This document shows, one piece after another, positions 1-64,000 of a stretch of 64,000 nt of DNA. Below the pieces are notes generated by a model. The model had not been told where the DNA came from and made no database searches. It saw only the letters and a list, made by a program, of their open reading frames with translations. This DNA comes from Streptomyces albogriseolus (lineage in GTDB: Bacteria > Actinomycetota > Actinomycetes > Streptomycetales > Streptomycetaceae), in assembly GCA_014650475.1 (NCBI GenBank), contig BMVA01000005.1:62001-126000 (forward strand), read 5' to 3'. Made by a program: the position numbers and the translations under genes. Position 1 is the stretch's first letter. Each line of letters starts with the position of its first letter.

Positions 1-252
1 GCCTTCGACCACGACGTGGAAGCCGGCGTCCAGGGCGTGGCGCGCGGTGAGGTCGATCAGGCCGATGGTGGCCGCGCCGGGGCGGTCGTGCTCGCGCAGG
101 ACGACACGGCGGAGGTTGTCCTGGGCGACCAGGGCGAGTCCGCGGCCGAACCGTGCGCGCAGTCCCGCCGCGACGGACGACTTCCCCGAGGCGCTGTTGC
201 CGCGCAGGATGACCAGCCTGGTGTGCTCCGTACCCGCCCTCACGGCCTTCAC
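1..252 (-). CDS. P-loop kinase / AAA-type ATPase, N-terminal part (runs off the window)
   Basis: The N-terminal 84 residues are visible and the C-terminus lies left of base 1. After about 12 residues comes the strand LVILRG followed by the Walker A loop GNSASGKSS, then a basic stretch (RARFGRG) and a predicted strand (LALVAQDN). This layout is that of small nucleoside or antibiotic kinases of the chloramphenicol-phosphotransferase/AAA_33 type. The start is either GTG at 252 or GTG at 243; neither has a strong ribosome site. It lies 32 bp downstream of, and on the same strand as, the DHFR-like gene, so the two may be co-transcribed. The substrate cannot be told from this fragment. Confidence 0.7.
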   Translation of the reverse strand, partial: MKAVRAGTEHTRLVILRGNSASGKSSVAAGLRARFGRGLALVAQDNLRRVVLREHDRPGAATIGLIDLTARHALDAGFHVVVEG

Positions 253-284
253 GGTACGGGTGGACGGCGGGGTTCCGCGGGGGA

Positions 285-902
285 TCAGCGCGGTACGTCG
301 TAGGAGATGTGGGTCGCCGTCGACGTGCGGGTCACGCTTCGCTGCGTGAGGGTACGGGCCACCCCGCCGGTGAAGAGGGGTGTGCCCCCGCCCAGCACGA
401 CGGGGGCGAGGTGCAGGGTCAGTACGTCGATCAGCCCGGCGTCGAGGGCCGAGCTGATCGTGATGCCGCCGCCCATGACGTACACGTCGAGGTCCTTGCC
501 GCTGCGCGCGGACGCCGCCCGCGCACGTTCGCGCGCGGTGGCGACGGCGTCGCGCACACCGGTGGTGACGAACGTCCAGTCGAGGTCGGACGTGCGTACG
601 GACGCGGGCGGTTGGCTCGTCAGGACGACGAACGCCGGCTTGCCGACCTCACCGGCGCCGTAGCCGGACTCGTCGTTCCAGCCCTTCGGGCCGTCGACGA
701 TGTCGAAGAGGTGGCGGCCCAGGACGACGGCACCGGAGCGTTCGGTCGTCTCGCGTACGATCCGGCGGTCCTCCGGGTCGCCGGAGAACGCCCAGGTGTG
801 CAGGCCCTCGCCGCCGGTGCCGAGGCCGTTGAGCAGACCGGGGTCGGGGCCGGTCACGTAGCCGTCGAGGGAGATCGAGATGTCAGCGATGATGCGGGTC
901 AT
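285..902 (-). CDS. Dihydrofolate reductase-family protein (RibD C-terminal domain)
   Basis: This 205-residue protein is a single RibD_C/DHFR-like domain. It opens with the family's typical IADISISLDGYV strand and SLDG turn (residues 11-14), has GAVVLGRHLFD in the middle, and carries the nucleotide-binding loop YVMGGG at residues 141-146. Such proteins bind NADPH; in Streptomyces most are of unknown substrate and are not the folate enzyme. The length fits the stand-alone family. It ends 32 bp before the kinase gene. I am sure of the fold and unsure of the reaction. Confidence 0.85.
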   Translation of the reverse strand: MTRIIADISISLDGYVTGPDPGLLNGLGTGGEGLHTWAFSGDPEDRRIVRETTERSGAVVLGRHLFDIVDGPKGWNDESGYGAGEVGKPAFVVLTSQPPASVRTSDLDWTFVTTGVRDAVATARERARAASARSGKDLDVYVMGGGITISSALDAGLIDVLTLHLAPVVLGGGTPLFTGGVARTLTQRSVTRTSTATHISYDVPR

Positions 903-932
903 GCAAGTGCAGACCCGGTTCGCCGCTCGAAG

Positions 933-1817
933 TCATCGGCGGCCCACCGACGGTCCGGGAGTTGGGGCCTTCTCCTTGTAGAGGGCGACCGCGCCTCCCC
1001 AGAGGGCGCCCGGGTTCAGCCGGTCGGGGAAGCGTTCCAGCATGGCGTGGAAGAAGCCGAGCGGGTCGTCGTGCCGGGCGAGGAGTTCGTCGGCGGCGTC
1101 GAGGTAGGCGCGGGTCTCGGCGATCGCGCGGGCGGCGTCGTCGTCCAGCTCCTTGTTCTTGTGACCGGTGACGATGTGGCGTGGACGGAGGTCCTCCACG
1201 ACGGTGACGGCCTTCCGCCAGGCGTCACGGCCGCCGTCGGCGGATTCGGCGAGGTACTGGTGGACGCCGTTGTAGATCACGTCACCGGCCACGACGAGGC
1301 CGAGGTCCGGCACGTGCAGGACGCTCGTCCCGTCCGTGTCGCTGTGGCCGACCTCCACGATGTGCAGCTCGTGGCCCTCGAGGGTGAGGCGGTCGCCGGG
1401 CACGGTGACGGCGGTGACGGGGGCGTCCGGGATCTGTCCCGGGAAGAGTTTGTCCCAGAACTGCGGGCGGATGGCCGCGTTGCGGTGCATCTCCTTGATC
1501 GTGCCCTCGGAGGCGACGACGGTCGCGCCGAAACGTTCCGCCATGAGGCCGGCGGTGAACCAGTGATCACCGTGGCCATGGGTCGCGAAGATGTGGGTCA
1601 GATTCTTGCCGGAGGCCGCCACCCAGTCCCCCACCGCCTCCGCCTGGGCGGTGGTCAGCGGCGGATCGACCAGGACGGCGTCCCGCTCTCCGTGGACGAG
1701 GGTGACGGACAGGGGTGAGAACATCCGGCGGTCGCCGTTGGGGACGGGTTCCGTGACGTTCTGCGGGATGGGGTCGGCTACGAAGACGTCGTAGGCGAGG
1801 GTGCCGCTGGTGGGCAT
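933..1817 (-). CDS. Metallo-beta-lactamase-fold hydrolase
   Basis: The protein has 294 residues from the ATG at 1817, which follows the upstream HxlR gene by 10 bp. The zinc signature THGHGDH is at residues 79-85 (H80, H82, D84, H85), and a later GHSDTDG segment supplies another metal histidine. The fold covers glyoxalase II-like, lactonase-like and quorum-quenching enzymes; the substrate is not evident. The frame stays open upstream to 2105, but that part is antisense-like low-complexity sequence lying over the HxlR gene. The tight arrangement suggests that HxlR controls this hydrolase, as is common for HxlR regulators paired with detoxifying enzymes. Confidence 0.85.
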   Translation of the reverse strand: MPTSGTLAYDVFVADPIPQNVTEPVPNGDRRMFSPLSVTLVHGERDAVLVDPPLTTAQAEAVGDWVAASGKNLTHIFATHGHGDHWFTAGLMAERFGATVVASEGTIKEMHRNAAIRPQFWDKLFPGQIPDAPVTAVTVPGDRLTLEGHELHIVEVGHSDTDGTSVLHVPDLGLVVAGDVIYNGVHQYLAESADGGRDAWRKAVTVVEDLRPRHIVTGHKNKELDDDAARAIAETRAYLDAADELLARHDDPLGFFHAMLERFPDRLNPGALWGGAVALYKEKAPTPGPSVGRR

Positions 1818-1827
1818 GATGAGTTCC

Positions 1828-2340
1828 TCACTGACTGGGTTCGCGCCGCCGGTCACCGTCGGGCGACCGGCCGGCAGCGGCGAGGGCGGCGTGGTACGCC
1901 GGGCCCCGGATGATCGTGACGGCGTCCTGATCGACCGGCTCGCCGTCCGGGCCACGGAATTCGAGCCGCACGGGGCGCTCCCCGTCGGCCGTGCAGACCA
2001 CGCCCTGTCCCGTCTCCTGCGGGCGGTGCCGGTCCCCCCACGCGCTGAGCGCGGCGAGGATCGGCAGGACGTCGCGGCCGGCGTCCGTGAGGACGTACTC
2101 CTCACGGCTGCGTTCGCCCTCCTCCTGATAGGTCACGCGCTCCAGGAGGCCGGCGCACACGAGGTCGTTCAGGCGCTGGCCCAGGGTCGCGTTGGGGATG
2201 CCGATGCGCTGGAACTCCGCGAAACGGGTGCGGCCGAGGAAGGCCTCGCGCAGCAGCAGCAGGTTCCACTTCTGGCCCAGTACCGCGAGGGTCCGGGCTA
2301 TCGGGCAGTGGCGGTTGGCCGGCAGCGACATGGCGTCCAT
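1828..2340 (-). CDS. HxlR-family transcriptional regulator
   Basis: The 170-residue protein is a single winged-helix HxlR domain. It has the N-terminal conserved cysteine (C12, in the HCPIA segment), the VLGQKWNLLLLRE helix, the recognition region around IPNATLGQRLNDL, and the wing followed by YVLTDAGRDVLPIL. HxlR proteins are dimeric one-component sensors, often reacting to aldehydes, quinones or thiol stress through the conserved Cys. It starts at ATG 2340; ATG 2331 is an alternative. It is transcribed with the metallo-hydrolase 10 bp downstream. Direct and inverted GAAG/CTTC repeats immediately upstream are likely its own operator. Confidence 0.9.
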   Translation of the reverse strand: MDAMSLPANRHCPIARTLAVLGQKWNLLLLREAFLGRTRFAEFQRIGIPNATLGQRLNDLVCAGLLERVTYQEEGERSREEYVLTDAGRDVLPILAALSAWGDRHRPQETGQGVVCTADGERPVRLEFRGPDGEPVDQDAVTIIRGPAYHAALAAAGRSPDGDRRREPSQ

Positions 2341-2358
2341 GAGTTCCAGGTAAGCAGA

Positions 2359-2406
2359 CTTCGGAAACTGAAGCCAGGGGGTTGGCTACTTAAAATGAAG
2401 CCAGGG
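2359..2406. promoter_or_regulatory. Candidate HxlR operator: CTTC/GAAG repeats
   Basis: CTTC (2359-2362) and GAAG (2370-2373) form an inverted repeat with a 7-bp spacer. TGAAGCCAGGG occurs twice in direct orientation (2369-2379 and 2396-2406), 27 bp apart. These lie 19-66 bp upstream of the HxlR start codon, where an autoregulatory operator would be expected. The repeats are directly visible; binding by HxlR is inference. Confidence 0.4.
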
Positions 2407-2837
2407 TTGTGATGTCCGGCACGCTTCGACGGGACCCCGCACGCAAGAGCGGCAACCAGCCAACGGTCGGCGTGAGGCCGATGGCGGTGACCGGAACCGC
2501 CGCATGCGCATCCGTGCGAGGCTGCGCGGCAGCCGGACGGACGCGCCCTCGATCACTCTCGCTCCACGCAGGGGCGACCGTGTCGGCGCCGCATTGACTC
2601 GACCGCGGCGTGACACGAACTGCGGCCTCGGCGCGCCGAGTTGGGGGGCCGTCGGCGACGGACCCGACCGGCCGCGGTGGCCGGAGTGAGCACCGCGGGT
2701 CCGCTCTCCGCGCCGTGATCGATGGCGTGATTTCATCTACCACCTATCATCGGCAGCCGCGAAGGATACGCATGTCCGGGCCGCGACCGCGGCCCGGCAC
2801 GTTCGAGTCCGTGCACCCCACCACCCAAGGGAGAAGC
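2407..2837. other. Intergenic region upstream of the lanthipeptide locus; no gene seen
   Basis: About 430 bp without a convincing gene. The open frames here (for example on the minus strand to 2743) are arginine/proline/serine-rich and lack family motifs. A TATCAT hexamer at 2745-2750 could be a -10 element for the precursor gene, but no good -35 stands at the right distance. Control of the lanthipeptide genes must lie here, but I cannot define it. Confidence 0.4.
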
Positions 2838-2999
2838 ATGCGTACCGAGATCGTTCTGTCCCAGGATGCCCCCGAGCTGGACCTCGACCTGGACCTCCGC
2901 GTGTCCGACCTGCCGGAGCAGGCCGAGTCGTTCGGGCAGGGCACCTACACCTCGCCGAGCAGCTACGCGATCGGCACGCGCTGCCCCATCTGTTGCTGA
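2838..2999 (+). CDS. lanA: Class I lanthipeptide precursor peptide (LanA)
   Basis: This is a 53-residue peptide. The ATG at 2838 follows an AAGGGAG ribosome site. The leader contains an acidic LDLDLDLRV run (residues 14-22) that resembles the FNLD-type box bound by LanB. The probable core, about residues 36-53 after GQG, has Thr/Ser at 36, 38, 39, 41, 42 and 47, and Cys at 49, 52 and 53 in a CPICC ending. LanB would dehydrate Ser/Thr using glutamyl-tRNA and LanC would add the cysteines. It is directly followed by lanB and lanC on the same strand. No LanP protease, LanD or transporter is nearby, so leader removal and export must use genes elsewhere. The cleavage site is a guess. Confidence 0.85.
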   Translation: MRTEIVLSQDAPELDLDLDLRVSDLPEQAESFGQGTYTSPSSYAIGTRCPICC

Positions 3000-3027
3000 C
3001 GGGCTGAGGCCCCTCAGGGGCTCTTCC

Positions 3028-3057
3028 GAGCGGGGCGGTGCTGGGACCGCCCCGCTC
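3028..3057 (+). terminator. Hairpin between lanA and lanB (attenuator-type)
   Basis: Two perfect 12-bp arms (3028-3039 and 3046-3057) enclose a 6-nt loop. The hairpin lies 28 bp past the lanA stop and 32 bp before the lanB start. It has only a short pyrimidine tail, so partial read-through is likely. Such hairpins commonly set a high precursor-to-enzyme ratio in lanthipeptide operons. A weaker GAGGCCCC/GGGGCTC stem just precedes it. Confidence 0.75.
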
Positions 3058-3089
3058 TTCCGTACGACGGCGACGAGGAGAGCGCACAC

Positions 3090-6000
3090 GTGGCGGCGGA
3101 GTCCGAACCCCATCAGACGTCTGCAGTATTCGAGGTACGGGAGCCCGTGCTCGTCCGTATGGCGAGCCGGCCGCGCGGCACCGCCCTGGCCGGCGTCGAC
3201 GCCGCCGATCCGGTGCGCGGAGCACGGCAGCTGGCCTCCGATGCCGTGCTCGGCCAGGCGGTACGGGTGGCCAGCGGTTCCCTGGCGCACAGTCTGGACC
3301 GTCTGACCGGTGACGAGGGCGTGGCGACGCTGGGGCGCAAGCGGACGGTGAGCGCCGCGCGCACCCTGACGCGGTACGCCCGCCGGGCCGCGGCGCGTCC
3401 GACGCCGTTCGGTCTGTTCGCGGGTGTGGGCAGGGCCCGGTTCGGTTCCGCGGCCAAGGCGGAGCCGGGGACCGGTGAGGTCGCGGTCCGGCTCGACGGG
3501 GCGTGGCTGCGGCGTCGCGTACTGGCCTGGCTCGCCGAGCCCTCCGTGCGCCGGCGCGTGGAGGTCGTGCTCAACGACCTGTGCTTCCTAAGGGACGGTC
3601 GGCTGTACCTGCGCACCGGTGGGCACGAGCAGTCGGTGCGGGACAACGCGCTGGTCAGCGCGGTGCGGGAGCAGGCGTGCACCCTGGTGGCGTACGGCGA
3701 TCTGCTCGATGCGCTCTCCGGGCGTTTCCCGTCGCCGGACGCCGGGCGGCTCGACCGTCAGCTCGCCGAACTCGTCCGGCACGGCTTCCTCCTCACCTCC
3801 ATCACCCCGCACCGCATCGACGCCTCGCTGCTCGACAGCATCGAGACGGTGCTCGACGAGGCGCTTCCCGACGACGCGCGGGCGCTGCGGGACATCCGGG
3901 CGGCCTGTGCGCGGCACCAGGAGGACGCCCCGGGGCGGGGCGGCGACTCCTGGCGACGGCTGCTGGACGAGGTGCGGCGACTCGACGTCCCCGGCACGGG
4001 CGGCGACGCGCAGGCCCGGCCTCCCGTGCATGTGGATCTGCACATACCCGGCGAGTTCGTCCTCCCGGAGGCGGTCGGGCGTGAGGTGTGCCGGTACGCG
4101 GGCGCGATCTGGGCGATCACCCCTGAGTGGACGACGCTGGCGTACATGCGGGACTACCGTGACCGCTTCATCGAGCGGTACGGCACCGCCTGCGCCGTGC
4201 CGTTGGGCGAGTTGACCGACGCGCACCGCGGGCTCGGTCTGCCTCCGGAGTACAGCGCGGAGCCCACGTACGCGCGCACCGGGCCCGGTGACGAGGCGGA
4301 CGGTCCGCGACGGGCGTTCGTCGGTGAGCTGATCCAGGAGGCCGTCCTGTCCGGCGGCGACCTGGTGCTGACCGACGATGTCGTACGGCGTCTCTCGGAC
4401 GTCGCCCGGCACGATCCGGAGGCCGCGCCGCCACGCGGCCTCGAACTCTGCTTCCAGGTGCTCGCCGAGAGCACCGCCGCCCTGGACCGCGGCGACTTCC
4501 GCCTGCTCGGCAGCCCGCACATCGGGGCGTGGGCGGCCGGCGCCACCGCGGGTCGCTTCGCGGAGGCCGCCGGCCTCACCGCCGAACTGTCCCGGCTGGC
4601 CGTCGAGACGTCCGGCGGTTCCGACGGCGAGGTGATCGCGGCGCAGGTGGAACTGCTCCCCCGGGAGCCGCGCGGGCTCAACATCGTCCAGGTCCCCCGG
4701 CTGCTGCCGTACCGCATCCCCGTCGGTGTTCCCGACGACCGGGACGACCCCCGCTGTCTGGACTGGCGCTCACTGCTCGTCGCGGCCGGTTCGGACGGGC
4801 TGCGGCTGCTGCACCCGGAGAGCGGGCGTCCCGTCCGGCCGGTGCTGCCGCACATGCTGGCCCTGGACGCGCAGGCTCCGCCGGTGGCGCGGTTCCTGAT
4901 GGATCTGGCGACGGCGCGGCCACGGGTGTGGTCGGGCTGGGACTGGGCCGGGCACGACACCCTGCCGTATCTGCCGCGCGTGCGGTACGGCCGGGTGGTG
5001 GCGATGTCCGCACGGTGGCTGCCCGGGCGCCGGCTGCGCGATGCGGCGCGCGCCAAGGACGCGGAGGTGTGGGAGCGGGGTCTCGACGCCTGGCGGCGGC
5101 GTCTCGCCGTACCGGAGCGGCTGCAGATCGCGCGCAACGACCAGATGTACCCCGTCGATCTGCGCGATCGGTGGGACAGGGACCTGTTGCGCGCCGAACT
5201 GACCGCTGCGCACCCTCGGTTCGTCCTCCACGAGGATCTGACCGCCGACGGTGCGGGGCTCGGCTGGAACGGCGGGCACAGTACGGAGATCGTGGTGCCC
5301 CTCGCGGGGGCGCGGCGGTCCGGCGGGGCCACGCGGACGGAGGGCGGGGAGCGGGCGCGGCCCGCACCGCCGGTCCGGCGCGCCCCCGCCCGGTTCCATC
5401 TGCCGGGTGAGGACTGGCTGTTCGTCAAGTGGTACGCGGAGCCGTCGGCCCATGACGCCTTGCTCGCCGATCACCTTCCCGCCGTGCTCGCCGAGATCGA
5501 GGACGACGTCGACCGTTGGTTCTTCGTGCGGTACCAGGATCCCGAGCCGCATCTCCGGCTGCGCTTCCACGGCGACGCGGAGGCGCTGAACGGCCGGGTG
5601 CTGCCCGCGCTCAGCCGTGCGTCGCGCGTACTCACCGAGAGCGGGGCGCTGCGTTCGACGGCTCTCGACACCTACCGGCCCGAAAGCGACCGGTACGGGG
5701 GCGAGGCTCTCCAGGAGGCCGCCGAGCGTCTGTTCCGCACGGACAGCCTGTCGGCGATCGTGCACATGCGTGCCGCGCGCGGCGCGGCGCGGGCCCTTCC
5801 CGCCGACGTGCTCGCCGGGCTCGGGCACGCGGTGCTTCTCGAGTCCCTCGGGGACTGGGACTGGTGCGGCTGGGTCGACCGGATGTTCACCAAGTCCGAG
5901 GAGCACGAGGTCTACCAGCGGCACCGTGCCCTCGCCGACCGGCTGATCACGCCGGGGCAGGTGGTCGCGGCCGCCGCGGAAGCGCTGAGGGCGCCGGCGC

Positions 6001-6245
6001 TCGGCGCGCTGTGGGCCGGGTCCGACGAGCCGCGTGCGTACGGGCGGTTGATCCTTTCCGCCCCGGAGGCCGACCGCGACGAGGCGCTGCTGTCGCTGCT
6101 GCACATGCGGCACAACCGTCAGTTCGGCATCGACCGGTCGGCGGAGGCCCGCGGATACGCGGTCCTGCGGGGTGCGGTACGGAGTCATCTCGGGCGACGC
6201 CGGCATGGCGGCGGGGGCGTGGGCGGCGACGGGAGCGGTCGATGA
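3090..6245 (+). CDS. lanB: Class I lanthipeptide dehydratase (LanB)
   Basis: This full-length, 1051-residue LanB transfers glutamate from glutamyl-tRNA to Ser/Thr of the precursor and then eliminates it to give dehydroalanine/dehydrobutyrine. The N-terminal glutamylation domain carries the family signature RPTPFGLFAG at residues 103-112. The C-terminal elimination (SpaB_C/thiopep_ocin) domain starts near residue 769 with DWLFVKWY and includes WFFVRYQDPEPHLRLRF. Both domains are in one chain, as in NisB, unlike the split enzymes of thiopeptide clusters. It starts at GTG 3090 behind a GAGGAG ribosome site. Its TGA overlaps the ATG of lanC by four bases (ATGA), so translation is coupled. Confidence 0.95.
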   Translation: MAAESEPHQTSAVFEVREPVLVRMASRPRGTALAGVDAADPVRGARQLASDAVLGQAVRVASGSLAHSLDRLTGDEGVATLGRKRTVSAARTLTRYARRAAARPTPFGLFAGVGRARFGSAAKAEPGTGEVAVRLDGAWLRRRVLAWLAEPSVRRRVEVVLNDLCFLRDGRLYLRTGGHEQSVRDNALVSAVREQACTLVAYGDLLDALSGRFPSPDAGRLDRQLAELVRHGFLLTSITPHRIDASLLDSIETVLDEALPDDARALRDIRAACARHQEDAPGRGGDSWRRLLDEVRRLDVPGTGGDAQARPPVHVDLHIPGEFVLPEAVGREVCRYAGAIWAITPEWTTLAYMRDYRDRFIERYGTACAVPLGELTDAHRGLGLPPEYSAEPTYARTGPGDEADGPRRAFVGELIQEAVLSGGDLVLTDDVVRRLSDVARHDPEAAPPRGLELCFQVLAESTAALDRGDFRLLGSPHIGAWAAGATAGRFAEAAGLTAELSRLAVETSGGSDGEVIAAQVELLPREPRGLNIVQVPRLLPYRIPVGVPDDRDDPRCLDWRSLLVAAGSDGLRLLHPESGRPVRPVLPHMLALDAQAPPVARFLMDLATARPRVWSGWDWAGHDTLPYLPRVRYGRVVAMSARWLPGRRLRDAARAKDAEVWERGLDAWRRRLAVPERLQIARNDQMYPVDLRDRWDRDLLRAELTAAHPRFVLHEDLTADGAGLGWNGGHSTEIVVPLAGARRSGGATRTEGGERARPAPPVRRAPARFHLPGEDWLFVKWYAEPSAHDALLADHLPAVLAEIEDDVDRWFFVRYQDPEPHLRLRFHGDAEALNGRVLPALSRASRVLTESGALRSTALDTYRPESDRYGGEALQEAAERLFRTDSLSAIVHMRAARGAARALPADVLAGLGHAVLLESLGDWDWCGWVDRMFTKSEEHEVYQRHRALADRLITPGQVVAAAAEALRAPALGALWAGSDEPRAYGRLILSAPEADRDEALLSLLHMRHNRQFGIDRSAEARGYAVLRGAVRSHLGRRRHGGGGVGGDGSGR

Positions 6246-7618
6246 GCGGGGCGGCGGACGTGACCACCACCGGCGGCGGGACTCGGGAGCGCGGGGGCGG
6301 TGAAGCGGCTCACGGCCTGCGGGAGCGGGCCGGGGCGGTGTCGTCCGAGATCCTGGAACGGCTGGCGGACCCCGCCGCCACCATGGCGGCCACCCGCATC
6401 CCGGCCGAGGCCGCGGACGACGGGGTCGCCGAGCCGGTCTGGGCGGAGCTGACCCTGGGCAGCGGCAGTCCCGGACTGGCACTCGCTTTCGCTGGGGCCG
6501 CCCGTGACACCGCGCGGCAGGTTCCGCGCGCCCATGCGTACCTGACGGCGGGCACGCGCGCCGTCCCGGGCGCGCGCGGCACCGCGAGCGGGATCTTCAA
6601 GGGGCCCGGCGCCCTGGCGTGCGCCGTGCTGGTCGCCCATCGCACCACCGGCGGGTACGTCTCCGCGCTCGACCGGTTCGACGCCTACCAGCGTGATCTC
6701 GTGAGGACGGTCCTGCCGCCCGTCGAGGACCGGCCGTTGCCGACCATCGGACACTACGAAGTGGTCCGTGGACTGAGCGGAGTCGGCCGCTATCTGCTGG
6801 CCCGTGCGGAGACCTGCGAAGAGCCGCTGACGGCGGTGCTGGACCACCTCGTGCGTCTGTCGCTGGGCACCGTGGAGCATCAGGGCGCACTCGTGCCGCG
6901 CTGGTGGGCGTTGGACGCGCCTCGGATCGGTTCGGAGGGGGCGTTTCCCGGAGGTCACCTCAACCTCGGTCTGTCGCACGGCGTTGCCGGACCGCTCGCG
7001 TTGATGGCCCTGGCATGGGAGCAGGGCGTGCGGGTGCAGGGGCAGCGGGAGGCGATGGAGGCGACGGCCGGACTGCTGCGGACCTGGGCGGTGGCGGACG
7101 GACACGGTGTCTTCTGGCCCGGCTACCTCTCCTTCGCCGAGTGGCGGCGCGGGCCAGCCGCCTATGACGGCACCGCCAAGTGGCCGGCCTGGTGCTACGG
7201 GGCTCCTGGGGTCTCCCGTGCTCTGCAACTGGCGGGGCGGGCTCTCGGCCGGACGGACTTCTCGGATCTGGCCCGCGCCTCGGTGGACCGGCTGCTCGCC
7301 CTGCCCCGGTCGGACTGGGGGATCAACGACCATGCTCTGTGCCACGGCTGGGCCGGGGCTCTGCACCAGCTCGGCCGGCTCAACGAGGAGTGGCAGGACC
7401 CGCGGCTCGACGGACTGCGGGACGACATCGCCGCCGAACTCGTCTCCGCCTTCGATCCGGCACTGCCGTTCGGACTGCGGTTCACGATGACGAAGGCGCC
7501 GTTCGGGTCCGACGTGTCCGGCTATCTGGACGGCGCGGCCGGGGTCGCGCTCGCGCTGGACTCGTACGCGGCGGACGGCACACCGGCCGACTGGGACATG
7601 CCGTTGTTGCTGGCCTGA
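6242..7618 (+). CDS. lanC: Lanthipeptide cyclase (LanC)
   Basis: The 458-residue protein is a zinc-dependent cyclase that adds precursor cysteines to dehydrated residues to form (methyl)lanthionine rings. The zinc ligands are visible as C318 in AWCYGAPG and C367-H368 in ALCHGWAG. The SHGVAG motif has H246, a conserved active-site region histidine. The start ATG overlaps the lanB stop. The N-terminus is Gly/Arg-rich and about 50 residues longer than in nisin-type LanC. Since the precursor has three Cys in its last five residues, up to three rings are possible. The longer frame upstream (from 5516) is an out-of-frame shadow of lanB. Confidence 0.95.
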   Translation: MSGAADVTTTGGGTRERGGGEAAHGLRERAGAVSSEILERLADPAATMAATRIPAEAADDGVAEPVWAELTLGSGSPGLALAFAGAARDTARQVPRAHAYLTAGTRAVPGARGTASGIFKGPGALACAVLVAHRTTGGYVSALDRFDAYQRDLVRTVLPPVEDRPLPTIGHYEVVRGLSGVGRYLLARAETCEEPLTAVLDHLVRLSLGTVEHQGALVPRWWALDAPRIGSEGAFPGGHLNLGLSHGVAGPLALMALAWEQGVRVQGQREAMEATAGLLRTWAVADGHGVFWPGYLSFAEWRRGPAAYDGTAKWPAWCYGAPGVSRALQLAGRALGRTDFSDLARASVDRLLALPRSDWGINDHALCHGWAGALHQLGRLNEEWQDPRLDGLRDDIAAELVSAFDPALPFGLRFTMTKAPFGSDVSGYLDGAAGVALALDSYAADGTPADWDMPLLLA

Positions 7619-7712
7619 TGAGGCGATGTCCCTCCGCCGCCGAGCCCGAGGCAGCCGGCCCGGCGGAAAATGTGATGCGCCGGGGCCGGTCCTGGCGACA
7701 GACTCTCGCCCC

Positions 7713-8123
7713 ATGACGGGCCAGATCACGCGCATCAATCCGCCCCAGCTCCACGCGACCCCGGGGTACCACCACATCACCGTCGTGGAGGCGGGACCGA
7801 CGGCCTACCTCGCGGGGCAGTGCCCGCTCGACGAGGCAGGGGAGCTCGTGGGGCCGGGTGATCTGGACGCCCAGATCGACCAGGTGGCGGCCAACGCTCT
7901 CGCGGCCCTGAGCGCGGTGGGCGCCGGGCCGGAACACGTCGTCCGCTCCGTGATCTACGTGGTCAGCGACGACGGACCGGTCCTGGGCGCCGCATGGCGA
8001 CGCCTGACCGCATCGGTCGTCGGACCGGCGTTCACCACCGCGAGCACGCTGCTGGGAGTCGCCCGGCTCGGCTTCTCCGGGCAACTCGTCGAGGTCGACC
8101 TGACAGCGGCCCTGCCCCGCTGA
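7713..8123 (+). CDS. RidA/YjgF-family protein
   Basis: The 136-residue protein is a single RidA (endoribonuclease L-PSP/YjgF) domain. Family members form trimers and hydrolyse reactive enamine/imine intermediates released by PLP enzymes. The characteristic early segment (YLAGQCPLDEAGELVGPGD), the LSAVGAGPEHVVRSVIYVV helix-strand and the C-terminal VEVDLTAAL strand are present. ATG 7713 is chosen because upstream in-frame sequence is low-complexity. It lies 94 bp after lanC on the same strand. A role in the lanthipeptide pathway is not supported by known families; it is probably an independent gene. A second RidA-like gene lies at 17.4-17.8 kb. Confidence 0.85.
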   Translation: MTGQITRINPPQLHATPGYHHITVVEAGPTAYLAGQCPLDEAGELVGPGDLDAQIDQVAANALAALSAVGAGPEHVVRSVIYVVSDDGPVLGAAWRRLTASVVGPAFTTASTLLGVARLGFSGQLVEVDLTAALPR

Positions 8124-8178
8124 CCACGGGGCCCGGACGCCGGAACGCGTGGCCGCCAGGCTGGTCTCCCGTGGGCCG

Positions 8179-8224
8179 CCACCGGCCAGGCCCACGCAGG
8201 CGACGTCAGCGCCCTGGCCGGTGG
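8179..8224. terminator. Stem-loop between convergent RidA and GNAT genes
   Basis: CCACCGGCCAGG (8179-8190) pairs with CCTGGCCGGTGG (8213-8224), a perfect 12-bp stem. The right arm includes the last codons of the GNAT gene. It is positioned to stop transcription from both sides. Confidence 0.6.
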
Positions 8225-8685
8225 GGGCGCCACACGTAGCGGACATCCGGCTCGCGTTCCTCGTTCCGCAGACCGTCGGTCCACTCCCCCGCCACGAAAC
8301 CGTGCCGCTCGTAGAAACGACGCGCCACCTCGTTGACCTGGAACGTCCACAGCGTCAGCCCCGACGGGCTCCGCTCCTTCGCGAGGTCCACGAGGCGTCC
8401 GCCGATGCCTCTGCCCTGCCGGGCCGGGTCGACGTAGAGCTGGTCCAGGTCGTCGCCGTCCAGCACCATCATGGCGACGACCGAGTCGTCCACCGTCGCC
8501 ACCCAGGTCTCCTGGCCGGATACGACCACCTCGCGGATCCAGGCCCGCACCTCGTCGTCCGTATGCGCCCGGCGCACGCGCGGCAGCGCCGCCGTGAAGG
8601 ACCGCAGCCACACCTCGGCCACCGCCGCGGCGTCGGGGCCGGTAGCACGGCGAAGGACGACATCGTTGATCTCCACGGCACGCAT
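8206..8685 (-). CDS. GNAT-family N-acetyltransferase
   Basis: The 159-residue protein is a single GNAT domain. The acetyl-CoA pyrophosphate loop is visible as ARQGRGIGGRLV, preceded by LDQLYVDP. The late NEVARRFYERHGFV segment is the standard GNAT strand-helix. The start at ATG 8685 gives the normal length; the frame continues upstream only as a shadow of the acyl-CoA synthetase remnant. The substrate is unknown. Confidence 0.9.
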   Translation of the reverse strand: MRAVEINDVVLRRATGPDAAAVAEVWLRSFTAALPRVRRAHTDDEVRAWIREVVVSGQETWVATVDDSVVAMMVLDGDDLDQLYVDPARQGRGIGGRLVDLAKERSPSGLTLWTFQVNEVARRFYERHGFVAGEWTDGLRNEEREPDVRYVWRPHRPGR

Positions 8686-8741
8686 GCTCGCAGAGGCCCG
8701 ACGCCGATCGCACCCGAGTTCTTCCGGCCGCGGAACGGAAC

Positions 8742-9599
8742 CGGGGGGACGCCGAAGGACGCGTGCGGGCGCACATGCAGCAGCGTGGCGGCGAGCCGCA
8801 CCGGGTCGCGTCAGATGGTGACGTGGCCCGCGGTGCAGATCGGCAGGTAGATGCCGAGCACCCGCTCGGCGATGTGGGCCGGCGGCAGGTACGCGACGGT
8901 CCGGGGGCGGTCCGGGTCCTGGAGCACCTGGTTCTGCGTGAACGACCCGTGGATGACGTCGCGGTGGGTGAGCACCACCCCCTTCGGCTCCCCCGTCGTG
9001 CCCGACGTGTACACCACCGTCAGCGGTTCGTCGGTGGCGATCTCGTCCGTCAGTGCCTCGAACGTGTCGGCGTCCAGCGGTCCCGCGCCGCGGACTGCCT
9101 GGTAGCTCACGAACCGTCTGTCGCCCTCCGGTGCGGCGCGCCAGTCCAGGACGATCACGGCACGCAGGTCGGGCAGGTCGTCGAGCACGGGCCCCCAGCG
9201 CCGCATCTGTTCCTCGCCCTCCAGGACCAGGACGGTGGCCGCGCTGTGCCGGGCGAGGCGGCGGATCTGCTCCGTGCTCAGGGTGTCGTAGGTGCCGCAG
9301 GGCAGAGCCCCGAGGTGGACGGCGGCCAGGTCGGCGACCCAGTGTTCGGCCCGCCGGGACATGGCGATGAGCATCCGCTCGTCCCGCCGAAGGCCCGCGG
9401 CGGCCAGTCCGCGAGTGAGCGCGGCCACCTCGGCGCGCAGCTGGAACCAGGTCAGCGTGCCGTCGTCGGGGCCGGTACCGGTGGTGAGTGCCGGCCGGTC
9501 CGGGTGCCGTCGCGCGTTCTCGCGCAGCAGTCGGGGGATCGTCAACCCCTCGTCGTCCTCGTGCAGTTGCTCGGGTGCGGCCACGGGGGCTCCCTTCAT
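8742..9599 (-). pseudogene. Truncated AMP-binding acyl-CoA synthetase
   Basis: The reading frame from ATG 9599 gives 262 residues of a long-chain acyl-CoA synthetase-type adenylating enzyme, including the ATP/AMP loop VVYTSGTTGEPKG and the family's AYLPPAHIAERV segment. It ends at a TGA (8811-8813) right after GHVTI. In the same frame beyond that stop, family-like sequence continues (DPVRLAATLLHVRPHASFGVP, to about 8742) and then loses similarity. Intact enzymes have about 600 residues, so the C-terminal half and its lysine are missing. It reads as a decayed gene: an in-frame stop plus a deletion. It diverges from lcp, whose pathway would use an acyl-CoA synthetase. Confidence 0.75.
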
Positions 9600-9641
9600 C
9601 GCGCGCGTCTGCGGACTCCCGGGGCGGCACACGGTGGACCA

Positions 9642-9662
9642 CTGTTGACGGGGTGTCAACAG
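9642..9662. promoter_or_regulatory. Palindromic operator CTGTTGAC-N5-GTCAACAG upstream of lcp
   Basis: A perfect 8-bp inverted repeat with a 5-bp spacer lies in the divergent region between the acyl-CoA synthetase remnant (start 9599) and lcp (start 9810). Read on the minus strand it contains TTGACA, a consensus -35. The heptamer TGTTGAC/GTCAACA recurs as a palindrome at 14606-14620 upstream of the TetR gene at the other end of the cluster, pointing to that TetR as the binding protein (inference). Confidence 0.6.
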
Positions 9663-9809
9663 ATCCGGTCGCACCTCTGGCGTTCATGCGCCGTCTGTGC
9701 TCCCCTGGGGGCGCGACGATACAGCGATACTGAATGTGTTTCAGCGTACCAACTGGGCACGGCCGCGGACCACGGGGACAACGACCGGGACGAGACGAGG
9801 AGTCGCAGC

Positions 9810-11033
9810 ATGACCGACGTCAACAGGCGGAGACTACTGATCGCGGGCGGCGCGCTGGGCGCGTTCGGGGCGCTGGGCATGGCGTCGCCGGCGCGGGCCC
9901 GGTCGCTGTGGACGTGGTCGCCGTCCGACTCGGTGGCGGGCCGCGGAGCCGGCGTCGACCCCGACTGGGTGTGGGACGACGAGGTCGACGCGATCGTCGC
10001 CGAGGTGATCGAACGGGGTCAGGTGCCGCGCGTCAACGACCTGCTGCGGAACTGGGTGCGCAACGACCAGCCGCTGCCCGACGGGCTCCCCGCCGAACTG
10101 CGGGACTGGATGGAGGAGGCGCGCAAGCTGCCCTCCTGGGCCGACACCGAGAAGCTCCAGGACGCGGTCGACTTCACCCGCAGGAAAGGGCTGTACACCG
10201 GCGTCCTGTACGGGCTGGGCAGTGGGCTGCTGAGCACCGCCATCCCCCGCGAGGCGCGCGCCGTGTACTACTCCAAGGGCGGCGCGGACATGAAGGACCG
10301 GGTCGCCAAGACCGCCCAGCTCGGGTACGACGTCGGGGACGTGTACGCGTACAGGCCGCAGGGCGGAATGATCGCGACGTCGGTGCGCACGCGGCTGGTG
10401 CACGCGGCTGTTCGGCATCTGCTGCCGCAGTCCCCGGGCTGGTCCCGGACCAGCGGCGGCCAGACCGTTCCGATCAGCCAGGCCGACATGATGGTCACCT
10501 GGCACAGCCTGCCGACGTACGTCATGGGCAAGCTGCGCGACTGGAGGGTCCCGATCACGGAGACGGAGTCGGAGGGCTTCCTGCACGTGTGGCAGGTGAG
10601 CGCGCACATGCTGGGCATCCGGGACGAGTACATCCCGGCCACCTGGGCGGCGGCGAACGCCCAGTCGAGGCAGGTCCTCGACCCGATCGTCGACCACACC
10701 CCGGAGGGCGCCGCGCTCACGGACGCGCTCCTCGGCATCATCGCGGAGGTCGACGCCGGGCTCACCGAGCCGCTGATCAACGCGTTCTCCCGGTACATCG
10801 TCGGTGACCGGGTCGGCGATCTGATCGGGCTGGACCGGGAGCCCATCCTGCAGCCCGTGGTCGGCGCGGCCTGGCCGCTGGTGGTGGCGTTCCGCGAGGG
10901 GCTGATCCCGCTGCCCGGGGTGCCGTCCATCGCGTGGACGCTGGAGGAGGCCCTGCGCAAGTTCGTCCTGCTGTTCATGTCCGAGGGGCGGCCCATCCAC
11001 CTGGAGATCCCCGACGCCAACCGGCCCTTCTGA
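9810..11033 (+). CDS. lcp: Latex clearing protein (rubber oxygenase Lcp)
   Basis: Lcp is a secreted haem b dioxygenase (DUF2236 fold) that cleaves cis-1,4-polyisoprene to oligo-isoprenoids with aldehyde and ketone ends. This protein has 407 residues, the size I recall for LcpK30 of Streptomyces sp. K30. A Tat signal is at the N-terminus (NRRRLLIAGG, then a hydrophobic segment and PARARS). The residues I recall as functional in LcpK30 fall at the same numbers here: E148, R164, K167, T168, R195 and the haem ligand H198. The region around MKDRVAKTAQLGYDVG and VRHLLPQSPGW is nearly family-identical. The ATG is at 9810. Two molybdenum hydroxylase genes follow, as in known rubber loci. Confidence 0.95.
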   Translation: MTDVNRRRLLIAGGALGAFGALGMASPARARSLWTWSPSDSVAGRGAGVDPDWVWDDEVDAIVAEVIERGQVPRVNDLLRNWVRNDQPLPDGLPAELRDWMEEARKLPSWADTEKLQDAVDFTRRKGLYTGVLYGLGSGLLSTAIPREARAVYYSKGGADMKDRVAKTAQLGYDVGDVYAYRPQGGMIATSVRTRLVHAAVRHLLPQSPGWSRTSGGQTVPISQADMMVTWHSLPTYVMGKLRDWRVPITETESEGFLHVWQVSAHMLGIRDEYIPATWAAANAQSRQVLDPIVDHTPEGAALTDALLGIIAEVDAGLTEPLINAFSRYIVGDRVGDLIGLDREPILQPVVGAAWPLVVAFREGLIPLPGVPSIAWTLEEALRKFVLLFMSEGRPIHLEIPDANRPF

Positions 11034-11117
11034 CGCCGCCCCTTGCGCGACCGGTGAACGCGAGGAAAGGTGTGCGCCCCGTGCCCCCGACCCGCCGAGA
11101 TGGGATGGTGACGCAGT

Positions 11118-13427
11118 ATGCCCGGTGACGGGATGGCGACGACGCCGGAGCCGGACGCGCGCGGCCCGGGACGACGACGCTTCCTCGGTTACGTCCTGGC
11201 CGCCCCGACGCTCGTCGCCGCCGCCGGGACGTCCTCCGCCCCGCGAGCCGCGGCCGACGGCATCCCCTCACCCGAGATCACCGAACTGGTCGACCTCAAC
11301 GACGTGATGACGGCCGCCGCCCTGCCGACCTCGGGTCTGATCACGGTCGAGGTGAACGAGGACGGCACCGTGTCGTTCGCACTGCCGCGCGCGGAGGTCG
11401 GGCAGGGCATCACCACCTCGACGGCCATGCTGATCGCCGAGGAGATGGACGTGCCGGTGGAGCGGGTGCGGGTCACCCTCGCCGACGCGCGGCCGGAGTT
11501 GCTGTTCAACCAGCTCACCGGCGGTTCCAACACGACCTTCTCCACCTACACGCCGGTACGGGTCGCCGCCGCGGTCGCCCGGCAGCGGCTGCTGAACGCG
11601 GCCGCCGTCGAATTCGGCGTCGAACCAGGTGACGTGGAGCTGAAGGACGGGGTCCTGTCCGCTCCCGACGGCCGGAGTGCCGGTATCGGGGAGCTCTCCG
11701 GAAAGGCGGCGGGCCGGACGAGTGAGCGGGTCTCCGTGAGCCTCAAGCCACGCGACCGGTTCACCGTCGTCGGCCGCCCGCACACCCGCGTGGACGCGCT
11801 CGCCGCGGTCACCGGGCGCAAGCAGTTCACCCTGGACCTCGATGTGCCCGGCGCGCTGCCGACGATGGTGTGCCGGCCGCCCACGATCAACGGCAGGCCC
11901 GGCGCGGTGAGCAACCTCGACGAGGTGCGGGCCATGCCCGGGGTCACCGACGTCGTGGTGATCTCCACCGGGGTGGCGGTGCGCGCGGAGACCTTCGGCC
12001 GGTGCATCGACGCCGTACGGGCGCTGCGCGTGTCGTGGAAGCCCGGGACGGCGGAGGGCAAGTCCGACGCCTCCGTGCTCGAGGAGCTGCGCGCCGCCGA
12101 ACCGCCCATGGGCCTGCCGCCGTTGACGCCGAGCGTGGAAGGCTCGTTCACCTTCCACTTCCGCAGCAACAGCGCGCTGGAGCCCAACTGCGCGATCGCC
12201 GACGTCCGTCCGGACCGCGCGGAGATCTGGTCCTCCCTGAAGTCGCCGATCGTCGCCCGGCAGACCATTGCGGCCCGGCTGCGGCTGCCGGTCGCCGCGG
12301 TGAAGGTGCACGTCACCGAGGGCGGTGGCTCGTTCGGTCGGAAGCTGTTCTTCGACGCCGCGCTGGAGGCCGCCGAGGTGTCGCAGAAGACGGGCAGGCC
12401 CGTCAAGCTGATGTGGCACCGCGCGGACGACTCCCGTCAGGGCCGCACCCATCCGATGGCGATCTCCCGGGTGCGGGTCGCGTACGCGGGAGACACCGTC
12501 CTCGGGTACAGGCAGCGGCACACAAGCGTCTCCACGGACCTCGGCCACGGCCTGGGCGAGCTGCTGACGGCGATGGCGGCCCGGCTGCCGGTCGGGGACA
12601 TCGGGTTCTCCGAGACGTTCTTCCAGCTGTCGCAGTCGATGCCGTACGACTTCGGAGTGAACAGCCGGCTGCTGGCCGAGACGGACAAGGGTTTCAACAC
12701 CGGCAGCATGCGCAACGTCTACTCCCCCGACGTCACGTGTGCGCGGGAGCTGATCGTGGACCGGCTCGCCGCGAGGACGGGCAAGGACGCATACACGTTC
12801 CGGCGTCGGTTCCTGCGGGACGAACGCGCCCGGGCCGTGCTGGACAAGGCGGCGGAGGCCGGTGACTGGGGCCGGACGATGCCGGACGGCATGGCGCAGG
12901 GCATCGCGCTCCACACCGAGTACCACTCGGCCAACGCGGTGCTGGTGGAGATCGACTGCCGGCCGGAGACGGTGAACCGGCGGGTGCGCGACGGCGTGAC
13001 CGGTCCGCGGGTCACCAAGGCGGTCGTGGTGGTGGACGTCGGGCTGACCGTCAACCCGCGCGGCCTGGAAGCACAGATGACGGGCTGTCTGATGGACGGC
13101 ATCGCCCAGACCCTGACCTCAGGACTCCACCTGCGCGACGGTCACTTCCTCGAGGCGAGCTGGGACAACTACTTCTACACCCGGCAGTGGAACACCCCAC
13201 TGGAGTTCGACGTGATCGTCATGCCGGACACCACCGGCGAGCCGGGCGGGGCGGGTGAGCTGGGTGTCGCCGCGTCGATGGCGGCGGTGGCGTGTGCCTA
13301 CGGACGTGCGACCGGCACGATGCCCACCACTTTCCCCGTCAACCACGGCACTCTCTCCTTCGACCCGAAACCGACCGTGCCGCCCATTCCCGCGTCCCCG
13401 GCCGACGGCCTCGACCATGTCCGCTGA
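11118..13427 (+). CDS. oxiB: Molybdenum hydroxylase large subunit (OxiB-like aldehyde oxidase)
   Basis: This 769-residue molybdopterin-binding subunit belongs to the isoquinoline 1-oxidoreductase/xanthine dehydrogenase family. A Tat motif (GRRRFLGY, about residues 18-25) and a hydrophobic stretch show export. The substrate-domain EVGQGITT and GGGSFGRK loops contact the cofactor. The likely catalytic glutamate is E714 in GGAGELG. In Streptomyces sp. K30 an equivalent OxiAB pair beside lcp is thought to oxidise the aldehyde ends of rubber cleavage products to acids. It begins 84 bp after lcp and is followed 17 bp later by the iron-sulfur subunit. The oxiA/oxiB naming is from memory. Confidence 0.88.
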   Translation: MPGDGMATTPEPDARGPGRRRFLGYVLAAPTLVAAAGTSSAPRAAADGIPSPEITELVDLNDVMTAAALPTSGLITVEVNEDGTVSFALPRAEVGQGITTSTAMLIAEEMDVPVERVRVTLADARPELLFNQLTGGSNTTFSTYTPVRVAAAVARQRLLNAAAVEFGVEPGDVELKDGVLSAPDGRSAGIGELSGKAAGRTSERVSVSLKPRDRFTVVGRPHTRVDALAAVTGRKQFTLDLDVPGALPTMVCRPPTINGRPGAVSNLDEVRAMPGVTDVVVISTGVAVRAETFGRCIDAVRALRVSWKPGTAEGKSDASVLEELRAAEPPMGLPPLTPSVEGSFTFHFRSNSALEPNCAIADVRPDRAEIWSSLKSPIVARQTIAARLRLPVAAVKVHVTEGGGSFGRKLFFDAALEAAEVSQKTGRPVKLMWHRADDSRQGRTHPMAISRVRVAYAGDTVLGYRQRHTSVSTDLGHGLGELLTAMAARLPVGDIGFSETFFQLSQSMPYDFGVNSRLLAETDKGFNTGSMRNVYSPDVTCARELIVDRLAARTGKDAYTFRRRFLRDERARAVLDKAAEAGDWGRTMPDGMAQGIALHTEYHSANAVLVEIDCRPETVNRRVRDGVTGPRVTKAVVVVDVGLTVNPRGLEAQMTGCLMDGIAQTLTSGLHLRDGHFLEASWDNYFYTRQWNTPLEFDVIVMPDTTGEPGGAGELGVAASMAAVACAYGRATGTMPTTFPVNHGTLSFDPKPTVPPIPASPADGLDHVR

Positions 13428-13444
13428 CGACCCCTGGAGCCCTC

Positions 13445-13921
13445 ATGCCGAAGCACACGTTCCGTCTGAACGGCGAAGAGGTCACCGTCGATGTGCGGGA
13501 CGACGAGCGGCTGTTGTGGGTGCTGCGCGACGTCCTGGGCGTGACCGGGCCCAAGTACGGGTGCGGCATCAACGTCTGCAAGGCGTGCACGAGCCATCTC
13601 AACGGCCGTGCGGTGAACCCCTGTGCGGTCCCCGTCGGCGCCCTGAAGCCGACCGACGAGATCACCACCATCGAGGGGCTCGCCGCCACGGTGGACGCGG
13701 AACTGCATCCGATGCAGGAGGCGTGGCTGGAGCAGGACGTGGCGCAGTGCGGTTACTGCCAGCCGGGGCAGATCATGGCGGCGGTCGCGCTGGTCCGCCG
13801 CGTCGCGGAGGAGGGCCGCGAGGTCACGGACGAGGATCTGGACGGCATCCGCAACATCTGCCGCTGCGGCACGTACCCGCGGATCCGCGAGGCGATCAGG
13901 TCGGCGGCCGGGAGGATGTGA
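13445..13921 (+). CDS. oxiA: Molybdenum hydroxylase 2Fe-2S subunit (OxiA-like)
   Basis: The 158-residue protein carries two [2Fe-2S] clusters. The plant-ferredoxin-type site uses C40, C45, C48 and C60 (GCGINVCKAC). The helical second site uses C102, C105, C139 and C141 (QCGYCQPG and CRCGTYPRI). It passes electrons from the molybdenum subunit to an acceptor. It has no signal peptide of its own, so it is presumably exported piggy-back with OxiB through Tat (inference). The start is ATG 13445, 17 bp after the large-subunit stop. No FAD subunit is present, as expected for the Ior-type two-subunit enzymes. Confidence 0.9.
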   Translation: MPKHTFRLNGEEVTVDVRDDERLLWVLRDVLGVTGPKYGCGINVCKACTSHLNGRAVNPCAVPVGALKPTDEITTIEGLAATVDAELHPMQEAWLEQDVAQCGYCQPGQIMAAVALVRRVAEEGREVTDEDLDGIRNICRCGTYPRIREAIRSAAGRM

Positions 13922-13953
13922 GGGGCGGTCCGGGGAGGGATCCCCCGGCGCGA

Positions 13954-14511
13954 TCAGGACGTCCGGGGAGTCAGCACATCCTGGAGGAGGGTGCCGTACC
14001 GCGACACCAGTTCCGCGCGGTCCATGCGGAGCAGGCCCTGGTCCCCGGCCACCCACAGGGCGTAGAGGAGTCCTCCCGCCACGGCGGCCGCCATGCGCGC
14101 GCGGATGCCGGCGTCGGGACCGGAGAGCCGGCGGCGCAGGGGCTCGACGAAGAGATGCTCGTGCGTGTCCCTCAACCGGTCGTGGATGTGCGGTTCATTG
14201 CTGCCGTGAACCAGTGCGAGGAAGACACCGCGTGCGGAGCCTCCGAGGTCGAGGAGGAGTTCGGCGAGGCGTTCGCCCAGGCGCTCCAGTGGTACGTCGA
14301 GCAGCGGTTCGTCGTCGAGCGTCAGGTGCATCGTCTCCAGGAACAGCAGTTCCTTGCTCTTGAAGTGACGGATCACCAGGGCGGGGTCCGTGCCGGCCTC
14401 GGCGGCGATCTGGCGGACGGTGGTCCGTGAGTAGCCCCTGCTCCGGAAGAGCTGGGCGGCGGCCGAGTGGATGGACTCGCGGGTCGACACGCTGGAGCCG
14501 GTCTGCAGCAT
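13954..14511 (-). CDS. TetR-family regulator, probable regulator of the lcp cluster
   Basis: The protein has 185 residues from ATG 14511. The helix-turn-helix is in the first 50 residues (TVRQIAAEAGTDPALVIRHF) and the rest is an all-helical ligand domain. A TATCCT hexamer 7 nt before the ATG suggests a leaderless transcript. The frame is open up to 14643, but the extra N-terminus is unlike TetR. It converges on oxiA with a 32-bp gap. A GTCAACA-A-TGTTGAC palindrome lies about 100 bp upstream, and the same heptamer is near lcp. TetR regulators are known for lcp genes in Gordonia; assignment here is inference from position and sites. Confidence 0.85.
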   Translation of the reverse strand: MLQTGSSVSTRESIHSAAAQLFRSRGYSRTTVRQIAAEAGTDPALVIRHFKSKELLFLETMHLTLDDEPLLDVPLERLGERLAELLLDLGGSARGVFLALVHGSNEPHIHDRLRDTHEHLFVEPLRRRLSGPDAGIRARMAAAVAGGLLYALWVAGDQGLLRMDRAELVSRYGTLLQDVLTPRTS

Positions 14512-14605
14512 GCGGGTCAGGATAGGGGGCCGTGTGCTTCGCACCTGCGCGTTCACACATTCACAGGGGCCGGCCGCAGATTGCGTGCGTGTTTCGAGAA
14601 GTTCG

Positions 14606-14620
14606 GTCAACAATGTTGAC
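14606..14620. promoter_or_regulatory. Palindrome GTCAACA-A-TGTTGAC, candidate TetR operator
   Basis: Perfect 7-bp arms around a single central base lie in the divergent region between the TetR gene (start 14511) and the SGNH lipase (start 14777). The 15-bp size is typical of TetR operators. The same half-sites occur upstream of lcp. Read rightwards the second arm contains TTGACT, which could be a -35 for the lipase. Confidence 0.6.
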
Positions 14621-14776
14621 TCCGACTCGGGGCGGCTGCACATTACTTGACGGTAGAACCAGCCGGTAACCGTTCGATCAGGTTCTCTTCCCCGCCCTCG
14701 ACGCCCCGCCCTCCACCGGCACGCCGTGCCGCCCGCCGCACCCGCAGCCCCGCCCTCCCCTCCGGAAAGGGATCAC

Positions 14777-15655
14777 ATGCAGAAGCATGTCTCGCGCCGT
14801 AATGTCATGGCCACATCATGCGCGCTCGCCGGTGCGCTCGCCCTGAGCCTCACGGCCGGCGGCACGGCCCAGGCGTCCGACCCGCTGCAGTACGTCGCCC
14901 TCGGCGACAGCTACAGCGCCGGCTCGGGCGTCCTGCCCGTGGACACGAGCAACCTGCTGTGCCTGCGGTCCACCGCGAACTACCCTCATGTGATCGCGGA
15001 CCGGACCGGCGCCCGCCTCAAGGACGTGACCTGCGGCGCCGCCCAGACCAAGGACTTCACCTCGTCGCAGTACCTGGGCGTCCCGCCCCAGGTGAACGCG
15101 CTCAGCGCCGACACCGACCTGGTGACGCTGACCATCGGCGGCAACGACAACGGCACCTTCATCAACGCCATCACGTCCTGCGGCAGCGCGGGTCTGCTGA
15201 CCGGGGGCCAGGGCAGCCCGTGCAAGGACAAGTACGGCTCGACCTTCAACGACCAGATCGAGAAGAACACGTACCCCGCGCTGAAGAACGCCCTGCTGGC
15301 CGTACGCGCCAAGGCGCCCAACGCCCGCGTGGCGGTGCTGGGTTACCCCTGGATCACCCCGGCGAAGGCCGACCCGTCGTGCTATCTGAAGCTGCCGATC
15401 GCCTCCGGTGACGTGCCGTACCTGCGCGACGTGCAGACCCACCTGAACACGGCGGTCGAACGCGCCAGCAAGGAGACGGGCGCGACCTTCGTCGACTTCT
15501 CCGAGGTCTCCGACGGCCACGACGCGTGCACGCCTCCCGGCACCCGCTGGGTCGAGCCGCTGCTGTTCGGCACGAGCCTGGTGCCCGTCCACCCGAACGC
15601 CCTCGGGGAGCGGCGGATGGCCGAGCACACGATGGAGGTTCTCGGGCTGCGGTGA
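14777..15655 (+). CDS. Secreted SGNH/GDSL lipase-esterase
   Basis: The 292-residue precursor has a signal peptide (SRRNVMATSC plus a hydrophobic segment, ending near AQA at residues 31-33). The catalytic serine is S45 in GDSYSAG, the oxyanion block GGND is at residues 121-124, and the catalytic His is H272 in VHPN. Several Cys pairs fit the disulfide-rich extracellular lipases of Streptomyces (SCO1725 type). The start at ATG 14777 has a GGAAAGGGA ribosome site. It lies beside the rubber locus, separated from it by the TetR gene. A hydrolytic role on esters or lipids is expected; a link to latex use is only suggested by position. Confidence 0.92.
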   Translation: MQKHVSRRNVMATSCALAGALALSLTAGGTAQASDPLQYVALGDSYSAGSGVLPVDTSNLLCLRSTANYPHVIADRTGARLKDVTCGAAQTKDFTSSQYLGVPPQVNALSADTDLVTLTIGGNDNGTFINAITSCGSAGLLTGGQGSPCKDKYGSTFNDQIEKNTYPALKNALLAVRAKAPNARVAVLGYPWITPAKADPSCYLKLPIASGDVPYLRDVQTHLNTAVERASKETGATFVDFSEVSDGHDACTPPGTRWVEPLLFGTSLVPVHPNALGERRMAEHTMEVLGLR

Positions 15656-15679
15656 GGCCGTCCCGCGACGCCTCAGGCG

Positions 15680-15716
15680 AACGGTCCGTTCACCCCTCGC
15701 GGGGGAACGGGCCGTT
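15680..15716. terminator. Bidirectional terminator between lipase and SDR genes
   Basis: AACGG-CCGTT...CCCC pairs with GGGG...AACGG-CCGTT around a TCGC loop, with one mismatch per arm. It lies between two convergent stop codons and ends in TTT on the plus strand. Confidence 0.7.
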
Positions 15717-16622
15717 TCACACCACGGGGAACGTGACCCCCGTGAGCTCCTCGGAGACGGTCCACAGGCGTTGCTGGACGGCTCGGTCGTGGGAGTCGCG
15801 GCTCGATCGCACCAGCGTCGGGTGGCCGCGGATCTCCAGGCGGCCGGCGGGGCCGTAGTACTGGCCGCCGCGCACCTCGGGATCGGTGGCGGCGCGGACC
15901 GTCGGCAGGGCTCCCATCGCGGCGTTCTGCGTGAGCAGCGGCGCGAGCCAGGTGACGGGCAAGCGGAACACCGCAGGCGAGTTGCGGATGAGCTCGGTGT
16001 TCGACACGCCGGGATGAGCGGCCACCGCGACCGTGGTGCCGCGCGATGCGAGCCGGCGCTGCAGTTCGTAGGTGAACATCAGGTTGGCCAGCTTGGACTG
16101 GCCGTACGCGGCCACGCGGCTGTACGAACGCTCCCAGTTCAGGTCGTCGAAGTGGATGGCGGCGCGGATGCGGTGGCCGCCGCTGCTGACCGTGACGACG
16201 CGGGAGCCGGGGACGTCGAGGAGCCGGTCGAGCAGCAGGCCGGTGAGGGCGAAGTGGCCCAGGTGGTTCGTGCCGAACTGCAGCTCGAAGCCGTCGGCGG
16301 TGGTCCGCTTCGGCGGGTACATCACGCCCGCGTTGTTGATCAGCAGGTCGATGCGCGGATGCACGGCGCGCAGGTCGGCGGCCGCGGACCGGACCGAGTC
16401 GAGGGAGGCCAGGTCGAGGGCCTGCACGCCGACGTCGCCGGAGATGCGGGCGGCGGCCTGCTTGCCCTTCTCGACGTCCCGGACGGCCAGGACCACCGTG
16501 GCGCCCCGCTCGGCGAGCATCCGTGCCGTCTCGAATCCGAGCCCGGTGTTGGCGCCGGTCACGATCGCCACCCGGCCGCGTTGGTCGGGGATGTTCCGTT
16601 CATCCCAGCGTTCACTCATCAC
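15717..16622 (-). CDS. Short-chain dehydrogenase/reductase (retinol dehydrogenase-like)
   Basis: The 301-residue classical SDR has the cofactor loop TGANTGLG at residues 22-29, NNAG at 96-99, catalytic S147, and Y173-x3-K177. Arg/Lys-rich residues after the second strand (VRDVEKGK) point to NADP(H). It resembles the WW-domain-oxidoreductase/retinol dehydrogenase group; its substrate is unknown. The start ATG ATG at 16622 follows an AGGGG site. It is divergent from a TetR gene and a promoter with an embedded operator lies between them, so this TetR very likely represses it. Confidence 0.9.
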   Translation of the reverse strand: MMSERWDERNIPDQRGRVAIVTGANTGLGFETARMLAERGATVVLAVRDVEKGKQAAARISGDVGVQALDLASLDSVRSAAADLRAVHPRIDLLINNAGVMYPPKRTTADGFELQFGTNHLGHFALTGLLLDRLLDVPGSRVVTVSSGGHRIRAAIHFDDLNWERSYSRVAAYGQSKLANLMFTYELQRRLASRGTTVAVAAHPGVSNTELIRNSPAVFRLPVTWLAPLLTQNAAMGALPTVRAATDPEVRGGQYYGPAGRLEIRGHPTLVRSSRDSHDRAVQQRLWTVSEELTGVTFPVV

Positions 16623-16629
16623 GCACCCC

Positions 16630-16658
16630 TAAGAAACCGTCGGTCTGTTATCAGTCAA
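16630..16658 (-). promoter_or_regulatory. Promoter of the SDR gene with operator in its spacer
   Basis: On the minus strand TTGACT (16658-16653) and TTCTTA (16635-16630) are separated by exactly 17 bp. The palindrome ACCGTCGGTC (16636-16645) sits inside the spacer directly against the -10. The element spacing is good although the -10 is poor. Confidence 0.55.
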
Positions 16659-16699
16659 CGTAAGAGACCGGCGGTCCGATGTCAAGGAACCGGTGGTCT
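16636..16699. repeat. Three phased ACCGNYGGTC operators between SDR and TetR genes
   Basis: ACCGTCGGTC (16636-16645), ACCGGCGGTC (16667-16676) and ACCGGTGGTC (16689-16698) are near-palindromes, each preceded by A-rich and mostly followed by T-rich bases. Their starts are 31 and 22 bp apart, close to three and two helical turns, so all face the same side of the DNA. They cover both divergent promoters and are the likely binding sites of the adjacent TetR. Confidence 0.65.
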
Positions 16700-16717
16700 T
16701 TAAGTTAGGCTGCGGGC

Positions 16718-17383
16718 ATGACCTTCCAGCGGGCGCGAAGTGAGGAGCAACGGGCGATCCGCCGCAGGGCGATCCTGGACACGACGGCTGCGATGCTCGA
16801 CGAGATGCCGGTGGCGGAGGTCAGCCTCAACGAGCTCAGCCGGCGCGTGGGCCTCGCCAAGTCCAACGTTCTGCGGTACTTCGAGTCGCGCGAGGCGGTC
16901 CTGCTGGAACTGCTCGACGACTTCCTGGGCAGCTGGCTGGAGGCCCTGGCGGACGAGCTCGCCGAGGGGGTCGACGCGGACGCGGCGCCCGGGACGCGGG
17001 CGCGCCAACTGGGCGAGGTGATCAGCCGGTCGCTCGCGGAGCGCACGGTGCTCTGCGATCTGTTCGGCGCACAGGGAGGCGTCCTCGAGCGCAACGTCTC
17101 GGTCGAGGTCGTCAAGCGGCACAAGCGGGCCTCCCTCGCGAGGCTCGCGACCATGTCGGAGCTGCTGCGCCGCCATGTGCCCGAGATCGGCGACGCCGCG
17201 GAGCCGTTCTGCCTGATGGCCCTGGCCACGGCGGGCGCGCTGGGGACGTACGTCCCGCCGCCGCCCGGTGTCCTCGCCGCCTACGCGGAGGAGCCCGAGC
17301 TGGGTGTGCTTCACATGGAGCTGCCGGACGCCCTGCGGCTGACCGTCACCTCGCTGCTGCTGGGCGTACTCCCCCGCGGCTGA
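16718..17383 (+). CDS. TetR-family transcriptional regulator
   Basis: The 221-residue protein has an N-terminal TetR helix-turn-helix (VSLNELSRRVGLAKSNVLRYF, about residues 35-55) and a C-terminal helical domain of the TetR_C type found in SDR-linked regulators. A TAGGCT hexamer (16706-16711) ends six bases before the ATG, which suggests a leaderless transcript. It is divergent from the SDR gene and three phased palindromes lie between. It probably represses both itself and the SDR until an effector binds. Confidence 0.9.
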   Translation: MTFQRARSEEQRAIRRRAILDTTAAMLDEMPVAEVSLNELSRRVGLAKSNVLRYFESREAVLLELLDDFLGSWLEALADELAEGVDADAAPGTRARQLGEVISRSLAERTVLCDLFGAQGGVLERNVSVEVVKRHKRASLARLATMSELLRRHVPEIGDAAEPFCLMALATAGALGTYVPPPPGVLAAYAEEPELGVLHMELPDALRLTVTSLLLGVLPRG

Positions 17384-17446
17384 ACAACACCCGTGGCGGC
17401 GAACGGAGTTCGTCCATCCCAGTCCGCCGCCACAGGTCAAGGTGCG

Positions 17447-17842
17447 CTACGCGACTGCCGTCCCTTCGAGTTCCACCATCTGACCGGGGACGGCCAGGCG
17501 GGTCACGCCGAGCATGGTGGTGGTCGGCGCGACGCCGGCGGCGCCGAGACGGCCCGCCAGGATTCCGTAGTGCTGGAAGAGCAGGTCGACGTCGGTCGTG
17601 TAGACGTTCAGCCGGACGAGGTTCGCCAGCGACATGCCCGCCTCGGCGAGCACCGCCTCGACGTTGTCGACGCCGAGCGCCAGCTGGGCCGCCATGTCGC
17701 CGTCGTGCTCGGGTCTGCCGTCCTTGCTCATCGCGGTCTGGCCGGAGATGTAGAGGGTGCGGGAGTGCCCGGATACGACCTCTCCCTGGTTGAAGCCCAT
17801 CTCGACCGACCACGAAACGGGGTTGACCGCGTTACGTTCCAT
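17447..17842 (-). CDS. RidA/YjgF-family protein
   Basis: The 131-residue protein is a RidA-like domain. It has the typical YISGQTAMSKDG segment, a central DNVEAVLAEAGMSLANLVRLNVYTT region, and the end VPGQMVELEGTAVA. It probably acts as an imine deaminase or a related trimeric hydrolase. The start at ATG 17842 matches the family; upstream in-frame sequence is a shadow of the WYL gene. It is divergent from that WYL-domain regulator (start 17957) across 114 bp, a layout that suggests the regulator controls it. Confidence 0.88.
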   Translation of the reverse strand: MERNAVNPVSWSVEMGFNQGEVVSGHSRTLYISGQTAMSKDGRPEHDGDMAAQLALGVDNVEAVLAEAGMSLANLVRLNVYTTDVDLLFQHYGILAGRLGAAGVAPTTTMLGVTRLAVPGQMVELEGTAVA

Positions 17843-17956
17843 CACCGCATCTGCTCCATCGTCAACGTGTGGGTTGGCACTGCCTCGACGTCGTGCGGTG
17901 AACCCTCGCAGGAAAACGTGACATCTTCGGTCATGTATTTCGTTAGGGTCCTTTCC

Positions 17957-18997
17957 ATGCGAGCCGACCGTCTGGTGTCCCTCGTGCTGCTGCTGCGTCA
18001 GCGAGGCCGGATGACCGCGGAGGCACTCGCCCGCGAGCTGGAGGTGTCCCCCCGGACCGTGCTGCGGGACATGGAGGCCCTGTCCGCGGCGGGCGTCCCG
18101 GTCTACGCGGAGCGCGGCCGGCACGGCGGGTTCGCGCTGCTGCCGGACTTCCGCACGGCGCTCACCGGACTGACCCACGACGAGGCGCTCGCCCTCCTCG
18201 TCGCCGGATCACGGCGCGGGGCGCAGCTGTTCGGCCTCGGGTCGGCGCTCGCCTCGGCCGTGCTCAAGGTGGTCGACGCGCTGCCCGACGGACTGCGGGA
18301 GACCGCCGCGGGCGCGGCGCAACGGCTGCTGGTCGACCCGGAAACGGACCTGCTGGCCCGGCCGGTCGCCCCGGAGGAGGTGCCCGACGCGGTGGCGACG
18401 CAGGTGCGGCGGGCGGTCTTCGGCGGGCACCGGCTGCGCATCCACTACGCGGCGGTGAACCAGCCCCCGAAGTGGCGCACCGTGGACCCGATCGGCATCG
18501 TCACCGTCAAGGACCAGGGCTATCTGCTGGCCCGGCGGGGTTCGGAGGACCGTACGTACCGGCTGTCCCGGGTGCTGGCGGCCGAGCAGCTCGACGAACC
18601 GGCCCTGCGCTCGGACTCCGTCGACCTGGAGCGCGCCTGGCGGGAGCGCGAGGTGCGGTTCCGTACAGGCGGTGACACCACGGAGGTGCTGGTGCGGGCG
18701 GATCCGGCGCGTCGGGACCGCCTGGCCGCCACGGCTCTGGCGGTGACCGGCGAGGGGACGGACGTTGAGGGCCGGCTGCGGATGACGCTCGTCTTCCAGG
18801 ACGCTCGGCATGCGGAATGGGCGCTGTGGGAGCACGCTCCGGGGGTCGAGGTGCTGGCTCCGGAGTGGTTGCGGGCGGGGCTGGGTGAGCGGGCGAGGGA
18901 GGTGGCGGCGCTGTACGAACGCTCGCTTGGGACGACGAGTCGGGCGTGTCCCGGGCGGGGCCTCTCGGGCGACGGGGGTACGCCGCCGGGACGGTGA
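17957..18997 (+). CDS. WYL-domain helix-turn-helix regulator
   Basis: The 346-residue regulator has an N-terminal DeoR-type winged helix (MTAEALARELEVSPRTVLRDMEAL, about residues 16-40), the linker YAERGRHGGFAL, and a WYL domain in the middle (WRTVDPIGIV, GYLLARRGSEDRTYRLSRV), then the WCX C-terminal part. WYL domains bind ligands such as nucleic acids or small molecules. The start is ATG 17957; an in-frame ATG at 17933 is possible. The last about 20 residues are Gly-rich and unstructured. It is divergent from the RidA-like gene, its probable target. Confidence 0.9.
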   Translation: MRADRLVSLVLLLRQRGRMTAEALARELEVSPRTVLRDMEALSAAGVPVYAERGRHGGFALLPDFRTALTGLTHDEALALLVAGSRRGAQLFGLGSALASAVLKVVDALPDGLRETAAGAAQRLLVDPETDLLARPVAPEEVPDAVATQVRRAVFGGHRLRIHYAAVNQPPKWRTVDPIGIVTVKDQGYLLARRGSEDRTYRLSRVLAAEQLDEPALRSDSVDLERAWREREVRFRTGGDTTEVLVRADPARRDRLAATALAVTGEGTDVEGRLRMTLVFQDARHAEWALWEHAPGVEVLAPEWLRAGLGERAREVAALYERSLGTTSRACPGRGLSGDGGTPPGR

Positions 18998-19041
18998 AAA
19001 CTCGCTGTCGGCCCGGCACTGCGTCGTGCCAGGATCGCCGC

Positions 19042-20070
19042 ATGACTCTGCGATACCCGCCTCCTCTGCGTCCCGGTGACCGTGTCGGTGTGACCTCGCC
19101 GTCGAGCGGGGTCCCGGAGGCGCTACGCGCGCGCCTGGAGGTCGCCGTCAGTGACATCCGCGCACGGGGGTACGAGGTCGTCGTCGGGACGTGCATGGAC
19201 GGCTCGGGTCACGTCAGCGCTTCGGCCGCCGAGCGTGCGAGCGAGTTCATGTCGATGATGACCGACCCCACCGTCAAGGCGGTCGTGCCGCCGTGGGGCG
19301 GGGAGACCGCGATCGACCTGATCCCGCTGCTGGACTGGGACCGGCTGCGTGAGGCGGAGCCGACCTGGGTCGTCGGCTTCTCCGACATGTCGACCCTGAT
19401 GACCCCGCTCACGCTGCTCACCGGTACGGCGACACTCCACGGCAACAACCTCATGGACACGCCGTACCGCGTGCCGGAGGGGCTGCTGTCGTGGTTCGAC
19501 ATCGTGGCCGCGCCGTCGGGCCGGTCCTTCACGCAGACACCGCCCGGCCGTCACCGCACCGTCGGCTACGACGACTACGCCACGTTCCCCGACGTACGGG
19601 AGTACACGCTCGACGCGCGGGGCGGCTGGACCCGGCTGGACGGCGCGGGGGACGTGGAGGCCGAGGGGAGGCTGATCGGCGGCTGCGTCGACGTGCTGTG
19701 CAATGTCACGGGGACGCCCTATCTCGACATGCCGGGGTTCGCCCGCGACATGGCACCCGAGGGGCTGCTCGTGTACGTGGAGGTGTGCGACAGCGACGCC
19801 TTCACCGTCTGCCGCAATCTGCACGGCATGAAGCTCGCCGGGTTCTTCGAGGGTGCGAACGCCGTCCTGGTCGGCCGGACCCCGGCTCCGGACAGCCCGT
19901 CGCTCACCCAGCACGAGGCCGTCCTCGACGCGCTCGGCTCCCTGAACGTGCCGATCGTCGCCGATGTCGAATGCGGGCACGTCCCGCCGTACATGCCGAT
20001 CGTCAACGGCGCGTACGGGCATGTGGTGCACGCGGCGGGGCGGAGTGAGCTGACGCAGACGTTGCGGTGA
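19042..20070 (+). CDS. S66-family peptidase (LD-carboxypeptidase / MccF-like)
   Basis: The 342-residue protein belongs to serine peptidase family S66, which includes murein LD-carboxypeptidases and MccF, an enzyme that gives immunity to microcin C by cleaving its aminoacyl-nucleotide. The nucleophile is S114 in VVGFSDMS and the catalytic His is H313 in VECGHVPPYMP. The PPWGGETAIDLI segment and lack of a signal peptide are closer to MccF than to the periplasmic LdcA. The start at ATG 19042 has AGGA upstream. Four bases separate it from the kinase-fold gene, and CbrC follows, so the three genes are probably one operon. Confidence 0.88.
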   Translation: MTLRYPPPLRPGDRVGVTSPSSGVPEALRARLEVAVSDIRARGYEVVVGTCMDGSGHVSASAAERASEFMSMMTDPTVKAVVPPWGGETAIDLIPLLDWDRLREAEPTWVVGFSDMSTLMTPLTLLTGTATLHGNNLMDTPYRVPEGLLSWFDIVAAPSGRSFTQTPPGRHRTVGYDDYATFPDVREYTLDARGGWTRLDGAGDVEAEGRLIGGCVDVLCNVTGTPYLDMPGFARDMAPEGLLVYVEVCDSDAFTVCRNLHGMKLAGFFEGANAVLVGRTPAPDSPSLTQHEAVLDALGSLNVPIVADVECGHVPPYMPIVNGAYGHVVHAAGRSELTQTLR

Positions 20071-20074
20071 CGGG

Positions 20075-21175
20075 GTGACGGAGCGATCGGGAGGCGGCGT
20101 GGAACACGGTGGCGTGTCCCGCGGTGCCCGCCTGGCCGCCCATGGTGCCGTTTCCGCCTCGCTGGCCCTGTGCGATGACCGCAGGTTACGTGAACTCGTG
20201 GACGCCGGGCAGCCGTTGGGCTCCGGCATCGGCGGAGAGCGGGTCCTGCTGGACGTCGACGGTACGCCGATCTTCGTCAAGCAGGTACGCCTGACCGATC
20301 TGGAGCGGCGGCCGGAGAATCTGCACTCCACGCGCAACCTCTTCGAGCTGCCGCTCTTCTGTCACTACGGAGTCGGCACGATCGGCGGCCCCGGCTTCGG
20401 CGCCTGGCGGGAGCTGGCCGCGCACCGCATGACGACGGACTGGGTGATCGCGGGGCAGTACGAGGGCTTCCCGTTGCTGCATCACTGGCGGGTGCTGCCG
20501 GACAGCGGCCGGCCGCTCCCCGAGGAACTGGCCGATCTGGAACGGGCCGTCGCCTACTGGGGAGGCGGGGCAGAGGTACGTCACCGCATCGAAGCGCTGC
20601 AGCGGTCCTCGGCGAGTCTGCTCCTGTTCATGGAATACCTCCCGCGGAACCTGCACGACTGGCTCGGTGAGCGGATGAGCGCCGACGAGGAGACCGCCGA
20701 GCGGGCATGCGCCATGGTGGACGACGAGCTGAGAACGGGCATCGCGTTCATGAACGCAGGCGGGCTGCTGCATTTCGACGCCCACTTCGAGAACATCCTC
20801 ACGGACGGCCGCCGGCTCTTCTTCACCGACTTCGGCCTCGCGTTCTCCTCTCGTTTCGAACTGGCGCGGGCTGAAGCGGACTTCCTCGAGCACCACCGCA
20901 TGTACGACCGGTGCTACGCCGTCACGCATCTCGTGAACTGGCTGACCGTGGCTCTGCTCGGACACGAACCGGAGGAACGCAGAGCGTTCGTGCGCGCGTG
21001 CGCGAAAGGGGTCCGCCCACGGCAGATGCCGACCGCGATCGCTGACGTGGTCGCGCGGTACGCGCCGGTCGCGGAGACGATGGGGGACTTCTGTCAGCGG
21101 TTCCGGACGGAGAGCCGGACGGTGCCTTTTCCGTTCGCGGCGGTCCGGCAGAGACTTGAGATCGCACGCGGGTAG
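20075..21175 (+). CDS. Protein-kinase-fold phosphotransferase (APH/kinase-like)
   Basis: The protein has about 366 residues from GTG 20075 (GTG 20099 is an alternative). The catalytic loop reads HFDAHFENIL (H233, D235, N240) and the metal motif DFG is D252-G254, with the lysine probably in the PIFVKQ strand. These are the marks of a eukaryotic-type kinase or aminoglycoside-phosphotransferase fold; the glycine loop is GSGIGGER. The target is unknown. The gene contains a TTA leucine codon at 20186-20188, the only one I noticed in the window, so its translation probably depends on the bldA tRNA. It lies in a likely operon with the S66 peptidase and CbrC. Confidence 0.8.
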   Translation: MTERSGGGVEHGGVSRGARLAAHGAVSASLALCDDRRLRELVDAGQPLGSGIGGERVLLDVDGTPIFVKQVRLTDLERRPENLHSTRNLFELPLFCHYGVGTIGGPGFGAWRELAAHRMTTDWVIAGQYEGFPLLHHWRVLPDSGRPLPEELADLERAVAYWGGGAEVRHRIEALQRSSASLLLFMEYLPRNLHDWLGERMSADEETAERACAMVDDELRTGIAFMNAGGLLHFDAHFENILTDGRRLFFTDFGLAFSSRFELARAEADFLEHHRMYDRCYAVTHLVNWLTVALLGHEPEERRAFVRACAKGVRPRQMPTAIADVVARYAPVAETMGDFCQRFRTESRTVPFPFAAVRQRLEIARG

Positions 21176-21185
21176 GGTGCCGGTG

Positions 21186-21719
21186 ATGAGTGACGGCCTG
21201 CCCCACTTCCGCTATCACCCGGATCCTGTAGCCACCGGGTCCCTCCGCGCGTCCGCCGACAGGTGTGTGTGCTGTGAGCGCAGCAGGGGCTGGATCTACA
21301 CCGCCGCGTTCTACACCGCGCACGACGTCGACGGACCTTTCTGCCCGTGGTGCATCGCGGACGGCAGCGCGGCCGTACGTTTCGAGGGTGACTTCACCGA
21401 CTGCTACGGGCTCGACGGTGTCAGCGAGGACGTCGTGCATACGGTCACCCGCCGCACGCCGGGCTTCCACGCCTGGCAGCAACCGCACTGGTTGGTCCAC
21501 TGCCAGGACGCCGCGGCGTTCGTCGGCGAGGTCGGACACGCGGAGCTGTCGGCGCATCCCGAAGCCCTGGACCGGCTACGGGCCGACATGCGTCGCGACG
21601 GCCGGCACGACGACGAGCAGCTCGAGGACTTCTTGACCCACCTGGGCAGTGATTCCACTGCCTTGCTCTTCCGCTGCACCGTCTGCGGCATCCATCTCGC
21701 TTATGCCGACGCCGCCTAG
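21186..21719 (+). CDS. CbrC-family (UPF0167) protein
   Basis: The 177-residue protein matches the CbrC family. It starts with LPHFRYHPDPVATGS, then a CxxC pair (CVCC), FCPWCIADG, the mid segment TPGFHAWQQPHWLVHC and a C-terminal FRCTVCGIHLAYADA; the paired cysteines probably bind zinc. E. coli CbrC is linked to colicin E2 tolerance, with mechanism unknown. The ATG at 21186 is 10 bp past the kinase-fold gene. A strong terminator follows, closing the three-gene unit. Confidence 0.88.
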   Translation: MSDGLPHFRYHPDPVATGSLRASADRCVCCERSRGWIYTAAFYTAHDVDGPFCPWCIADGSAAVRFEGDFTDCYGLDGVSEDVVHTVTRRTPGFHAWQQPHWLVHCQDAAAFVGEVGHAELSAHPEALDRLRADMRRDGRHDDEQLEDFLTHLGSDSTALLFRCTVCGIHLAYADAA

Positions 21720-21748
21720 GCCGTCTGCAGGGTACGCCTGCGGGTTCC

Positions 21749-21802
21749 GGGGGGCGGCTGCCGGGCTCATCGCGCTCCGGTCGGTCCCGGCAGCCGCCCC
21801 CC
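21749..21802. terminator. Strong bidirectional terminator after CbrC
   Basis: Perfect 17-bp arms (21749-21765 and 21786-21802) around a 20-nt loop lie between the convergent CbrC and TatA-like genes. Confidence 0.85.
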
Positions 21803-21810
21803 GTCGCGGA

Positions 21811-22080
21811 CTAGGGGTGTGTGCCGTCCGGGTTGCGGCCGGTGTCCCGGGTGGCGTCCGTCGGCGGGTGCTCCGTACGGCCCGGGATCGTCTCGCCCTG
21901 GATGACCCGGGGAGGCGTGTCCGTCGCCCGTTGTTCCTCCGCCTCCTTCATGGCGCGCGCCTCGGCCTTGAGGATGCGGGCCGACTTGCCCGCGTTGCGG
22001 GCCAGTTCGGGGCCCTTCTTGGCCAGGACGATCGCGATGACGACGATGAGGATGATGGCCAGTTCGCTCAGTCCGAACAT
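21811..22080 (-). CDS. TatA/E-like protein in the terD operon
   Basis: The 89-residue protein starts FGLSELAIILIVVIAIVLAKKGPELARNAG, a short N-out helix, hinge and amphipathic helix as in TatA, including the FG pair and the KKGPEL hinge. The C-terminal tail is charged and disordered. TatA oligomers form the passage of the twin-arginine export system. This copy has no tatC neighbour; it follows terD by 28 bp on the same strand, so it is probably a second, stress-expressed TatA. It would fall under the BlaI-type operator upstream of terD. It could also be a membrane protein with TatA-like form but another job. Confidence 0.82.
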   Translation of the reverse strand: MFGLSELAIILIVVIAIVLAKKGPELARNAGKSARILKAEARAMKEAEEQRATDTPPRVIQGETIPGRTEHPPTDATRDTGRNPDGTHP

Positions 22081-22108
22081 GGTCTCCCGCTCCCTCTGTC
22101 TCTCCGGG

Positions 22109-22684
22109 TCAGACGTTCACGCCGAAATCGGCGGCGATCCCGGCCAGGCCGGAGGCGTAACCCTGCCCCACGGCGCGGAACTTCCATTCGGCGCCGTGGC
22201 GGTACAGCTCGCCGAAGACCATCGCGGTCTCGGTGGACGCGTCCTCGGAGAGGTCGTAGCGGGCGATCTCCGCGCCGCCGTTCTGGTTGACGACGCGGAT
22301 GAAGGCGTTGCGGACCTGGCCGAAGCTCTGGCCGCGGTTCTCCGCGTCGTGGATGGAGACGGGGAACACGATGCGGTCGACCTCGGCGGGCACGGCCGCG
22401 AGGTTCACCTTGACGCTCTCGTCGTCGCCCTCGCCCTCACCGGTGAGGTTGTCGCCCGTGTGCTCCACCGAACCGTCGGGGCTGCGCAGGTTGTTGTAGA
22501 AGACGAAGTGCTGGTCCGACAGCACCCTGCCGGATGCGTCGAGAAGCAGGGCGGACGCGTCGAGGTCGTAGTCGGTGCCGGTGGTCGTACGGACGTCCCA
22601 GCCGAGGCCGACCAGGACGGCGGTCAGACCCGGCGCCTCCTTGCTGAGTGAGACGTTGCCGCCCTTGGACAGGGAAACTCCCAC
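22109..22684 (-). CDS. terD: TerD-family stress protein
   Basis: The 191-residue protein is a full TerD domain. It has the opening [19 protein letters not shown], the [21 protein letters not shown] core, the [15 protein letters not shown] calcium-binding loop, and the end [24 protein letters not shown]. TerD proteins bind calcium and are linked to tellurite, phage and oxidative stress resistance, and in Streptomyces to development. It starts at GTG 22684 behind an AGAAGGAGC site. A TCTACA-N4-TGTAGA palindrome lies 59 bp upstream. A TatA-like gene follows. Confidence 0.95.
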
Positions 22685-22742
22685 GGTGTGCTCCTTCTCG
22701 GCGGGTGCGGTCGGGCCCGCGGTTCGGGTACGGAGCTAAGAA

Positions 22743-22758
22743 TCTACATCACTGTAGA
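22743..22758. promoter_or_regulatory. BlaI-type operator between terD and blaI
   Basis: TCTACA-TCAC-TGTAGA: perfect 6-bp arms around 4 bp. It is in the divergent region of terD (59 bp upstream) and the BlaI gene (138 bp upstream). TACA/TGTA half-sites are known for the BlaI/MecI/CopY family. Near-copies occur at 24818 and 25904. Confidence 0.75.
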
Positions 22759-22895
22759 GATCACGGGGCAGGGCATGGGACCGTACGTCACGTGCGCCGG
22801 TTCCCGCGCCCGTACATGGCGCACGGCCGGACGGGCCGCGGGCGTCTATACGATGTCCGCGCGGGAAACGCACGGCGGCAGGAGGGAGACAGGAC

Positions 22896-23285
22896 GTGGG
22901 CGGGCAGCGGCAGCGTCCCCGGCGGCGGGGGCAGGGTGAGCTGGAGGCTCTGGTCCTGTCGGCGCTGAAGGAGGCCGACGGCCCGGCCACCGCCGGCTGG
23001 GTGCAGGAGCGGCTGGGCGGCGATCTCGCGTACACGACCGTGATCACCATTCTGACCCGGCTGCTGGCCAAGGGCGCGGTCACGCGGGAGCGGGCGGGGC
23101 GGTCGTTCGCCTGGACGTGCGCGCTGGACCAGGCCGGTCTGGCGGCCCGTCGGATGCGCAAGGTGCTGGACTCCGAGAGCGACCGTGAGGCCGTGCTGGC
23201 CAGCTTCGTGACCGGCCTCGGGCCGGACGACGAGCGGCTGCTGCGGGAGCTGTTGCGTCCGACGGGGCACGAGGGGGAAGACTGA
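22896..23285 (+). CDS. BlaI/MecI/CopY-family repressor
   Basis: The 129-residue protein has a winged-helix N-terminal domain of the Penicillinase_R family. It contains ELEALVLSALKEADGPATAGWVQ, the recognition helix region AYTTVITILTRLLAKGAVTRER, and a C-terminal dimerisation helix with FVTGLGPDDERLLRELL. Such repressors are released from DNA when an M56 membrane protease or its signal acts on them. The start is GTG 22896 after GGAGGGAGACAGG. The M56 protease gene follows by 6 bp. The palindrome upstream suggests autoregulation together with terD. Confidence 0.93.
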   Translation: MGGQRQRPRRRGQGELEALVLSALKEADGPATAGWVQERLGGDLAYTTVITILTRLLAKGAVTRERAGRSFAWTCALDQAGLAARRMRKVLDSESDREAVLASFVTGLGPDDERLLRELLRPTGHEGED

Positions 23286-23291
23286 AGCCTC

Positions 23292-24236
23292 ATGGGGGTC
23301 TTCGTCTTTCTGCCGCTGGTGCTGCCGCTGACGGCGTGGCCGATCGCGCGCCTCGCCGAGCAGCATCTGCATCCGCGCACGGCGACGCGGCTGCTGACCG
23401 GGGTGGCCGCGGTGATGGCGGCGTGCAGCACGCTCTGTCTCGCCCTGGTGATGGTGGTCGGCACCGCCCAGCTGCCCGGCAATCCGCTGCCCGACGGCTG
23501 GTCGGACCCGGAGGTGCGGGCGGCGGTGCCGTACGACGAGGTGGCGGGCAAGGCGGCGATCCCCGCGCTGCTCGCCGTGCTGGTCGTGTGCGGCCGGACG
23601 TGGTGGCGGCACGCGCGGGTGCGCCGTCGGGCCCATCGGGCGCTGGCGGGGCTGCGGGACACGGAGGTGGCCGTCCTACCGGACGGCGCCCCGTACGCGT
23701 ACGCGCTGCCCGGCGGCGGCCGGCGGGACCGTGTGGTGGTCACGACGGGTCTGCTGGAGTGTCTGGAACCGGCCGAGCGCCGGGCGTTGTTCGCCCATGA
23801 GCGGGCGCATCTGTCCGCCCGTCACCATCGCTTCCTGCTCACGGTCCGGCTGGCCGCGCAGGCCAATCCGTTCCTGCGTCCGCTGCGTACGGCGGTGTCG
23901 TACACGACGGAGCGATGGGCGGACGAGGACGCGGCGCGGACGGTCGGCAGCCGCCGTGCCGTGGCCCGTGCGATCGGCAAGGCGGCGCTGGTGTCCCGGG
24001 GCGCCCCGTCCGCCACGCCGGCCGGTCTGGCCGGTCTGGCCGCGGCGGGCCCGGTGCCGCGCCGGGTGGCCGCGCTGCTCGGGCCCGCGCCGGCGGTGCG
24101 CACATGGCCCTCGCTGTTCACGGCGGTGGGTGTCGCGGCGTGGGGCGCGGCCACGGGAGCCGTCGTGTCGGCGATGTCGTCCGCGAACTCCGCGGTGACG
24201 ATGGTGCTCATCCTGCACGCCGCGACACCGCTGTAA
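23292..24236 (+). CDS. M56-family membrane metallopeptidase (BlaR1-type sensor protease)
   Basis: The 314-residue membrane protein has helices at about residues 3-20, 34-58, 90-101 and near the C-terminus. The zinc site is H169-E170-xx-H173 (FAHERAHL), with a third ligand likely in TTERWADEDA (D211/E212). There is no extracellular penicillin-binding domain, so it is not a classical beta-lactam receptor; the signal is unknown. It is encoded 6 bp after the BlaI-type repressor, the standard pair. By analogy, activation of the protease would lead to loss of the repressor and de-repression of genes with the TCTACA palindromes. Confidence 0.92.
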   Translation: MGVFVFLPLVLPLTAWPIARLAEQHLHPRTATRLLTGVAAVMAACSTLCLALVMVVGTAQLPGNPLPDGWSDPEVRAAVPYDEVAGKAAIPALLAVLVVCGRTWWRHARVRRRAHRALAGLRDTEVAVLPDGAPYAYALPGGGRRDRVVVTTGLLECLEPAERRALFAHERAHLSARHHRFLLTVRLAAQANPFLRPLRTAVSYTTERWADEDAARTVGSRRAVARAIGKAALVSRGAPSATPAGLAGLAAAGPVPRRVAALLGPAPAVRTWPSLFTAVGVAAWGAATGAVVSAMSSANSAVTMVLILHAATPL

Positions 24237-24250
24237 CCGCTCATGACGTG

Positions 24251-24285
24251 CGGAGGGCCGGCACCGAGACGGTGCCGGCCCTCCG
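24251..24285. terminator. Bidirectional terminator between M56 and terB genes
   Basis: A perfect 16-bp stem (24251-24266 with 24270-24285) has a 3-nt loop and lies between two convergent stop codons. Confidence 0.9.
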
Positions 24286-24299
24286 TCTGCCGCGGTCGG

Positions 24300-24755
24300 T
24301 CAGAGGTCGAACTCGTGGGGCGGCAGGCCCAGCGCGTAGCACGCCTCGCGGACCACGGCCTGCTCGTCCTTGTCGAAGTCGCCGTCGGCGCCGCCGATGA
24401 CGATGCCGATCTGGATCACGGCCCGCGCCTCGGCGGGCTTCTTCTTCACCTTGGCGATCTCCTGGATGACGCTCACCTTGCCGAAGGCGAAGTCGGTGGT
24501 GAGCTTGTCCAGGTTGTCCTCGAAACGGCGGCGCAGGTCGTCGGCGGGGAAGTTCCGCAGCACCTCGTTGGTGGCGATGAGCTGGGCGACGCGTTGGCGC
24601 TCGGCGGGGTCGACGGTGCCGTCGGCGGCGGCGACGAGCGCGCACATCGCCATGCCGGCGTCCCGGAAGGCGCCGCTCTTCAGGTCGTTCTTCTGCGCCA
24701 TGAGCTGGGCCTGCATCGACGATGCGGACTCCTTGAGGCGGTCCCACAGGGCCAT
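24300..24755 (-). CDS. terB: TerB-family tellurite resistance protein
   Basis: The 151-residue all-helical TerB domain has its two acidic signatures, AAADGTVDPAE (about residues 42-52) and GGADGDFDKDE (about 121-131), which are thought to bind metal. TerB works with TerD and membrane partners in a stress-sensing complex. It starts at ATG 24755. The 5' region holds a strong hairpin (24778-24812) and, 63 bp upstream, a TTCTACA-N4-TGTAGAA palindrome shared with terD and spo0M. It is convergent with the M56 gene. Confidence 0.93.
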   Translation of the reverse strand: MALWDRLKESASSMQAQLMAQKNDLKSGAFRDAGMAMCALVAAADGTVDPAERQRVAQLIATNEVLRNFPADDLRRRFEDNLDKLTTDFAFGKVSVIQEIAKVKKKPAEARAVIQIGIVIGGADGDFDKDEQAVVREACYALGLPPHEFDL

Positions 24756-24777
24756 GGAAGCTCCGTACGTGTCGGGC

Positions 24778-24812
24778 GGGAGCCCGGACGGAAGGGGGTC
24801 GTCCGGGCTCCC
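24778..24812 (-). other. Hairpin in the terB 5' leader
   Basis: Perfect 13-bp arms (24778-24790, 24800-24812) around a 9-nt loop lie between the operator and the terB start codon. It could stabilise the mRNA or attenuate it; there is no U-tract, so it is not a clear terminator. Confidence 0.55.
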
Positions 24813-24817
24813 GGCGT

Positions 24818-24835
24818 TTCTACATTACTGTAGAA
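24818..24835. promoter_or_regulatory. BlaI-type operator upstream of terB
   Basis: TTCTACA-TTAC-TGTAGAA, perfect 7-bp arms, 63 bp upstream of the terB start. It is the best-conserved of the three copies. Confidence 0.75.
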
Positions 24836-24863
24836 GTTATCAGCGGAAGGGCGGATGTCCCGA

Positions 24864-25844
24864 TCAGCCCTCGTCCTCCTCGTCACCCTCGAAGAAGTCG
24901 CCGATCTCGTCGACGACTTCGGCGGCGACCATTCCGCCGGCGACACCGACGGCGAGGCCCGCGGCGCCCGCCGCGACGGCGGTGCCCATACCGGGGCCGC
25001 TCCGGTGGTGACCGCCGTGGTCGTGATGGTCGAGGTGGCCGGAACCGGCGTACGGGGCGCCGTGGTGTCCGGCCGCCGCCCGCTGCTCGATCAGCTGACG
25101 GACCCAGCCGTCCACTTCCGCGTTCCAGTCGCGGGAGTCGTGGTGGCCGACGGTGAAGCGGGTCAGCGCGTCGTGGCCGCCGGAGAGGAGACCGCCGCGC
25201 TTGCCGGCCTCCAGGACCACCTCGACGCCGCCCGGATCGGCCAGGAAGGTCACCTCGATCTCGTCGATCTGGTGGGCGTACTGGGGCGCCGGGGTGAGCT
25301 CGATCTCCTGGTAGAACGGCAGTCGCTGGCCGGTTCCCGCGATGCGGCCGTACTCGAGGTCGGCGGACCTGAACCCGAAGCCGAGCTGCCCGAACGCCTC
25401 GAGGATCGCCTCCTGGGCGGGCAGCGGGGCGACGTCCAGCGGGTCCAGGTCGCCCTTGTCCCGGGCGCCGGCCACCGCGAGTTCGGTGCGTACACCGAGG
25501 ACGACACCGAGGTGCTGCCCGTACAGTTCGGTGACCGGCGTCTCCCACGGCAGCGTCACCGTGAAGGGGACGCTGTGCCGCTGACCCGCGGCGAGACGGA
25601 AACCGCCGCCGACGGTGAACCGTTCGAAGGCGACGGCGCCCTCGCTCTCCCCCTCGTCGTGCTCGGCCTCGACCCGGGCCACCAGCTCCAGGGTGATGTG
25701 CTCGATGTCGAAGTCGGCCTGCCCGCCCTCGAGAAGGACCTGGCCGGTCAGTGCGCCACCGGGCCGGGCCGCTCCGGGGTCGAGGACCGTGTCGACCGTG
25801 AGGCCGCCCACACCGAGGGATCCGAGCAGTCGTTTGAACACCAT
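24864..25844 (-). CDS. spo0M: Spo0M/arrestin-like sporulation control protein
   Basis: The 326-residue protein starts with the Spo0M domain (MVFKRLLGSLGVGGLTVDTVL, through about residue 240), an arrestin-like beta-sandwich known in Bacillus as a sporulation control protein. The C-terminal third differs. It has a His-rich stretch (GHLDHHDHGGHH, possible metal binding), a glycine/alanine hydrophobic segment of about 25 residues that could sit in the membrane, and an acidic tail. It starts at ATG 25844 with an AAAGGAG site; upstream in-frame codons lie in the promoter. A TTCTACA-type palindrome is 60 bp upstream, as for terD and terB. Confidence 0.9.
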   Translation of the reverse strand: MVFKRLLGSLGVGGLTVDTVLDPGAARPGGALTGQVLLEGGQADFDIEHITLELVARVEAEHDEGESEGAVAFERFTVGGGFRLAAGQRHSVPFTVTLPWETPVTELYGQHLGVVLGVRTELAVAGARDKGDLDPLDVAPLPAQEAILEAFGQLGFGFRSADLEYGRIAGTGQRLPFYQEIELTPAPQYAHQIDEIEVTFLADPGGVEVVLEAGKRGGLLSGGHDALTRFTVGHHDSRDWNAEVDGWVRQLIEQRAAAGHHGAPYAGSGHLDHHDHGGHHRSGPGMGTAVAAGAAGLAVGVAGGMVAAEVVDEIGDFFEGDEEDEG

Positions 25845-25903
25845 GGCGGCGTCCACTCCTTTGTGCGTACGTGCGTGTGCCGGACCCGTCACCCGACGGG
25901 CCC

Positions 25904-25921
25904 TTCTACAGACGCGTAGAA
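25904..25921. promoter_or_regulatory. BlaI-type operator upstream of spo0M
   Basis: TTCTACA-GACG-CGTAGAA has one mismatch between arms. It lies 60 bp upstream of spo0M, the same distance as the copies before terD and terB. Confidence 0.65.
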
Positions 25922-26122
25922 GCATAGGGCGCGGCCCGCTCCGGAACGGCGTGATCAGGAACGGGTCGCCGGAAACGGCCGAAAACCCGCAGGCGCACGG
26001 CGCGGGGGAGGATCGAGCAAGAGCCGAGGAGGATCGTTGTTTCCCGTGAGCCGGCCGCGCGATTGCCTGGAGGTGTCACTTTCCGTACGGGGCTTCCGGG
26101 CTCCATGGCCTCAGGGAGGCAC

Positions 26123-26896
26123 ATGATGAAGCACATGATGAAGGTTGCCGTCGTCACCGGCGCCAGCTCGGGCATCGGGCGCAGTGCGGCCGTCGAGATC
26201 GCGCGGCGCGGCTCCGGCGTCGTCCTGACCTACAGCTCCAACGAACAGGGCGCCAAGGAGACCGTCCGGGAGATCGAGCGGCTCGGCGGCACCGCGGTGG
26301 CACTGCCGCTGGACATCGCCGACACGGGCGGCTTCCCGGCCTTCCGCGACGCCGTGGCCGGGGTGCTGCGCGAGACGTTCGGGCGCGACTCGTTCGACCA
26401 ACTGGTCAACAACGCGGGGTTCGCCGGGATGGCCTTGATCGAGGACACCACCGAGCAGGCGTTCGACCGACTGACCGAGGGGCTGTTCAAGGGCCCGTTC
26501 TTCCTGACACAGACCCTGCTGCCGCTGCTCGCCGACGGCGCCGCGATCGTCAACGTGACCAGCAACTCGGCCCTCCCGCACGTGACCGAGCCGGGCTACT
26601 CCGTCTACGCCTCCCTCAAAGGCGCCCTGATGGTCCTCACCCGGTACATGGCCAAGGAGTTCGGCGCCCGCGGCATCCGCGTCAACTCCGTCGCCCCCGG
26701 CGCCACGCGCACCCGCTTCGCCGACGACGCCTTCGCCCGTCACCCCGAGATCGTCCCGGAGCTGGCACGGCAGTTCGCGCTCGGGCGGATCGGGGAGCCC
26801 CACGACATCGGCACGGCCGTCGCGGCACTCGTGTCCGAGGAGGGGCGCTGGATCACCGGCCAGAACATCGAGGTCTCGGGCGGTCATCACCTCTGA
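26123..26896 (+). CDS. Short-chain dehydrogenase/reductase (SDR)
   Basis: The 257-residue classical SDR has VVTGASSGIGRSA near the N-terminus, NNAGF in the middle, catalytic Ser in VTSNSA, Tyr-x3-Lys in YASLK, and the C-terminal EEGRWITGQNIEVSGG typical of FabG-like enzymes. The start ATG-ATG at 26123 follows GGGAGG at good spacing; an upstream in-frame ATG at 26063 is less likely. The catalytic Tyr is followed by ASLK rather than the usual ASKA, a minor variation. The substrate is unknown; no regulator is adjacent. Confidence 0.9.
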   Translation: MMKHMMKVAVVTGASSGIGRSAAVEIARRGSGVVLTYSSNEQGAKETVREIERLGGTAVALPLDIADTGGFPAFRDAVAGVLRETFGRDSFDQLVNNAGFAGMALIEDTTEQAFDRLTEGLFKGPFFLTQTLLPLLADGAAIVNVTSNSALPHVTEPGYSVYASLKGALMVLTRYMAKEFGARGIRVNSVAPGATRTRFADDAFARHPEIVPELARQFALGRIGEPHDIGTAVAALVSEEGRWITGQNIEVSGGHHL

Positions 26897-26980
26897 CACG
26901 GCCGGCACGGGCCCCCCGACGGGGTGCGTGCCGCGGGGCGGCATACTCGTACGCCCGCCTACGCGAAGGAGTGCATCGCA

Positions 26981-27490
26981 GTGACGAGCGACAGCCGGGT
27001 CGGACCGCCCCTTTTCGGCAGCGAGCGCGAGACGCTGCGCGCCTTCCTCGACTACCACCGGGCGACGCTCGCCATGAAGTGCGAAGGGCTGAGCGACGAG
27101 GAGCTGCGGCAGCGGTCGATGCCGCCGTCCACGCTGTCGCTGCTCGGGCTGGTGCGGCACATGGCCGAGGTGGAACGCGCCTGGTTCCGCCGGGTGTTCC
27201 AGGACAACGACGCGCCCATGGTCTGGTCGGACACGGTCGACTTCCAGGCCGCGTACGACGCCGACGCGTCGACCAGACGGGAGGCGTTCACGGCGTGGGA
27301 GGCGGAGGTGGAGAACTCGCGTCGGGTCGAGCGGGAGGCGGCCTCCCTCGACCAGGCCGGACATCAGCCGAGGTGGGGCGAGGACGTGTCGCTGCGGATG
27401 GTGATGCTGCACGTCCTGCTGGAGTACGCCCGTCACAACGGGCACGCCGATTTCCTGCGCGAGGGCGTCGACGGGACCGTGGGCGCCTGA
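26981..27490 (+). CDS. DinB-family (DUF664) protein
   Basis: The 169-residue four-helix-bundle protein of the DinB/YfiT group has metal-binding His in LLGLVRHMAEVERAWF and again in YARHNGHADFLRE. Streptomyces have many paralogues; some act as thiol-S-transferases using mycothiol, others are unassigned. It starts at GTG 26981 behind GAAGGAG. It converges on the permease gene, with a short GGGCGCC/GGCGCCC stem at the junction (27481-27502). Confidence 0.9.
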   Translation: MTSDSRVGPPLFGSERETLRAFLDYHRATLAMKCEGLSDEELRQRSMPPSTLSLLGLVRHMAEVERAWFRRVFQDNDAPMVWSDTVDFQAAYDADASTRREAFTAWEAEVENSRRVEREAASLDQAGHQPRWGEDVSLRMVMLHVLLEYARHNGHADFLREGVDGTVGA

Positions 27491-27517
27491 CGGCCGGCGC
27501 CCGTCCCGGGGCCGCGG

Positions 27518-28894
27518 TCAGCCGGGCCGCGACGCCTCCACGTCCGCGGGCTGCCCCGCACCCTCGTCCCCCCGCCGCGAGCGCCGCGCCGCGCCGATCG
27601 CGGCCAGCACCGTGCCGACCGCCATGATCGCCAGACCGCGCAGCCACACCGCCGCCTCGATCTGCGTGGCGAGCAGGACGCACGACGCGATGCCAAGCAC
27701 CGGCAGGACGACCGGCGTGCGGAAGTGGCCGGCCTTCCCCGGGTCGCGGCGCAGCACCAGCACCGCGGTGTTGACCATGAGGAAGACGACGAGCAGCAGC
27801 AGGACCAGGGTGGACGCGAGGGTGGCGACGCTGCCGGTGAGGGCGAGGAGCATCGCCGGCCCGGTGGTGACCGCGATGGCGGCCCACGGGGTGCGGCGGC
27901 CCGGCAGCACCCTGGTCAGCGTGCCCGGCAGCAGTCCGTCCCTGGCCATGCCGTAGGCGAGGCGGGAGGACATGATGCCGGTGAGCAGGGCGCCGTTGGC
28001 CACGGCGACGAGCGCGATGACGCTGAACAGCTCGGGCGGCACACCGCCCGCCTCCTTCACCACCTCGAGCAGCGGCCCGCTGGAGCCGGCCAGCCGGTCG
28101 GTCGGCACGGCGGCGGACGCGGCCAGGCCGACCAGCACGTACACGGCGCCGGCGGTGGCCAGCGCGCCGAACAGGGCGCGCGGGTAGGAGCGGCGCGGGT
28201 CGCGGGTCTCCTCGGCGACGTTCACCGAGGTCTCGAACCCGACGAAGGAGTAGTACGCCAGGACGGCGCCGCTGAGCACGGCGGCCGCCGCGCCCTTCTC
28301 CGGCGTGCCGAGGTCGGTGAGGCGTCCGGGGTCGCCGTCGCCGCGCAGCAGCAGCCACGCGCCGAGCACGACGACGACGGCCAGGCCTCCCACCTCGACG
28401 ACGGTGGCGACGACGTTGGCCCGGGTGGACTCCTTGATGCCGCGGGCGTTGACCAGTGCCAGCAGGCCCAGGAAGACCACGGCGACCAGGCCCACGGGCA
28501 GGGTCACGAAGGCCGACAGGTAGTCGCCGCCGAAGCCGCGGGCGAGGGCCGCCACGGAGACGATGCCGGCGGCGAGCATGCAGAAGCCCGCGACGAAGCC
28601 GGCGAACGGTCCGAAGGCGCGCGTCGCGTAGTGGGAGGCGCCGCCGGCCCGCGGGTACTTCGTCGCCAGCTCGGCGTACGAGGCGGCGGTCAGCAGCGCC
28701 AGCAGCAGGGCGACGACGAGGGGGACCCACACCGCTCCCCCGGCGTCGGCGGCGACCTGTCCGACCAGGACGTACACACCGGCGCCGAGCACGTCGCCCA
28801 GGATGAAGAAGTACAGCAGCGGCGTCGTCAGCGCGCGCTTGAGGGCCGTCGGCTCCTGTGCCGTTCCTTGCGCACCCGTCCGCGTCCCTGTCAT
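27518..28894 (-). CDS. APC-superfamily amino acid permease
   Basis: The 458-residue membrane protein has about 12 hydrophobic helices. The APC hallmarks are present: GDVLGAGVYVLVGQVAADAGGAVW in helix 1, the ELATKYPRAGGASHY stretch after helix 2, and AVLAYYSFVGFETSVNVAEETRDPRR in helix 6. It probably exchanges or imports an amino acid or amine; the specificity is not evident. The start is ATG 28894. The C-terminus is a short charged tail. It is flanked by a 300-bp gene-free stretch upstream. Confidence 0.9.
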   Translation of the reverse strand: MTGTRTGAQGTAQEPTALKRALTTPLLYFFILGDVLGAGVYVLVGQVAADAGGAVWVPLVVALLLALLTAASYAELATKYPRAGGASHYATRAFGPFAGFVAGFCMLAAGIVSVAALARGFGGDYLSAFVTLPVGLVAVVFLGLLALVNARGIKESTRANVVATVVEVGGLAVVVVLGAWLLLRGDGDPGRLTDLGTPEKGAAAAVLSGAVLAYYSFVGFETSVNVAEETRDPRRSYPRALFGALATAGAVYVLVGLAASAAVPTDRLAGSSGPLLEVVKEAGGVPPELFSVIALVAVANGALLTGIMSSRLAYGMARDGLLPGTLTRVLPGRRTPWAAIAVTTGPAMLLALTGSVATLASTLVLLLLVVFLMVNTAVLVLRRDPGKAGHFRTPVVLPVLGIASCVLLATQIEAAVWLRGLAIMAVGTVLAAIGAARRSRRGDEGAGQPADVEASRPG

Positions 28895-29197
28895 GTCACC
28901 GACTCGTCTCGCCATACCGCACCGTGTCCCCCGTACCGGCGAGAACACGCTCGCCATGGGCGGCGGGGAGCATGGGCCGCGTCACACAGGACACGGAAGG
29001 CCGTCCCGCACTGGAGTGCCGGGCCACTCGACACCCCTGTGAGGAGCCGAGCCCATCGTCGCTCGTCCGAGCACGCGTTGACGTCGTAGCCCCGCGGCGC
29101 CGGTCGCGGCGGCGTCCGGTGCGGCGTCACGGTCATGGCCGTAGGGCAGACGGTGACGCCCGACGGGGTGCGGTGGCTGCCGCCGGGGTGCGGTGGC
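28895..29197. other. Gene-free stretch with a 15-bp direct repeat
   Basis: Upstream of the permease and downstream of the SpoIIE protein, both on the minus strand. The 15-mer CGGGGTGCGGTGGCT occurs at 29164-29178 and 29184-29198, running into the last bases of the phosphatase gene. I see no riboswitch, RNA gene or clear promoter. Confidence 0.4.
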
Positions 29198-31639
29198 TCA
29201 GGCGGCGTCGAGGGCGGGGGCGAGGGAGGCGTCGAGTGAGGCGGGCGCCGGCCGTGCGGGGAGGACGGAGGGCCGGGGCGTGCGGGGGTAGTCCAGGTCG
29301 GCCCACACGATCTTGCCGCCGGGGGCGGGGCGGGCGCCCCACCGGTGGGCGAGTTTCGCAACGAGGTAGAGGCCCCTGCCGCCCTCGTCCGTGGTGTGCG
29401 CGCGCCGCGGGTGCGGGGTGAGGGTGTGTCCGCCGTCGTGGACCTCGACGGTGAGCGTCTTGTCGCGCAGGAGCCGCAGTCCGACGGGACCGCCGCCGTG
29501 GCGTACGGCGTTGGTGACGAGTTCGCTGACGATCAGTTCCGCGGCGTCCCCGAGGGCGTCGAGGCCCCACTCCTCCAGCGTGCGGGCCGTGAGGGTGCGG
29601 GCGGTGCGGACGGCCCTCGGGTCGCCGTCCAGGGTCCAGGAGGTCTCCCTGCCCGGCCCGAGCGCGCGGGTGCGGGCGACGAGGAGAGTGACGTCGTCGC
29701 ACGGCTCGCCGCTCACGAGGGTGCCGGTCGCCGCGTCACAGAGCTCCTCCAGGGAGCGGCCCGGCCCGGTGAGGGCGGTGGCGAGCCGTCGCATGCCCTC
29801 GTCGAGGTCGTGCGTGCGGGTCTCGATCAGGCCGTCGGTGTAAAGGGCGAGGACGCCGTCCTCGGGCAGCTCCACCTCCACGGCCTCGAAGGGGTCGCCC
29901 AGACCGACGCCCAGGGGCGCTCCCGTGGGGAGGTCCAGGTAGGCGACGCGGCCTGCGGGGTCGACGACGGCGGGCGGGGGGTGTCCGGCGGACGCCAGGG
30001 CGCAGCGTCGGGTGGCGGGATCGTAGACTGCGTAGAGGCAGGTTGCGCCGGCCACCGCGGGGACCTGTTCGGGCGTGTCGCAGTCCTCCTCGCCGAGGCG
30101 CTGGACCGTGTCGTCGAGGTGCGCGAGGAGTTCGTCGGGCGGGAGTTCCAGGCCGGCGAGCGTGCGGACGGCGGTGCGGAGCCGGCCCATGGTCGCGGCG
30201 GCGTGCAGACCGTGTCCGACCACGTCGCCGACGACGAGTGCCACCCGCGCGCCGGACAGCGGGATGACGTCGTACCAGTCGCCGCCGACGGAGTGGTCGA
30301 CGTCCGCGGGCAGGTAGCGGGAGGCCACGTCGACGGCCGTGCCGCCGGCCGGGCGCCGCGGCAGCAGGGTGCGCTGGAGGGCGAGGGCGGCGTTGTGCCT
30401 GCGCGTGTACTGGCGGGCGTTGTCGAGCGACCGGGCGGCGCGGCCGACGAGTTGTTCGGCGAGGAGCAGGTCGGTGTCGTCGAACGGCTCGGACTCGTGG
30501 GTGCGGACGAACAGGGCCACGCCGAGCAGGGAGCGCCGGGCCCTGATGGGGACGGCCATGATCGAGTGCATGCCGTGCTCGCGCATCCTGCGGGCCAGCG
30601 CGGGCACCGCGCCGGCCCACGGCTCCGGCACGTTGTGGATCTGCTCAAGCCGCGCACGCCCGGCGCGCAGGACTCCGGCCAGGGGTGAGACGGGCGGCAC
30701 CTGCACCAACTCGCCTCGTATCCACGGAGATTCGGGCACGCCCGGGTGAACGGAGGCCAGTCCCGCGCGGCGCAGGCCGGGCAGATTCCTTCCGGTCGCG
30801 CCGACGCGGACCGGTGGCCCCTGGCCGAAGGACACGGACTGCTCCAGGTCGACGGCGGCGTAGTCGGCGAGCAACGGCACGGCCGCGTCGGCCAGTTCCT
30901 GGCTGGCCTGCATCACGTCGAGGGTGCTGCCGAGCCGCTCTCCGACCCGGTCGAGCACGGCGAGCCGTTCACGGGCCCGGCGCTGCCGTACGACGTCCAC
31001 GCTGATCGCGCAGACGCCCAGGGCATGGCCGTCGGCGTCCTGGAGGCACTGGAACGCGACGGCGCAGGCGTGTTCGCGCTCGGTGCCGGTCGGAAGCCAG
31101 GTGCGGTACTCGTGTACCTCGGTGCCCGCGCTGTGCAGCGCCTGCCGCATCACGGCTTCGAGTACTTCGGCCTCGGGCCCCGGCCGGGTGTCGCGCACCC
31201 GGTGTCCGAGCCGGTCGTCGGCCGGAACGCCGTCGTGGTGCTCTGCGGTGTCGTTCACCCAGACGCAGCGCAGGTCCGGATCGCGGACGACGACGCCGAC
31301 CGGTTCGCCGTCGGGCGGTGCGCCCGCATCGACCAGGGACACCAGGCGGCGTACGGCTCCGTGCGGGCCGCGCAGGCGGGAGACGCGGAGGGTGACGTCG
31401 AGAAGGCGTCCGTCGCGGTGGCGTATCCGGGCGGGGCCTGGCAGTCCGTCGCGGGCGGGGAGCCGGTCCGCGACGGCGGGCAGGAGGCGGGCGGCGGTGC
31501 GGCCCACCGCCTCGCCGGGTTCACTACCGGTGAGCCGGCGGGCCGCGAGGGTCCATCCGGTCACCGTCCCGTCGTCGTCGAGTACCGCGAGCGCGGTGTC
31601 GGAGAGATCGGCGCTGCTCATCGGCTGGTCCAGAGTCAT
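29198..31639 (-). CDS. PAS-GAF-SpoIIE phosphatase with C-terminal HATPase domain
   Basis: The 813-residue cytoplasmic signalling protein has two PAS-like domains (about residues 10-230; LAVLDDDGTVTGWTLAARRLTG opens the first), a GAF domain (about 255-415), a SpoIIE/PP2C phosphatase (about 420-640; GGDWYDVIPL near 451, VVGDVVGHGLHAAATM) and a RsbW-like HATPase_c domain (about 665-785; ELIVSELVTNAVRHGG). PP2C and anti-sigma kinase in one chain is a Streptomyces pattern for controlling anti-anti-sigma factors. It starts at ATG 31639; in-frame codons to 31729 lack a good start context. It is divergent from a GNAT gene. No sigma factor lies in the window. Confidence 0.92.
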   Translation of the reverse strand: MTLDQPMSSADLSDTALAVLDDDGTVTGWTLAARRLTGSEPGEAVGRTAARLLPAVADRLPARDGLPGPARIRHRDGRLLDVTLRVSRLRGPHGAVRRLVSLVDAGAPPDGEPVGVVVRDPDLRCVWVNDTAEHHDGVPADDRLGHRVRDTRPGPEAEVLEAVMRQALHSAGTEVHEYRTWLPTGTEREHACAVAFQCLQDADGHALGVCAISVDVVRQRRARERLAVLDRVGERLGSTLDVMQASQELADAAVPLLADYAAVDLEQSVSFGQGPPVRVGATGRNLPGLRRAGLASVHPGVPESPWIRGELVQVPPVSPLAGVLRAGRARLEQIHNVPEPWAGAVPALARRMREHGMHSIMAVPIRARRSLLGVALFVRTHESEPFDDTDLLLAEQLVGRAARSLDNARQYTRRHNAALALQRTLLPRRPAGGTAVDVASRYLPADVDHSVGGDWYDVIPLSGARVALVVGDVVGHGLHAAATMGRLRTAVRTLAGLELPPDELLAHLDDTVQRLGEEDCDTPEQVPAVAGATCLYAVYDPATRRCALASAGHPPPAVVDPAGRVAYLDLPTGAPLGVGLGDPFEAVEVELPEDGVLALYTDGLIETRTHDLDEGMRRLATALTGPGRSLEELCDAATGTLVSGEPCDDVTLLVARTRALGPGRETSWTLDGDPRAVRTARTLTARTLEEWGLDALGDAAELIVSELVTNAVRHGGGPVGLRLLRDKTLTVEVHDGGHTLTPHPRRAHTTDEGGRGLYLVAKLAHRWGARPAPGGKIVWADLDYPRTPRPSVLPARPAPASLDASLAPALDAA

Positions 31640-31745
31640 GGTCGGTCCGGCTTCGGTCGTGGTCAGTGGTTTCCCGCCCCCCTCAGCAGTACGTGACCGG
31701 ACGGGCGACCGCCTCGTGACAGGTTCCACGGGTCGGTAGGGTCAC

Positions 31746-32285
31746 ATGCAGCCGAGCGGGGAGGGCGCCGTGCAGCTGAGGGATGTCGTGCCGGACGACG
31801 TGGACGCGTACGTCCGTATGCGGTGCGACCCGGTGATGACGGCCGATCTGGGCGGGCCGCTGCCGCGGGAGGGCATGGCGGACAAGGTGCGCCGGGACGC
31901 CCGGGACGCGGCCGCCGACGTCGCGTGGATCAAGATGATCGTGCCCGACCCGGCCGCCCCCGACGTGGTCGCCGGAACGGTGACCCTCTGGGCCCATGAC
32001 GCGGAGGACGGGCGGGTCTCGGAGATCGGCTGGATGATCCTGCCGGAGTTCCAGGGCCGCGGCCTGGGCAAGCGTGCGACCCGCGCCCTGCTCGAACGGG
32101 CCCGTGACGAGGACCGCTGGGGCGTCGTCCACGCGTTCCCCGCCACGGGCAACGGCGCCTCCAACGGCATCTGCCGCTCCCTCGGCTTCCGCTTCGTCGC
32201 CGAGCGTGAGGTGACGTTCGCGGGGCGGGTCCTGCGCAGCAACCACTGGGCGATCGACCCGCGCACGGACCTCACGCCGGCCTGA
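31746..32285 (+). CDS. GNAT-family N-acetyltransferase (RimJ/RimL-like)
   Basis: The 179-residue protein of the Acetyltransf_3 type opens with VQLRDVVPDDVDAYVRMR and has the acetyl-CoA loop PEFQGRGLGKRATRALL, then FPATGNGASNGICRSLGF. This subgroup acetylates protein N-termini or small amines. ATG 31746 is the plausible start, 107 bp from the divergent SpoIIE gene. A 10-bp hairpin at 32374-32399 lies downstream. Confidence 0.88.
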   Translation: MQPSGEGAVQLRDVVPDDVDAYVRMRCDPVMTADLGGPLPREGMADKVRRDARDAAADVAWIKMIVPDPAAPDVVAGTVTLWAHDAEDGRVSEIGWMILPEFQGRGLGKRATRALLERARDEDRWGVVHAFPATGNGASNGICRSLGFRFVAEREVTFAGRVLRSNHWAIDPRTDLTPA

Positions 32286-32373
32286 CAACGAAGGCGCAGG
32301 CGTCGCGCTGCCGAGCACCAGCCGCAGGACGCGGGCCCGCCTGGTGGTGCGGGCCGGCGGCAGGCATCTGCGA

Positions 32374-32399
32374 GGTCACCGGTCCGGCGACCGGTGACC
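32374..32399. terminator. Hairpin after the GNAT gene
   Basis: GGTCACCGGT (32374-32383) and ACCGGTGACC (32390-32399) form perfect 10-bp arms around 6 nt, 90 bp past the GNAT stop and upstream of the hemerythrin gene. Confidence 0.55.
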
Positions 32400-32506
32400 G
32401 GCCGGTGGGCCCGAAGGGGGCGCCGGCGGAGATCGGGAGTACTCAGACCGGCGGGACGGGGCAATCGGTAACCGCCGAGTCCGCTCAACCGAAGGAGTGC
32501 AGTCCC

Positions 32507-32998
32507 ATGCCCGAGACATCCGACGTCGTCGAGCTCATCCTCCAGGACCACCGCCGCATGGAGGATCTGTTCCGCCGGATGCGCAGTGTCGAGGACGACC
32601 GGGGCGCCGCGCTGCGCGAGTTCTCGGATCTGCTGATCGCGCACGCGCTGGCCGAGGAGTCCAAGGTCTACCCCGCGCTGAAGCGGTACAAGAACATCGA
32701 GGACGACGAGGTCGAGCACGGCGAGGAGGAGCACGACGAGGGCAACCAGGCCCTGCTGGCGCTGCTCGAGGTCGAGGAGATCGGGGGCGACGAGTGGGAC
32801 GAGAAGCTGGAGAAGCTCGTCGAGGCCGTCACGCACCACGCCGACGAGGAGGAGCGCACGATTCTCAACGGCGCCCGGGAGAACGTGGCGGCGGAGCGGC
32901 GTGAGGAGCTGGGCAGGGCGTTCCGGGAGGAGCGGGAGCGGCAGCTGAGGTCCGGCTGCGGTTCGGTGGACAACGTCCGCAAGATCGTCGAGTCCTGA
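32507..32998 (+). CDS. Hemerythrin-domain protein
   Basis: The 163-residue protein has the HHE-type helical bundle. Iron ligands are likely in ILQDHRRMEDLF, IAHALAEESKVYPAL, EEEHDEGNQALLALL and THHADEEERTIL. Such proteins bind a di-iron site and are linked to oxygen, nitric oxide or redox stress. It starts at ATG 32507 behind GAAGGAG. It is convergent with an SRPBCC gene; a second SRPBCC plus hemerythrin pair occurs at 43.7-45.1 kb. Confidence 0.9.
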   Translation: MPETSDVVELILQDHRRMEDLFRRMRSVEDDRGAALREFSDLLIAHALAEESKVYPALKRYKNIEDDEVEHGEEEHDEGNQALLALLEVEEIGGDEWDEKLEKLVEAVTHHADEEERTILNGARENVAAERREELGRAFREERERQLRSGCGSVDNVRKIVES

Positions 32999-33031
32999 CG
33001 CACGTCCGGGCCCGTCCGGCCGCACGCCGTA

Positions 33032-33076
33032 CGAAAAGGCCGGCCCTCCCGCATCCGCGGGGAGGGCCGGCCTTTC
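33032..33076. terminator. Bidirectional terminator between hemerythrin and SRPBCC genes
   Basis: A GC-rich stem of about 17 bp (33032-33050 with 33060-33076, core GGCCGGCCCTCCC) with flanking A/T runs lies between convergent stops. Confidence 0.85.
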
Positions 33077-33100
33077 GTGTGTCCGGGGTTCCGCCGGGTG

Positions 33101-33574
33101 TCAGTGACCGGCGGCCGGGTTCTCCGGGCGGATACGGCCGTGCCAGCCGCCCCCGCTGCCGCCCTTCTCGACGTACTCCTTGAAGCGGTGCAGGTCCCCC
33201 TTGACCCGGCGGTCGATGACGCCCAGGGCGTCCGCGCCCTTCTCCGCCATGCCGGTGGGCTCGACGTCCATGGTGAGTTCCACTCGGGTGTGCGTGTCGT
33301 CCAGCGGCTCGAACCGCACCGACCCGCGCTGCTGCGTCTCGCCCCCGACGGTCCGCCAGGTGACCCGGTCGTCGACGAGCTGGTCCACGATCTCCGTGTC
33401 GAACTCACGCTTCACACCAGCGATCTTGGTGGTCCAGTGGTTGTGCCGGTCGTCGAGCTGTGTCACCTCCTCGACGCCCTCCATGAAGCGCGGGAAGTCC
33501 TCGAACTGCGTCCACTGGTCGTAGGCCCGGCGGACGGGGACGTTCACGTCGACCGTTTCCTTGACCGTGCTCAT
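33101..33574 (-). CDS. SRPBCC/polyketide cyclase-like protein
   Basis: The 157-residue START-like (polyketide_cyc2) domain opens VNVPVRRAYDQWTQFEDFPRFM and ends with a basic helix (RVKGDLHRFKEYVE) and a Gly-rich tail. In Streptomyces this group is often called a cyclase, but it occurs outside polyketide clusters, near stress genes as here, and probably binds a hydrophobic ligand. The start at ATG 33574 follows an AGGAGGATCC site; the 42 codons upstream in frame are not part of the gene. A paralogue is at 43682-44215. Confidence 0.88.
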   Translation of the reverse strand: MSTVKETVDVNVPVRRAYDQWTQFEDFPRFMEGVEEVTQLDDRHNHWTTKIAGVKREFDTEIVDQLVDDRVTWRTVGGETQQRGSVRFEPLDDTHTRVELTMDVEPTGMAEKGADALGVIDRRVKGDLHRFKEYVEKGGSGGGWHGRIRPENPAAGH

Positions 33575-33696
33575 GGATCCTCCTGGTTTCTGTGCTCGAA
33601 GGGCCGGCGTGCCGGGCACGTCGGCTCCCTGTACGGGTCGTCCGGGACGGCGGGTACCCCGCGGACGGCACCTGAAAGATCCGAGTTGTGGCCGGC

Positions 33697-34518
33697 TCAC
33701 TCCGGGGGGAGCGCGTGCAGGACGTCGGCGGCCAGCCGGTCGGCGTCGTCGATCGCGGCCGTGAGGCGGTCCGGGGCCGCGTCGAGCGTGCCGAACAGGG
33801 CGTGGGCACGGGCGGTGAAGCCGGCGGGGGCGGCGGGGAGTGCCCCTGCCGAGCGGACCGCGTCCTTCTCGTTGAGCACCCAGCCGCCGGCGTCGGCGTG
33901 CAGGGCGTGCACGAGGAGCCCGACCGCACGGTGGAGGCAGCCGGCGACATGGAACGCGTCACCGCGGGGAACGCCCTTGCGGGCGACGGCCAGGGTGAAC
34001 GGCGCCTCCCAACGCGCCTGGCCCACCAGGGTGTTCCGCAACGGCCGGGGATACCCGGAGCGGATCTCCTCCCGCAGGGCGGTCAGTTCGCCGGTGGGGT
34101 CGGTGAGGACGCGGGCGAGGGCCACCTCCCCGGCGTACGTGGGGGAGGAGAAGCCGTACGGGTGGCCGGCCTGGAGCCCGGTCTCGACGTGTCCGTCCCG
34201 GCACTGCCGCCAGACGCGGTGCACGCGGTCCAGGTCGCGGTAGATCCAGTCGACGGGGGTGCCGTCGACGGTCAGCCAGGCGCCGCCGTTCACCCAGGGG
34301 CCCCAGCCGCCCGGTTCGGTCACCTCCGCCGTGGCCCCGGACAGCTCGGCGGCCAGCCGGCGCAGGGCCGCGGTGTCGAGCGGAGCCCGGTAGTACAGGC
34401 CCAGGTCGACGTCCGAGTCGGGGCGGTGCGTACCTCGGGCGCGGCTGCCACCGAGGGCGACCGCGACGACTCCGTCGACCTGCTGCAGACGGTGCGCGAT
34501 GAGAGAGATCTCGTCCAT
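33697..34518 (-). CDS. Nucleotidyltransferase-domain protein
   Basis: The 273-residue protein has an N-terminal polymerase-beta-like nucleotidyltransferase domain. It carries GGSRARGTHRPDSDVDLG, with G23-G24-S25 and the metal aspartates D36 and D38. The remaining 180 residues form a helical domain resembling the DUF4037/aminoglycoside-nucleotidyltransferase type. It may adenylylate a small molecule or be a toxin-antitoxin-like remnant without a partner; I cannot assign a substrate. It lies downstream of the patatin gene on the same strand (88-bp gap). Confidence 0.85.
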   Translation of the reverse strand: MDEISLIAHRLQQVDGVVAVALGGSRARGTHRPDSDVDLGLYYRAPLDTAALRRLAAELSGATAEVTEPGGWGPWVNGGAWLTVDGTPVDWIYRDLDRVHRVWRQCRDGHVETGLQAGHPYGFSSPTYAGEVALARVLTDPTGELTALREEIRSGYPRPLRNTLVGQARWEAPFTLAVARKGVPRGDAFHVAGCLHRAVGLLVHALHADAGGWVLNEKDAVRSAGALPAAPAGFTARAHALFGTLDAAPDRLTAAIDDADRLAADVLHALPPE

Positions 34519-34606
34519 CGGGCCGAGTGTGCCGAACGGGGCGCGGGGCTGCGACCGCGTTTCCGTTCCGTCGCGGGTGTCGACGACCCCGCGCGCCCCC
34601 GGTGTG

Positions 34607-35446
34607 TCAGTGACCCCACGCGTCGGCCACCTCGGCGACGGCCCGGAGGGCCTGCTCGTACCCTGCCCGCGCCGCCGCCGGTCCGCGTGCGGTGTCGGCC
34701 ATGTCGCGGCCCATCGCGCGGCGGGCGTCCTCGTCCGGGCACAGCAGTACGACGCGTGCGCCGTCCTCGGTCAGCCGCGCGGCCTCTTCGGAAGCGCTCG
34801 GGTGCGGGCCCACCGCCCGCGGGATCGGCACGACGGCCAGCACCCGCCGGCTGCCCCGCGCGAGAGGGAGGTTGGCGGTGGAGCGGCTGCCCCCGTCCAT
34901 CCAGCGGCGGCCCGCCACGGTGACCGGAGGCCAGACGACGGGGACGGCGCAACTGGCCGCGACCGCTTCGAGCAGCGTCACCCCGGAGCGCGCGCCGAAC
35001 GCCTCCACCTCCCCGGTCCGGGCGTCGACGGCGGTGACGCGCAGCTCGCGCTCCGGCCAGTCGCGCGCCTCGCCGAGGAGCCGGCCGACCGTGTCGAACA
35101 CGTCCGACTCGGCTCCGGTGCGCGCACGCAGCGCCGTCCGGCCCAGCCGGGCGACGGAGCGCCCGGGGTCGCGGGAGCCGAGGGCGGCCCAGAGGTAGCG
35201 TGCCGTCATGCGTGCGGTCACCGGCAGGCGGACGGCGTCGGCGCCGGACAGCTGGCGCTCGTACAGCTCGGCGGCGGGGGTGCCGCAGCGGAGGCGTGCG
35301 CCGAAGACGGCGCCGGCGGAGGTGCCGATCAGGACGTCGGCGGCGTCGAGAGCGACGCCGGCCTCGGTGAGACCGGCGAGCATCCCCGTCAGCCAGGCTC
35401 CGCCCACCGGTCCGCCGCCGCCCAGTACGAGAGCCTTGTCGGGCAC
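34607..35446 (-). CDS. Patatin-like phospholipase
   Basis: The 279-residue protein has the oxyanion loop GGGGPVGG (residues 9-16), nucleophile elbow GTSAG (S43) and catalytic Asp in DGG (D184). These give the Ser-Asp dyad of patatin/RssA-type hydrolases that act on acyl lipids. There is no signal peptide, so it should act inside the cell or at the inner membrane face. The start is ATG 35446. It is followed on the same strand by a nucleotidyltransferase gene. Confidence 0.92.
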   Translation of the reverse strand: MPDKALVLGGGGPVGGAWLTGMLAGLTEAGVALDAADVLIGTSAGAVFGARLRCGTPAAELYERQLSGADAVRLPVTARMTARYLWAALGSRDPGRSVARLGRTALRARTGAESDVFDTVGRLLGEARDWPERELRVTAVDARTGEVEAFGARSGVTLLEAVAASCAVPVVWPPVTVAGRRWMDGGSRSTANLPLARGSRRVLAVVPIPRAVGPHPSASEEAARLTEDGARVVLLCPDEDARRAMGRDMADTARGPAAARAGYEQALRAVAEVADAWGH

Positions 35447-35564
35447 GGCTCCTCCCCTCCCCCGCCCACGGCGGACATGAAGCGGGGACCAATCCCCGTT
35501 TTATGCCGGGAAGCCTACCAGCGAAACAGGGAGCACTCCCCATGAGCGGCCCGGCAGGCGGTCG

Positions 35565-36722
35565 TCACTCGCAGAACGCCGTGTCGACGGCGTCCATCAC
35601 CGCCAGCGCCGCCTTCTCCTCGTCGCCGCCGAACGTCCCCGGCAGCGCGGTCACCGCCAGACCGACGGAGCGGCCGTCGTCCGTGGCGCCGCCGCGGGTC
35701 TCGTAGCCGTCGATGTCGCCACCGTGCCCCCAGTACACGCCGCCGCAGCTCAGCGGGACGCTGACGACGCCCAGTCCGTAACGCCACCCCGGCAGCACGG
35801 GGGCGTCGACCGTCCTGCGCATCTCCGCGAGCTGCTCGGGCGGCAGGAGCTTGCCGTCGAGCAGGGCGCGGGTGAAGCGGGCCAGGTCGCTCGGGGTGGA
35901 GATCAGCTGTCCGGCCGCGCCGCCCCAGGAGGGGTCCATCTCGGTGGCGTCGACCACCCGGTCGTCGTCGAGGCGCGCCAGGGCGTAGCCGTGCGGGTGC
36001 GGTCCGCGGATGCTCCGGTCGCCGGGCTGGGGCCAGTAGGTATGGCGCAGGCGCGCCTTGTTGATCACGCGTTCGGTGATCTCCTCCTGCACGGGGCGCC
36101 CGGTCACCCGCTCGATGATCAGTCCGGCGAGCAGATAATTGGTGTTGCTGTACTCCCACTTGGCGCCGGGGGCGGACGTCGCCGGGTGGGCCAGCGCCGC
36201 GGCGAGCAGGTCGTGCGGGTGGAAGAAGCGGTGCTGAACCTTCTCGAAGTGCTCCAGCCCTATGTGCTCCGTGTAGTTGGGCAGCCCGCTGGTGTGCTGG
36301 AGCAGGTGCCGGACGGTGATCTTCCGGGCGTCGATGCCCTTGCCGCGCACGAGTCCGGGGAGGTACCGCTCGACGGGCGCGTCCAGCGCGGCCTTGCCCT
36401 CCGCGACCAGTTGCAGCATCACGACGGCGGTGAAGGTCTTGGTGTTGCTGCCCGCCCGCACCTGCCCGTCGTGCGGGACCGGCGCCCTGCGGTCGAGCCG
36501 CGAAGACCCCGCGACCAGCGAGGTGGTACGGCCGTCCTCGCTGGTCCAGGCGAGCGCGGCCGGGAACTTCTCCTCCGTCACCAGCCGGTCGAGGCTTCGC
36601 TGGAGGGGCGGGCGCGGGGGCGGGTCCGCCTCCGCGGCGCCCGTGACCGTGGTGCTCAGCAGGCACGCGGCCGCGACGACGAGCAGACTTCCGCGCAGGA
36701 TGGACTTCTTGTTCCGTGGCAC
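35565..36722 (-). CDS. Secreted serine hydrolase (class C beta-lactamase / D,D-peptidase fold)
   Basis: The 385-residue protein starts at GTG 36722, six bases after a GGAGAAGGA site (a GTG at 36728 is too close to it). The signal peptide is RNKKSILRGSLLVV..., ending near AAEA. The active-site motifs are S92-x-x-K95 (SNTK), Y191-S-N193 and H333-G-G. The fold covers D-alanyl-D-alanine carboxypeptidases, esterases and class C beta-lactamases; the HGG third motif in place of KTG suggests a peptidase or esterase. It acts outside the membrane. Downstream is the patatin gene on the same strand. Confidence 0.9.
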   Translation of the reverse strand: MPRNKKSILRGSLLVVAAACLLSTTVTGAAEADPPPRPPLQRSLDRLVTEEKFPAALAWTSEDGRTTSLVAGSSRLDRRAPVPHDGQVRAGSNTKTFTAVVMLQLVAEGKAALDAPVERYLPGLVRGKGIDARKITVRHLLQHTSGLPNYTEHIGLEHFEKVQHRFFHPHDLLAAALAHPATSAPGAKWEYSNTNYLLAGLIIERVTGRPVQEEITERVINKARLRHTYWPQPGDRSIRGPHPHGYALARLDDDRVVDATEMDPSWGGAAGQLISTPSDLARFTRALLDGKLLPPEQLAEMRRTVDAPVLPGWRYGLGVVSVPLSCGGVYWGHGGDIDGYETRGGATDDGRSVGLAVTALPGTFGGDEEKAALAVMDAVDTAFCE

Positions 36723-36850
36723 CGGCACTCCTTCTCCGTGGGTCGGCACCGGAAACGATGCCGGTGCCGGCACCGGGAAGTCAGTCGTGCCGGCCCCCGA
36801 ATCGCGGTACCCCCAGCGCTACCGCGGCGCACCCGGCCGGGCCCGGGCCG

Positions 36851-37747
36851 TCAGGAAGGCCCGCGGTGCTGCTCCTGGGTGCCGGTCCCGGCGGGCGGTC
36901 CCGTGAGGGTCCAGCCGGCCAGCAGGTCAAGGGCCCGCTTCGACGGCGAGCCCTCCTCGCAGGTGTAGACGAAGAGGGTGGTGTCGGGGTCCCCCGGCAG
37001 GGTGAGGGTCTCGTACGCGACGGTCAGGTCGCCGACGAGGGGGTGGCGCAGTCGCTTGGAGCCGTGGGTGCGCTGGTGGACCCGGTGCTGTTCCCACCAG
37101 CGGTCGAAGTCGGCGCTGCGCTCGCGCAGTTCGGCGATCAGCTCGGTGGTCGCGCGGTCGTGGGGGTCGCGGCCCACTTCGAGGCGCAGGCTCTCCACGG
37201 CGGTGCGGGCCTGCTCCTCCCAGTCGGTGAACAGGTCACGGGCCGCCTCGTCGAGAAACATCCAGCGCGCGTAGTTGCGCTCCGGGCGCGGCTTGCGCTC
37301 GAAGTCGGCGAAGAGGGCGCGCGCCATGCGGTTGGCGGCGAGGATGTCGGTGCGCCGGCCGAGGACCAGCGCGGGCTCGCCGTCGAGCGCGTCGATCAGC
37401 TGGTGCAGTCCGGGGCGCAGACGCTGCACGGCGGGCGGACGCCGGGAGGCGCGCGCGGAGGGCGCGGTGAGGCCGAAAAGGTCCTGGAGGTGGGCCCGGC
37501 CGGCCTCGTCGAGGTCGAGGGCGCGTCCGAGGGCCTCGACGACGGCGGGCGACGGGGTGATACGGCGGCCCTGTTCGAGGCGGGTGTAGTAGTCGGTGGA
37601 CACCCCGGCGAGCAGGGCGACCTCCTCACGGCGCAGGCCCGGCACGCGGCGGACCCGGCTGTCCGGGGGGAGGCCGGCCCGCGAGGGATCGACCTGTGCC
37701 CGCGCCCTGCGCAGGAAGTCGGCCAGTTCACGGTTCGTCTCAGCCAC
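36851..37747 (-). CDS. XRE-family regulator with MmyB-like ligand domain
   Basis: The 298-residue protein has an N-terminal XRE helix-turn-helix with the group's LRREEVALLAGVSTDYYTRLEQGR segment, followed by the MmyB-like PAS-related domain from about residue 105 (PGLHQLIDALDGEPALVLGRRTDILAANRMARALF) and a C-terminal GSKRLRHPLVGDLTVAYETL. Members in Streptomyces are often divergent from an SDR gene that they regulate and probably sense a fatty-acyl or similar ligand. Here the SDR at 37927 is divergent across 179 bp. Confidence 0.93.
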   Translation of the reverse strand: MAETNRELADFLRRARAQVDPSRAGLPPDSRVRRVPGLRREEVALLAGVSTDYYTRLEQGRRITPSPAVVEALGRALDLDEAGRAHLQDLFGLTAPSARASRRPPAVQRLRPGLHQLIDALDGEPALVLGRRTDILAANRMARALFADFERKPRPERNYARWMFLDEAARDLFTDWEEQARTAVESLRLEVGRDPHDRATTELIAELRERSADFDRWWEQHRVHQRTHGSKRLRHPLVGDLTVAYETLTLPGDPDTTLFVYTCEEGSPSKRALDLLAGWTLTGPPAGTGTQEQHRGPS

Positions 37748-37926
37748 GTCCTCCAGTGTGGCTCATCGGGGTCCGCGCAACCTGGCCCTCCGAGTCCTGG
37801 GTTGCCGCGTCCGGGTCCCCGCCGTGCCCGGTACGGCGGCCCACGGGGTGGTTCCGCGGCCCACTCTGGAGTCACCGGCCGCGAAGAGCGGATCCGGATC
37901 CCCTCCCGACACAAGGACTGAGCATC

Positions 37927-38790
37927 ATGGCCTACCCCACCGACCGACCCGCCACCTGGTTCGTCACCGGCACCTCCCGCGGTCTGGGACTGGACCTGGT
38001 CAGGCAGCTGCTGGAGCGCGGCGACGCGGTCACCGCGACCACCCGGTCCACCGAGCGGCTGCTGGCGGCCCTCGGCGAGGGCGTCGACACCTCCCGGCTG
38101 CTGCCCCTCACCGTCGACCTGCGCGACGAGGAGCAGGTGGCGGCCGCCGTACGGAAGACCACCGAGCGCTTCGGCGGCCTGGACGTCGTCGTCAACAACG
38201 CCGGCTACGGCTACCTCGCCGCCGTCGAGGAGACCAGCGACCGGGACGTGCGCGACATGCTCGACGTGCAGGTCGTCGGCGTGTGGAACGTGCTGCGCTC
38301 GGCCCTGCCGGTGCTCCGCGGGCAGCGGTCGGGGCACATCGTGAACGTGTCGTCCGTCCTCGGTCTGACGGCCGTGCCCGGCTGGGCGCTGTACTGCGCG
38401 GGCAAGTTCGCCCTGGAAGGGCTCAGCGAGGCCCTCGCGGCGGAGGTCGCGGAATTCGGCGTCGACGTCACGATCGTCGAACCGGGCTACTTCCGCACGG
38501 ACTTCCTCACCCGTGACTCCCTGGCGCTGCCGGAGGCGACGACCGACCACTACCCGGCGATCCGCCAGATGGTCGCCCAGCACCTGGAACTCCAGGGTAA
38601 GCAGCTCGGCGACCCGGTGAAGGGCGCGGCCGCCGTGATCGACCGCGTCGTCACCGGCGAGGGCCCGCTGCGTCAGCTGCTGGGCAGCGACTCGCACGCC
38701 TACGCCACCGCCAAGGTGCAGGCCCTGACGGCCAACCTGGACGCCACGGCCGCGACGGCTCCGGCGACGGACCACCCCGCCGCCGCGTGA
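37927..38790 (+). CDS. SDR oxidoreductase, divergent from the MmyB-type regulator
   Basis: The 287-residue classical SDR has the cofactor loop TGTSRGLG (residues 14-21), NNAGYGY, VNVSSVLG with the catalytic Ser, and YCAGK with Tyr-x3-Lys. The C-terminal extension (DPVKGAAAVIDRVV) matches the SDR_c5-like group. The starting ATG is at 37927. It is divergently transcribed from its likely regulator. The last 15 residues are Ala/Thr-rich. Confidence 0.92.
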   Translation: MAYPTDRPATWFVTGTSRGLGLDLVRQLLERGDAVTATTRSTERLLAALGEGVDTSRLLPLTVDLRDEEQVAAAVRKTTERFGGLDVVVNNAGYGYLAAVEETSDRDVRDMLDVQVVGVWNVLRSALPVLRGQRSGHIVNVSSVLGLTAVPGWALYCAGKFALEGLSEALAAEVAEFGVDVTIVEPGYFRTDFLTRDSLALPEATTDHYPAIRQMVAQHLELQGKQLGDPVKGAAAVIDRVVTGEGPLRQLLGSDSHAYATAKVQALTANLDATAATAPATDHPAAA

Positions 38791-38799
38791 GCCCTCGGG

Positions 38800-38837
38800 A
38801 CGGGGCGGGTCCGCCGGCCGCGGCGGGGCCGCCCCGT
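38800..38837. terminator. Terminator after the SDR gene
   Basis: ACGGGGCGG (38800-38808) pairs with CCGCCCCGT (38829-38837), with a GGCCGCGGCC stem inside the loop. It lies between the convergent SDR and the small hypothetical gene. Confidence 0.6.
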
Positions 38838-38913
38838 TGGTGACGCACCCGCCGGACCGGCGGACGCGACGCTGCGCACCTGGCCGCTCACCTGACGGCC
38901 CTGGGGCGCCTGG

Positions 38914-39150
38914 TCAGTTCGGCGGGGGTTCCCGCAGGCCCGTCTCCAGGCGGTAGCGGACGGTGACGTCGTGGTAGTCCACGTCCGGCTCGACCGTGTC
39001 CGGGAGGTTCGTGCGGTCGCTCCGGCTGACCGACGTGCGCTCGCCCGTGCCCGGGAAGTGGACGGCGGTGCGGGGCGGGGCGGTGAAGCGGAGGCGGTCC
39101 GCGTGGACCGTCGTGTGCAGGGTGATGTCCCTCCCGAGCTCTTCCGTCAC
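38914..39150 (-). CDS. Small conserved-looking hypothetical protein
   Basis: The 78-residue protein is acidic at the N-terminus (MTEELGRDITLHTTVHADRL), beta-rich, and has no signal peptide or membrane segment. I do not recognise a family. The alternating hydrophobic pattern and codon bias support it as real. It follows the 11-residue-repeat gene by 6 bp on the same strand, so they are probably co-transcribed. Confidence 0.6.
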   Translation of the reverse strand: MTEELGRDITLHTTVHADRLRFTAPPRTAVHFPGTGERTSVSRSDRTNLPDTVEPDVDYHDVTVRYRLETGLREPPPN

Positions 39151-39156
39151 GGGCGT

Positions 39157-40143
39157 TCAGGGTGGCTCTTCGGGTTCCTCCGCGGGCGCGCGCCGCCGGG
39201 CCGGCCTCGGAGGCAGCTTGCCGTCCTCGCCACGCACCCGGCGTGTGCGGGTGCCGCCCTCGGCCGCCGTGCGCTTCTTCGCGGCCGACCGGGTCGCCTT
39301 GCGGGCGGGCGCCGCCGCTCGCCCCGGGGTGTCCGCGACCTGCCCGGCCGCCCCGGTGACGGTCTCCCCCGCACCCTCGACGACCTGACCCGCCTTCGCG
39401 CCGACGTCCTCGACGGTACGTCCCACTCCCCCGCCGGCCTCTTCCACGGCCGACCCGGCACCGCGTCCGACGTCCTCCGCGACCGCGCCGACCCCACCGC
39501 CGACTTCCTGAACGGCCTCCCCGGCTCCCGCGCCGACGTCGCGCACCGCGCCCCCGGCTCCCGCTCCGACGTCGCGCACGGCGCCGCCGGCGCCCCGGCC
39601 GACCTCCTCGACGGCTCCGCCCGCGCCCCGGCCCACGTCCCGCACCGCGCCGCCCGCGCCGGCTCCGACGTCCTGGACGGCCTGTCCTGCGCCCGCGCCC
39701 ACCGCGCCCACGGCCTCGCGGGCTCCGCCGCCGACGTCCCGCACGGCGGCGCTCACGCCCCGGGCCAGTTCGGTGAGGATCTCCGGGTTGCGGTCCACGG
39801 TGGTGAGCACCCGGTTGACGATCACGGCCACGTTGTCGAGCCGCACCCTGAGCTGCGCCTGGGCCTCCACCCCCGAGATGCCCAGGTGCACCCGGCCGAG
39901 GGAGACGTCGGCGCCGACGCTGAGTCTCAGCAGGTCGAGCACCTCGGCCTGGAGCGACACATGGGCGCGGAGATCCTCGACGTCCAGGTCGATCTCGTCG
40001 ACCTTGAGCAGCGGGACGTCGAGGAACACGTCCGTGTCCGTGGGGGTGGCCGGAGGCCGGGGGACGGTCTCCTCCTCACCCACTTCGTAGGCTTCGTACT
40101 CGGTGTCGTCGTGCTCGGTGTCGTCGGCGTTGTCGCCCATCAC
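39157..40143 (-). CDS. Protein with twelve tandem 11-residue repeats
   Basis: The 328-residue protein has four parts. Residues 1-38 are an acidic disordered segment. Residues 39-125 are a predicted alpha/beta domain (VDEIDLDVEDLRAHVSLQAEVL..., NVAVIVNRVLTTVD). Residues 129-260 are twelve 11-mers of the form GAGGAVRDVGx. Residues 270-328 are a Lys/Arg/Pro-rich tail. The 11-residue period with small residues and alternating charges resembles LEA group 3 and apolipoprotein-like amphipathic helices, which lie on membranes or protect proteins during drying. No enzyme motif is present. Start ATG-ATG at 40143. Confidence 0.78.
   Translation of the reverse strand: MMGDNADDTEHDDTEYEAYEVGEEETVPRPPATPTDTDVFLDVPLLKVDEIDLDVEDLRAHVSLQAEVLDLLRLSVGADVSLGRVHLGISGVEAQAQLRVRLDNVAVIVNRVLTTVDRNPEILTELARGVSAAVRDVGGGAREAVGAVGAGAGQAVQDVGAGAGGAVRDVGRGAGGAVEEVGRGAGGAVRDVGAGAGGAVRDVGAGAGEAVQEVGGGVGAVAEDVGRGAGSAVEEAGGGVGRTVEDVGAKAGQVVEGAGETVTGAAGQVADTPGRAAAPARKATRSAAKKRTAAEGGTRTRRVRGEDGKLPPRPARRRAPAEEPEEPP
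39364..39759 (-). repeat. Twelve in-frame 33-bp repeats coding for 11-mers
   Basis: These encode residues 129-260 of the protein above. Consensus GAGGAVRDVGA/R; conserved Gly at 1, Val at 6, acidic at 8, Val at 9 and Gly at 10. They are degenerate in DNA sequence, so old rather than freshly expanded. Confidence 0.85.
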
Positions 40144-40207
40144 CGCACCTCCCGGGTCGCCGGCCCCCCGGTTCCCATCCTGCGGCGGGCCGCGCGCCGC
40201 CGCACGG

Positions 40208-42526
40208 TCAGCCCGGGACCGCGGCCGGCGCCGGGCGGGGCGCGGGCTCCAGGCGGACGATCACGCTCTTGGAGGCGGGCTGGTTGCTGCCGTCGGCGAC
40301 GCTGTCCAGGGGCACCAGGACGTTGGTCTCCGGGTAGTAGGCGGCCGCCGTCCCGGTCTTCGTCGGGTACGCGACGATCGTGAAGCCGTCGGCGCGCCGC
40401 TCCGAGCCGTCCTTCCACACCCCCACCAGGTCGACGCGGTCCCCGTCGGCGAGGCCCAGCTCGGTGAGGTCGTCGGGGTTGACGAGGACGACGCGCCTGC
40501 TGCCGTGGATGCCGCGGTAGCGGTCGTTGTCCGTGTACGGCACGGTGTTCCACTGGTCGTGGGAACGCAGCGTCTGCAGCAGCAGGTGGCCGTCGGGGAC
40601 GCTGGGCGCCTCGTGCTCGTTGCGGGTGAACCGCGCCTTGCCGACCTCGGTGTGGAACACGCCCTCGTTGACGGCGTTGGGCAGCCGGATGCCTCCCGGG
40701 CGCACCACGCGCCGGTTGAAGTCGTGCAGCCCCGGCACGATACGGGAGATGCGTTCGCGGATCTCGCCGTAGTCCGACTCGAACGCGCCCCAGGGGATGT
40801 CGGGGCCGCGCCCCGCGAGGGTGCGGTGGGCGAGGCGGCAGAGGATGGCGACCTCGCTGAGCAGCAGCGGGGAGGCCGGCTGGAGGCGTCCGCGCGAGGT
40901 GTGCACCTCGCTCATCGAGTCCTCCACGGTGACGAACTGCTCGCCCCCGGACTGCACGTCGCGTTCGGTGCGGCCGAGGGTGGGCAGGATCAGCGCGGTC
41001 CGTCCGCAGACGGTGTGCGTCCGGTTGAGCTTGGTGGAGATGTGGGCGGTGAGCCGGCAGGCCCGCATGGCCTCCTCGGTGACCATGCTGTCGGGCGCGG
41101 CGCGGACGAAGTTGCCGGCGAGGGAGAGGAAGAACTTGACGCGCCCCTCGAGCATCGCGCGGATCGCGTTGACCGAGTCATATCCGTGGTGGCGCGGCGG
41201 ATCGAAGCCGAACTCCTTCTGCAGGTCGTCCAGGAAGGCGTCCGGCATCCGCTCCCAGATGCCCATGGTCCGGTCGCCCTGCACGTTGCTGTGGCCGCGC
41301 ACGGGGCAGGCGCCGGCGCCTGCCCTGCCGAGATTGCCGCGCAGCATGAGGAAGTTGACGAACTCGCGGATGGTGGGCACCGCGTGCTTGTGCTGGGTGA
41401 TGCCCATCGCCCAGCAGACGATGACGCGTTCGGAGCGCAGCACGTCGTCGCGGACCTGCTCGATCTCCTGGCGGGTGAGGCCGGTCGCGGCGGTGATGTC
41501 GTCCCAGTCGACGGAACGGATGTGCCGGGCGAACGCCTCGAAGCCGTCGGTGTTGTTCCAGATGTAGTCGTGGTCGAGCACGGTGCCGGGGCGGGCGTCC
41601 TCGGCCTCCAGGAGCAGCCGGTTGAGGCCCTGGAAGAGGGCGAGGTCGCCGCCGACGCGGATCTGCAGGAACCGGTCGGCGATCGGCGTGCCGCGGCCGA
41701 TGATGCCGCGCGGCTTCTGGGGGTTCTTGAACCGCAGCAGCCCGGCCTCGGGCAGCGGGTTGACCGCGATGATACGGGCGCCGTTGCGCTTGGCCTCCTC
41801 CAGCGCGGAGAGCTGGCGGGGGTGGTTGGAGCCGGGGTTCTGTCCCACGACGAAGATCAGGTCGGCGTGGTGCAGGTCCTCCAGGCTGACCGTGCCCTTG
41901 CCGGTGCCGAGCGTCTCGTGCAGGGCGTGGCCGCTGGACTCGTGGCAGAGGTTGCTGCAGTCGGGCAGGTTGTTGGTGCCGAAGGCGCGGGCGAACAGCT
42001 GGAGCACGAAGGCGGCTTCGTTGCTGGCGCGGCCCGAGGTGTAGAAGACGGCCTCGTCGGGCGAGTCCAGGGAGGTGAGTTCCTGGGCGAGCAGTCCGAA
42101 GGCGTCGTGCCAGCTGATCGGCTCGTAGTGGTCGGAGTCGGGCCGCTTGACCATGGGTTCGGTGAGCCGGCCCTGGTCGTTGAGCCACTTGTCGGAGCGG
42201 CGGGCGAGCTCGGACACCGGGTGTTCGCGGAAGAAGTCGCGGGTGATGCGGCGGGTGGTCGCCTCGTCGTTGATGTGCTTGGCGCCGTTCTCGCAGTACT
42301 CGTTGCGGTGCCGCTGTCCCGGGGCCGGGTCGGCCCAGGCGCACCCGGGGCAGTCGATGCCGTCGACCTGGTTCATCGTCAGCAGCGTCTGGCCGGTGCG
42401 CACGGGGGTGGTCTGTTCGAGGGAGTACTCCAGCGCGTGCATCACCGCAGGCGCTCCCGTGGCCCATTTCTTGGGCGGTGTCACGGTGAGCCGCTCCTGG
42501 AAACCGTCGTCGGGCCGCTCGGGCAT
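40208..42526 (-). CDS. FdhF/YdeP-family molybdopterin oxidoreductase
   Basis: The 772-residue molybdenum enzyme belongs to the formate-dehydrogenase-like YdeP group. N-terminal cysteines C59, C62 and C78 (DCPGCAW, EYCENG) would hold a Fe-S cluster. C194 in NLCHESSG is in the position of a molybdenum ligand. FVVGQNPGSNHPRQL and GRTALILPTLGRTERD bind the cofactor. E. coli YdeP is linked to acid resistance; the true substrate of actinomycete members is unknown, with formate possible. It starts at ATG 42526 after AAGGAG; the frame to 42592 is open but lacks a ribosome site. There is no fdhD or electron-transfer subunit adjacent. Confidence 0.9.
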   Translation of the reverse strand: MPERPDDGFQERLTVTPPKKWATGAPAVMHALEYSLEQTTPVRTGQTLLTMNQVDGIDCPGCAWADPAPGQRHRNEYCENGAKHINDEATTRRITRDFFREHPVSELARRSDKWLNDQGRLTEPMVKRPDSDHYEPISWHDAFGLLAQELTSLDSPDEAVFYTSGRASNEAAFVLQLFARAFGTNNLPDCSNLCHESSGHALHETLGTGKGTVSLEDLHHADLIFVVGQNPGSNHPRQLSALEEAKRNGARIIAVNPLPEAGLLRFKNPQKPRGIIGRGTPIADRFLQIRVGGDLALFQGLNRLLLEAEDARPGTVLDHDYIWNNTDGFEAFARHIRSVDWDDITAATGLTRQEIEQVRDDVLRSERVIVCWAMGITQHKHAVPTIREFVNFLMLRGNLGRAGAGACPVRGHSNVQGDRTMGIWERMPDAFLDDLQKEFGFDPPRHHGYDSVNAIRAMLEGRVKFFLSLAGNFVRAAPDSMVTEEAMRACRLTAHISTKLNRTHTVCGRTALILPTLGRTERDVQSGGEQFVTVEDSMSEVHTSRGRLQPASPLLLSEVAILCRLAHRTLAGRGPDIPWGAFESDYGEIRERISRIVPGLHDFNRRVVRPGGIRLPNAVNEGVFHTEVGKARFTRNEHEAPSVPDGHLLLQTLRSHDQWNTVPYTDNDRYRGIHGSRRVVLVNPDDLTELGLADGDRVDLVGVWKDGSERRADGFTIVAYPTKTGTAAAYYPETNVLVPLDSVADGSNQPASKSVIVRLEPAPRPAPAAVPG

Positions 42527-42708
42527 GGACTCTCCTTCACCGGACACGCGGACACCCTCCAGTCTCACGCTCCCGGTGGGGGGCTGCCACATGATCTTCC
42601 GCCGACGGGGTGGCCCCGGCCGCCGTGCGGCCAGGGGGAAGCGCGGGGCTCGGGTTCCCCTTCGGCGGCCGGGGGAACATCACGATCTCCGCCCGTGTTG
42701 TCGGGCGT

Positions 42709-43587
42709 ATGACAACGACCATGTCGCGGCCCGAGGTGCTGCGTTACACCGCCTTCTCCAGCGATCCCGCGGGCGGGAACCCCGCCGGGGTGGTGCTGGA
42801 CGCGAGTGCACTGGACGACGGAGAGATGCTGGCCGTCGCCGCCGGGCTCGGATACTCGGAGTCCGCCTTCCTGACCGCCCCGCCGGAGGGGCTGGACGGC
42901 CCGGAGGGACGGACCTACCGCATCCGCTACTTCAGTCCGAAGGCCGAGGTGCCGTTCTGCGGGCACGCGACCGTGGCGGCCGCCGTCGCGCTCGCCGAGC
43001 GGCAGGGCCCGGGGCCGCTGCTCTTCGCGACGCAGGCCGGCCCGGTGCCGGTGGACGTGACGACGGCGCAGGACGGCACGGTGCGGGCCACGCTCACCAG
43101 CGTCGAACCGCACGTCGAGGACGTCGCCGAGGCCGATCTGGCGGAGGCGCTGGCCGCGCTGGACTGGCCCGCCGCCGACCTCGACCCGGCCTTCCCGCCG
43201 CGCGTCGCCTACGCGGGGGCCCGCCATCTGGTGCTGGCGGCGGCCACCCGCGCCCGTCTGGCCGACCTGGACTACGACTTCGCCCGTCTCGAAGCGCTGA
43301 TGCACCGCCTGGACCTGACCACCGTGCAGCTGGTGTGGCGGGAGTCGCCGACGCTGTTCCATGTGCGGGACCCCTTCCCCGTGGGCGGTGTCGTCGAGGA
43401 TCCCGCCACGGGGGCGGCGGCCGCGGCGTTCGGCGGGTACGCCCGTGAGCTGGGCCTGGTGCCCGAGGACGCCGTCCTCACCCTGCGGCAGGGCGAGGAC
43501 CTGGGGCGTCCCGGCGAACTCACGGTGACCCTGCGCGCGGGCGACCCCCGGGTGCGCGTCGGCGGGGCGGGCGTGCGCATCGGCTGA
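42709..43587 (+). CDS. PhzF-family isomerase/epimerase-like protein
   Basis: The 292-residue two-domain protein has the early AFSSDPAGGNPAGVVLDA, the catalytic Glu in GYSESAFL, the RYFSPKAEVPFCGHAT segment and the second-domain mark VVEDPATGAAAAAFGGY. The fold is shared with diaminopimelate epimerase. PhzF itself isomerises a phenazine precursor, but no phenazine genes are present, so the substrate is unknown. ATG 42709 is the probable start. It is divergent from the YdeP-type gene. Confidence 0.9.
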   Translation: MTTTMSRPEVLRYTAFSSDPAGGNPAGVVLDASALDDGEMLAVAAGLGYSESAFLTAPPEGLDGPEGRTYRIRYFSPKAEVPFCGHATVAAAVALAERQGPGPLLFATQAGPVPVDVTTAQDGTVRATLTSVEPHVEDVAEADLAEALAALDWPAADLDPAFPPRVAYAGARHLVLAAATRARLADLDYDFARLEALMHRLDLTTVQLVWRESPTLFHVRDPFPVGGVVEDPATGAAAAAFGGYARELGLVPEDAVLTLRQGEDLGRPGELTVTLRAGDPRVRVGGAGVRIG

Positions 43588-43681
43588 CGGGCGTGGGCGG
43601 CGGGCTGCCGCGCGCAGACGCGTGGTAGCGGTGCGGCATGCGGGGCACACTGAGGAAGAAACCCGAGCGACAGGTGGGGCC

Positions 43682-44215
43682 ATGCCTGCAGCAGCCGCGC
43701 AGTCCGTCGAAGAGGCGATCGAGGTCGCCGTTCCCGTGCACACCGCCTACAACCAGTGGACCCAGTTCAAGACCTTCCCCCGCTTCATGCGCTGGGTGAA
43801 GGGGGTCGAACAGATCCGCCCGAACCTCACCCGGTGGGAGGTCGGCACCGGCTGGGCGACCTGGACGTACATGGCGGAGGTCGTCGAGCAGCATCCCGAC
43901 GAGCTGATCGCGTGGCAGGGTCTCGGCCGCTGGGCCGGGCACCGGGGCGAGGTGAGCTTCCGGGCCCTCGCCCCGAACCGCACGGAGATCGTGGTGCGCA
44001 TGCGGTCCCTGGCCCGGCCGACGCGGCGGCACCTGCTGCACCGGACGCCGGTGACGCCGCGGCTGATCCGGTCCGAGCTGGGCCGCTTCAAGCAGTTCAT
44101 CGAAGGGGTGGGCCAGGAGTCCGGCGCCTGGCGCGGCGTCATCCGCAAGGGGCAGGTCCGGCCCCAGGAGGAGAAGCCGGCGAGGAGCCGGGTGGCGGGC
44201 TGGCCGGTCGGCTGA
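43682..44215 (+). CDS. SRPBCC/polyketide cyclase-like protein (paralogue of 33101-33574)
   Basis: The 177-residue START-like domain opens VAVPVHTAYNQWTQFKTFPRFMRW, closely like the copy at 33.1-33.6 kb, and has a C-terminal helix (RSELGRFKQFIEGVGQE) plus a basic tail. It probably binds a hydrophobic ligand or assists a partner. It starts at ATG 43682. About 160 bp downstream, on the same strand, is a hemerythrin-domain gene, repeating the pairing of the other locus. Confidence 0.88.
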   Translation: MPAAAAQSVEEAIEVAVPVHTAYNQWTQFKTFPRFMRWVKGVEQIRPNLTRWEVGTGWATWTYMAEVVEQHPDELIAWQGLGRWAGHRGEVSFRALAPNRTEIVVRMRSLARPTRRHLLHRTPVTPRLIRSELGRFKQFIEGVGQESGAWRGVIRKGQVRPQEEKPARSRVAGWPVG

Positions 44216-44322
44216 AGCCCGGGCGCGAGGGCGGCGGGAATCCGCGGAAAAGGTCCGCGTCGGGCTGCGCGGTCCGGCCCGTCCGGGGAACCCGGCCCTC
44301 GGGACCGACCCGAGGAGCCACC

Positions 44323-44379
44323 ATGAGCACCCTCCACGAAGAGCGCCGGGGCGAGGAAGCGTCCGGAGGACGGCCGTGA
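44323..44379 (+). CDS. Candidate 18-residue leader peptide before the hemerythrin gene
   Basis: The short frame ATG...TGA encodes an 18-residue charged peptide (starting MSTLHEERRG). A CGAGGAG ribosome site lies at the right distance, and its TGA overlaps the GTG of the hemerythrin gene (GTGA). It may serve mainly to couple translation into that gene. It may also be chance; no homologue is known to me. Confidence 0.4.
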   Translation: MSTLHEERRGEEASGGRP

Positions 44380-45065
44380 CCGCGCCCGCCGTGTCGATCT
44401 CCGGACAGGACGCCGACGCGCTCGGCGGTGACGACAGCATCCTGATGCGCCAGCGCCGGGACCACGCGCGGCTCGACGCGATGATGAACCGCTACCTCTC
44501 CGAGGACCTCCCGCCCGGCGACCTGAACTCACTGTGGCTGGACATCGTCCGGCTGGTGTTCAGCCACGCCTTCGCCGAGGAGACCGTGCTGTGGCCGCTG
44601 CTGCGGCGCGTCGCTCCCGACGGGGAGGAACTGACCCGGCAGGTCGAGGAGGAGCACCAGGCGATCAACGAACTGGTCGCCCGGATCGAACGTTCCCCCG
44701 ACGACCCCCGGCGCGCGGAGTGGATCCAGCAGGCGTTCGCGCTGATCCGGCAGGACATCCGTGACGAGGAGGACGAGCTGCTGCCGCAGCTGCGGACCGC
44801 GTTCGACGACCGCACGCTGCGGCGCGTCGGCGCCGCGTGGGAGGCCGTGCGGGCGACCGCCCCGACCCGGCCGCACCCGGGCGTGCCCCGGCGTCCGCCC
44901 GGGAACGCGCTGCGGGGCGTCCCGCTCAGCGCGTTCGACCGGCTGCGGGACCTGGCGCCGGGCAGCGGCCCGGCCGCCCGCCGCGCCTCCCTGGCGGCAG
45001 CGGGTGCGGTCGCCGCGGGAGGCGCGGTCGTCCTGGCGGTGCGTGCCGCCCGCCGGCACGGCTGA
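44376..45065 (+). CDS. Hemerythrin-domain protein with C-terminal hydrophobic segment
   Basis: The protein has 229 residues. The HHE domain covers about residues 25-150, with likely iron ligands in RRDHARLDAMM, FSHAFAEETVLWPLL, EEEHQAINELVARI and RDEEDELLPQL. A proline-rich linker and a hydrophobic C-terminus (RASLAAAGAVAAGGAVVLAVRAA) suggest anchoring in the membrane, unlike the soluble paralogue at 32.5 kb. The start GTG 44376 overlaps a possible leader peptide. It faces the hypothetical gene at 45078 convergently, 12 bp apart. Confidence 0.88.
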   Translation: MTAPAVSISGQDADALGGDDSILMRQRRDHARLDAMMNRYLSEDLPPGDLNSLWLDIVRLVFSHAFAEETVLWPLLRRVAPDGEELTRQVEEEHQAINELVARIERSPDDPRRAEWIQQAFALIRQDIRDEEDELLPQLRTAFDDRTLRRVGAAWEAVRATAPTRPHPGVPRRPPGNALRGVPLSAFDRLRDLAPGSGPAARRASLAAAGAVAAGGAVVLAVRAARRHG

Positions 45066-45077
45066 GAGAACAAGGGG

Positions 45078-45767
45078 TCATGCGGCGCCGCGTCCGTGGC
45101 GGGAGCCCGCGTACGCGGCGTCGCGCAGCCGGTTGAGACGTCCGGCGGGTCGCAGGCCGGGCAGGCTGTGCGCGACGGGGTCGTAGGACACCGTGGTCTC
45201 CGCGGGGGCGAGGTGCACCGCCTCGAGGGTGAGGGACGCGAACGGCCGCCAGGGCTCACCGGCCGCGGCGGCGCACAGCCGGAACCGGACGGGACGGCAG
45301 GCGAGTTCCTGCCACAGCGTCGGCCGTGGCGTGTGCGGCGGGTCGAGCACCGGGAAGGCGGCGAGCACCCGCTCGGACTCCCCCGTCCGGTACGCCAGCA
45401 GCGTGGAATACGCCCCGGTGAGCGCGTCGGTGCGGAGCAGCGGCAGATGGCGGCCGAGGCGGCCCGTGCCGCTGGAGGTGAACAGCAGGTCGAGCGGCAG
45501 GTCCGGGCCTCCGGCGTCCTCGACGCGGACGGCCAGGCCGAGCGCGTCCGGCAGCCGCCGGGGCGTGCCCAGGGCGTGGGACCAGCGCACGATCGCCGGG
45601 TAGGAGGCGTGCCGGTCCAGCCAGGGCTCCCCCCAGGGGCGGTCGCCGCGGCCGGCCACGTGCAGGGTGCCGGAGCACAGCACCCCGGTGGGGTGGACGG
45701 CGGGCGCGTCCCGCCACCGGGCCACCCGTTCGGCGGCCCGGTGGGCGGTGTCGCGCACGCCTGCCAC
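45078..45767 (-). CDS. Conserved actinobacterial protein, catalase-like/phosphodiesterase-annotated type
   Basis: The 229-residue protein starts at GTG 45767 with a GAGGGAC site. It has the segment VLCSGTLHVAGRGDRPWGEPWL, DLLFTSSGTGRLGRHLPLL, and PVRFRLCAAAAGEPWRPFASL. I recall Streptomyces proteins with this pattern being labelled phosphodiesterase, though the layout is closer to a catalase-like barrel; neither activity is supported by motifs I can check. It starts 8 bp after the dehydrogenase gene's stop and is probably in the same operon. Confidence 0.7.
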   Translation of the reverse strand: MAGVRDTAHRAAERVARWRDAPAVHPTGVLCSGTLHVAGRGDRPWGEPWLDRHASYPAIVRWSHALGTPRRLPDALGLAVRVEDAGGPDLPLDLLFTSSGTGRLGRHLPLLRTDALTGAYSTLLAYRTGESERVLAAFPVLDPPHTPRPTLWQELACRPVRFRLCAAAAGEPWRPFASLTLEAVHLAPAETTVSYDPVAHSLPGLRPAGRLNRLRDAAYAGSRHGRGAA

Positions 45768-45775
45768 GGAGTCCC

Positions 45776-46951
45776 TCAGAGTCCGGGGCGGATGACCGCG
45801 CGGACGCAGCCGTCGGTCTTGTGCTTGAACATGTCGTACGCGGTGGGGGCGTCGTCGAGGGACACCGTGTGGGTGGCCATGTGGGCGGTGGAGATCTCCC
45901 CGGCCGCGAGCCGGTCGAGGAGCATCGGGATGTAACGCTGGCCGTGCATCTGCGCGCCGCGCACGGTGAGTCCCTTGTTGACCACGGCGCCGAGCGGGAA
46001 CTTGTCGACGGCGCCCGCGAACACGCCCAGAACGAACACGGTGCCTCCCTTGCGGCAGGCGTGGATGGCCTGCCGTACGGCCGTGGGGCGGTCCGTCTGG
46101 AGGCGGAGCTGCTGCTTGGCCTGGTCGTACAGGTGCATGGGGCCGTCGCTGTGGGCCTCCATGCCGACCGCCTCGATGCACACGTCGGGTCCGCGTCCGC
46201 CGGTGCGTTCGCGCAGTTCCGCCGCGACGTCGGTGGTGGTGTAGTCGATGGTCTCGGCACCGACGTACCGCTCCGTCATCTCCAGGCGTTCGGGGATGCG
46301 GTCGATGGAGATGACGCGTTCCGCGCCGAGCAGGATCGCCGCCCGCGCCGCCATCTGGCCGACGGCGCCGCAGCCCCAGACGGCCACCACGTCTCCGGGC
46401 CTCACACCGCCGAGGTCCGCCCCCATCCAGCCGGTGGGCACGGAGTCGGACACGAAGAGGGCGCTGGTGTCGTCGATGCCCTCGGGCACGGTGAAGGCGC
46501 CGTGGTCGGCGAACGGGACCCGGACGTACTCGGCGTGGCTGCCGCGCAGGCCGCCCATGGCGTGCGAGTAGCCGAAGATACCGGCGGTCTCGTAGCCGAA
46601 CAGGGCTTGCCCGACTCCGGGGTTGGTGTTGGTGTTGTCGCACAGCGACCACAGGTCGTTGGCGCAGTACCAGCAGCGGCCGCAGCCGACGAACGAGGAG
46701 ACGACGACCCGGTCGCCCACCCTGTGGCGGCGCACCGCGGGCCCGGTCTCGACGACCTCGCCGACGAACTCGTGGCCGATGACGTCGCCGGCCCGCATGG
46801 CCGGGATGTACCCGCCGATGAGGTGCAGGTCGGAGCCGCAGGTGGTGCCCGCGACGAGTCGCACGACGATGTCCTGGTCGTTGCGCAGCTCCGGGTCGGG
46901 GACCTGCTCGACGGACAGCTTGTTGACGCCTTCCCAGCACAGGGCCTTCAC
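45776..46951 (-). CDS. Zinc-dependent alcohol/formaldehyde dehydrogenase-like (MDR family)
   Basis: The 391-residue enzyme has catalytic zinc ligands C38 (TTCGSDLH) and H60-E61 (GHEFVG), a complete structural zinc site (C90, C93, C96, C104) and a Rossmann loop GCGAVGQMAARA. The extended C-terminal region is like the glutathione-independent formaldehyde dehydrogenase group, which oxidises aldehydes with NAD. ATG 46951 overlaps the stop of the next upstream gene by four bases. With the YdeP-type molybdoenzyme nearby, an aldehyde-formate route is conceivable but unproven. Confidence 0.9.
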   Translation of the reverse strand: MKALCWEGVNKLSVEQVPDPELRNDQDIVVRLVAGTTCGSDLHLIGGYIPAMRAGDVIGHEFVGEVVETGPAVRRHRVGDRVVVSSFVGCGRCWYCANDLWSLCDNTNTNPGVGQALFGYETAGIFGYSHAMGGLRGSHAEYVRVPFADHGAFTVPEGIDDTSALFVSDSVPTGWMGADLGGVRPGDVVAVWGCGAVGQMAARAAILLGAERVISIDRIPERLEMTERYVGAETIDYTTTDVAAELRERTGGRGPDVCIEAVGMEAHSDGPMHLYDQAKQQLRLQTDRPTAVRQAIHACRKGGTVFVLGVFAGAVDKFPLGAVVNKGLTVRGAQMHGQRYIPMLLDRLAAGEISTAHMATHTVSLDDAPTAYDMFKHKTDGCVRAVIRPGL

Positions 46952-47415
46952 AGCACTCCCTCCCCGCCGGAACGGCGGCTGAGCAGTCCGACGAGCCGGC
47001 CGCCCGGTGTGGGCCGGGTCGTCGGCGGTGTGTCGGGGAGCATGACCTCCCCGGTCTCCAGCAGGGCCTTCGCCTCGCGCAGCGCGCGCCGCACCTCCTG
47101 GCGCGGGTCCTGCCCGGCGAGCCGCGCGGGCACGGAGGTCGCCTCCGGGGGTGCCGGCTCCTTGAGCCGTGCGGCCAGCTCCGTGCCGCGGTCACCCGGC
47201 GCGGGCTGCGTCCGTACGTCGATGCGGTCGGCGAGCCGTTCCAGAGGCTCGGGAAGCTTGCCGTCCTGCCGGACGTCCTCCTCGGGGCGGTTCACGGTCA
47301 CCGTCAGCCACCGGTCGCCCGCCCGGTCCTCCCCGCCGCGTGCCGCCGACCCGGCCTTCCGGGCCGCCGCGACACCGACGGCGGCGACGGGAACCATCCA
47401 CAACGCCTTCTTCAT
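46948..47415 (-). CDS. Hypothetical protein with N-terminal hydrophobic segment
   Basis: The 155-residue protein begins MKKALWMVPVAAVGVAAARK, a short membrane anchor or signal, followed by WLTVTVNRPEEDV. This VTVNRP segment is common in Streptomyces proteins of the cyclase/dehydrase-like surface type. The rest is charged and helical. It is translationally coupled (ATGA overlap) to the zinc dehydrogenase downstream. I recognise no function. Confidence 0.65.
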   Translation of the reverse strand: MKKALWMVPVAAVGVAAARKAGSAARGGEDRAGDRWLTVTVNRPEEDVRQDGKLPEPLERLADRIDVRTQPAPGDRGTELAARLKEPAPPEATSVPARLAGQDPRQEVRRALREAKALLETGEVMLPDTPPTTRPTPGGRLVGLLSRRSGGEGVL

Positions 47416-47541
47416 GCACTGCCTCCTGCTCGGACAGGCCTCATCGCGCGCGGCGGGTTTCCGCGGCGGGTGAGGCGAAACGGCGACGGGTCGGTGACGG
47501 TCACGGGGCGGGCCGGAGACCCTGGGCACGCACCGCCGGGA

Positions 47542-48084
47542 TCAGCCACCGGTCGTCCTGTCCACCAGGGCGCCGTACGTCAGTTGCAGCGCGTCCGCGC
47601 CCGCCAGGGCGGTCAGGGCCCCCATGGCGGTGCGGGTGGCGCGCGGCCACAGGAGCTGTCCCGCCGTGAGGCTGGAGGCAACCCAGACGCTCACGCAGAA
47701 GGGACAGGTCACCAGCTCGCCGACCGTGGCCTTGCGGTCGTCGGACCGCGCCTCCTCGTGCAGTTCCGCGGGGCCTTGCGGGCCGACGAAGGTGGTGAAG
47801 GGGGCCCGCAGGGGGCTGGTCACCGACGCCTTGCTCAGCAGCCGGCTCAGCCGGAAGGTGGCGACGGCGGTCAGCGCCACGTCCCACGGCACCGGCCGGT
47901 CCGGCAGCGGGCGGCCACGCCGCCGCACCAGCAGTGCCCAGCCTGTGGTGTAGGCGGCGAACGCCGACATGGCGACGAGATAACCGCGGATCGGACGCCC
48001 GCCGTCCGCCGCGTACGTGTGCTCGACGCGGCGCAGCATCCCCTTCACCCGGGACACGGGACCGCCCTCGGCCGTCCTGGTCAC
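47542..48084 (-). CDS. DUF1360 membrane protein
   Basis: The 180-residue protein has the DUF1360 pattern: ATFRLSRLLSKASVTSPLRAPF, GELVTCPFCVSVWVAS with a CxxC, and hydrophobic helices near residues 40-58, 115-130 and 145-165. Function unknown; in Bacillus the family includes a sporulation protein. GTG 48084 overlaps the stop of the Rieske gene by four bases (GTGA), so the two are translated together. Confidence 0.85.
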   Translation of the reverse strand: MTRTAEGGPVSRVKGMLRRVEHTYAADGGRPIRGYLVAMSAFAAYTTGWALLVRRRGRPLPDRPVPWDVALTAVATFRLSRLLSKASVTSPLRAPFTTFVGPQGPAELHEEARSDDRKATVGELVTCPFCVSVWVASSLTAGQLLWPRATRTAMGALTALAGADALQLTYGALVDRTTGG

Positions 48085-49040
48085 GACGTCCGCTCTCCGT
48101 CCGTCCCCTGCGTCGCCCCGGCCGTCGCCCGGTCGTCCAGGGTGTCCGGTACGCCGTCGCCGGGCAGCCGCACCTCGACGTGCCCGTCGGTCACCCGCGT
48201 GTCGAAGGCGGGCTGGGGAGCGGTGGCGGGGCCCTCGACGTTCCAGCCGTCGGAGAGCCGGAAGACGCTGCCGTGCCAGGGGCAGCGGACGCATCCGTCG
48301 GCGACGGTGCCCTCGGACAGCGGTCCCGCCAGGTGGCTGCAGCGTTCGGCGAGCGCGTGCACCTCCCCGCCGGTCTCCCGCACCACCAGCACCGGCACGT
48401 CGTCCACGACGCACCGGACGGGCTCCCCCACCGGGAAGTCGTCGACGCCGCCGACGCGGTGCCAGCCGTCGCGTACGACGTGGGGCACCTCCTCGGCGTG
48501 GTTGACGCCGGCCGCCTGCCGGTACGCCAGATGGCCGCCGAGCAGGCCGCCGACGCCGACAGCGGTCAGCCCGAGGTACCCCAGGACGCGTCCCTTGGCT
48601 CCCCGGCCGGTGAGGCGCAGCACGAGGGAGGCGCCGTAGAGGCCGACGGCGGCCGTGTTGGCCGCGGCGTGCACCAGGCCCACGCGCTGCTGCTCACGGC
48701 GGAGTTCCGCCCAGTCGACGAGGCCCGACACGGCGGCGGGGGCGGCCCCGGCCAGCCCGAGAGCCACCAGCACGTCGGCCTGCCGGGACCGGCCCGGCTT
48801 GACGTCCAGCACGGCGGCGGACATCCAGCTGCCGATGGGCAGGTGGATCGCCATCGGGTGCACGGGGTGGCCGAGCCACGTGCCGTGGAGCACGTCCCGT
48901 ACGCGTCCGAGCGGCAGGGCGCGGACGCGTGCGCCGAGCGCGTCGATCAGCTGGTCGCGGCGTGGATCGCGCTCCAGCGCGTCCAGCAGCCACAGCATGC
49001 GGTTCTGTCCGAGGAGGCGACGCCCAGGCTTGTTGCTCAT
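48081..49040 (-). CDS. Rieske 2Fe-2S protein fused to a DUF2231 membrane domain
   Basis: The 319-residue protein has an N-terminal membrane part (about residues 50-175, four helices, with GHPVHPMAIHLPIG typical of DUF2231) and a C-terminal Rieske domain. Its [2Fe-2S] ligands are C234/H236 (CSHLAG) and C253/H256 (CPWHG). It probably moves electrons at the membrane for an unknown oxidase or reductase. The start is ATG 49040. It is followed by DUF1360 with overlap and preceded by a sulfite-oxidase-fold molybdoenzyme on the same strand (39-bp gap), suggesting a three-gene redox unit. Confidence 0.92.
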   Translation of the reverse strand: MSNKPGRRLLGQNRMLWLLDALERDPRRDQLIDALGARVRALPLGRVRDVLHGTWLGHPVHPMAIHLPIGSWMSAAVLDVKPGRSRQADVLVALGLAGAAPAAVSGLVDWAELRREQQRVGLVHAAANTAAVGLYGASLVLRLTGRGAKGRVLGYLGLTAVGVGGLLGGHLAYRQAAGVNHAEEVPHVVRDGWHRVGGVDDFPVGEPVRCVVDDVPVLVVRETGGEVHALAERCSHLAGPLSEGTVADGCVRCPWHGSVFRLSDGWNVEGPATAPQPAFDTRVTDGHVEVRLPGDGVPDTLDDRATAGATQGTDGERTS

Positions 49041-49079
49041 GTGCGCTGAGTTTCCCGACGCGCGACGGGCAAACGGCGG

Positions 49080-50156
49080 TCAGCGGACGTGCAGCCGCAC
49101 GCGGGGCCAGGAGTTGGTGACGTAGCCCTTGGGGTTCCACACCGAGGCCGGGGACTCGGGCATGCCCGCGCCGGTGGAGTCCCACGCGCGGGCCAGGACG
49201 AGCACGTCGCCGGCCGGCAGGTCGAAGGTGGTGCGCCACCGTTGCCACGCCCCCGGTCCGGCGGGTTCGTCGAGGGCCACGCGGGACCAGGCGCGTCCGC
49301 CGTCCGGGGACGCCTCGACCCGGGCGACGGTGCGCCCCTCGCCGGCGAGCGCGTATCCGGTGACCTCGACCGGGCCGCGCGGCAGGACGGCGCCGTCGGA
49401 CGGAGTGAGGACGGCGCAGTTGAGCGGGACCGGGCCGAGGGTGACGCCGTCGGGCTCGTCGTCCGTCGGGGGGAGGCGGTAGGCGGTGGCCTGGAAGTAG
49501 CCGTCGGAGGGGGCGGCGCGCGCGGTGACACGGACGAGCCACTTGACGCTGCGGGCGCCGATCCAGCCCGGCACGACCACCCGCAGGGGCGCGCCGTGGA
49601 CGGGGGGCAGCGGGGCGTCGTTCATCGACCAGGCCAGCAGCACGTCCGGCGCCAGCGCCCGGTCCCGCGGGACGGACACCTCGTACGGCTGGGGCGGGTC
49701 GGCGGACGGGGAGACGTCGGGGGCACGGAAGGCGACGTGAGCGGCCTCCGGGGCGATGCCGGCGTGGGCGAGGACGTCGGCGAGGCGCGCCCCGCGGAAC
49801 CGGGCGGTCGAGAGGGCGCCCGGCCCCCACGGCGTCTCCCCGGGGACGGCGCGGACCGCGGTCAGGTCGGCGCGCCGGTTGCCCGCGCACTGGAGGGTGA
49901 CGGTCGCCTCCGCCGCGGCGAAGCGGGACCGCAGGTCGTCCAGGGTCAGCAGCAGCGGGCGCGCCACCAGGCCGTCCACCGTGAGCCGCCAGTCCGCGGG
50001 GTCGAGGCGGGGTACGGGGCCGTGGTTGCGGCTGTAGAAGGTGTCGGCGGGCGTGACCGCGGCGCGGGCGAGCGCGGTTCCGGGCGGCTCCGCGTTGAAC
50101 GGCTCCCGCCCGTGGACCACCATGTCGTCCCGCTTGTCCCACATGCCCATGGTCAT
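49080..50156 (-). CDS. Sulfite oxidase-family molybdopterin enzyme
   Basis: The 358-residue protein has the oxidoreductase molybdopterin-binding domain with the molybdenum ligand C90 in LQCAGNRR. The second half is a Mo-co dimerisation domain (VEVTGYALAGEGRTVARVEASPDGG, ending SVWNPKGYVTNSW). This is the layout of sulfite oxidase and plant-type enzymes without a haem domain. No signal peptide is seen, so it is cytoplasmic. The start is ATG 50156 (ATG 50150 also possible). It is upstream of the Rieske/DUF2231 gene, which might accept its electrons. Confidence 0.9.
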   Translation of the reverse strand: MTMGMWDKRDDMVVHGREPFNAEPPGTALARAAVTPADTFYSRNHGPVPRLDPADWRLTVDGLVARPLLLTLDDLRSRFAAAEATVTLQCAGNRRADLTAVRAVPGETPWGPGALSTARFRGARLADVLAHAGIAPEAAHVAFRAPDVSPSADPPQPYEVSVPRDRALAPDVLLAWSMNDAPLPPVHGAPLRVVVPGWIGARSVKWLVRVTARAAPSDGYFQATAYRLPPTDDEPDGVTLGPVPLNCAVLTPSDGAVLPRGPVEVTGYALAGEGRTVARVEASPDGGRAWSRVALDEPAGPGAWQRWRTTFDLPAGDVLVLARAWDSTGAGMPESPASVWNPKGYVTNSWPRVRLHVR

Positions 50157-50352
50157 GATTGTCCGCCCGTCCCGCGGGACGCGCCCGGCCACGCGGATCC
50201 CCGCCCGGGGGTCAGGCGTCGCCCATGACCAGGCCCTCGGGGGTCATCGGTGGCTCTTTTACGGAATGCCGGGTGTGCGCCGGGTCCGCCCGGGGAACAT
50301 GTTCGCCCTGTTCGGGCCGTGCGCCCTGTCGGGCCGTGCGAGAGGACTCCTA

Positions 50353-51870
50353 GTGACAGCGTCGGCGTCAGGGGCGGGTGACCGGCAGCCCGGTGCCCAG
50401 GGGGACGCGTACGAGCCGGATCCGCGCCGGTGGCGGGCGCTCTGGGTGACGCTGGTCGCCGGGTTCATGAGCCTGCTGGACGTCACGATCGTGGCGGTCG
50501 CGCTGCCCACCGTGCAGAACGACCTGGGCGCCTCCCCCGCCGAGGTGCAGTGGGTGGTGTCCGGGTACGCGCTCACCTTCGCCCTCGCCCTCGTCACGGC
50601 GGGCCGGCTCGGGGACGCGCTGGACCGGCGGAAGATCTTCCTGATCGCCCTGTGCGCCTTCGTGCTGTGCAGCGCGGCGTGCGGCGCCGCCCCCGGCATC
50701 ACCCTGCTGGTGGTGGCGCGGCTCGCGCAGGGCCTGGCGGCCGGTTTCATGGCGCCGCAGAACTCGGCGCTGATCCAGCAGATGTTCCGCGGCGCCGAAC
50801 GCGGCCGGGCGTTCGGCTACTTCGGCGCGACCGTCGGCGTCTCCTCCGCCTCCGGGCCGATCGTCGGCGGTGCGATCCTCGCCCTGGCCGACGGCATGCA
50901 GGGCTGGCGCTGGATCTTCTACGTCAACGTGCCCATCGGCGTCCTCGCCGTGCTGCTGGGCCGGCGTCTGCTGCCGCGGACCCGGAAGTCGGGGCGGGGC
51001 CATGTGGACGTGCCGGGTGTGCTGCTGCTCGGCCTGGGCGTGCTGGCGTTCATGTATCCGCTGGTGCAGGCGGAGTCGGGCGGGCTGAGGCGGCTGTGGT
51101 GGCTGTTCCTCGTCGGCGCGGCGGTGCTCGCCGTGTTCGTGCGGCGGCAGCGGCGGCTGCTGGCCCGGGGGACGACGCCGCTGCTCGACCCGCGTCTGTT
51201 CTCCACCGTGCGCGGCTACGCCATCGGCGCGGGCGTCGGCACCCTGTACTTCATCGGCTTCAGCGGCGTCTGGCTCGTCTTCGCGCTCTTCTACCAGCAC
51301 GGACTGCACTACTCCCCGCTGGAGTCGGGGCTCGCCGTGACGCCGTTCGCCATCGGCTCGGCGGGTGCCGCGGTCGTCTCGGGGCGGCTCGTCGACCGGT
51401 TCGGGCGGCTGCTCACCGTGTGGGGCCTCTCGGGTGTGATCGTGGGGCTGGGCACGGCCGCCCTGCTGCTGCGTTTCGCGCCGCTGGACCACGCGCCGTG
51501 GCTCGCCGCGCCGGCCCTGTTCGTCGGCGGCGTCGGCGGCGGGTTCGTCGTGTCGCCCAACATCACCCTGACGCTGCGGGACGTGCCCGTGCGGATGGCG
51601 GGCGCGGCGGGCGGCGCCCTGCAGACGGGACAGCGGCTCGGCGCGGCCGTGGGGACCGCGGCCCTGCCGGGCCTCTTCTACCTGGTGCTCGGCCGCAGCG
51701 ACGACTTCCAGGTGGCCCTGTTCATCGCGCTGTGCGCGGCCCTGGCGGCGATGCTGACGTCGCTGGCCCTGGCGGCGTACGACTGGCTGCGCGACCGGCG
51801 CAGGCGCGCGGCGCACGGGAAGTGCGCGCAGGAGGTCGCCAACACCCCGGTGCACTCCCGGCAGCTCTGA
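50353..51870 (+). CDS. MFS drug-efflux transporter (DHA2, 14-helix)
   Basis: The 505-residue membrane protein is of the EmrB/QacA type with about 14 helices. Motif A-like GRLGDALDRRKIFLIAL follows helix 2, and motif C-like GVSSASGPIVGGAIL lies in helix 5. LDVTIVAVALPTVQNDL in helix 1 is the DHA2 hallmark. It exports drugs or metabolites by proton exchange. GTG 50353 is chosen because AGAGGA precedes it; an ATG at 50299 lacks a site. It is divergent from the molybdoenzyme gene. No dedicated regulator is adjacent. Confidence 0.9.
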   Translation: MTASASGAGDRQPGAQGDAYEPDPRRWRALWVTLVAGFMSLLDVTIVAVALPTVQNDLGASPAEVQWVVSGYALTFALALVTAGRLGDALDRRKIFLIALCAFVLCSAACGAAPGITLLVVARLAQGLAAGFMAPQNSALIQQMFRGAERGRAFGYFGATVGVSSASGPIVGGAILALADGMQGWRWIFYVNVPIGVLAVLLGRRLLPRTRKSGRGHVDVPGVLLLGLGVLAFMYPLVQAESGGLRRLWWLFLVGAAVLAVFVRRQRRLLARGTTPLLDPRLFSTVRGYAIGAGVGTLYFIGFSGVWLVFALFYQHGLHYSPLESGLAVTPFAIGSAGAAVVSGRLVDRFGRLLTVWGLSGVIVGLGTAALLLRFAPLDHAPWLAAPALFVGGVGGGFVVSPNITLTLRDVPVRMAGAAGGALQTGQRLGAAVGTAALPGLFYLVLGRSDDFQVALFIALCAALAAMLTSLALAAYDWLRDRRRRAAHGKCAQEVANTPVHSRQL

Positions 51871-51906
51871 CGTCCCGTCCGGTCGGCGTCCCTCGGGGCG
51901 GTCGCG

Positions 51907-51945
51907 GCGGCCGCCGTACCGGCCCGGGCCGGTACGGGCGGCCGC
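51907..51945. terminator. Bidirectional terminator between MFS and universal stress genes
   Basis: A stem of 18 bp with one bulge (51907-51924 with 51927-51945) and a very short loop lies between convergent stops. Confidence 0.85.
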
Positions 51946-51965
51946 GCGGGGGTGGGCCGGGCCGC

Positions 51966-52433
51966 TCACGTGTCCTCACCGACACCGGTGACGGTGTCCT
52001 CGCGGACCACGACGACCGGGCAGGCCGCGTGCTGCACACAGTGCTGGGCGACGGAGCCGAGGAGCAGACCGGCGAAGCCGCCCAGGCCCCGGCTGCCCAC
52101 CACGAGCAGGGACGCGTCACGGGCCGCGCGCAGCAGCACGCTGGCCGGCGTGCCGTAGTGCACCTCCGTGCGGACGTCCGCCGACGGGCGCGCGCCGAGC
52201 GTCTCCTCGACGCACCGGTTGAGGTCCTCGCGCGCTCTGGTCTCCAGGGCCTCCTCGTCACCGCTCGACGGGGGCAGCCAGCCGAGGGCGCCGTGGTACT
52301 GCGGGTAGTCCCAGGAGGTAAGCGCCCGCACCGTCCCTCCGGTGAGGGCGGCCTGGCGGGCCGCCCAGCGCAGCGCCTCCCGTGACGACGGCGAGCCGTC
52401 CACCCCGACCACGATGCGGTCCTGATCGTCCAC
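51966..52433 (-). CDS. Universal stress protein (UspA family)
   Basis: The 155-residue single Usp domain starts IVVGVDGSPSSREALRWA and has the ATP-binding signature GSRGLGGFAGLLLGSVAQ (G-2x-G-9x-GS), so it should bind ATP. Such proteins support survival under starvation, redox and hypoxic stress. The start is ATG 52433, after GAGAGACC. Its neighbours include Rieske, hemerythrin and Dps genes, in keeping with a stress block. Confidence 0.93.
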   Translation of the reverse strand: MDDQDRIVVGVDGSPSSREALRWAARQAALTGGTVRALTSWDYPQYHGALGWLPPSSGDEEALETRAREDLNRCVEETLGARPSADVRTEVHYGTPASVLLRAARDASLLVVGSRGLGGFAGLLLGSVAQHCVQHAACPVVVVREDTVTGVGEDT

Positions 52434-52545
52434 GGTCTCTCCTCACCCTCGGCGGCCGGGCGCGGCCGACGCGCGCGCCCCGCCCGGTCCCCAGCCTCCG
52501 GCGGACGGCGCCGGATGCCGAGCCCAGAGGGTCCGGACGGGGCAG

Positions 52546-52583
52546 CGGGGCCTCGCGGCGGGCGGATCCGCCACGAGGCCCCG
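52546..52583. terminator. Terminator of the secreted-protein gene
   Basis: CGGGGCCTCG (52546-52555) pairs with CGAGGCCCCG (52574-52583) around an inner GGCGGATCCGCC element, just past the stop of the minus-strand gene at 52589. Confidence 0.75.
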
Positions 52584-52588
52584 AGGGG

Positions 52589-53740
52589 TCAGAGTTCCTG
52601 CACGAAGTACGGCTCCAGGGTCATCCATCCGTTGCCGCGCGCCCCGTGGCGGGTGCCGTTGTCGGTGCGGGCGAGGGTGTACCAGGAGTCGACGTAGTCC
52701 GGGTCGTCCGTCCACCAGTCGTCCGGGATCGCGTCGAGCACCGCGTTCACCAGCGGGATGTAGGCGCCCTGGTCGGTGACGGTGAGCAGGATGGCGGCGA
52801 TGGCCTTGGCGAGGTCGCGGTAGTTGGTGGAGCCGTCGTCCTCCATCATCACGGCGTCGGCCAGGTTGTACTTGTACGACGACCAGTTGACCAGGATCTG
52901 CTGGGGCCGGTAGACGGTGCCGTCGTTGTCCAGGTACGGCATGTCGACCGGGTCGACCCGCACCTTGCCGTCGTGCCCGAAGCCGGTGACGAGGGTGTAG
53001 ATCTCGGCGTCGCCCTTGATCCAGGGCTCCAGGTCGTCGGAGAGGGAGACCGCGCTGACGCGGGTGGTCCAGAAGCCCGCGGCGGCGGCCGAGGTGCGCG
53101 CCTGCTGCGGCTCGGACGCCGGGTCGGCGGACCGCACGCCGCGGCGGGCGAGTTCCTCGTGGAGGACGTCCAGGCCGGCGGCCAGGGCGCGGGAGCCGTC
53201 GATGTCGATGACGTACACGGGGCGCGCGGGGGTCTTGCGGGCGTCGAGCGTGTGGGTCCGGCCCGTGCTGTCGTACGCGGTGACGGGGCCGTCGTCCGAG
53301 GTGGCGGCGGCCACCCAGGGCTGGGTCCCGGCGGTGAGCGCGCCGCGCATGGACGGGTCGCCGAGCCGCAGCCGCAGCAGCGGGCCGACGTCGGGGGCGA
53401 GGCCCTTGGCGGCGGCGATCCGGCGGTCGGCCGCGGCGAGTGCGGTCTTCAGGGCGCCGTCGGCGAGGGCCGTGACGGCGACCTCGTCCGAGGTGAGGGC
53501 GGCCTGGCGGACGCGGACGCGCCAGGCCGGGTCGGTGAGCGCGGCGGCGACCGCCCGCGCGGCCGCGTCCTCGGCCGCGTGGACCTCGGACGCGGGTGAC
53601 GTGCGGACGTCCTGGGTGGCCGCGGGGGCGGGTGCGGCGGCGGCCTGCGGGGCGGCGAGGGTCTGGCCGGCGCACAGGACGGCCAGTGTCGTCGCCGCGG
53701 CGGCGAGGGCGCCGCGACGGCGGAGGTGACGGGGTCTCAC
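52589..53740 (-). CDS. Secreted protein of unknown function (DUF3103-like)
   Basis: The 383-residue precursor starts at GTG 53740 with GGAGG 10 bp before it. The signal peptide is RHLRRRGALAAAATTLAVLCAG, ending near AAPQA. The mature part has PVYVIDIDGSRALAAGLDVL, a domain with FWTTRVSAVSLSDDLEPWIKG, and an aromatic C-terminus (DDWWTDDPDYVDSWYTL). The pattern resembles proteins labelled DUF3103; I know no activity for them. It could be a calcium-binding exported domain because of the many Asp. A cluster of GCGGGTA half-sites lies upstream. Confidence 0.75.
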   Translation of the reverse strand: MRPRHLRRRGALAAAATTLAVLCAGQTLAAPQAAAAPAPAATQDVRTSPASEVHAAEDAAARAVAAALTDPAWRVRVRQAALTSDEVAVTALADGALKTALAAADRRIAAAKGLAPDVGPLLRLRLGDPSMRGALTAGTQPWVAAATSDDGPVTAYDSTGRTHTLDARKTPARPVYVIDIDGSRALAAGLDVLHEELARRGVRSADPASEPQQARTSAAAAGFWTTRVSAVSLSDDLEPWIKGDAEIYTLVTGFGHDGKVRVDPVDMPYLDNDGTVYRPQQILVNWSSYKYNLADAVMMEDDGSTNYRDLAKAIAAILLTVTDQGAYIPLVNAVLDAIPDDWWTDDPDYVDSWYTLARTDNGTRHGARGNGWMTLEPYFVQEL

Positions 53741-53820
53741 GTGGATCGAGCCTCCTGGGTCGAGTGGTCGACAGGGCACTGCGTGTGCAGCTCGTGAGCG
53801 TGACCGTGCGGGTGGTCTAT

Positions 53821-53840
53821 GCGGGTAGATACCCGCGGGT
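53821..53840. repeat. GCGGGTA half-site cluster in the divergent promoter region
   Basis: GCGGGTA-GA-TACCCGC (53821-53836) is a perfect 7-bp inverted repeat, and the overlapping ACCCGCGGGT (53831-53840) is a second palindrome that shares an arm. They lie in the 301-bp gap between the secreted-protein gene (start 53740) and the SDR-DUF2867 gene (start 54042), about 80 bp from the former. This is a good operator candidate; the binder is unknown. The rest of the gap shows no gene. Confidence 0.5.
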
Positions 53841-54041
53841 AGGATGATGACGCGGCCATGACAGATGCGCAAGAGGGCCCGCGCTCCCCGGTCGGCCGCC
53901 GTCCGCCGCGGTCACCCGAACGGCCCCCCGCCGCCAAGCCTCCTGCCTGCCGACTTGCCCCCTCCCGGCACCGGACAGCGCGCGGTGACGGGCGTGTGCG
54001 GTGAGGATCGGTGCAGGTGTCGCGTCGAGGCGTGCGGAGGG

Positions 54042-55601
54042 ATGACCGTGGACGGGCAGGGGCAAGGGAGCGCGGCGGGACTGCACTGCCTGGTCACCGG
54101 GGCGTCGGGCTACATCGGCGGACGGCTGGTCCCCCACCTCCTGGAGGCCGGCCACCGGGTCCGCTGCCTGGCCCGCTCCCCCGACAAACTGCGCGACCAC
54201 CCCTGGGCCCCGGACGTCGAGACGGTGCGCGGCGACGTCACCGACGCCGCGTCCGTCGCCGAGGCGATGAAGGGCGTCGACGTGGCGTACTACCTGGTCC
54301 ACGCCCTCGGCAGCGGCGCGGACTTCGAGGACATCGACCGCCGGGCGGCCCGCACCTTCGCCGAGCAGGCGCACGCGGCCGGGGTGCGCCGGATCGTCTA
54401 CCTCGGCGGGCTCACCCCGTACGGCGTGCCGGAGGACACCCTCTCGCCTCATCTGCGGTCCCGCGCCGAGGTGGGGCGGATCTTCCTGGACTCGCCGGTA
54501 CCCGCGACCGTGCTGCGGGCCGCCGTCGTCATCGGTTCGGGGTCGGCGTCGTTCGAGATGCTGCGCTATCTGACCGAGCGGCTGCCCGTGATGGTCACCC
54601 CCAGGTGGGTGGACACCCGCACCCAGCCGGTCGCGGTGCGCGACGTGCTGCGCTACCTGGTCGCCTCGGCCACGATGCCGCCCGACGTCGACCGGGCCTT
54701 CGACATCGGCGGCCCGGACGTGCTGACGTACCGCGACATGATGCGCCGCTACGCCGAGGTCGCGGGGCTGCGCCGGCGGGTCATCGTGCCGGTGCCGGTG
54801 CTCACGCCCCGGCTGTCGAGCCACTGGATCGGGCTGGTCACGCCGGTGCCCGCCGTCATCGCCCGGCCGCTCACCGAGTCGCTGCGCCACGAGGTGGTGT
54901 GCCGCGAGCACGACATCGCGCGGTACGTGCCCGACGCCCCCGGCCGGCCGCTGCCCTTCGACGAGGCGCTGCGGCTGGCGCTGGCCCGGGTGCGGGAGGC
55001 GCAGGTCGCCACCCGCTGGTCGTCCGCCTCCGTGCCGGGAGCGCCGAGCGATCCGCTGCCCACCGACCCCGGGTGGGCGGGCGGCAGCCTCTACCGGGAC
55101 GAACGGGACCAGGTCGTCCTCGCGTCGCCGGAGGCGCTGTGGACGGTGATCGAGGGCATCGGCGGCGAGCACGGCTGGTACTCCTTCCCGCTGGCGTGGG
55201 CGGTGCGCGGGCGGCTGGACCGGTTCGTCGGCGGGGTGGGGCTGCGCCGCGGACGGCGTGACCCGCACCGGCTGCGGGCGGGCGACTCGCTGGACTTCTG
55301 GCGGGTGGAGGAGATCGAGCCGGGGCGGCTGCTGCGGCTGCGCGCCGAGATGCGCCTGCCGGGCCTGGCGTGGCTGGAGATGCGCGTGGACACGGACGAC
55401 GCGGGCCGCACCCGCTACCGGCAGCGCGCCCTGTTCCATCCGCGGGGTCTGCTGGGCCACGCGTACTGGTGGTCGGTGTCGCCCTTCCACGCCCTCGTGT
55501 TCGGCGGGATGGCCCGCAACATCGCCCTCGCGGCGGCCGAGGGCGCGGAGGGGCCGGGCAGCCGGCGGACCCGCCGACGACGCGAAGGCGTCCGCCGCTG
55601 A
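54042..55601 (+). CDS. NAD(P)-binding SDR fused to DUF2867
   Basis: The 519-residue two-domain protein has an extended-SDR part (about residues 1-300) with CLVTGASGYIGGRLVPHL and the NmrA-like LARSPDKLRDH. The C-terminal DUF2867 part (about 340-500) has GGEHGWYSFPLAWAVRGRLDRFVGG and HPRGLLGHAYWWSVSPFHALVF. The DUF2867 half has a START-like fold and may bind a lipid. Related fusions are common in Streptomyces with unknown substrates. It starts at ATG 54042 after CGGAGGG. The polyprenyl synthase gene follows, 111 bp away. Confidence 0.88.
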   Translation: MTVDGQGQGSAAGLHCLVTGASGYIGGRLVPHLLEAGHRVRCLARSPDKLRDHPWAPDVETVRGDVTDAASVAEAMKGVDVAYYLVHALGSGADFEDIDRRAARTFAEQAHAAGVRRIVYLGGLTPYGVPEDTLSPHLRSRAEVGRIFLDSPVPATVLRAAVVIGSGSASFEMLRYLTERLPVMVTPRWVDTRTQPVAVRDVLRYLVASATMPPDVDRAFDIGGPDVLTYRDMMRRYAEVAGLRRRVIVPVPVLTPRLSSHWIGLVTPVPAVIARPLTESLRHEVVCREHDIARYVPDAPGRPLPFDEALRLALARVREAQVATRWSSASVPGAPSDPLPTDPGWAGGSLYRDERDQVVLASPEALWTVIEGIGGEHGWYSFPLAWAVRGRLDRFVGGVGLRRGRRDPHRLRAGDSLDFWRVEEIEPGRLLRLRAEMRLPGLAWLEMRVDTDDAGRTRYRQRALFHPRGLLGHAYWWSVSPFHALVFGGMARNIALAAAEGAEGPGSRRTRRRREGVRR

Positions 55602-55712
55602 TGTCCGGGCCGGACCTTCGGGAGCCCTGCGCGAACAAGGGGAGGTCGTCAGGCCCTTCCGGGGGTACCAGGTGGTGAGCGCGAGGGTGCGGACGACGTG
55701 AAGGGGTTGTGC

Positions 55713-56855
55713 ATGCGTGAACTGCGGTCGGCGACGGAGGAACCGGCGGAACGGGCCGGTGGACCGCTCACCGCCGACGCCGCCACCCGGGCCCTGGGGC
55801 GGGTCCTGGGCGAGGTGCTGGACGAGCGGATGTCGGAGGCGTACGACCTCGACGCCGTGTTCGCCCGTGACGTGGCGGGCCGCGTCTCCGCGTTCGCCCG
55901 GCGCGGCGGGAAGCGCCTGCGCACGGCGTTCGCCTGGTGCGGCTGGCGGGCCGGGGGCGGCACGGGCGACGCGGGACCGCTGCTGCGGACGGGCGTGGCG
56001 CTCGAGCTGGTCCAGACGTGCGCGCTCGTGCACGACGACGTGATGGACGGGTCCCATCTGCGGCGCGGGGCGCCCTCGATGCACGTGGACCTGGCCCGGA
56101 TGCACCGGGCGGAGGGCATGACGGGCGGCGCCGAGTCGTTCGGGCACTCGGCGGCGGTGCTCGCCGGCGACCTGGCCCTGGCCTGGGCGGACGACCTGAT
56201 GACGGAGATCGCGCTCGCCACCCCCAACGGGTCCCGGCTGTACCGGGAGTGGCGGGCGATGCGCGAGGAGATGGTGGCCGGGCAGTACCGCGACCTCCAG
56301 GCGCAGGCGGCCGGCGCGTCCGGTGTCGAGGAGGCGCTGACCATCGCGACGCTGAAGAGCGCGCTCTACACGGTGGAGCGTCCGCTGGCCCTGGGCGCGT
56401 CGCTGGCCGGCGCGGACGAGGCGGCGACGGCGGCGCTGCGCGCGGCCGGCCGGTGCGCGGGGCTCGCTTTCCAGCTGCGGGACGATCTGCTGGGCGCCTT
56501 CGGCGATCCGGCGCTGACCGGGAAGCCGGTGGGCGACGACCTGCGGGCCCGCAAGCTCACCTATCTGCTGGCCGTCGCCCTGGAACTGGGCGCGGCGACC
56601 GGCGACGAGGAGGCCGTGGCACTCCTCTCCCCCGGCGCTCCCGCGCTGCCGGAACGCGCCGTGGAGGGCGTACGGGCGGCACTGGAGCGGACGGGCGCCC
56701 AGGACGTGGTGGAGGCGAAGATCGCCGAGCTGGCGAACTCCGCGCTGCGGCACTTCGGCGAGACGGGCGCGGACGACGCCGTGCGGCAGGAGTTCGCCGT
56801 GCTGGTCGCCCGTGCGTCGGGCACCACGGCCCCGCAGGTGCGGGAAGCGGTGTGA
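55713..56855 (+). CDS. Polyprenyl diphosphate synthase (GGPP synthase type)
   Basis: The 380-residue trans-prenyltransferase has GGKRLR (residues 65-70) for diphosphate binding. The first Asp-rich motif is D108-D-x-x-D112 (DDVMD). The second begins D257-D258 (RDDLLGAFGD) and lacks the fifth Asp, as in several actinobacterial GGPP synthases. It condenses isopentenyl diphosphate into C15-C20 or longer chains. ATG 55713 has GAAGGGG upstream; a GTG at 55698 is an alternative. No terpene cyclase or carotenoid gene lies in the window, so the product is open. Confidence 0.9.
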   Translation: MRELRSATEEPAERAGGPLTADAATRALGRVLGEVLDERMSEAYDLDAVFARDVAGRVSAFARRGGKRLRTAFAWCGWRAGGGTGDAGPLLRTGVALELVQTCALVHDDVMDGSHLRRGAPSMHVDLARMHRAEGMTGGAESFGHSAAVLAGDLALAWADDLMTEIALATPNGSRLYREWRAMREEMVAGQYRDLQAQAAGASGVEEALTIATLKSALYTVERPLALGASLAGADEAATAALRAAGRCAGLAFQLRDDLLGAFGDPALTGKPVGDDLRARKLTYLLAVALELGAATGDEEAVALLSPGAPALPERAVEGVRAALERTGAQDVVEAKIAELANSALRHFGETGADDAVRQEFAVLVARASGTTAPQVREAV

Positions 56856-56863
56856 GACCGGCG

Positions 56864-56896
56864 GCCCGCCACGGTCCGGACGGGAGCGTGGCGGGC
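56864..56896. terminator. Bidirectional terminator between polyprenyl synthase and Dps genes
   Basis: GCCCGCCACG (56864-56873) pairs with CGTGGCGGGC (56887-56896), a perfect 10-bp stem with a 13-nt loop between convergent stops. Confidence 0.75.
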
Positions 56897-56916
56897 GGCC
56901 GGCCCGCGGGCGCCGG

Positions 56917-57495
56917 TCAGGGCTGGCGGCGGGCCTGCTCGGCGGCCTGGCCGGCGGCGCCGGTCTCGGTGGTGGCGCCGCGTGTGCTCAGCTTGCCGCC
57001 GCTGGACTCGAGGTGGGCGCGGACGAACCACTGGAACAGCTCCAGGCCGCGCAGCTGCTCGATGAGCATGTCCTGGGTGACCGGGTCGGACTCCTCGGTC
57101 TCCCGCATCGCCTCCCGGTGGTCCTCGATGACGTTGGTGTACACGAGGTCGAGCGCGCCCAGGTGTTCGATCGCCTCGGCCCGGCCGATGGAGTAGTCGT
57201 TCCAGGAGCGGGCGGCGACCAGCGCGCCGGGGGTGCCGTCCGGCTCGCCGCCGAGGGTGGAGATCCGCTCGGCGATGTCGTCGGTCATGTCCCGCACCTT
57301 GTCGACCTGAGGGTCGATCATCTCGTGCACGGCGATGAAGTGCGGTCCGACGACGTTCCAGTGCACGTGCTTCAGGGTCAGATGGAGGTCGTTCAGGGAG
57401 TGGAGTCGCATCTGCAACAGCTCGATGATCCGTCCGCTGTCATGGGGGCGCAGGCCCGGCACGGTGTACGAGGGGTCGGCAGGCGGTGACGGCAC
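56917..57495 (-). CDS. dps: Dps-family ferritin-like DNA-protection protein
   Basis: The 192-residue protein has the Dps ferroxidase residues: H45 (KHVHWNVVGPHF), H57 (AVHEMID), D72 and E76 (MTDDIAERI). Dps dodecamers store iron, remove peroxide and compact DNA in stationary phase and spores. The C-terminal tail (about 30 residues, rich in Thr, Gly, Ala) is longer than in E. coli Dps, as usual in Streptomyces. It starts at GTG 57495 after AAGGAG. An AAACGG/CCGTTT inverted repeat lies about 45 bp upstream. Confidence 0.93.
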   Translation of the reverse strand: MPSPPADPSYTVPGLRPHDSGRIIELLQMRLHSLNDLHLTLKHVHWNVVGPHFIAVHEMIDPQVDKVRDMTDDIAERISTLGGEPDGTPGALVAARSWNDYSIGRAEAIEHLGALDLVYTNVIEDHREAMRETEESDPVTQDMLIEQLRGLELFQWFVRAHLESSGGKLSTRGATTETGAAGQAAEQARRQP

Positions 57496-57536
57496 GAGGG
57501 TCTCCTTGCGATCGTCCGACGGTAGAACCTCCAGAT

Positions 57537-57556
57537 AAACGGTTCATCGGCCGTTT
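57537..57556. promoter_or_regulatory. AAACGG-N8-CCGTTT inverted repeat upstream of dps
   Basis: Perfect 6-bp arms (57537-57542, 57551-57556) lie 42-61 bp before the dps start. They may be an operator or overlap the promoter; no protein can be assigned. Confidence 0.4.
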
Positions 57557-57675
57557 GCGGGGTTCACCCTCGCGCACCCCCGCGCGTCTCACCGGTCTGG
57601 AGCAGCGGACCGGTGGTCACGGCCCGCGCGCATATTGCTTTGCCGTGCGGCGCGGCGCGTGGTTGGCTCCCGCCC

Positions 57676-58176
57676 ATGAGCTGGCTTCCACGCGACTTCG
57701 TCCACCCCCCGCACGTCGACGTCCCCGGCGGTGCGGGCCATCGGCTGCGCCCGATCAGCGGTGCCGACGCGCCGCTGGACTACCCGGCGGTGATGGGGTC
57801 GCGCGAGAGGCTGTGGTCGGTCTTCGGCCCCGCCTGGGGCTGGCCCCCGGCCACCATGACGTACGAGGCGAACCTCGCCGATCTGGAGCGGCACGCGGCC
57901 GAGATCGAGGCGCACGAGTCGTTCAACTACACGCTCGAGAACCCGGAGCGCACCGCGCTGCGCGGCTGCGTCTACATCGACCCGCCGGAGAAGGAGGGCG
58001 CGGACGCCGAGATCTCCTGGTGGGTGGTGGACGAGGAGGCGGGCGGCCCGCTCGAGCGGGCGCTGGACGCGTTCGTGCCGCGGTGGATCGCCGAGGACTG
58101 GCCGTTCGAGCGGCCCCGCTTCATCGGCCGGGACCTCACCTGGGAGGAGTGGCTGAAGCTGCCGGACCTCGCCTGA
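57676..58176 (+). CDS. GNAT-like acyltransferase-fold protein
   Basis: The 166-residue protein has LRPISGADAPLDYPAVMGSRERLWSVFG at the front and the segment RGCVYIDPPEKEGADAEISWWVVDE. This is the central beta-strand pair of the GNAT fold, but the acetyl-CoA Arg/Gly loop is not evident. It could be a GNAT relative without activity or with another acyl donor. It starts at ATG 57676. Its stop and that of the AraC gene are 2 bp apart, convergent. Confidence 0.75.
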   Translation: MSWLPRDFVHPPHVDVPGGAGHRLRPISGADAPLDYPAVMGSRERLWSVFGPAWGWPPATMTYEANLADLERHAAEIEAHESFNYTLENPERTALRGCVYIDPPEKEGADAEISWWVVDEEAGGPLERALDAFVPRWIAEDWPFERPRFIGRDLTWEEWLKLPDLA

Positions 58177-58178
58177 GG

Positions 58179-59084
58179 TCAGGGCGTGAGGGCCGCGGGG
58201 GCCTGTCCGGTCTCGCGGAGGCGGGCGGCGTCACGGCTCGGGGGCGCGCCGAACAGACGCCGGTACTCCCGGCTGAACTGGGAGGGGTTGTCGTAGCCGA
58301 CGCGCCGTCCGACGGCGGTGACGTCGCCCGGGCGCGTGGCCAGCAGCAGCCGGGCCTCCTGAAGCCGGATCTGCTTCTGGAACTGGATGGGGCTCATCGC
58401 CGTCACCGCCTGGAAGTTGCGGTAGAACGCGGAGACGCTCATGCCGCTCATCCGCGCCACGTCCTCCACCCGGAAGGACTCCGCGTAGTTCTCGCGGATC
58501 CAGCGCACCGCCCGGGAGACATGGCTGAGACCGCTGTCGGCGAGCCCCAGCTGCCTCACTGCCGCACCCTGTTCACCGGTCATCAGGCGCCACAGGATCT
58601 CCTGCTTGGCCATCGGTGCGAGCACCTCGCGGTCGCGCGGCTGGTCGAGCAGCCGCAGCAGCCGGACGACCGCGTCCAGCAGCGGCTCCGGGGCGTCGCT
58701 GACGGCGATCGCGGACGGCGCCCCGCCGGTCCGCGGCAGCACTCCGGGGCCGGCCCGCAGCAGGAGTTCGGCGATGGCGGAGGGGTTCAGCACGAGCCCG
58801 AAGCCGAGGGCCGGGCGGTCGGGGCCGACGTCACGCCAGTGGCCGGTGACGGGCAGGTCCACGGAGGCGATCAGATACTGGCCCGGACCGTACTCGTAGA
58901 CCCGGTCGCCGAGGGAGAGACGTTTGGCGCCCTGGGCGACGACGGCGAGGACCGTGCCGGACATGGACGGTCCCGGAGGGTCCTGCCGGTCGATCCGCGA
59001 GACGTGCACGCCGTCGACGGGCGTGGTCCCGTCGGGGCGGGCGTGCCGCTCCAGCAGGGTGCGCAGCTCTTCGAGGAGGGCCAT
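58179..59084 (-). CDS. AraC-family regulator with AraC_N cupin domain
   Basis: The 301-residue protein has an N-terminal AraC_N-type sensing domain (SGTVLAVVAQGAKRLSLGDRVYEYGPGQYLI) and a C-terminal pair of helix-turn-helix motifs (FRVEDVARMSGMSVSAFYRNFQ, then VGYDNPSQFSREYRRLFG). It starts at ATG 59084. Divergent and 145 bp away is the two-gene operon of an ABM protein and an alpha/beta hydrolase. AraC_N regulators are typically next to the aldehyde/ester-metabolism genes they activate, so that operon is the likely target. Confidence 0.92.
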   Translation of the reverse strand: MALLEELRTLLERHARPDGTTPVDGVHVSRIDRQDPPGPSMSGTVLAVVAQGAKRLSLGDRVYEYGPGQYLIASVDLPVTGHWRDVGPDRPALGFGLVLNPSAIAELLLRAGPGVLPRTGGAPSAIAVSDAPEPLLDAVVRLLRLLDQPRDREVLAPMAKQEILWRLMTGEQGAAVRQLGLADSGLSHVSRAVRWIRENYAESFRVEDVARMSGMSVSAFYRNFQAVTAMSPIQFQKQIRLQEARLLLATRPGDVTAVGRRVGYDNPSQFSREYRRLFGAPPSRDAARLRETGQAPAALTP

Positions 59085-59228
59085 GTCCCCATTGCAGCAC
59101 ACGCCCCGGTGCGGCCTCCCCGATCCTGAGAGGATCGTGCAAGCACCGGGGAGGATCGCTCTAACGTCTCCGCTGTTCAGCGGCCTTCAATGGAGTCATC
59201 GCACTCCTTTGAACGAGAGAAGGCCGCC

Positions 59229-59561
59229 ATGATCGTCCACCACGGCTTCCAGGCCACGCTGACCGCCCTCCCGGGCCGGGGCGGGGAACTCGCCGAGCTG
59301 CTCCTCACCGGCATGGACGAGGGAGGCGCCGCCGCGAGCGAGCACTGCGTCGTCTACCTCGTCTCACGGTCCGCCTCCGACCCGGACGTCGTCCACATCA
59401 CCGAGGGCTGGACCAGCGAGGAGGAGCACGAGCGGCTGTTCCGCGGCGAGGCCGCCCAGGCGCTCGTGTCCCGTATCTCCGGGCTGCTGGCCGGCGAGCC
59501 CCTCTACACCGACTACGTCCCGGTGCGCGGCAAGGCCGCCTTCGGCCCCGCCGCCGCGTGA
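59229..59561 (+). CDS. Antibiotic biosynthesis monooxygenase (ABM) domain protein
   Basis: The 110-residue single ABM domain (dimeric ferredoxin-like barrel) has FQATLTALPGRGGELAELLLTGM at the front and the typical mid strands CVVYLVSRSASDPDVVHITEGW, ending PLYTDYVPVRGKAA. Some members are cofactor-free quinone-forming oxygenases; many are unassigned. ATG 59229 follows GAGAGAAGG. It is followed 32 bp later by an esterase-like gene, forming an operon probably controlled by the divergent AraC. Confidence 0.88.
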   Translation: MIVHHGFQATLTALPGRGGELAELLLTGMDEGGAAASEHCVVYLVSRSASDPDVVHITEGWTSEEEHERLFRGEAAQALVSRISGLLAGEPLYTDYVPVRGKAAFGPAAA

Positions 59562-59593
59562 ACCCGGCCCCCGCCTCCCCGGAAGGCACACCC

Positions 59594-60604
59594 ATGTCCC
59601 TGCTCCCGCGCCCCGCCTTCGACCCCGAACTGCACGCCCTGCTCGCCGGGATGCCCCTGGTGGAGCGGATGGACGAGGAGATCCTCGCCCAGGTGCGCGC
59701 CCTGCCGTCCCCCTCCGCCGACTCCCTGCTCGCCGGCCGCCGCGTGGTCCGGCGGGAGGTGGACGTGCCGGCCGAGGACGGCGCCGTCGTCCGGCTGTCG
59801 GTGCTGAGCCCCGCGGACCGCGACCCGGCCGTCCCCGCACCGTGCGTCTACTGGATGCACGGCGGCGGGATGGTCCTGGGTGACCGCTTCGGGCAGATCG
59901 ACATTCCGCTGGAGTGGCTGGAGCGGTTCGGCGCGGTCGTCGTCACCGTGGAATACCGGCTCGCCCCGGAGGCCACCGGCACCAGCGCCGTGGAGGACTG
60001 CCACCGGGGGCTGGCCTGGGTGGCCGCGCACGGCGAGGAGCTGGGCGTGGACCCCGGCCGTGTCGTGGTCGCCGGCATCAGCGCGGGCGGGGGTCTCGCC
60101 GCCGGGCTGTGCCTGCTGGCCCGCGACCTCGGCACGCCCGCGATCGCGGCGCAGCTGCTGATCTGCCCCATGCTCGACCACCGGAACGTGACCGCCTCCA
60201 GCCGGCAGTACTCCGGGGAGCCCGGCGTGTGGACGCGGGAGACGAACGAGTTCGCCTGGCGCACCCTGCTGGGCGGCCAGGCCGGCGGCGAGGTGCCGCC
60301 GTACGTCTCCCCCGCTCTGGCCGTCGACCTGTCCGGGCTGCCCACCGCCTACGTGGACACCGGCTCGGCCGAGGTGTTCCGCGACGAGGACGTGGCCTAC
60401 GCCTCCGGCATCTGGGCTGCGGGCGGCCAGGCCGAGCTGCATGTGTGGGCGGGCGGGTACCACGGGTTCGACGCGCAGTTCCCGCAGGCGGAGCTGTCGG
60501 TGACGGCCCGGCGGACGCGCACCGACTGGCTCGGCCGGGTGCTGCGGCGGACCGCGGACCGCGAATCGGCAGGGGGCGGCGGACCGGCAGCGGTCAGCGC
60601 GTGA
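59594..60604 (+). CDS. Alpha/beta hydrolase (hormone-sensitive-lipase type esterase)
   Basis: The 336-residue enzyme has the oxyanion motif H89-GGG (WMHGGGMVLG), nucleophile S163 in GISAGG and a late GGYHGFD with the catalytic His. It belongs to the HSL/bacterial esterase family IV and should hydrolyse short or medium esters in the cytoplasm. ATG 59594 with GGAAGG upstream; a GTG at 59558 that overlaps the previous stop is less likely. The stop overlaps the end of the convergent gene at 60594 by 11 bp. Confidence 0.92.
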   Translation: MSLLPRPAFDPELHALLAGMPLVERMDEEILAQVRALPSPSADSLLAGRRVVRREVDVPAEDGAVVRLSVLSPADRDPAVPAPCVYWMHGGGMVLGDRFGQIDIPLEWLERFGAVVVTVEYRLAPEATGTSAVEDCHRGLAWVAAHGEELGVDPGRVVVAGISAGGGLAAGLCLLARDLGTPAIAAQLLICPMLDHRNVTASSRQYSGEPGVWTRETNEFAWRTLLGGQAGGEVPPYVSPALAVDLSGLPTAYVDTGSAEVFRDEDVAYASGIWAAGGQAELHVWAGGYHGFDAQFPQAELSVTARRTRTDWLGRVLRRTADRESAGGGGPAAVSA

Positions 60605-60968
60605 ACAGCCAGAGCGCCGCGTTGATCCCGGTGGCGCAGGCCAGCATGCCGGACGCCCAGGCCACGTGACGTCTGAGCAGCGCGCCGCGCAGTTCGGCGT
60701 ACCGGGCCTCGTACGCGCGGCGCAGTTCGTCGGCGCGGCGCACCGTGGTCCGGAGCATCCGCCGGGTGAGGTCGATGCGCCGCTCGACGTAGTGCCGCGT
60801 GAGGTCCTCGGCCTGACCGGTGGTCAGCCACGGCAGGGCCGCGCAGAGCGCCTCCGCCTCCCGGTGCGCCTCGGCGAGGTGGGACCGCGCCATCACGATG
60901 CCCTCCGCCTCGGCCATGACGGCCGAGGCGTCGTGCGCGAACGCGCGCCGGGACCGGGACCACGGCAT
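60594..60968 (-). CDS. Small helical protein with C-terminal membrane segment, coupled to ctaD
   Basis: The 124-residue protein has a long basic helical N-terminal part (RAFAHDASAVMAEAEGIV..., RRIDLTRRMLRTTVRRADEL, likely coiled coil) and one C-terminal membrane helix (WASGMLACATGINAALWLF). Its ATG shares a base with the stop of the oxidase gene (TGATG), so the two are translationally linked. It may be an accessory or assembly factor of this oxidase; I recognise no family. Confidence 0.7.
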   Translation of the reverse strand: MPWSRSRRAFAHDASAVMAEAEGIVMARSHLAEAHREAEALCAALPWLTTGQAEDLTRHYVERRIDLTRRMLRTTVRRADELRRAYEARYAELRGALLRRHVAWASGMLACATGINAALWLFTR

Positions 60969-62683
60969 CAGCGGTCGCCCTTGTGGCCGCCGGGGTCGAT
61001 GACGTCGCGCTTCCCGGTGTTCTCCGCCTGGTCGACGCCGGCCAGGGCCGGGTGGCGCAGGTCGAAGGCGGGCGACTCGGAGCGGATGCGGGGCAGGGTG
61101 ACGAAGTTGTGCCGGGGCGGCGGGCAGGAGGTGGCCCACTCCAGCGAACGCCCGTACCCCCAGGGGTCGTCGACTTCGATCTTCTCGCCCTTCTGCGCGG
61201 TCCTCCAGACGTTGTAGAGGAAGGGCAGGGTCGACAGGCCGAGGAGGAAGGCGCCGATGGAGGAGACCGTGTTGAGGGCGGTGAACCCGTCGGCGGCGAG
61301 GTAGTCGGCGTAGCGGCGGGGCATGCCCTCGGCGCCCAGCCAGTGCTGGATCAGGAAGGTGGTGTGGAAGCCGACGAACAGCGTCCAGAAGTGCACCTTC
61401 TCCAGACGCTGGTCGAGCATGGTGCCGGTCATCTTCGGCCACCAGAAGCTGAATCCGCCGAACATGGCGAACACGATCGTGCCGAACAGCACGTAGTGGA
61501 AGTGGGCGACGACGAAGTAGCTGTCGTGGACGTGGAAGTCCAACGGCGGGGACGCCAGCAGCACACCCGTCAGACCGCCGAAGAGGAAGGTCACGAGGAA
61601 GCCGGCCGCCCACAGCATGGGTGGTTCGAAGGACAGACTGCCCTTCCACATGGTGCCGATCCAGTTGAAGAACTTCACGCCCGTCGGCACGGCGATGAGG
61701 AAGCTCATGAAGGAGAAGAACGGCAGCAGCACCCCGCCGGTGGCGAACATGTGGTGCGCCCACACCGTGACGGACAGGCCGGTGATGGTGATGGTCGCCC
61801 CGACGAGTCCCATGTAGCCGAAGATCGGCTTGCGGGAGAACACCGGGATGATCTCGCTGACCACGCCGAAGAACGGCAGCGCCAGGATGTAGACCTCGGG
61901 ATGGCCGAAGAACCAGAACAGGTGCTGCCACAGCAGCGCGCCGCCGTTCCCCGGTTCGAAGATCCGCGCGCCGAACCGGCGGTCCGCCTCCAGGGCGAAC
62001 AGCGCCGCCGCCAGGACCGGGAACGCCAGCAGCACCAGCACCGACGTGAGCAGCACGTTCCAGGTGAAGATGGGCATCCGGAACATCGTCATGCCGGGCG
62101 CGCGCATGCAGATGATCGTGGTGATGAAGTTGACGGCGCCGAGGATCGTGCCGAAGCCGGCGAGCGCCAGACCCATGAGCCACAGGTCGCCGCCCACGAA
62201 CGGGGTGCGCTCGCCCCCGCTGAGCGGCGTGTACGCCGTCCATCCGAAGTCCGCGGCGCCCTGGGGTGTGAGGAAGCTGATCATCACGATGAGCCCGCCC
62301 AGGGCGAACAGCCAGTACGACAGCATGTTCAGCCGGGGGAACGCCACGTCCGGGGAGCCGATCTGCAACGGCATGATCGCGTTGGCGAACCCGGCGAAGG
62401 TGGGCGTCGCGAACAGCAGCAGCATGATCGTGCCGTGCATGGTGAAGGACTGGTTGTACTGCTCGTTCGACACGATCTGAAGTCCGGGCCGGGCCAGTTC
62501 CGCGCGGATCACCATGGCGAGCAGACCGCCCACCAGGAAGAAGGCGAACGAGGTGATCAGGTAGAGGTGCCCGATCTTCTTGTGGTCGGTGGTCGTGAGC
62601 CAGGAGACGACCACGCGCCCCCTCCCTCGTCGTCCCTCCGCCGCCGGCACCGGGGAAAGAGGTTCAGTCGTGTGTGTCGCCAT
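60968..62683 (-). CDS. ctaD: Cytochrome c oxidase subunit I (aa3-type), stand-alone copy
   Basis: The 571-residue haem-copper oxidase core has 12 helices. Haem a ligands are H83 (TMHGTIM) and H396; the haem a3 ligand is H394 (AHFHYVLFG). CuB ligands are H261 with cross-linked Tyr Y265 (GHPEVYI), H310 and H311 (WAHHMF). E263 of the D-pathway is present. All are intact, so it should be active. It starts at ATG 62683 behind GAAGGA. No subunit II, III or IV genes are in the window, so this is probably a second copy apart from the main ctaCDFE set. Confidence 0.96.
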
Positions 62684-62980
62684 CGAGTTCCTTCGGGTTC
62701 ACTACGCGGAGGGCGGCCGGGAGGGAACGCACGCCGTTGCGCGCGCGGTCGGCACGCTGGTGCCGGATCGACGCTATGTCAGGTAGCCCGGCGCCGGGTT
62801 CTGACACCCGCCGCGCGGAGGGCTACTTCACCCGTCCGAGTGGCGTCGCTTCATGAGCGGACGGTGAACGGTTCCGGGCGGTCCCTGTGCTCTTTGCCCG
62901 GTCCCGGCAACGTCGACCCGGCGTCCTCGTCCGGAGGCGTGCAGTGCGGGGCGGCCGGGGGCCCGGTCAGGATGCGGGGC
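62684..62980. other. Gene-free stretch upstream of ctaD
   Basis: Nearly 300 bp with no convincing gene. It must contain the ctaD promoter, but I cannot identify its elements. A TGTCAGG...TTCTGACA arrangement (about 62778-62807) is a weak inverted repeat. Confidence 0.35.
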
Positions 62981-63223
62981 ATGACCGGACGGACGAACCC
63001 GCGGCGGAAGGGATCCTCCCCTCCGTCCCGCGAACCCTCTCAGAACGACTCACCGCCTCCTGATGCCGTGGCCGAGGTGGTCACGCGTTTCGAGGCGTAC
63101 GCGCGGGCCCGTGCGGCCCGGGACAGCCTGCTGCCGGGGGCGCGCACCGGTCCCTGGCACGAGCAGCGCGCCTTCGACGACCTCCAGGCGGCCGTCGCCC
63201 GCCTCCGCGACGGCATGCGCTGA
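62981..63223 (+). CDS. Small hypothetical protein
   Basis: The 80-residue protein has a disordered, Ser/Pro-rich first half and an amphipathic second half (AVAEVVTRFEAYARARAARDSLL, then FDDLQAAVARLRDGM). The second half has good codon bias, supporting a real gene. It starts at ATG 62981 (or 62972). Unknown function; it is convergent with the phosphatase gene. Confidence 0.5.
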   Translation: MTGRTNPRRKGSSPPSREPSQNDSPPPDAVAEVVTRFEAYARARAARDSLLPGARTGPWHEQRAFDDLQAAVARLRDGMR

Positions 63224-63236
63224 CCGGCAGAGGGCT

Positions 63237-63282
63237 CGGCACCCTTCCGGCGCCCGGTCAGCCGCGCTCCGGAAGGGTGCCG
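63237..63282. terminator. Stem-loop overlapping the 3' end of the last phosphatase gene
   Basis: CGGCACCCTTCCGG (63237-63250) pairs with CCGGAAGGGTGCCG (63269-63282), a perfect 14-bp stem. The right arm is inside the coding end of the minus-strand gene. It serves the convergent pair. Confidence 0.7.
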
Positions 63283-64000
63283 ACGCGTACGGCGAGGACG
63301 GCGACGTCGTCTTCGTTGTCGGCGGGGCGCGCCCTGCGGAGCAGCTCGTCGGTGAACGCCCCGACCGGGCGGTGAGCGAGCGCGGCCGCGTGCCGGCGCA
63401 GCCGCTCCAGTCCCTCGTCGATGACATGGCTGGGGGCCTCGACCAGCCCGTCCGTGTAGAGGACGAGGGTGGCGCCCGGGGGCAGGACCGTCACTCCGTC
63501 GGCGCGCGGCCGGTCGGCGCCGGTGCCCAGCAGCAGCCCGCCGCCGTCCGTGAGGAAACCGGCGACGCCCTCACGGGTGACCAGCAGCGGCGGCGGATGG
63601 CCGGCGTTGGTCCAGCGCAGGGTCCACCGCCCCTCGTCGTCCGTGCCGAGGACGGCGAGCACCAGGGTGGCCATGGTGACGTCGGTGATGCGGAGCACGG
63701 CCCGGTCCACCCGCTCGACGACGAGGCCGGGCGGCTCGTCCCGCGAGGACCAGGCGTAGGAGCGCAGCACGTTGCGGAGCTGGGCCATGCCCGCGGCGGC
63801 GTCCAGGTCGTGCCCGGAGACGTCTCCGATGACCAGGGCCGTGTCACCGTCCCCGAGGGTGAAGGCGTCGTACCAGTCGCCGCCGACGTGGGAGGCGTCC
63901 GGCGCGGGCAGGTAGCGGGACGTCATCTCCAGACCGGGGACGCGCGGCAGCTGGGGCAGCAGATAGCGCTGCATGGTCTCGGCGACCTTGCGCTGCCGCT
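63258..64000 (-). CDS. SpoIIE-type PP2C phosphatase, C-terminal part (runs off the window)
   Basis: About 247 C-terminal residues are visible. They begin in a helix typical of the GAF/PAS-to-phosphatase linker (VAETMQRYLLPQLP) and include HVGGDWYDAFTL, VIGDVSGHDLDAAAGMAQ, the GHPPPLL turn and DNEDDVAVLAV with metal aspartates. This dephosphorylates an anti-anti-sigma factor in the known systems. Unlike the protein at 29.2-31.6 kb it has no HATPase domain after the phosphatase. The sensor domains lie beyond base 64000. Confidence 0.92.
   Translation of the reverse strand, partial: RQRKVAETMQRYLLPQLPRVPGLEMTSRYLPAPDASHVGGDWYDAFTLGDGDTALVIGDVSGHDLDAAAGMAQLRNVLRSYAWSSRDEPPGLVVERVDRAVLRITDVTMATLVLAVLGTDDEGRWTLRWTNAGHPPPLLVTREGVAGFLTDGGGLLLGTGADRPRADGVTVLPPGATLVLYTDGLVEAPSHVIDEGLERLRRHAAALAHRPVGAFTDELLRRARPADNEDDVAVLAVRVGTLPERG

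Follow-up and report, generated by a model that had tools for sequence, protein, structure and literature searches.

The closest described relatives of the locus analysed here are the BlaI–BlaR1 and MecI–MecR1 systems of staphylococci and Bacillus licheniformis, which likewise combine a BlaI-fold repressor, an adjacent membrane zinc protease and a divergent target gene. Their operators are TACA/TGTA dyads, as in this locus, and the classical BlaI/MecI/CopY operator has an N2 spacing between the two arms. The present locus differs in its N4 spacing and in its protease, which Pfam places nearer to M48 and in which a search for a penicillin-binding sensor found none. In addition, neither a beta-lactamase nor a penicillin-binding protein was seen among the targets, and in many relatives the operators are dispersed over the genome.

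Another actinobacterial BlaI is that of Mycobacterium tuberculosis (Rv1846c), which we take to be the protein in structure 2g9w, the best solved relative (E 1.2e-7) of the BlaI in our window (the whole 64,000-nucleotide stretch analysed, from Streptomyces albogriseolus). Its published targets are different ones, among them blaC and, from the ATP synthase operon, Rv1303 (excerpt of PMC12565901). In Clostridium thermocellum, BlaI and BlaR1-type proteases also serve small defined regulons, but in the excerpted text these comprise the BlaI operons themselves together with peptidoglycan genes and genes of unknown function, not Ter or Spo0M (PMC8457756).

Two sigma factor regulons are also comparable. 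The sigma-W regulon of Bacillus subtilis controls spo0M and the yceC–yceH operon; an excerpt of PMC3498285 places spo0M among the most strongly lowered genes in a sigW mutant and describes the operon as secondary sigma-W. Control there is exerted by a sigma factor, however, rather than by a repressor cut by a protease. RsiW is the anti-sigma of this system, and yceC–E encode TerD proteins. The sigma-E regulon of Streptomyces coelicolor is similar in being an envelope response with LCP proteins, and the main text of the paper describing it contains none of TerD, Spo0M, BlaI, DedA or tellur- (PMC6767563). Likewise, terD, tellurium, BlaI and Spo0M are absent from the main text of a study of cell-wall antibiotics (PMC3123327). 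None of the titles and abstracts listed by literature searches, which cover neither preprints nor the majority of subscription journals, describes a BlaI–Ter–Spo0M regulon. PMC8265638 contains none of the terms sought, and PMC12175524 was discarded as a lead because BlaI occurs there only inside an author name in the references.

The locus and its three palindromes

The genes of the locus are as follows.

21811..22080, minus strand: tatA-like gene, 89 aa (Pfam TatA_B_E 33.6 bits, above cut-off)
22109..22684, minus strand: terD, 191 aa (Pfam TerD 293 bits)
22896..23285, plus strand: blaI-type repressor gene, 129 aa, GTG start (Pfam Penicillinase_R 85.1 bits)
23292..24236, plus strand: membrane metalloprotease gene, 314 aa, HERAH motif (Pfam M48 65 bits)
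24300..24755, minus strand: terB, 151 aa (Pfam TerB 100 bits)
24864..25844, minus strand: spo0M, 326 aa from the ATG at 25844 (Pfam Spo0M 262 bits)

The TatA_B_E, TerD, Penicillinase_R, TerB and Spo0M matches are all above the Pfam cut-offs. Against the NCBIfam TatA equivalog, the tatA-like protein scores 51.4, below the cut-off of 72; its gene, downstream of terD, is probably part of the same operon.

A first-pass annotation of this DNA had reported one palindrome three times, before terD, terB and spo0M. We confirm this, with distances of 58, 63 and 60 bp which agree with those given earlier within one base. The sites and the likely promoter boxes are listed below.

22743..22758, unstranded: operator 1, TCTACATCACTGTAGA, exact, 58 bp before the terD start codon (22684)
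24819..24834, unstranded: operator 2, TCTACATTACTGTAGA, exact, 63 bp before the terB start codon (24755)
25905..25920, unstranded: operator 3, TCTACAGACGCGTAGA, one mismatch, 60 bp before the spo0M ATG (25844)
22741..22746, minus strand: likely −10 box of terD, TAGATT, overlapping operator 1, with only its last T outside the operator sequence
24834..24839, minus strand: likely −10 box of terB, TAACTT, with a one-base overlap with operator 2
25921..25926, minus strand: likely −10 box of spo0M, TATGCT, abutting operator 3 and wholly outside it
22847..22854, plus strand: TATACGAT box before blaI, likely its −10 box, 88 bp from operator 1

The mismatch in operator 3 leaves the TCTAC...GTAGA arms intact, with CGTA where TGTA is expected. 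When up to two mismatches are allowed, the window contains three matches to the palindrome as against 0.16 expected, and none of 100 shuffles of its sequence reached three. Over the whole genome of 8,066,392 bases, these three sites, all in this locus, are the only ones with at most one mismatch, and the reversed control pattern gives zero matches at the same setting. At two mismatches the signal fades, with 36 places as against 18 for the reversed pattern.

Conservation in orthologous loci had been named in the annotation as a test of the palindrome, and the palindrome withstands it. TCTACA-N4-TGTAGA occurs 117 times in 81 orthologous loci (1.2 Mb) of variable gene order, with N4 throughout, and all other spacers of 0 to 12, N2 included, give no site in the same DNA. 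Of the 46 loci with a terD match, 45 have the site in front of that gene; the corresponding figures are 25 of 26 for terB and 27 of 33 for spo0M. In 19 of the 81 loci a further copy immediately precedes a tatA-like gene. Its median distance is 58 bp for terD, 57 for terB, 65 for spo0M and 51 for tatA. In these loci a TANNNT box abuts or overlaps the site at a fixed offset before terD (45/45), terB (21/25) and spo0M (27/27), and one also abuts or overlaps it before the tatA-like genes (15/19); no TTGAC-like −35 box recurs at any fixed offset in as many as a quarter of the sites. The data disfavour the palindrome as coding sequence or as a terminator, since only 8 of 149 sites lie inside genes (called with our own GC3-based caller) and the distances to the start codons are fixed. 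As the palindrome lies over these promoters and recurs across Streptomyces, terD–tatA, terB and spo0M seem to form a single regulon under the control of one BlaI-type repressor and a membrane protease.

The terD copy had also been described as lying upstream of blaI. This is correct as to position, but the site belongs to the terD promoter, and its distance of 88 bp from the TATACGAT box makes autoregulation of blaI in this window doubtful. That box, or a near variant, is found in 56 of the 81 loci, at a median of 49 bp before the blaI start. Autoregulation need not be what the terD site mainly serves: the closest exact site to blaI is at a displaced terD in L039 (more than 2 kb away) and in L059 (about 410 bp away), and the DNA analysed for loci L040, L056, L074, L089, L096 and L100 contains no exact site anywhere. 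Overall, an exact site is missing from the 450 bp upstream of 12 of the 81 blaI genes, two of which have one with a single mismatch.

Repressor and protease

The BlaI protein matches Penicillinase_R (PF03965) with 85.1 bits, against a curated cut-off of 22.6. The BlaI-type TACA/TGTA dyad predicted for the target promoters is present in the exact sites as TACA-N4-TGTA, although the spacing is not the classical N2 (117 sites versus none). In the alignment with 2g9w, the Phe of ASFVTGL in the window BlaI falls on the Phe of HFVERVG, presumably the scissile position, and the Asn is absent there. The scissile bond of BlaI is N101–F102 in the excerpted text of PMC3305447.

The protease had been labelled M56. 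By Pfam it is M48-like, with 65 bits for M48 (PF01435, cut-off 20.3) and 13 bits for M56 (PF05569, cut-off 31), and M56 was rejected as a plain family label on this cut-off. Among 47 aligned proteins, all match the M48 profile at E≤1 and 46 match the M56 profile at the same threshold, the best at 1.1e-5. The HExxH motif (HERAH in the window protein) is conserved in all 62 of the relatives that were checked, and all 81 loci have a protease match along with blaI. The predicted structure is a model (mean pLDDT 66) too weak to discriminate M48 from M56, with long helices at 28–58, 83–117 and 274–311, the last mostly below pLDDT 50; with this model, Foldseek ranked Ste24/ZMPSTE24 and BlaR1 first, all at E>0.01. 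The earlier statement that a penicillin-binding domain is lacking holds, in that no Pfam match to such a sensor was found in the 314 residues.

In the model that we consider likely, TCTACA-N4-TGTAGA is the operator, BlaI represses the set, and the protease inactivates BlaI upon envelope or membrane disturbance, so inducing the set; binding, repression, proteolysis and the envelope signal are what we infer. That BlaI is instead released by a small ligand in the cytoplasm, for example a muropeptide, and that the protease does something else or only clears the repressor, seems unlikely to us. Such a ligand has a precedent in the peptidoglycan dipeptide which frees BlaI/MecI from their operators in vitro and is a proposed coactivator in B. 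licheniformis (excerpt of PMC3305447), and it would fit a protease in which Pfam finds no sensor domain, but the constant presence of the protease with blaI and the invariant HExxH argue against this reading.

Genes beside the sites and the association with BlaI

In other genomes the palindrome is also found away from blaI. Sites before terB lie on other contigs or at least about 119 kb from this BlaI in L109, L116, L120, L122, L125, L129 and L140, and further unlinked sites precede spo0M (L117), terD (L103, L114 and L139) and a GlsB-like gene (L111). The genes beside sites in other genomes encode LCP, CNNM, DedA/VTT, PAP2, ion channel and GlsB-like proteins. Some sites adjoin genes without an envelope link, such as one for an imelysin-like protein (L107), and around those of L108 and L119 no gene was called as starting within 350 bp. 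The unlinked sites before terB, spo0M, terD, GlsB-like, DedA and channel genes suggest that envelope or membrane stress is the theme of the regulon. The regulon of terD–tatA, terB and spo0M proposed in the annotation stands as regards the conservation of its sites, but it is seemingly wider and includes membrane and cell-wall functions.

With membrane and cell-wall genes among the apparent targets, the earlier reading of a Ter calcium/metal stress module becomes the weaker one. We would give a rather low probability to a response to metal, tellurite or calcium stress instead of envelope damage. The family names of TerD and TerB, the CNNM and ion-channel genes adjoining sites, and a title cited in PMC7244524, which ties SCO2368 (TerD) to calcium homeostasis in S. 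coelicolor, would all agree with it, but the DedA, PAP2, LCP, GlsB-like and Spo0M neighbours are a better fit to envelope stress.

The scan of other Streptomyces genomes that the annotation had called for shows that the exact site tracks close BlaI proteins (E<1e-35). Among 199 genomes it is present in 113 of the 129 with a close BlaI (and absent from 16), as against 13 of the 70 without one, namely 12 of 26 with a distant BlaI only (1e-35 to 1e-20) and 1 of 44 without any match at E≤1e-20; these are counts over related genomes, and the relatedness inflates p-values. The 199 genomes contain 333 exact sites in total, as against 6 for the reversed pattern. In a draw of genomes from the family, 88 of 113 with a BlaI match have the site, as against 0 of 8 without. 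In other genera, many of the best BlaI matches are as distant as 1e-35 to 1e-20, which, together with the 12 of 26 Streptomyces genomes in that range, indicates that BlaI paralogues probably share the motif.

The association is with one clade of BlaI. At 50% identity or more, 10 of 11 BlaI-family genes have the motif upstream, as against 0 of 20 at 28–47% identity, a count which covers the 31 of 36 BlaI-family loci with a tblastn match (5 have none) and leaves out 14 of 44 BlaI matches without an assigned locus. In the S. albogriseolus genome, which has six BlaI-family genes, none of the other five has the palindrome within 450 bp upstream. Outside that count, the 71% identical BlaI of G096 (locus L115) lacks a site in the 450 bp before it, and the site nearest to it is at terB, 1.5 kb away. 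Genomes G009, G067, G099, G124 and G196 have two close copies, with an exact site within 200 bp of each, whereas no exact site lies close to the second copy of G057 (70%) or of G271 (79%). In genomes without this BlaI, five orthologues of terB with 76% identity or more were compared, and one of them retains an intact site. It is that of G136, whose two BlaI-family genes are not orthologues of the window BlaI; G089 has a degenerate site with 3 mismatches 59 bp before terB. That another transcription factor reads the operator, with the blaI–protease pair as a passenger, is highly improbable: the terB site of G136, the 12 blaI genes without an exact site in the 450 bp upstream and the second copies of G057 and G271 would suit it, but the tracking of BlaI over the 199 genomes, the five two-copy genomes and the split by BlaI identity all speak against it.

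The proposed regulon

The DNA side of the annotation's reading is well supported, and the reading as a whole is partly supported. In the BlaI–protease model, dimers of the BlaI-type repressor would bind the palindrome over the −10 box or the start point and shut off terD–tatA, terB and spo0M. Many Streptomycetaceae would have additional, unlinked membrane and wall genes under the same repression. Envelope or membrane disturbance would then cause the membrane metalloprotease encoded next to blaI to inactivate the repressor, and the whole gene set would be induced. More tentatively, this may be an envelope and membrane stress regulon of the Streptomycetaceae, in which a sensor-less protease and a BlaI clade with a 2-bp-longer operator unite Ter, Spo0M, TatA-like, GlsB-like, LCP, DedA, CNNM and channel genes, in parallel to Bacillus sigma-W, with a sister system with tandem operators controlling PAP2/DedA (undecaprenyl-phosphate recycling).

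To our knowledge, the Ter and Spo0M proteins, although widespread in bacteria, are of unsettled function, and an operator shared with wall and membrane genes gives them a direct, testable setting. The locus also presents a clade of BlaI proteins whose operator spacing is peculiar to it, together with a protease in which no sensor domain was recognised, so that the question of sensing becomes a concrete one. The BlaI regulon would define an envelope-stress pathway beside sigma-E in the antibiotic-producing Streptomyces.

Locus and putative operator in Streptomyces albogriseolus

The genes and palindromes (TCTACA-N4-TGTAGA and near variants) of the locus are arranged as follows.

Features of the locus in the window
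21811–22080, minus strand: tatA-like gene, divergent from blaI
22109–22684, minus strand: terD, divergent from blaI
22743–22758: palindrome, copy 1
22896–23285, plus strand: blaI
23292–24236, plus strand: membrane metalloprotease gene, after blaI
24300–24755, minus strand: terB, beyond the protease gene
24819–24834: palindrome, copy 2
24864–25844, minus strand: spo0M, beyond terB
25905–25920: palindrome, copy 3, one mismatch

The first-pass annotation had described one palindrome recurring three times at terD, terB and spo0M, and all three copies were found, the third with one mismatch. With at most one mismatch allowed, these are the only such places anywhere in the genome of 8.07 Mb; allowing two raises the count to 36, with the reversed pattern at 18. 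None of the other five of the six BlaI-family genes in this genome has such a site within 450 bp upstream. Elsewhere in the window, the gene at 20075–21175 lies upstream of one for a UPF0167 protein; its 366-aa product matches a protein kinase weakly, at 25.3 bits where the cut-off is 31.7.

Conservation and promoter anatomy

Conservation at orthologous loci, a check proposed in the first-pass annotation, was assessed by scanning genome contigs for close BlaI relatives. Of the 266 loci confirmed, the best 80 (BlaI 82–97% identical), all from Streptomyces but one from Kitasatospora, make 81 loci and 1.2 Mb with the window. All 81 have blaI and protease matches; 46 have terD, 26 terB and 33 spo0M, some loci being cut by contig ends. 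The exact palindrome occurs 117 times, there are no occurrences with any other spacer from 0 to 12, and the site keeps company with the target genes although gene order varies between loci. Broader criteria (TCTAC-N6-GTAGA, or a single mismatch that retains A and T) give 149 sites in 75 of the 81 loci, eight of them within genes according to a purpose-made GC3-based gene caller. Genes whose start lies no more than 350 bp behind a site are mainly blaI (54 loci), terD (40), terB (24), spo0M (24) and tatA-like (19), followed by CNNM/CorC (9), acyltransferase (6), LytR-CpsA-Psr (5), GlsB-like (4) and rarer ones. Some of these, such as CNNM and the acyltransferase at 93–337 bp, may merely flank a site serving another gene.

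The distance from site to start codon is tight, with medians of 58 bp for terD (45 loci), 57 for terB (25), 65 for spo0M (27) and 51 for tatA (19); blaI has a median of 76 bp (range 28–514, 70 loci). A TANNNT hexamer directly precedes the palindrome at 27/27 spo0M sites (TATGCT in the window) and overlaps it by one base at 21/25 terB sites (TAACTT in the window). At 45/45 terD and 15/19 tatA sites it lies on the downstream edge as TAGATT, where the last T alone is independent of the palindrome sequence. If the hexamer is indeed a −10 element, and BlaI the bound protein, it lies where a repressor would block the promoter. A TATACGAT-like box of blaI's own is present in 56 of the 81 loci; since that of the window is 88 bp from the operator, autoregulation of blaI there is uncertain.

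Co-occurrence of site and repressor

A gene-blind count of exact sites covered 199 Streptomyces genomes, of which 194 have a completeness of 90% or more and a contamination no higher than 5%; an independent search for BlaI scored up to 21 first-look candidates per genome. There were 333 sites, against six for the reversed control. By best BlaI match, a site was present in 41/43 genomes (E<1e-55), 55/68 (1e-55 to 1e-44), 17/18 (1e-44 to 1e-35), 12/26 (distant BlaI, 1e-35 to 1e-20) and 1/44 (no match). Thus 113 of 129 genomes with a close BlaI have the site, compared with 13 of the remaining 70 (Fisher p 1.4e-22, a significance overstated by relatedness between the genomes). In a family-wide draw of 121 genomes, 11 of whose 28 Streptomyces are shared with the 199, the site occurs in 88 genomes, which represent 14 of the 17 genera: in 88/113 with a BlaI match, 0/8 without, and 71/93 from genera other than Streptomyces. 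Many best BlaI matches in those genera are distant, so the site may serve BlaI paralogues there. Outside the family, only 11 of 181 genomes of the class have it, against three for the control, and five of the 11 belong to one family (f18); the system is therefore found chiefly in Streptomycetaceae.

Among the matches listed, 26 genomes give positions for both exact sites and BlaI genes (G018, listed with its sites alone, is not counted). The distance from a site to a BlaI gene is at most 500 bp in 17 of them and at most 6 kb in 23, and 26 of 74 sites lie beyond 6 kb or on a different contig. Also among the listed matches, G009, G067, G099, G124 and G196 carry two close BlaI copies, each no more than 200 bp from an exact site; no such site is near the second copy of G057 or that of G271. 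Among 31 BlaI-family genes with a tblastn match (14 matches without a locus left out), CTACA-N4-TGTAG or TCTAC-N6-GTAGA lies within 450 bp upstream of 10/11 with 50% identity or more to the window's BlaI, and of 0/20 below 50%.

A further 40 stretches around sites (L handles, like the loci above) came from 16 genomes among the 199, with preference given to distal sites and distant BlaI. The distal sites precede terB (L109, L116, with a BlaI paralogue ∼10 kb away, L120, L122, L125, L129, L140), spo0M (L117), terD relatives (L103, 42% identical; L114; L139) and GlsB-like (L111), DedA/VTT (L118) and ion channel (L112) genes, as well as a small family without a Pfam match (L123, L126). L106 is flanked by an alcohol dehydrogenase and, ∼340 bp away in the opposite direction, a terD relative; L107, L108 and L119 have no telling neighbour. 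An imelysin-like (Peptidase_M75) protein starts ∼110 bp behind the exact operator of L107 (5085–6398). The small family, of ∼72 residues (MASIDLDKVLDKAWADK...), lies behind operator copies at L081:10880–11113, L123:4548–4799, L126:4797–5015 and L128:9240–9461, and has no Pfam match (L081, L123 tested) or NCBIfam match (L123 tested). Another, of ∼215 residues (L052:7193–7846, L130:7272–7922, L106:6131–6967, L110:10509–11309), without a Pfam match (L052, L130 tested), is directly behind the operator and divergent from blaI in L052 and L130.

Among the 44 genomes lacking this BlaI, TerB matches reach E≤1e-30 in 26 but are at least 76% identical in only five. A remnant with three mismatches lies 59 bp before terB in G089, a weaker resemblance with four, which could be chance, is seen in G085, and there is no terB site in G058 or within the 177 bp available in G112. 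This pattern is such as loss of the regulator would leave. G136, the fifth of these genomes and without a recognised orthologue, is a real exception: its operator, 93 bp upstream of terB, is intact (L142). A TCTACTCGCCTGTAGA site lies ∼1 kb further upstream.

Repressor, protease and proposed regulon

Beside more distant BlaI relatives (49–59% identical) the operator is doubled, the two copies being separated by exactly 19 bp (L104, L131, L170, L171, L181, L199); the site at L118 is tandem too. Those of L104 and L131 have their own protease, and the tandem operators adjoin a PAP2 phosphatase (L131) or DedA (L104, L118); another PAP2 gene (L134) has a single site. These loci are likely a sister repressor–protease system.

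The first-pass annotation had paired a BlaI-type repressor with an M56 protease lacking a penicillin-binding domain. The repressor is a sound PF03965 member and no penicillin-binding domain was found in the protease, but Pfam assigns the latter to M48, and its M56 score falls far short of the cut-off. Its HExxH motif is kept in 62/62 relatives checked. With a mean pLDDT of 66 the AlphaFold model is weak, and Foldseek matches it to Ste24 and BlaR1 only at E>0.01. In the likeliest scheme, BlaI would repress the targets and the protease would relieve this repression.

No title or abstract among the literature matches listed describes the regulon. The component parts are of known kinds; the system is set apart by the spacing of its operator, by its putative regulon and by the pairing with a sensor-less protease. 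In Bacillus subtilis, sigma-W controls spo0M strongly and yceC–yceH weakly (PMC3498285). The putative targets (Spo0M, Ter, TatA-like, GlsB-like, LCP, DedA, CNNM and channel proteins) fit a response to envelope or membrane stress. The envelope reading gains weight because the PAP2 and DedA families are linked to undecaprenyl-phosphate recycling.
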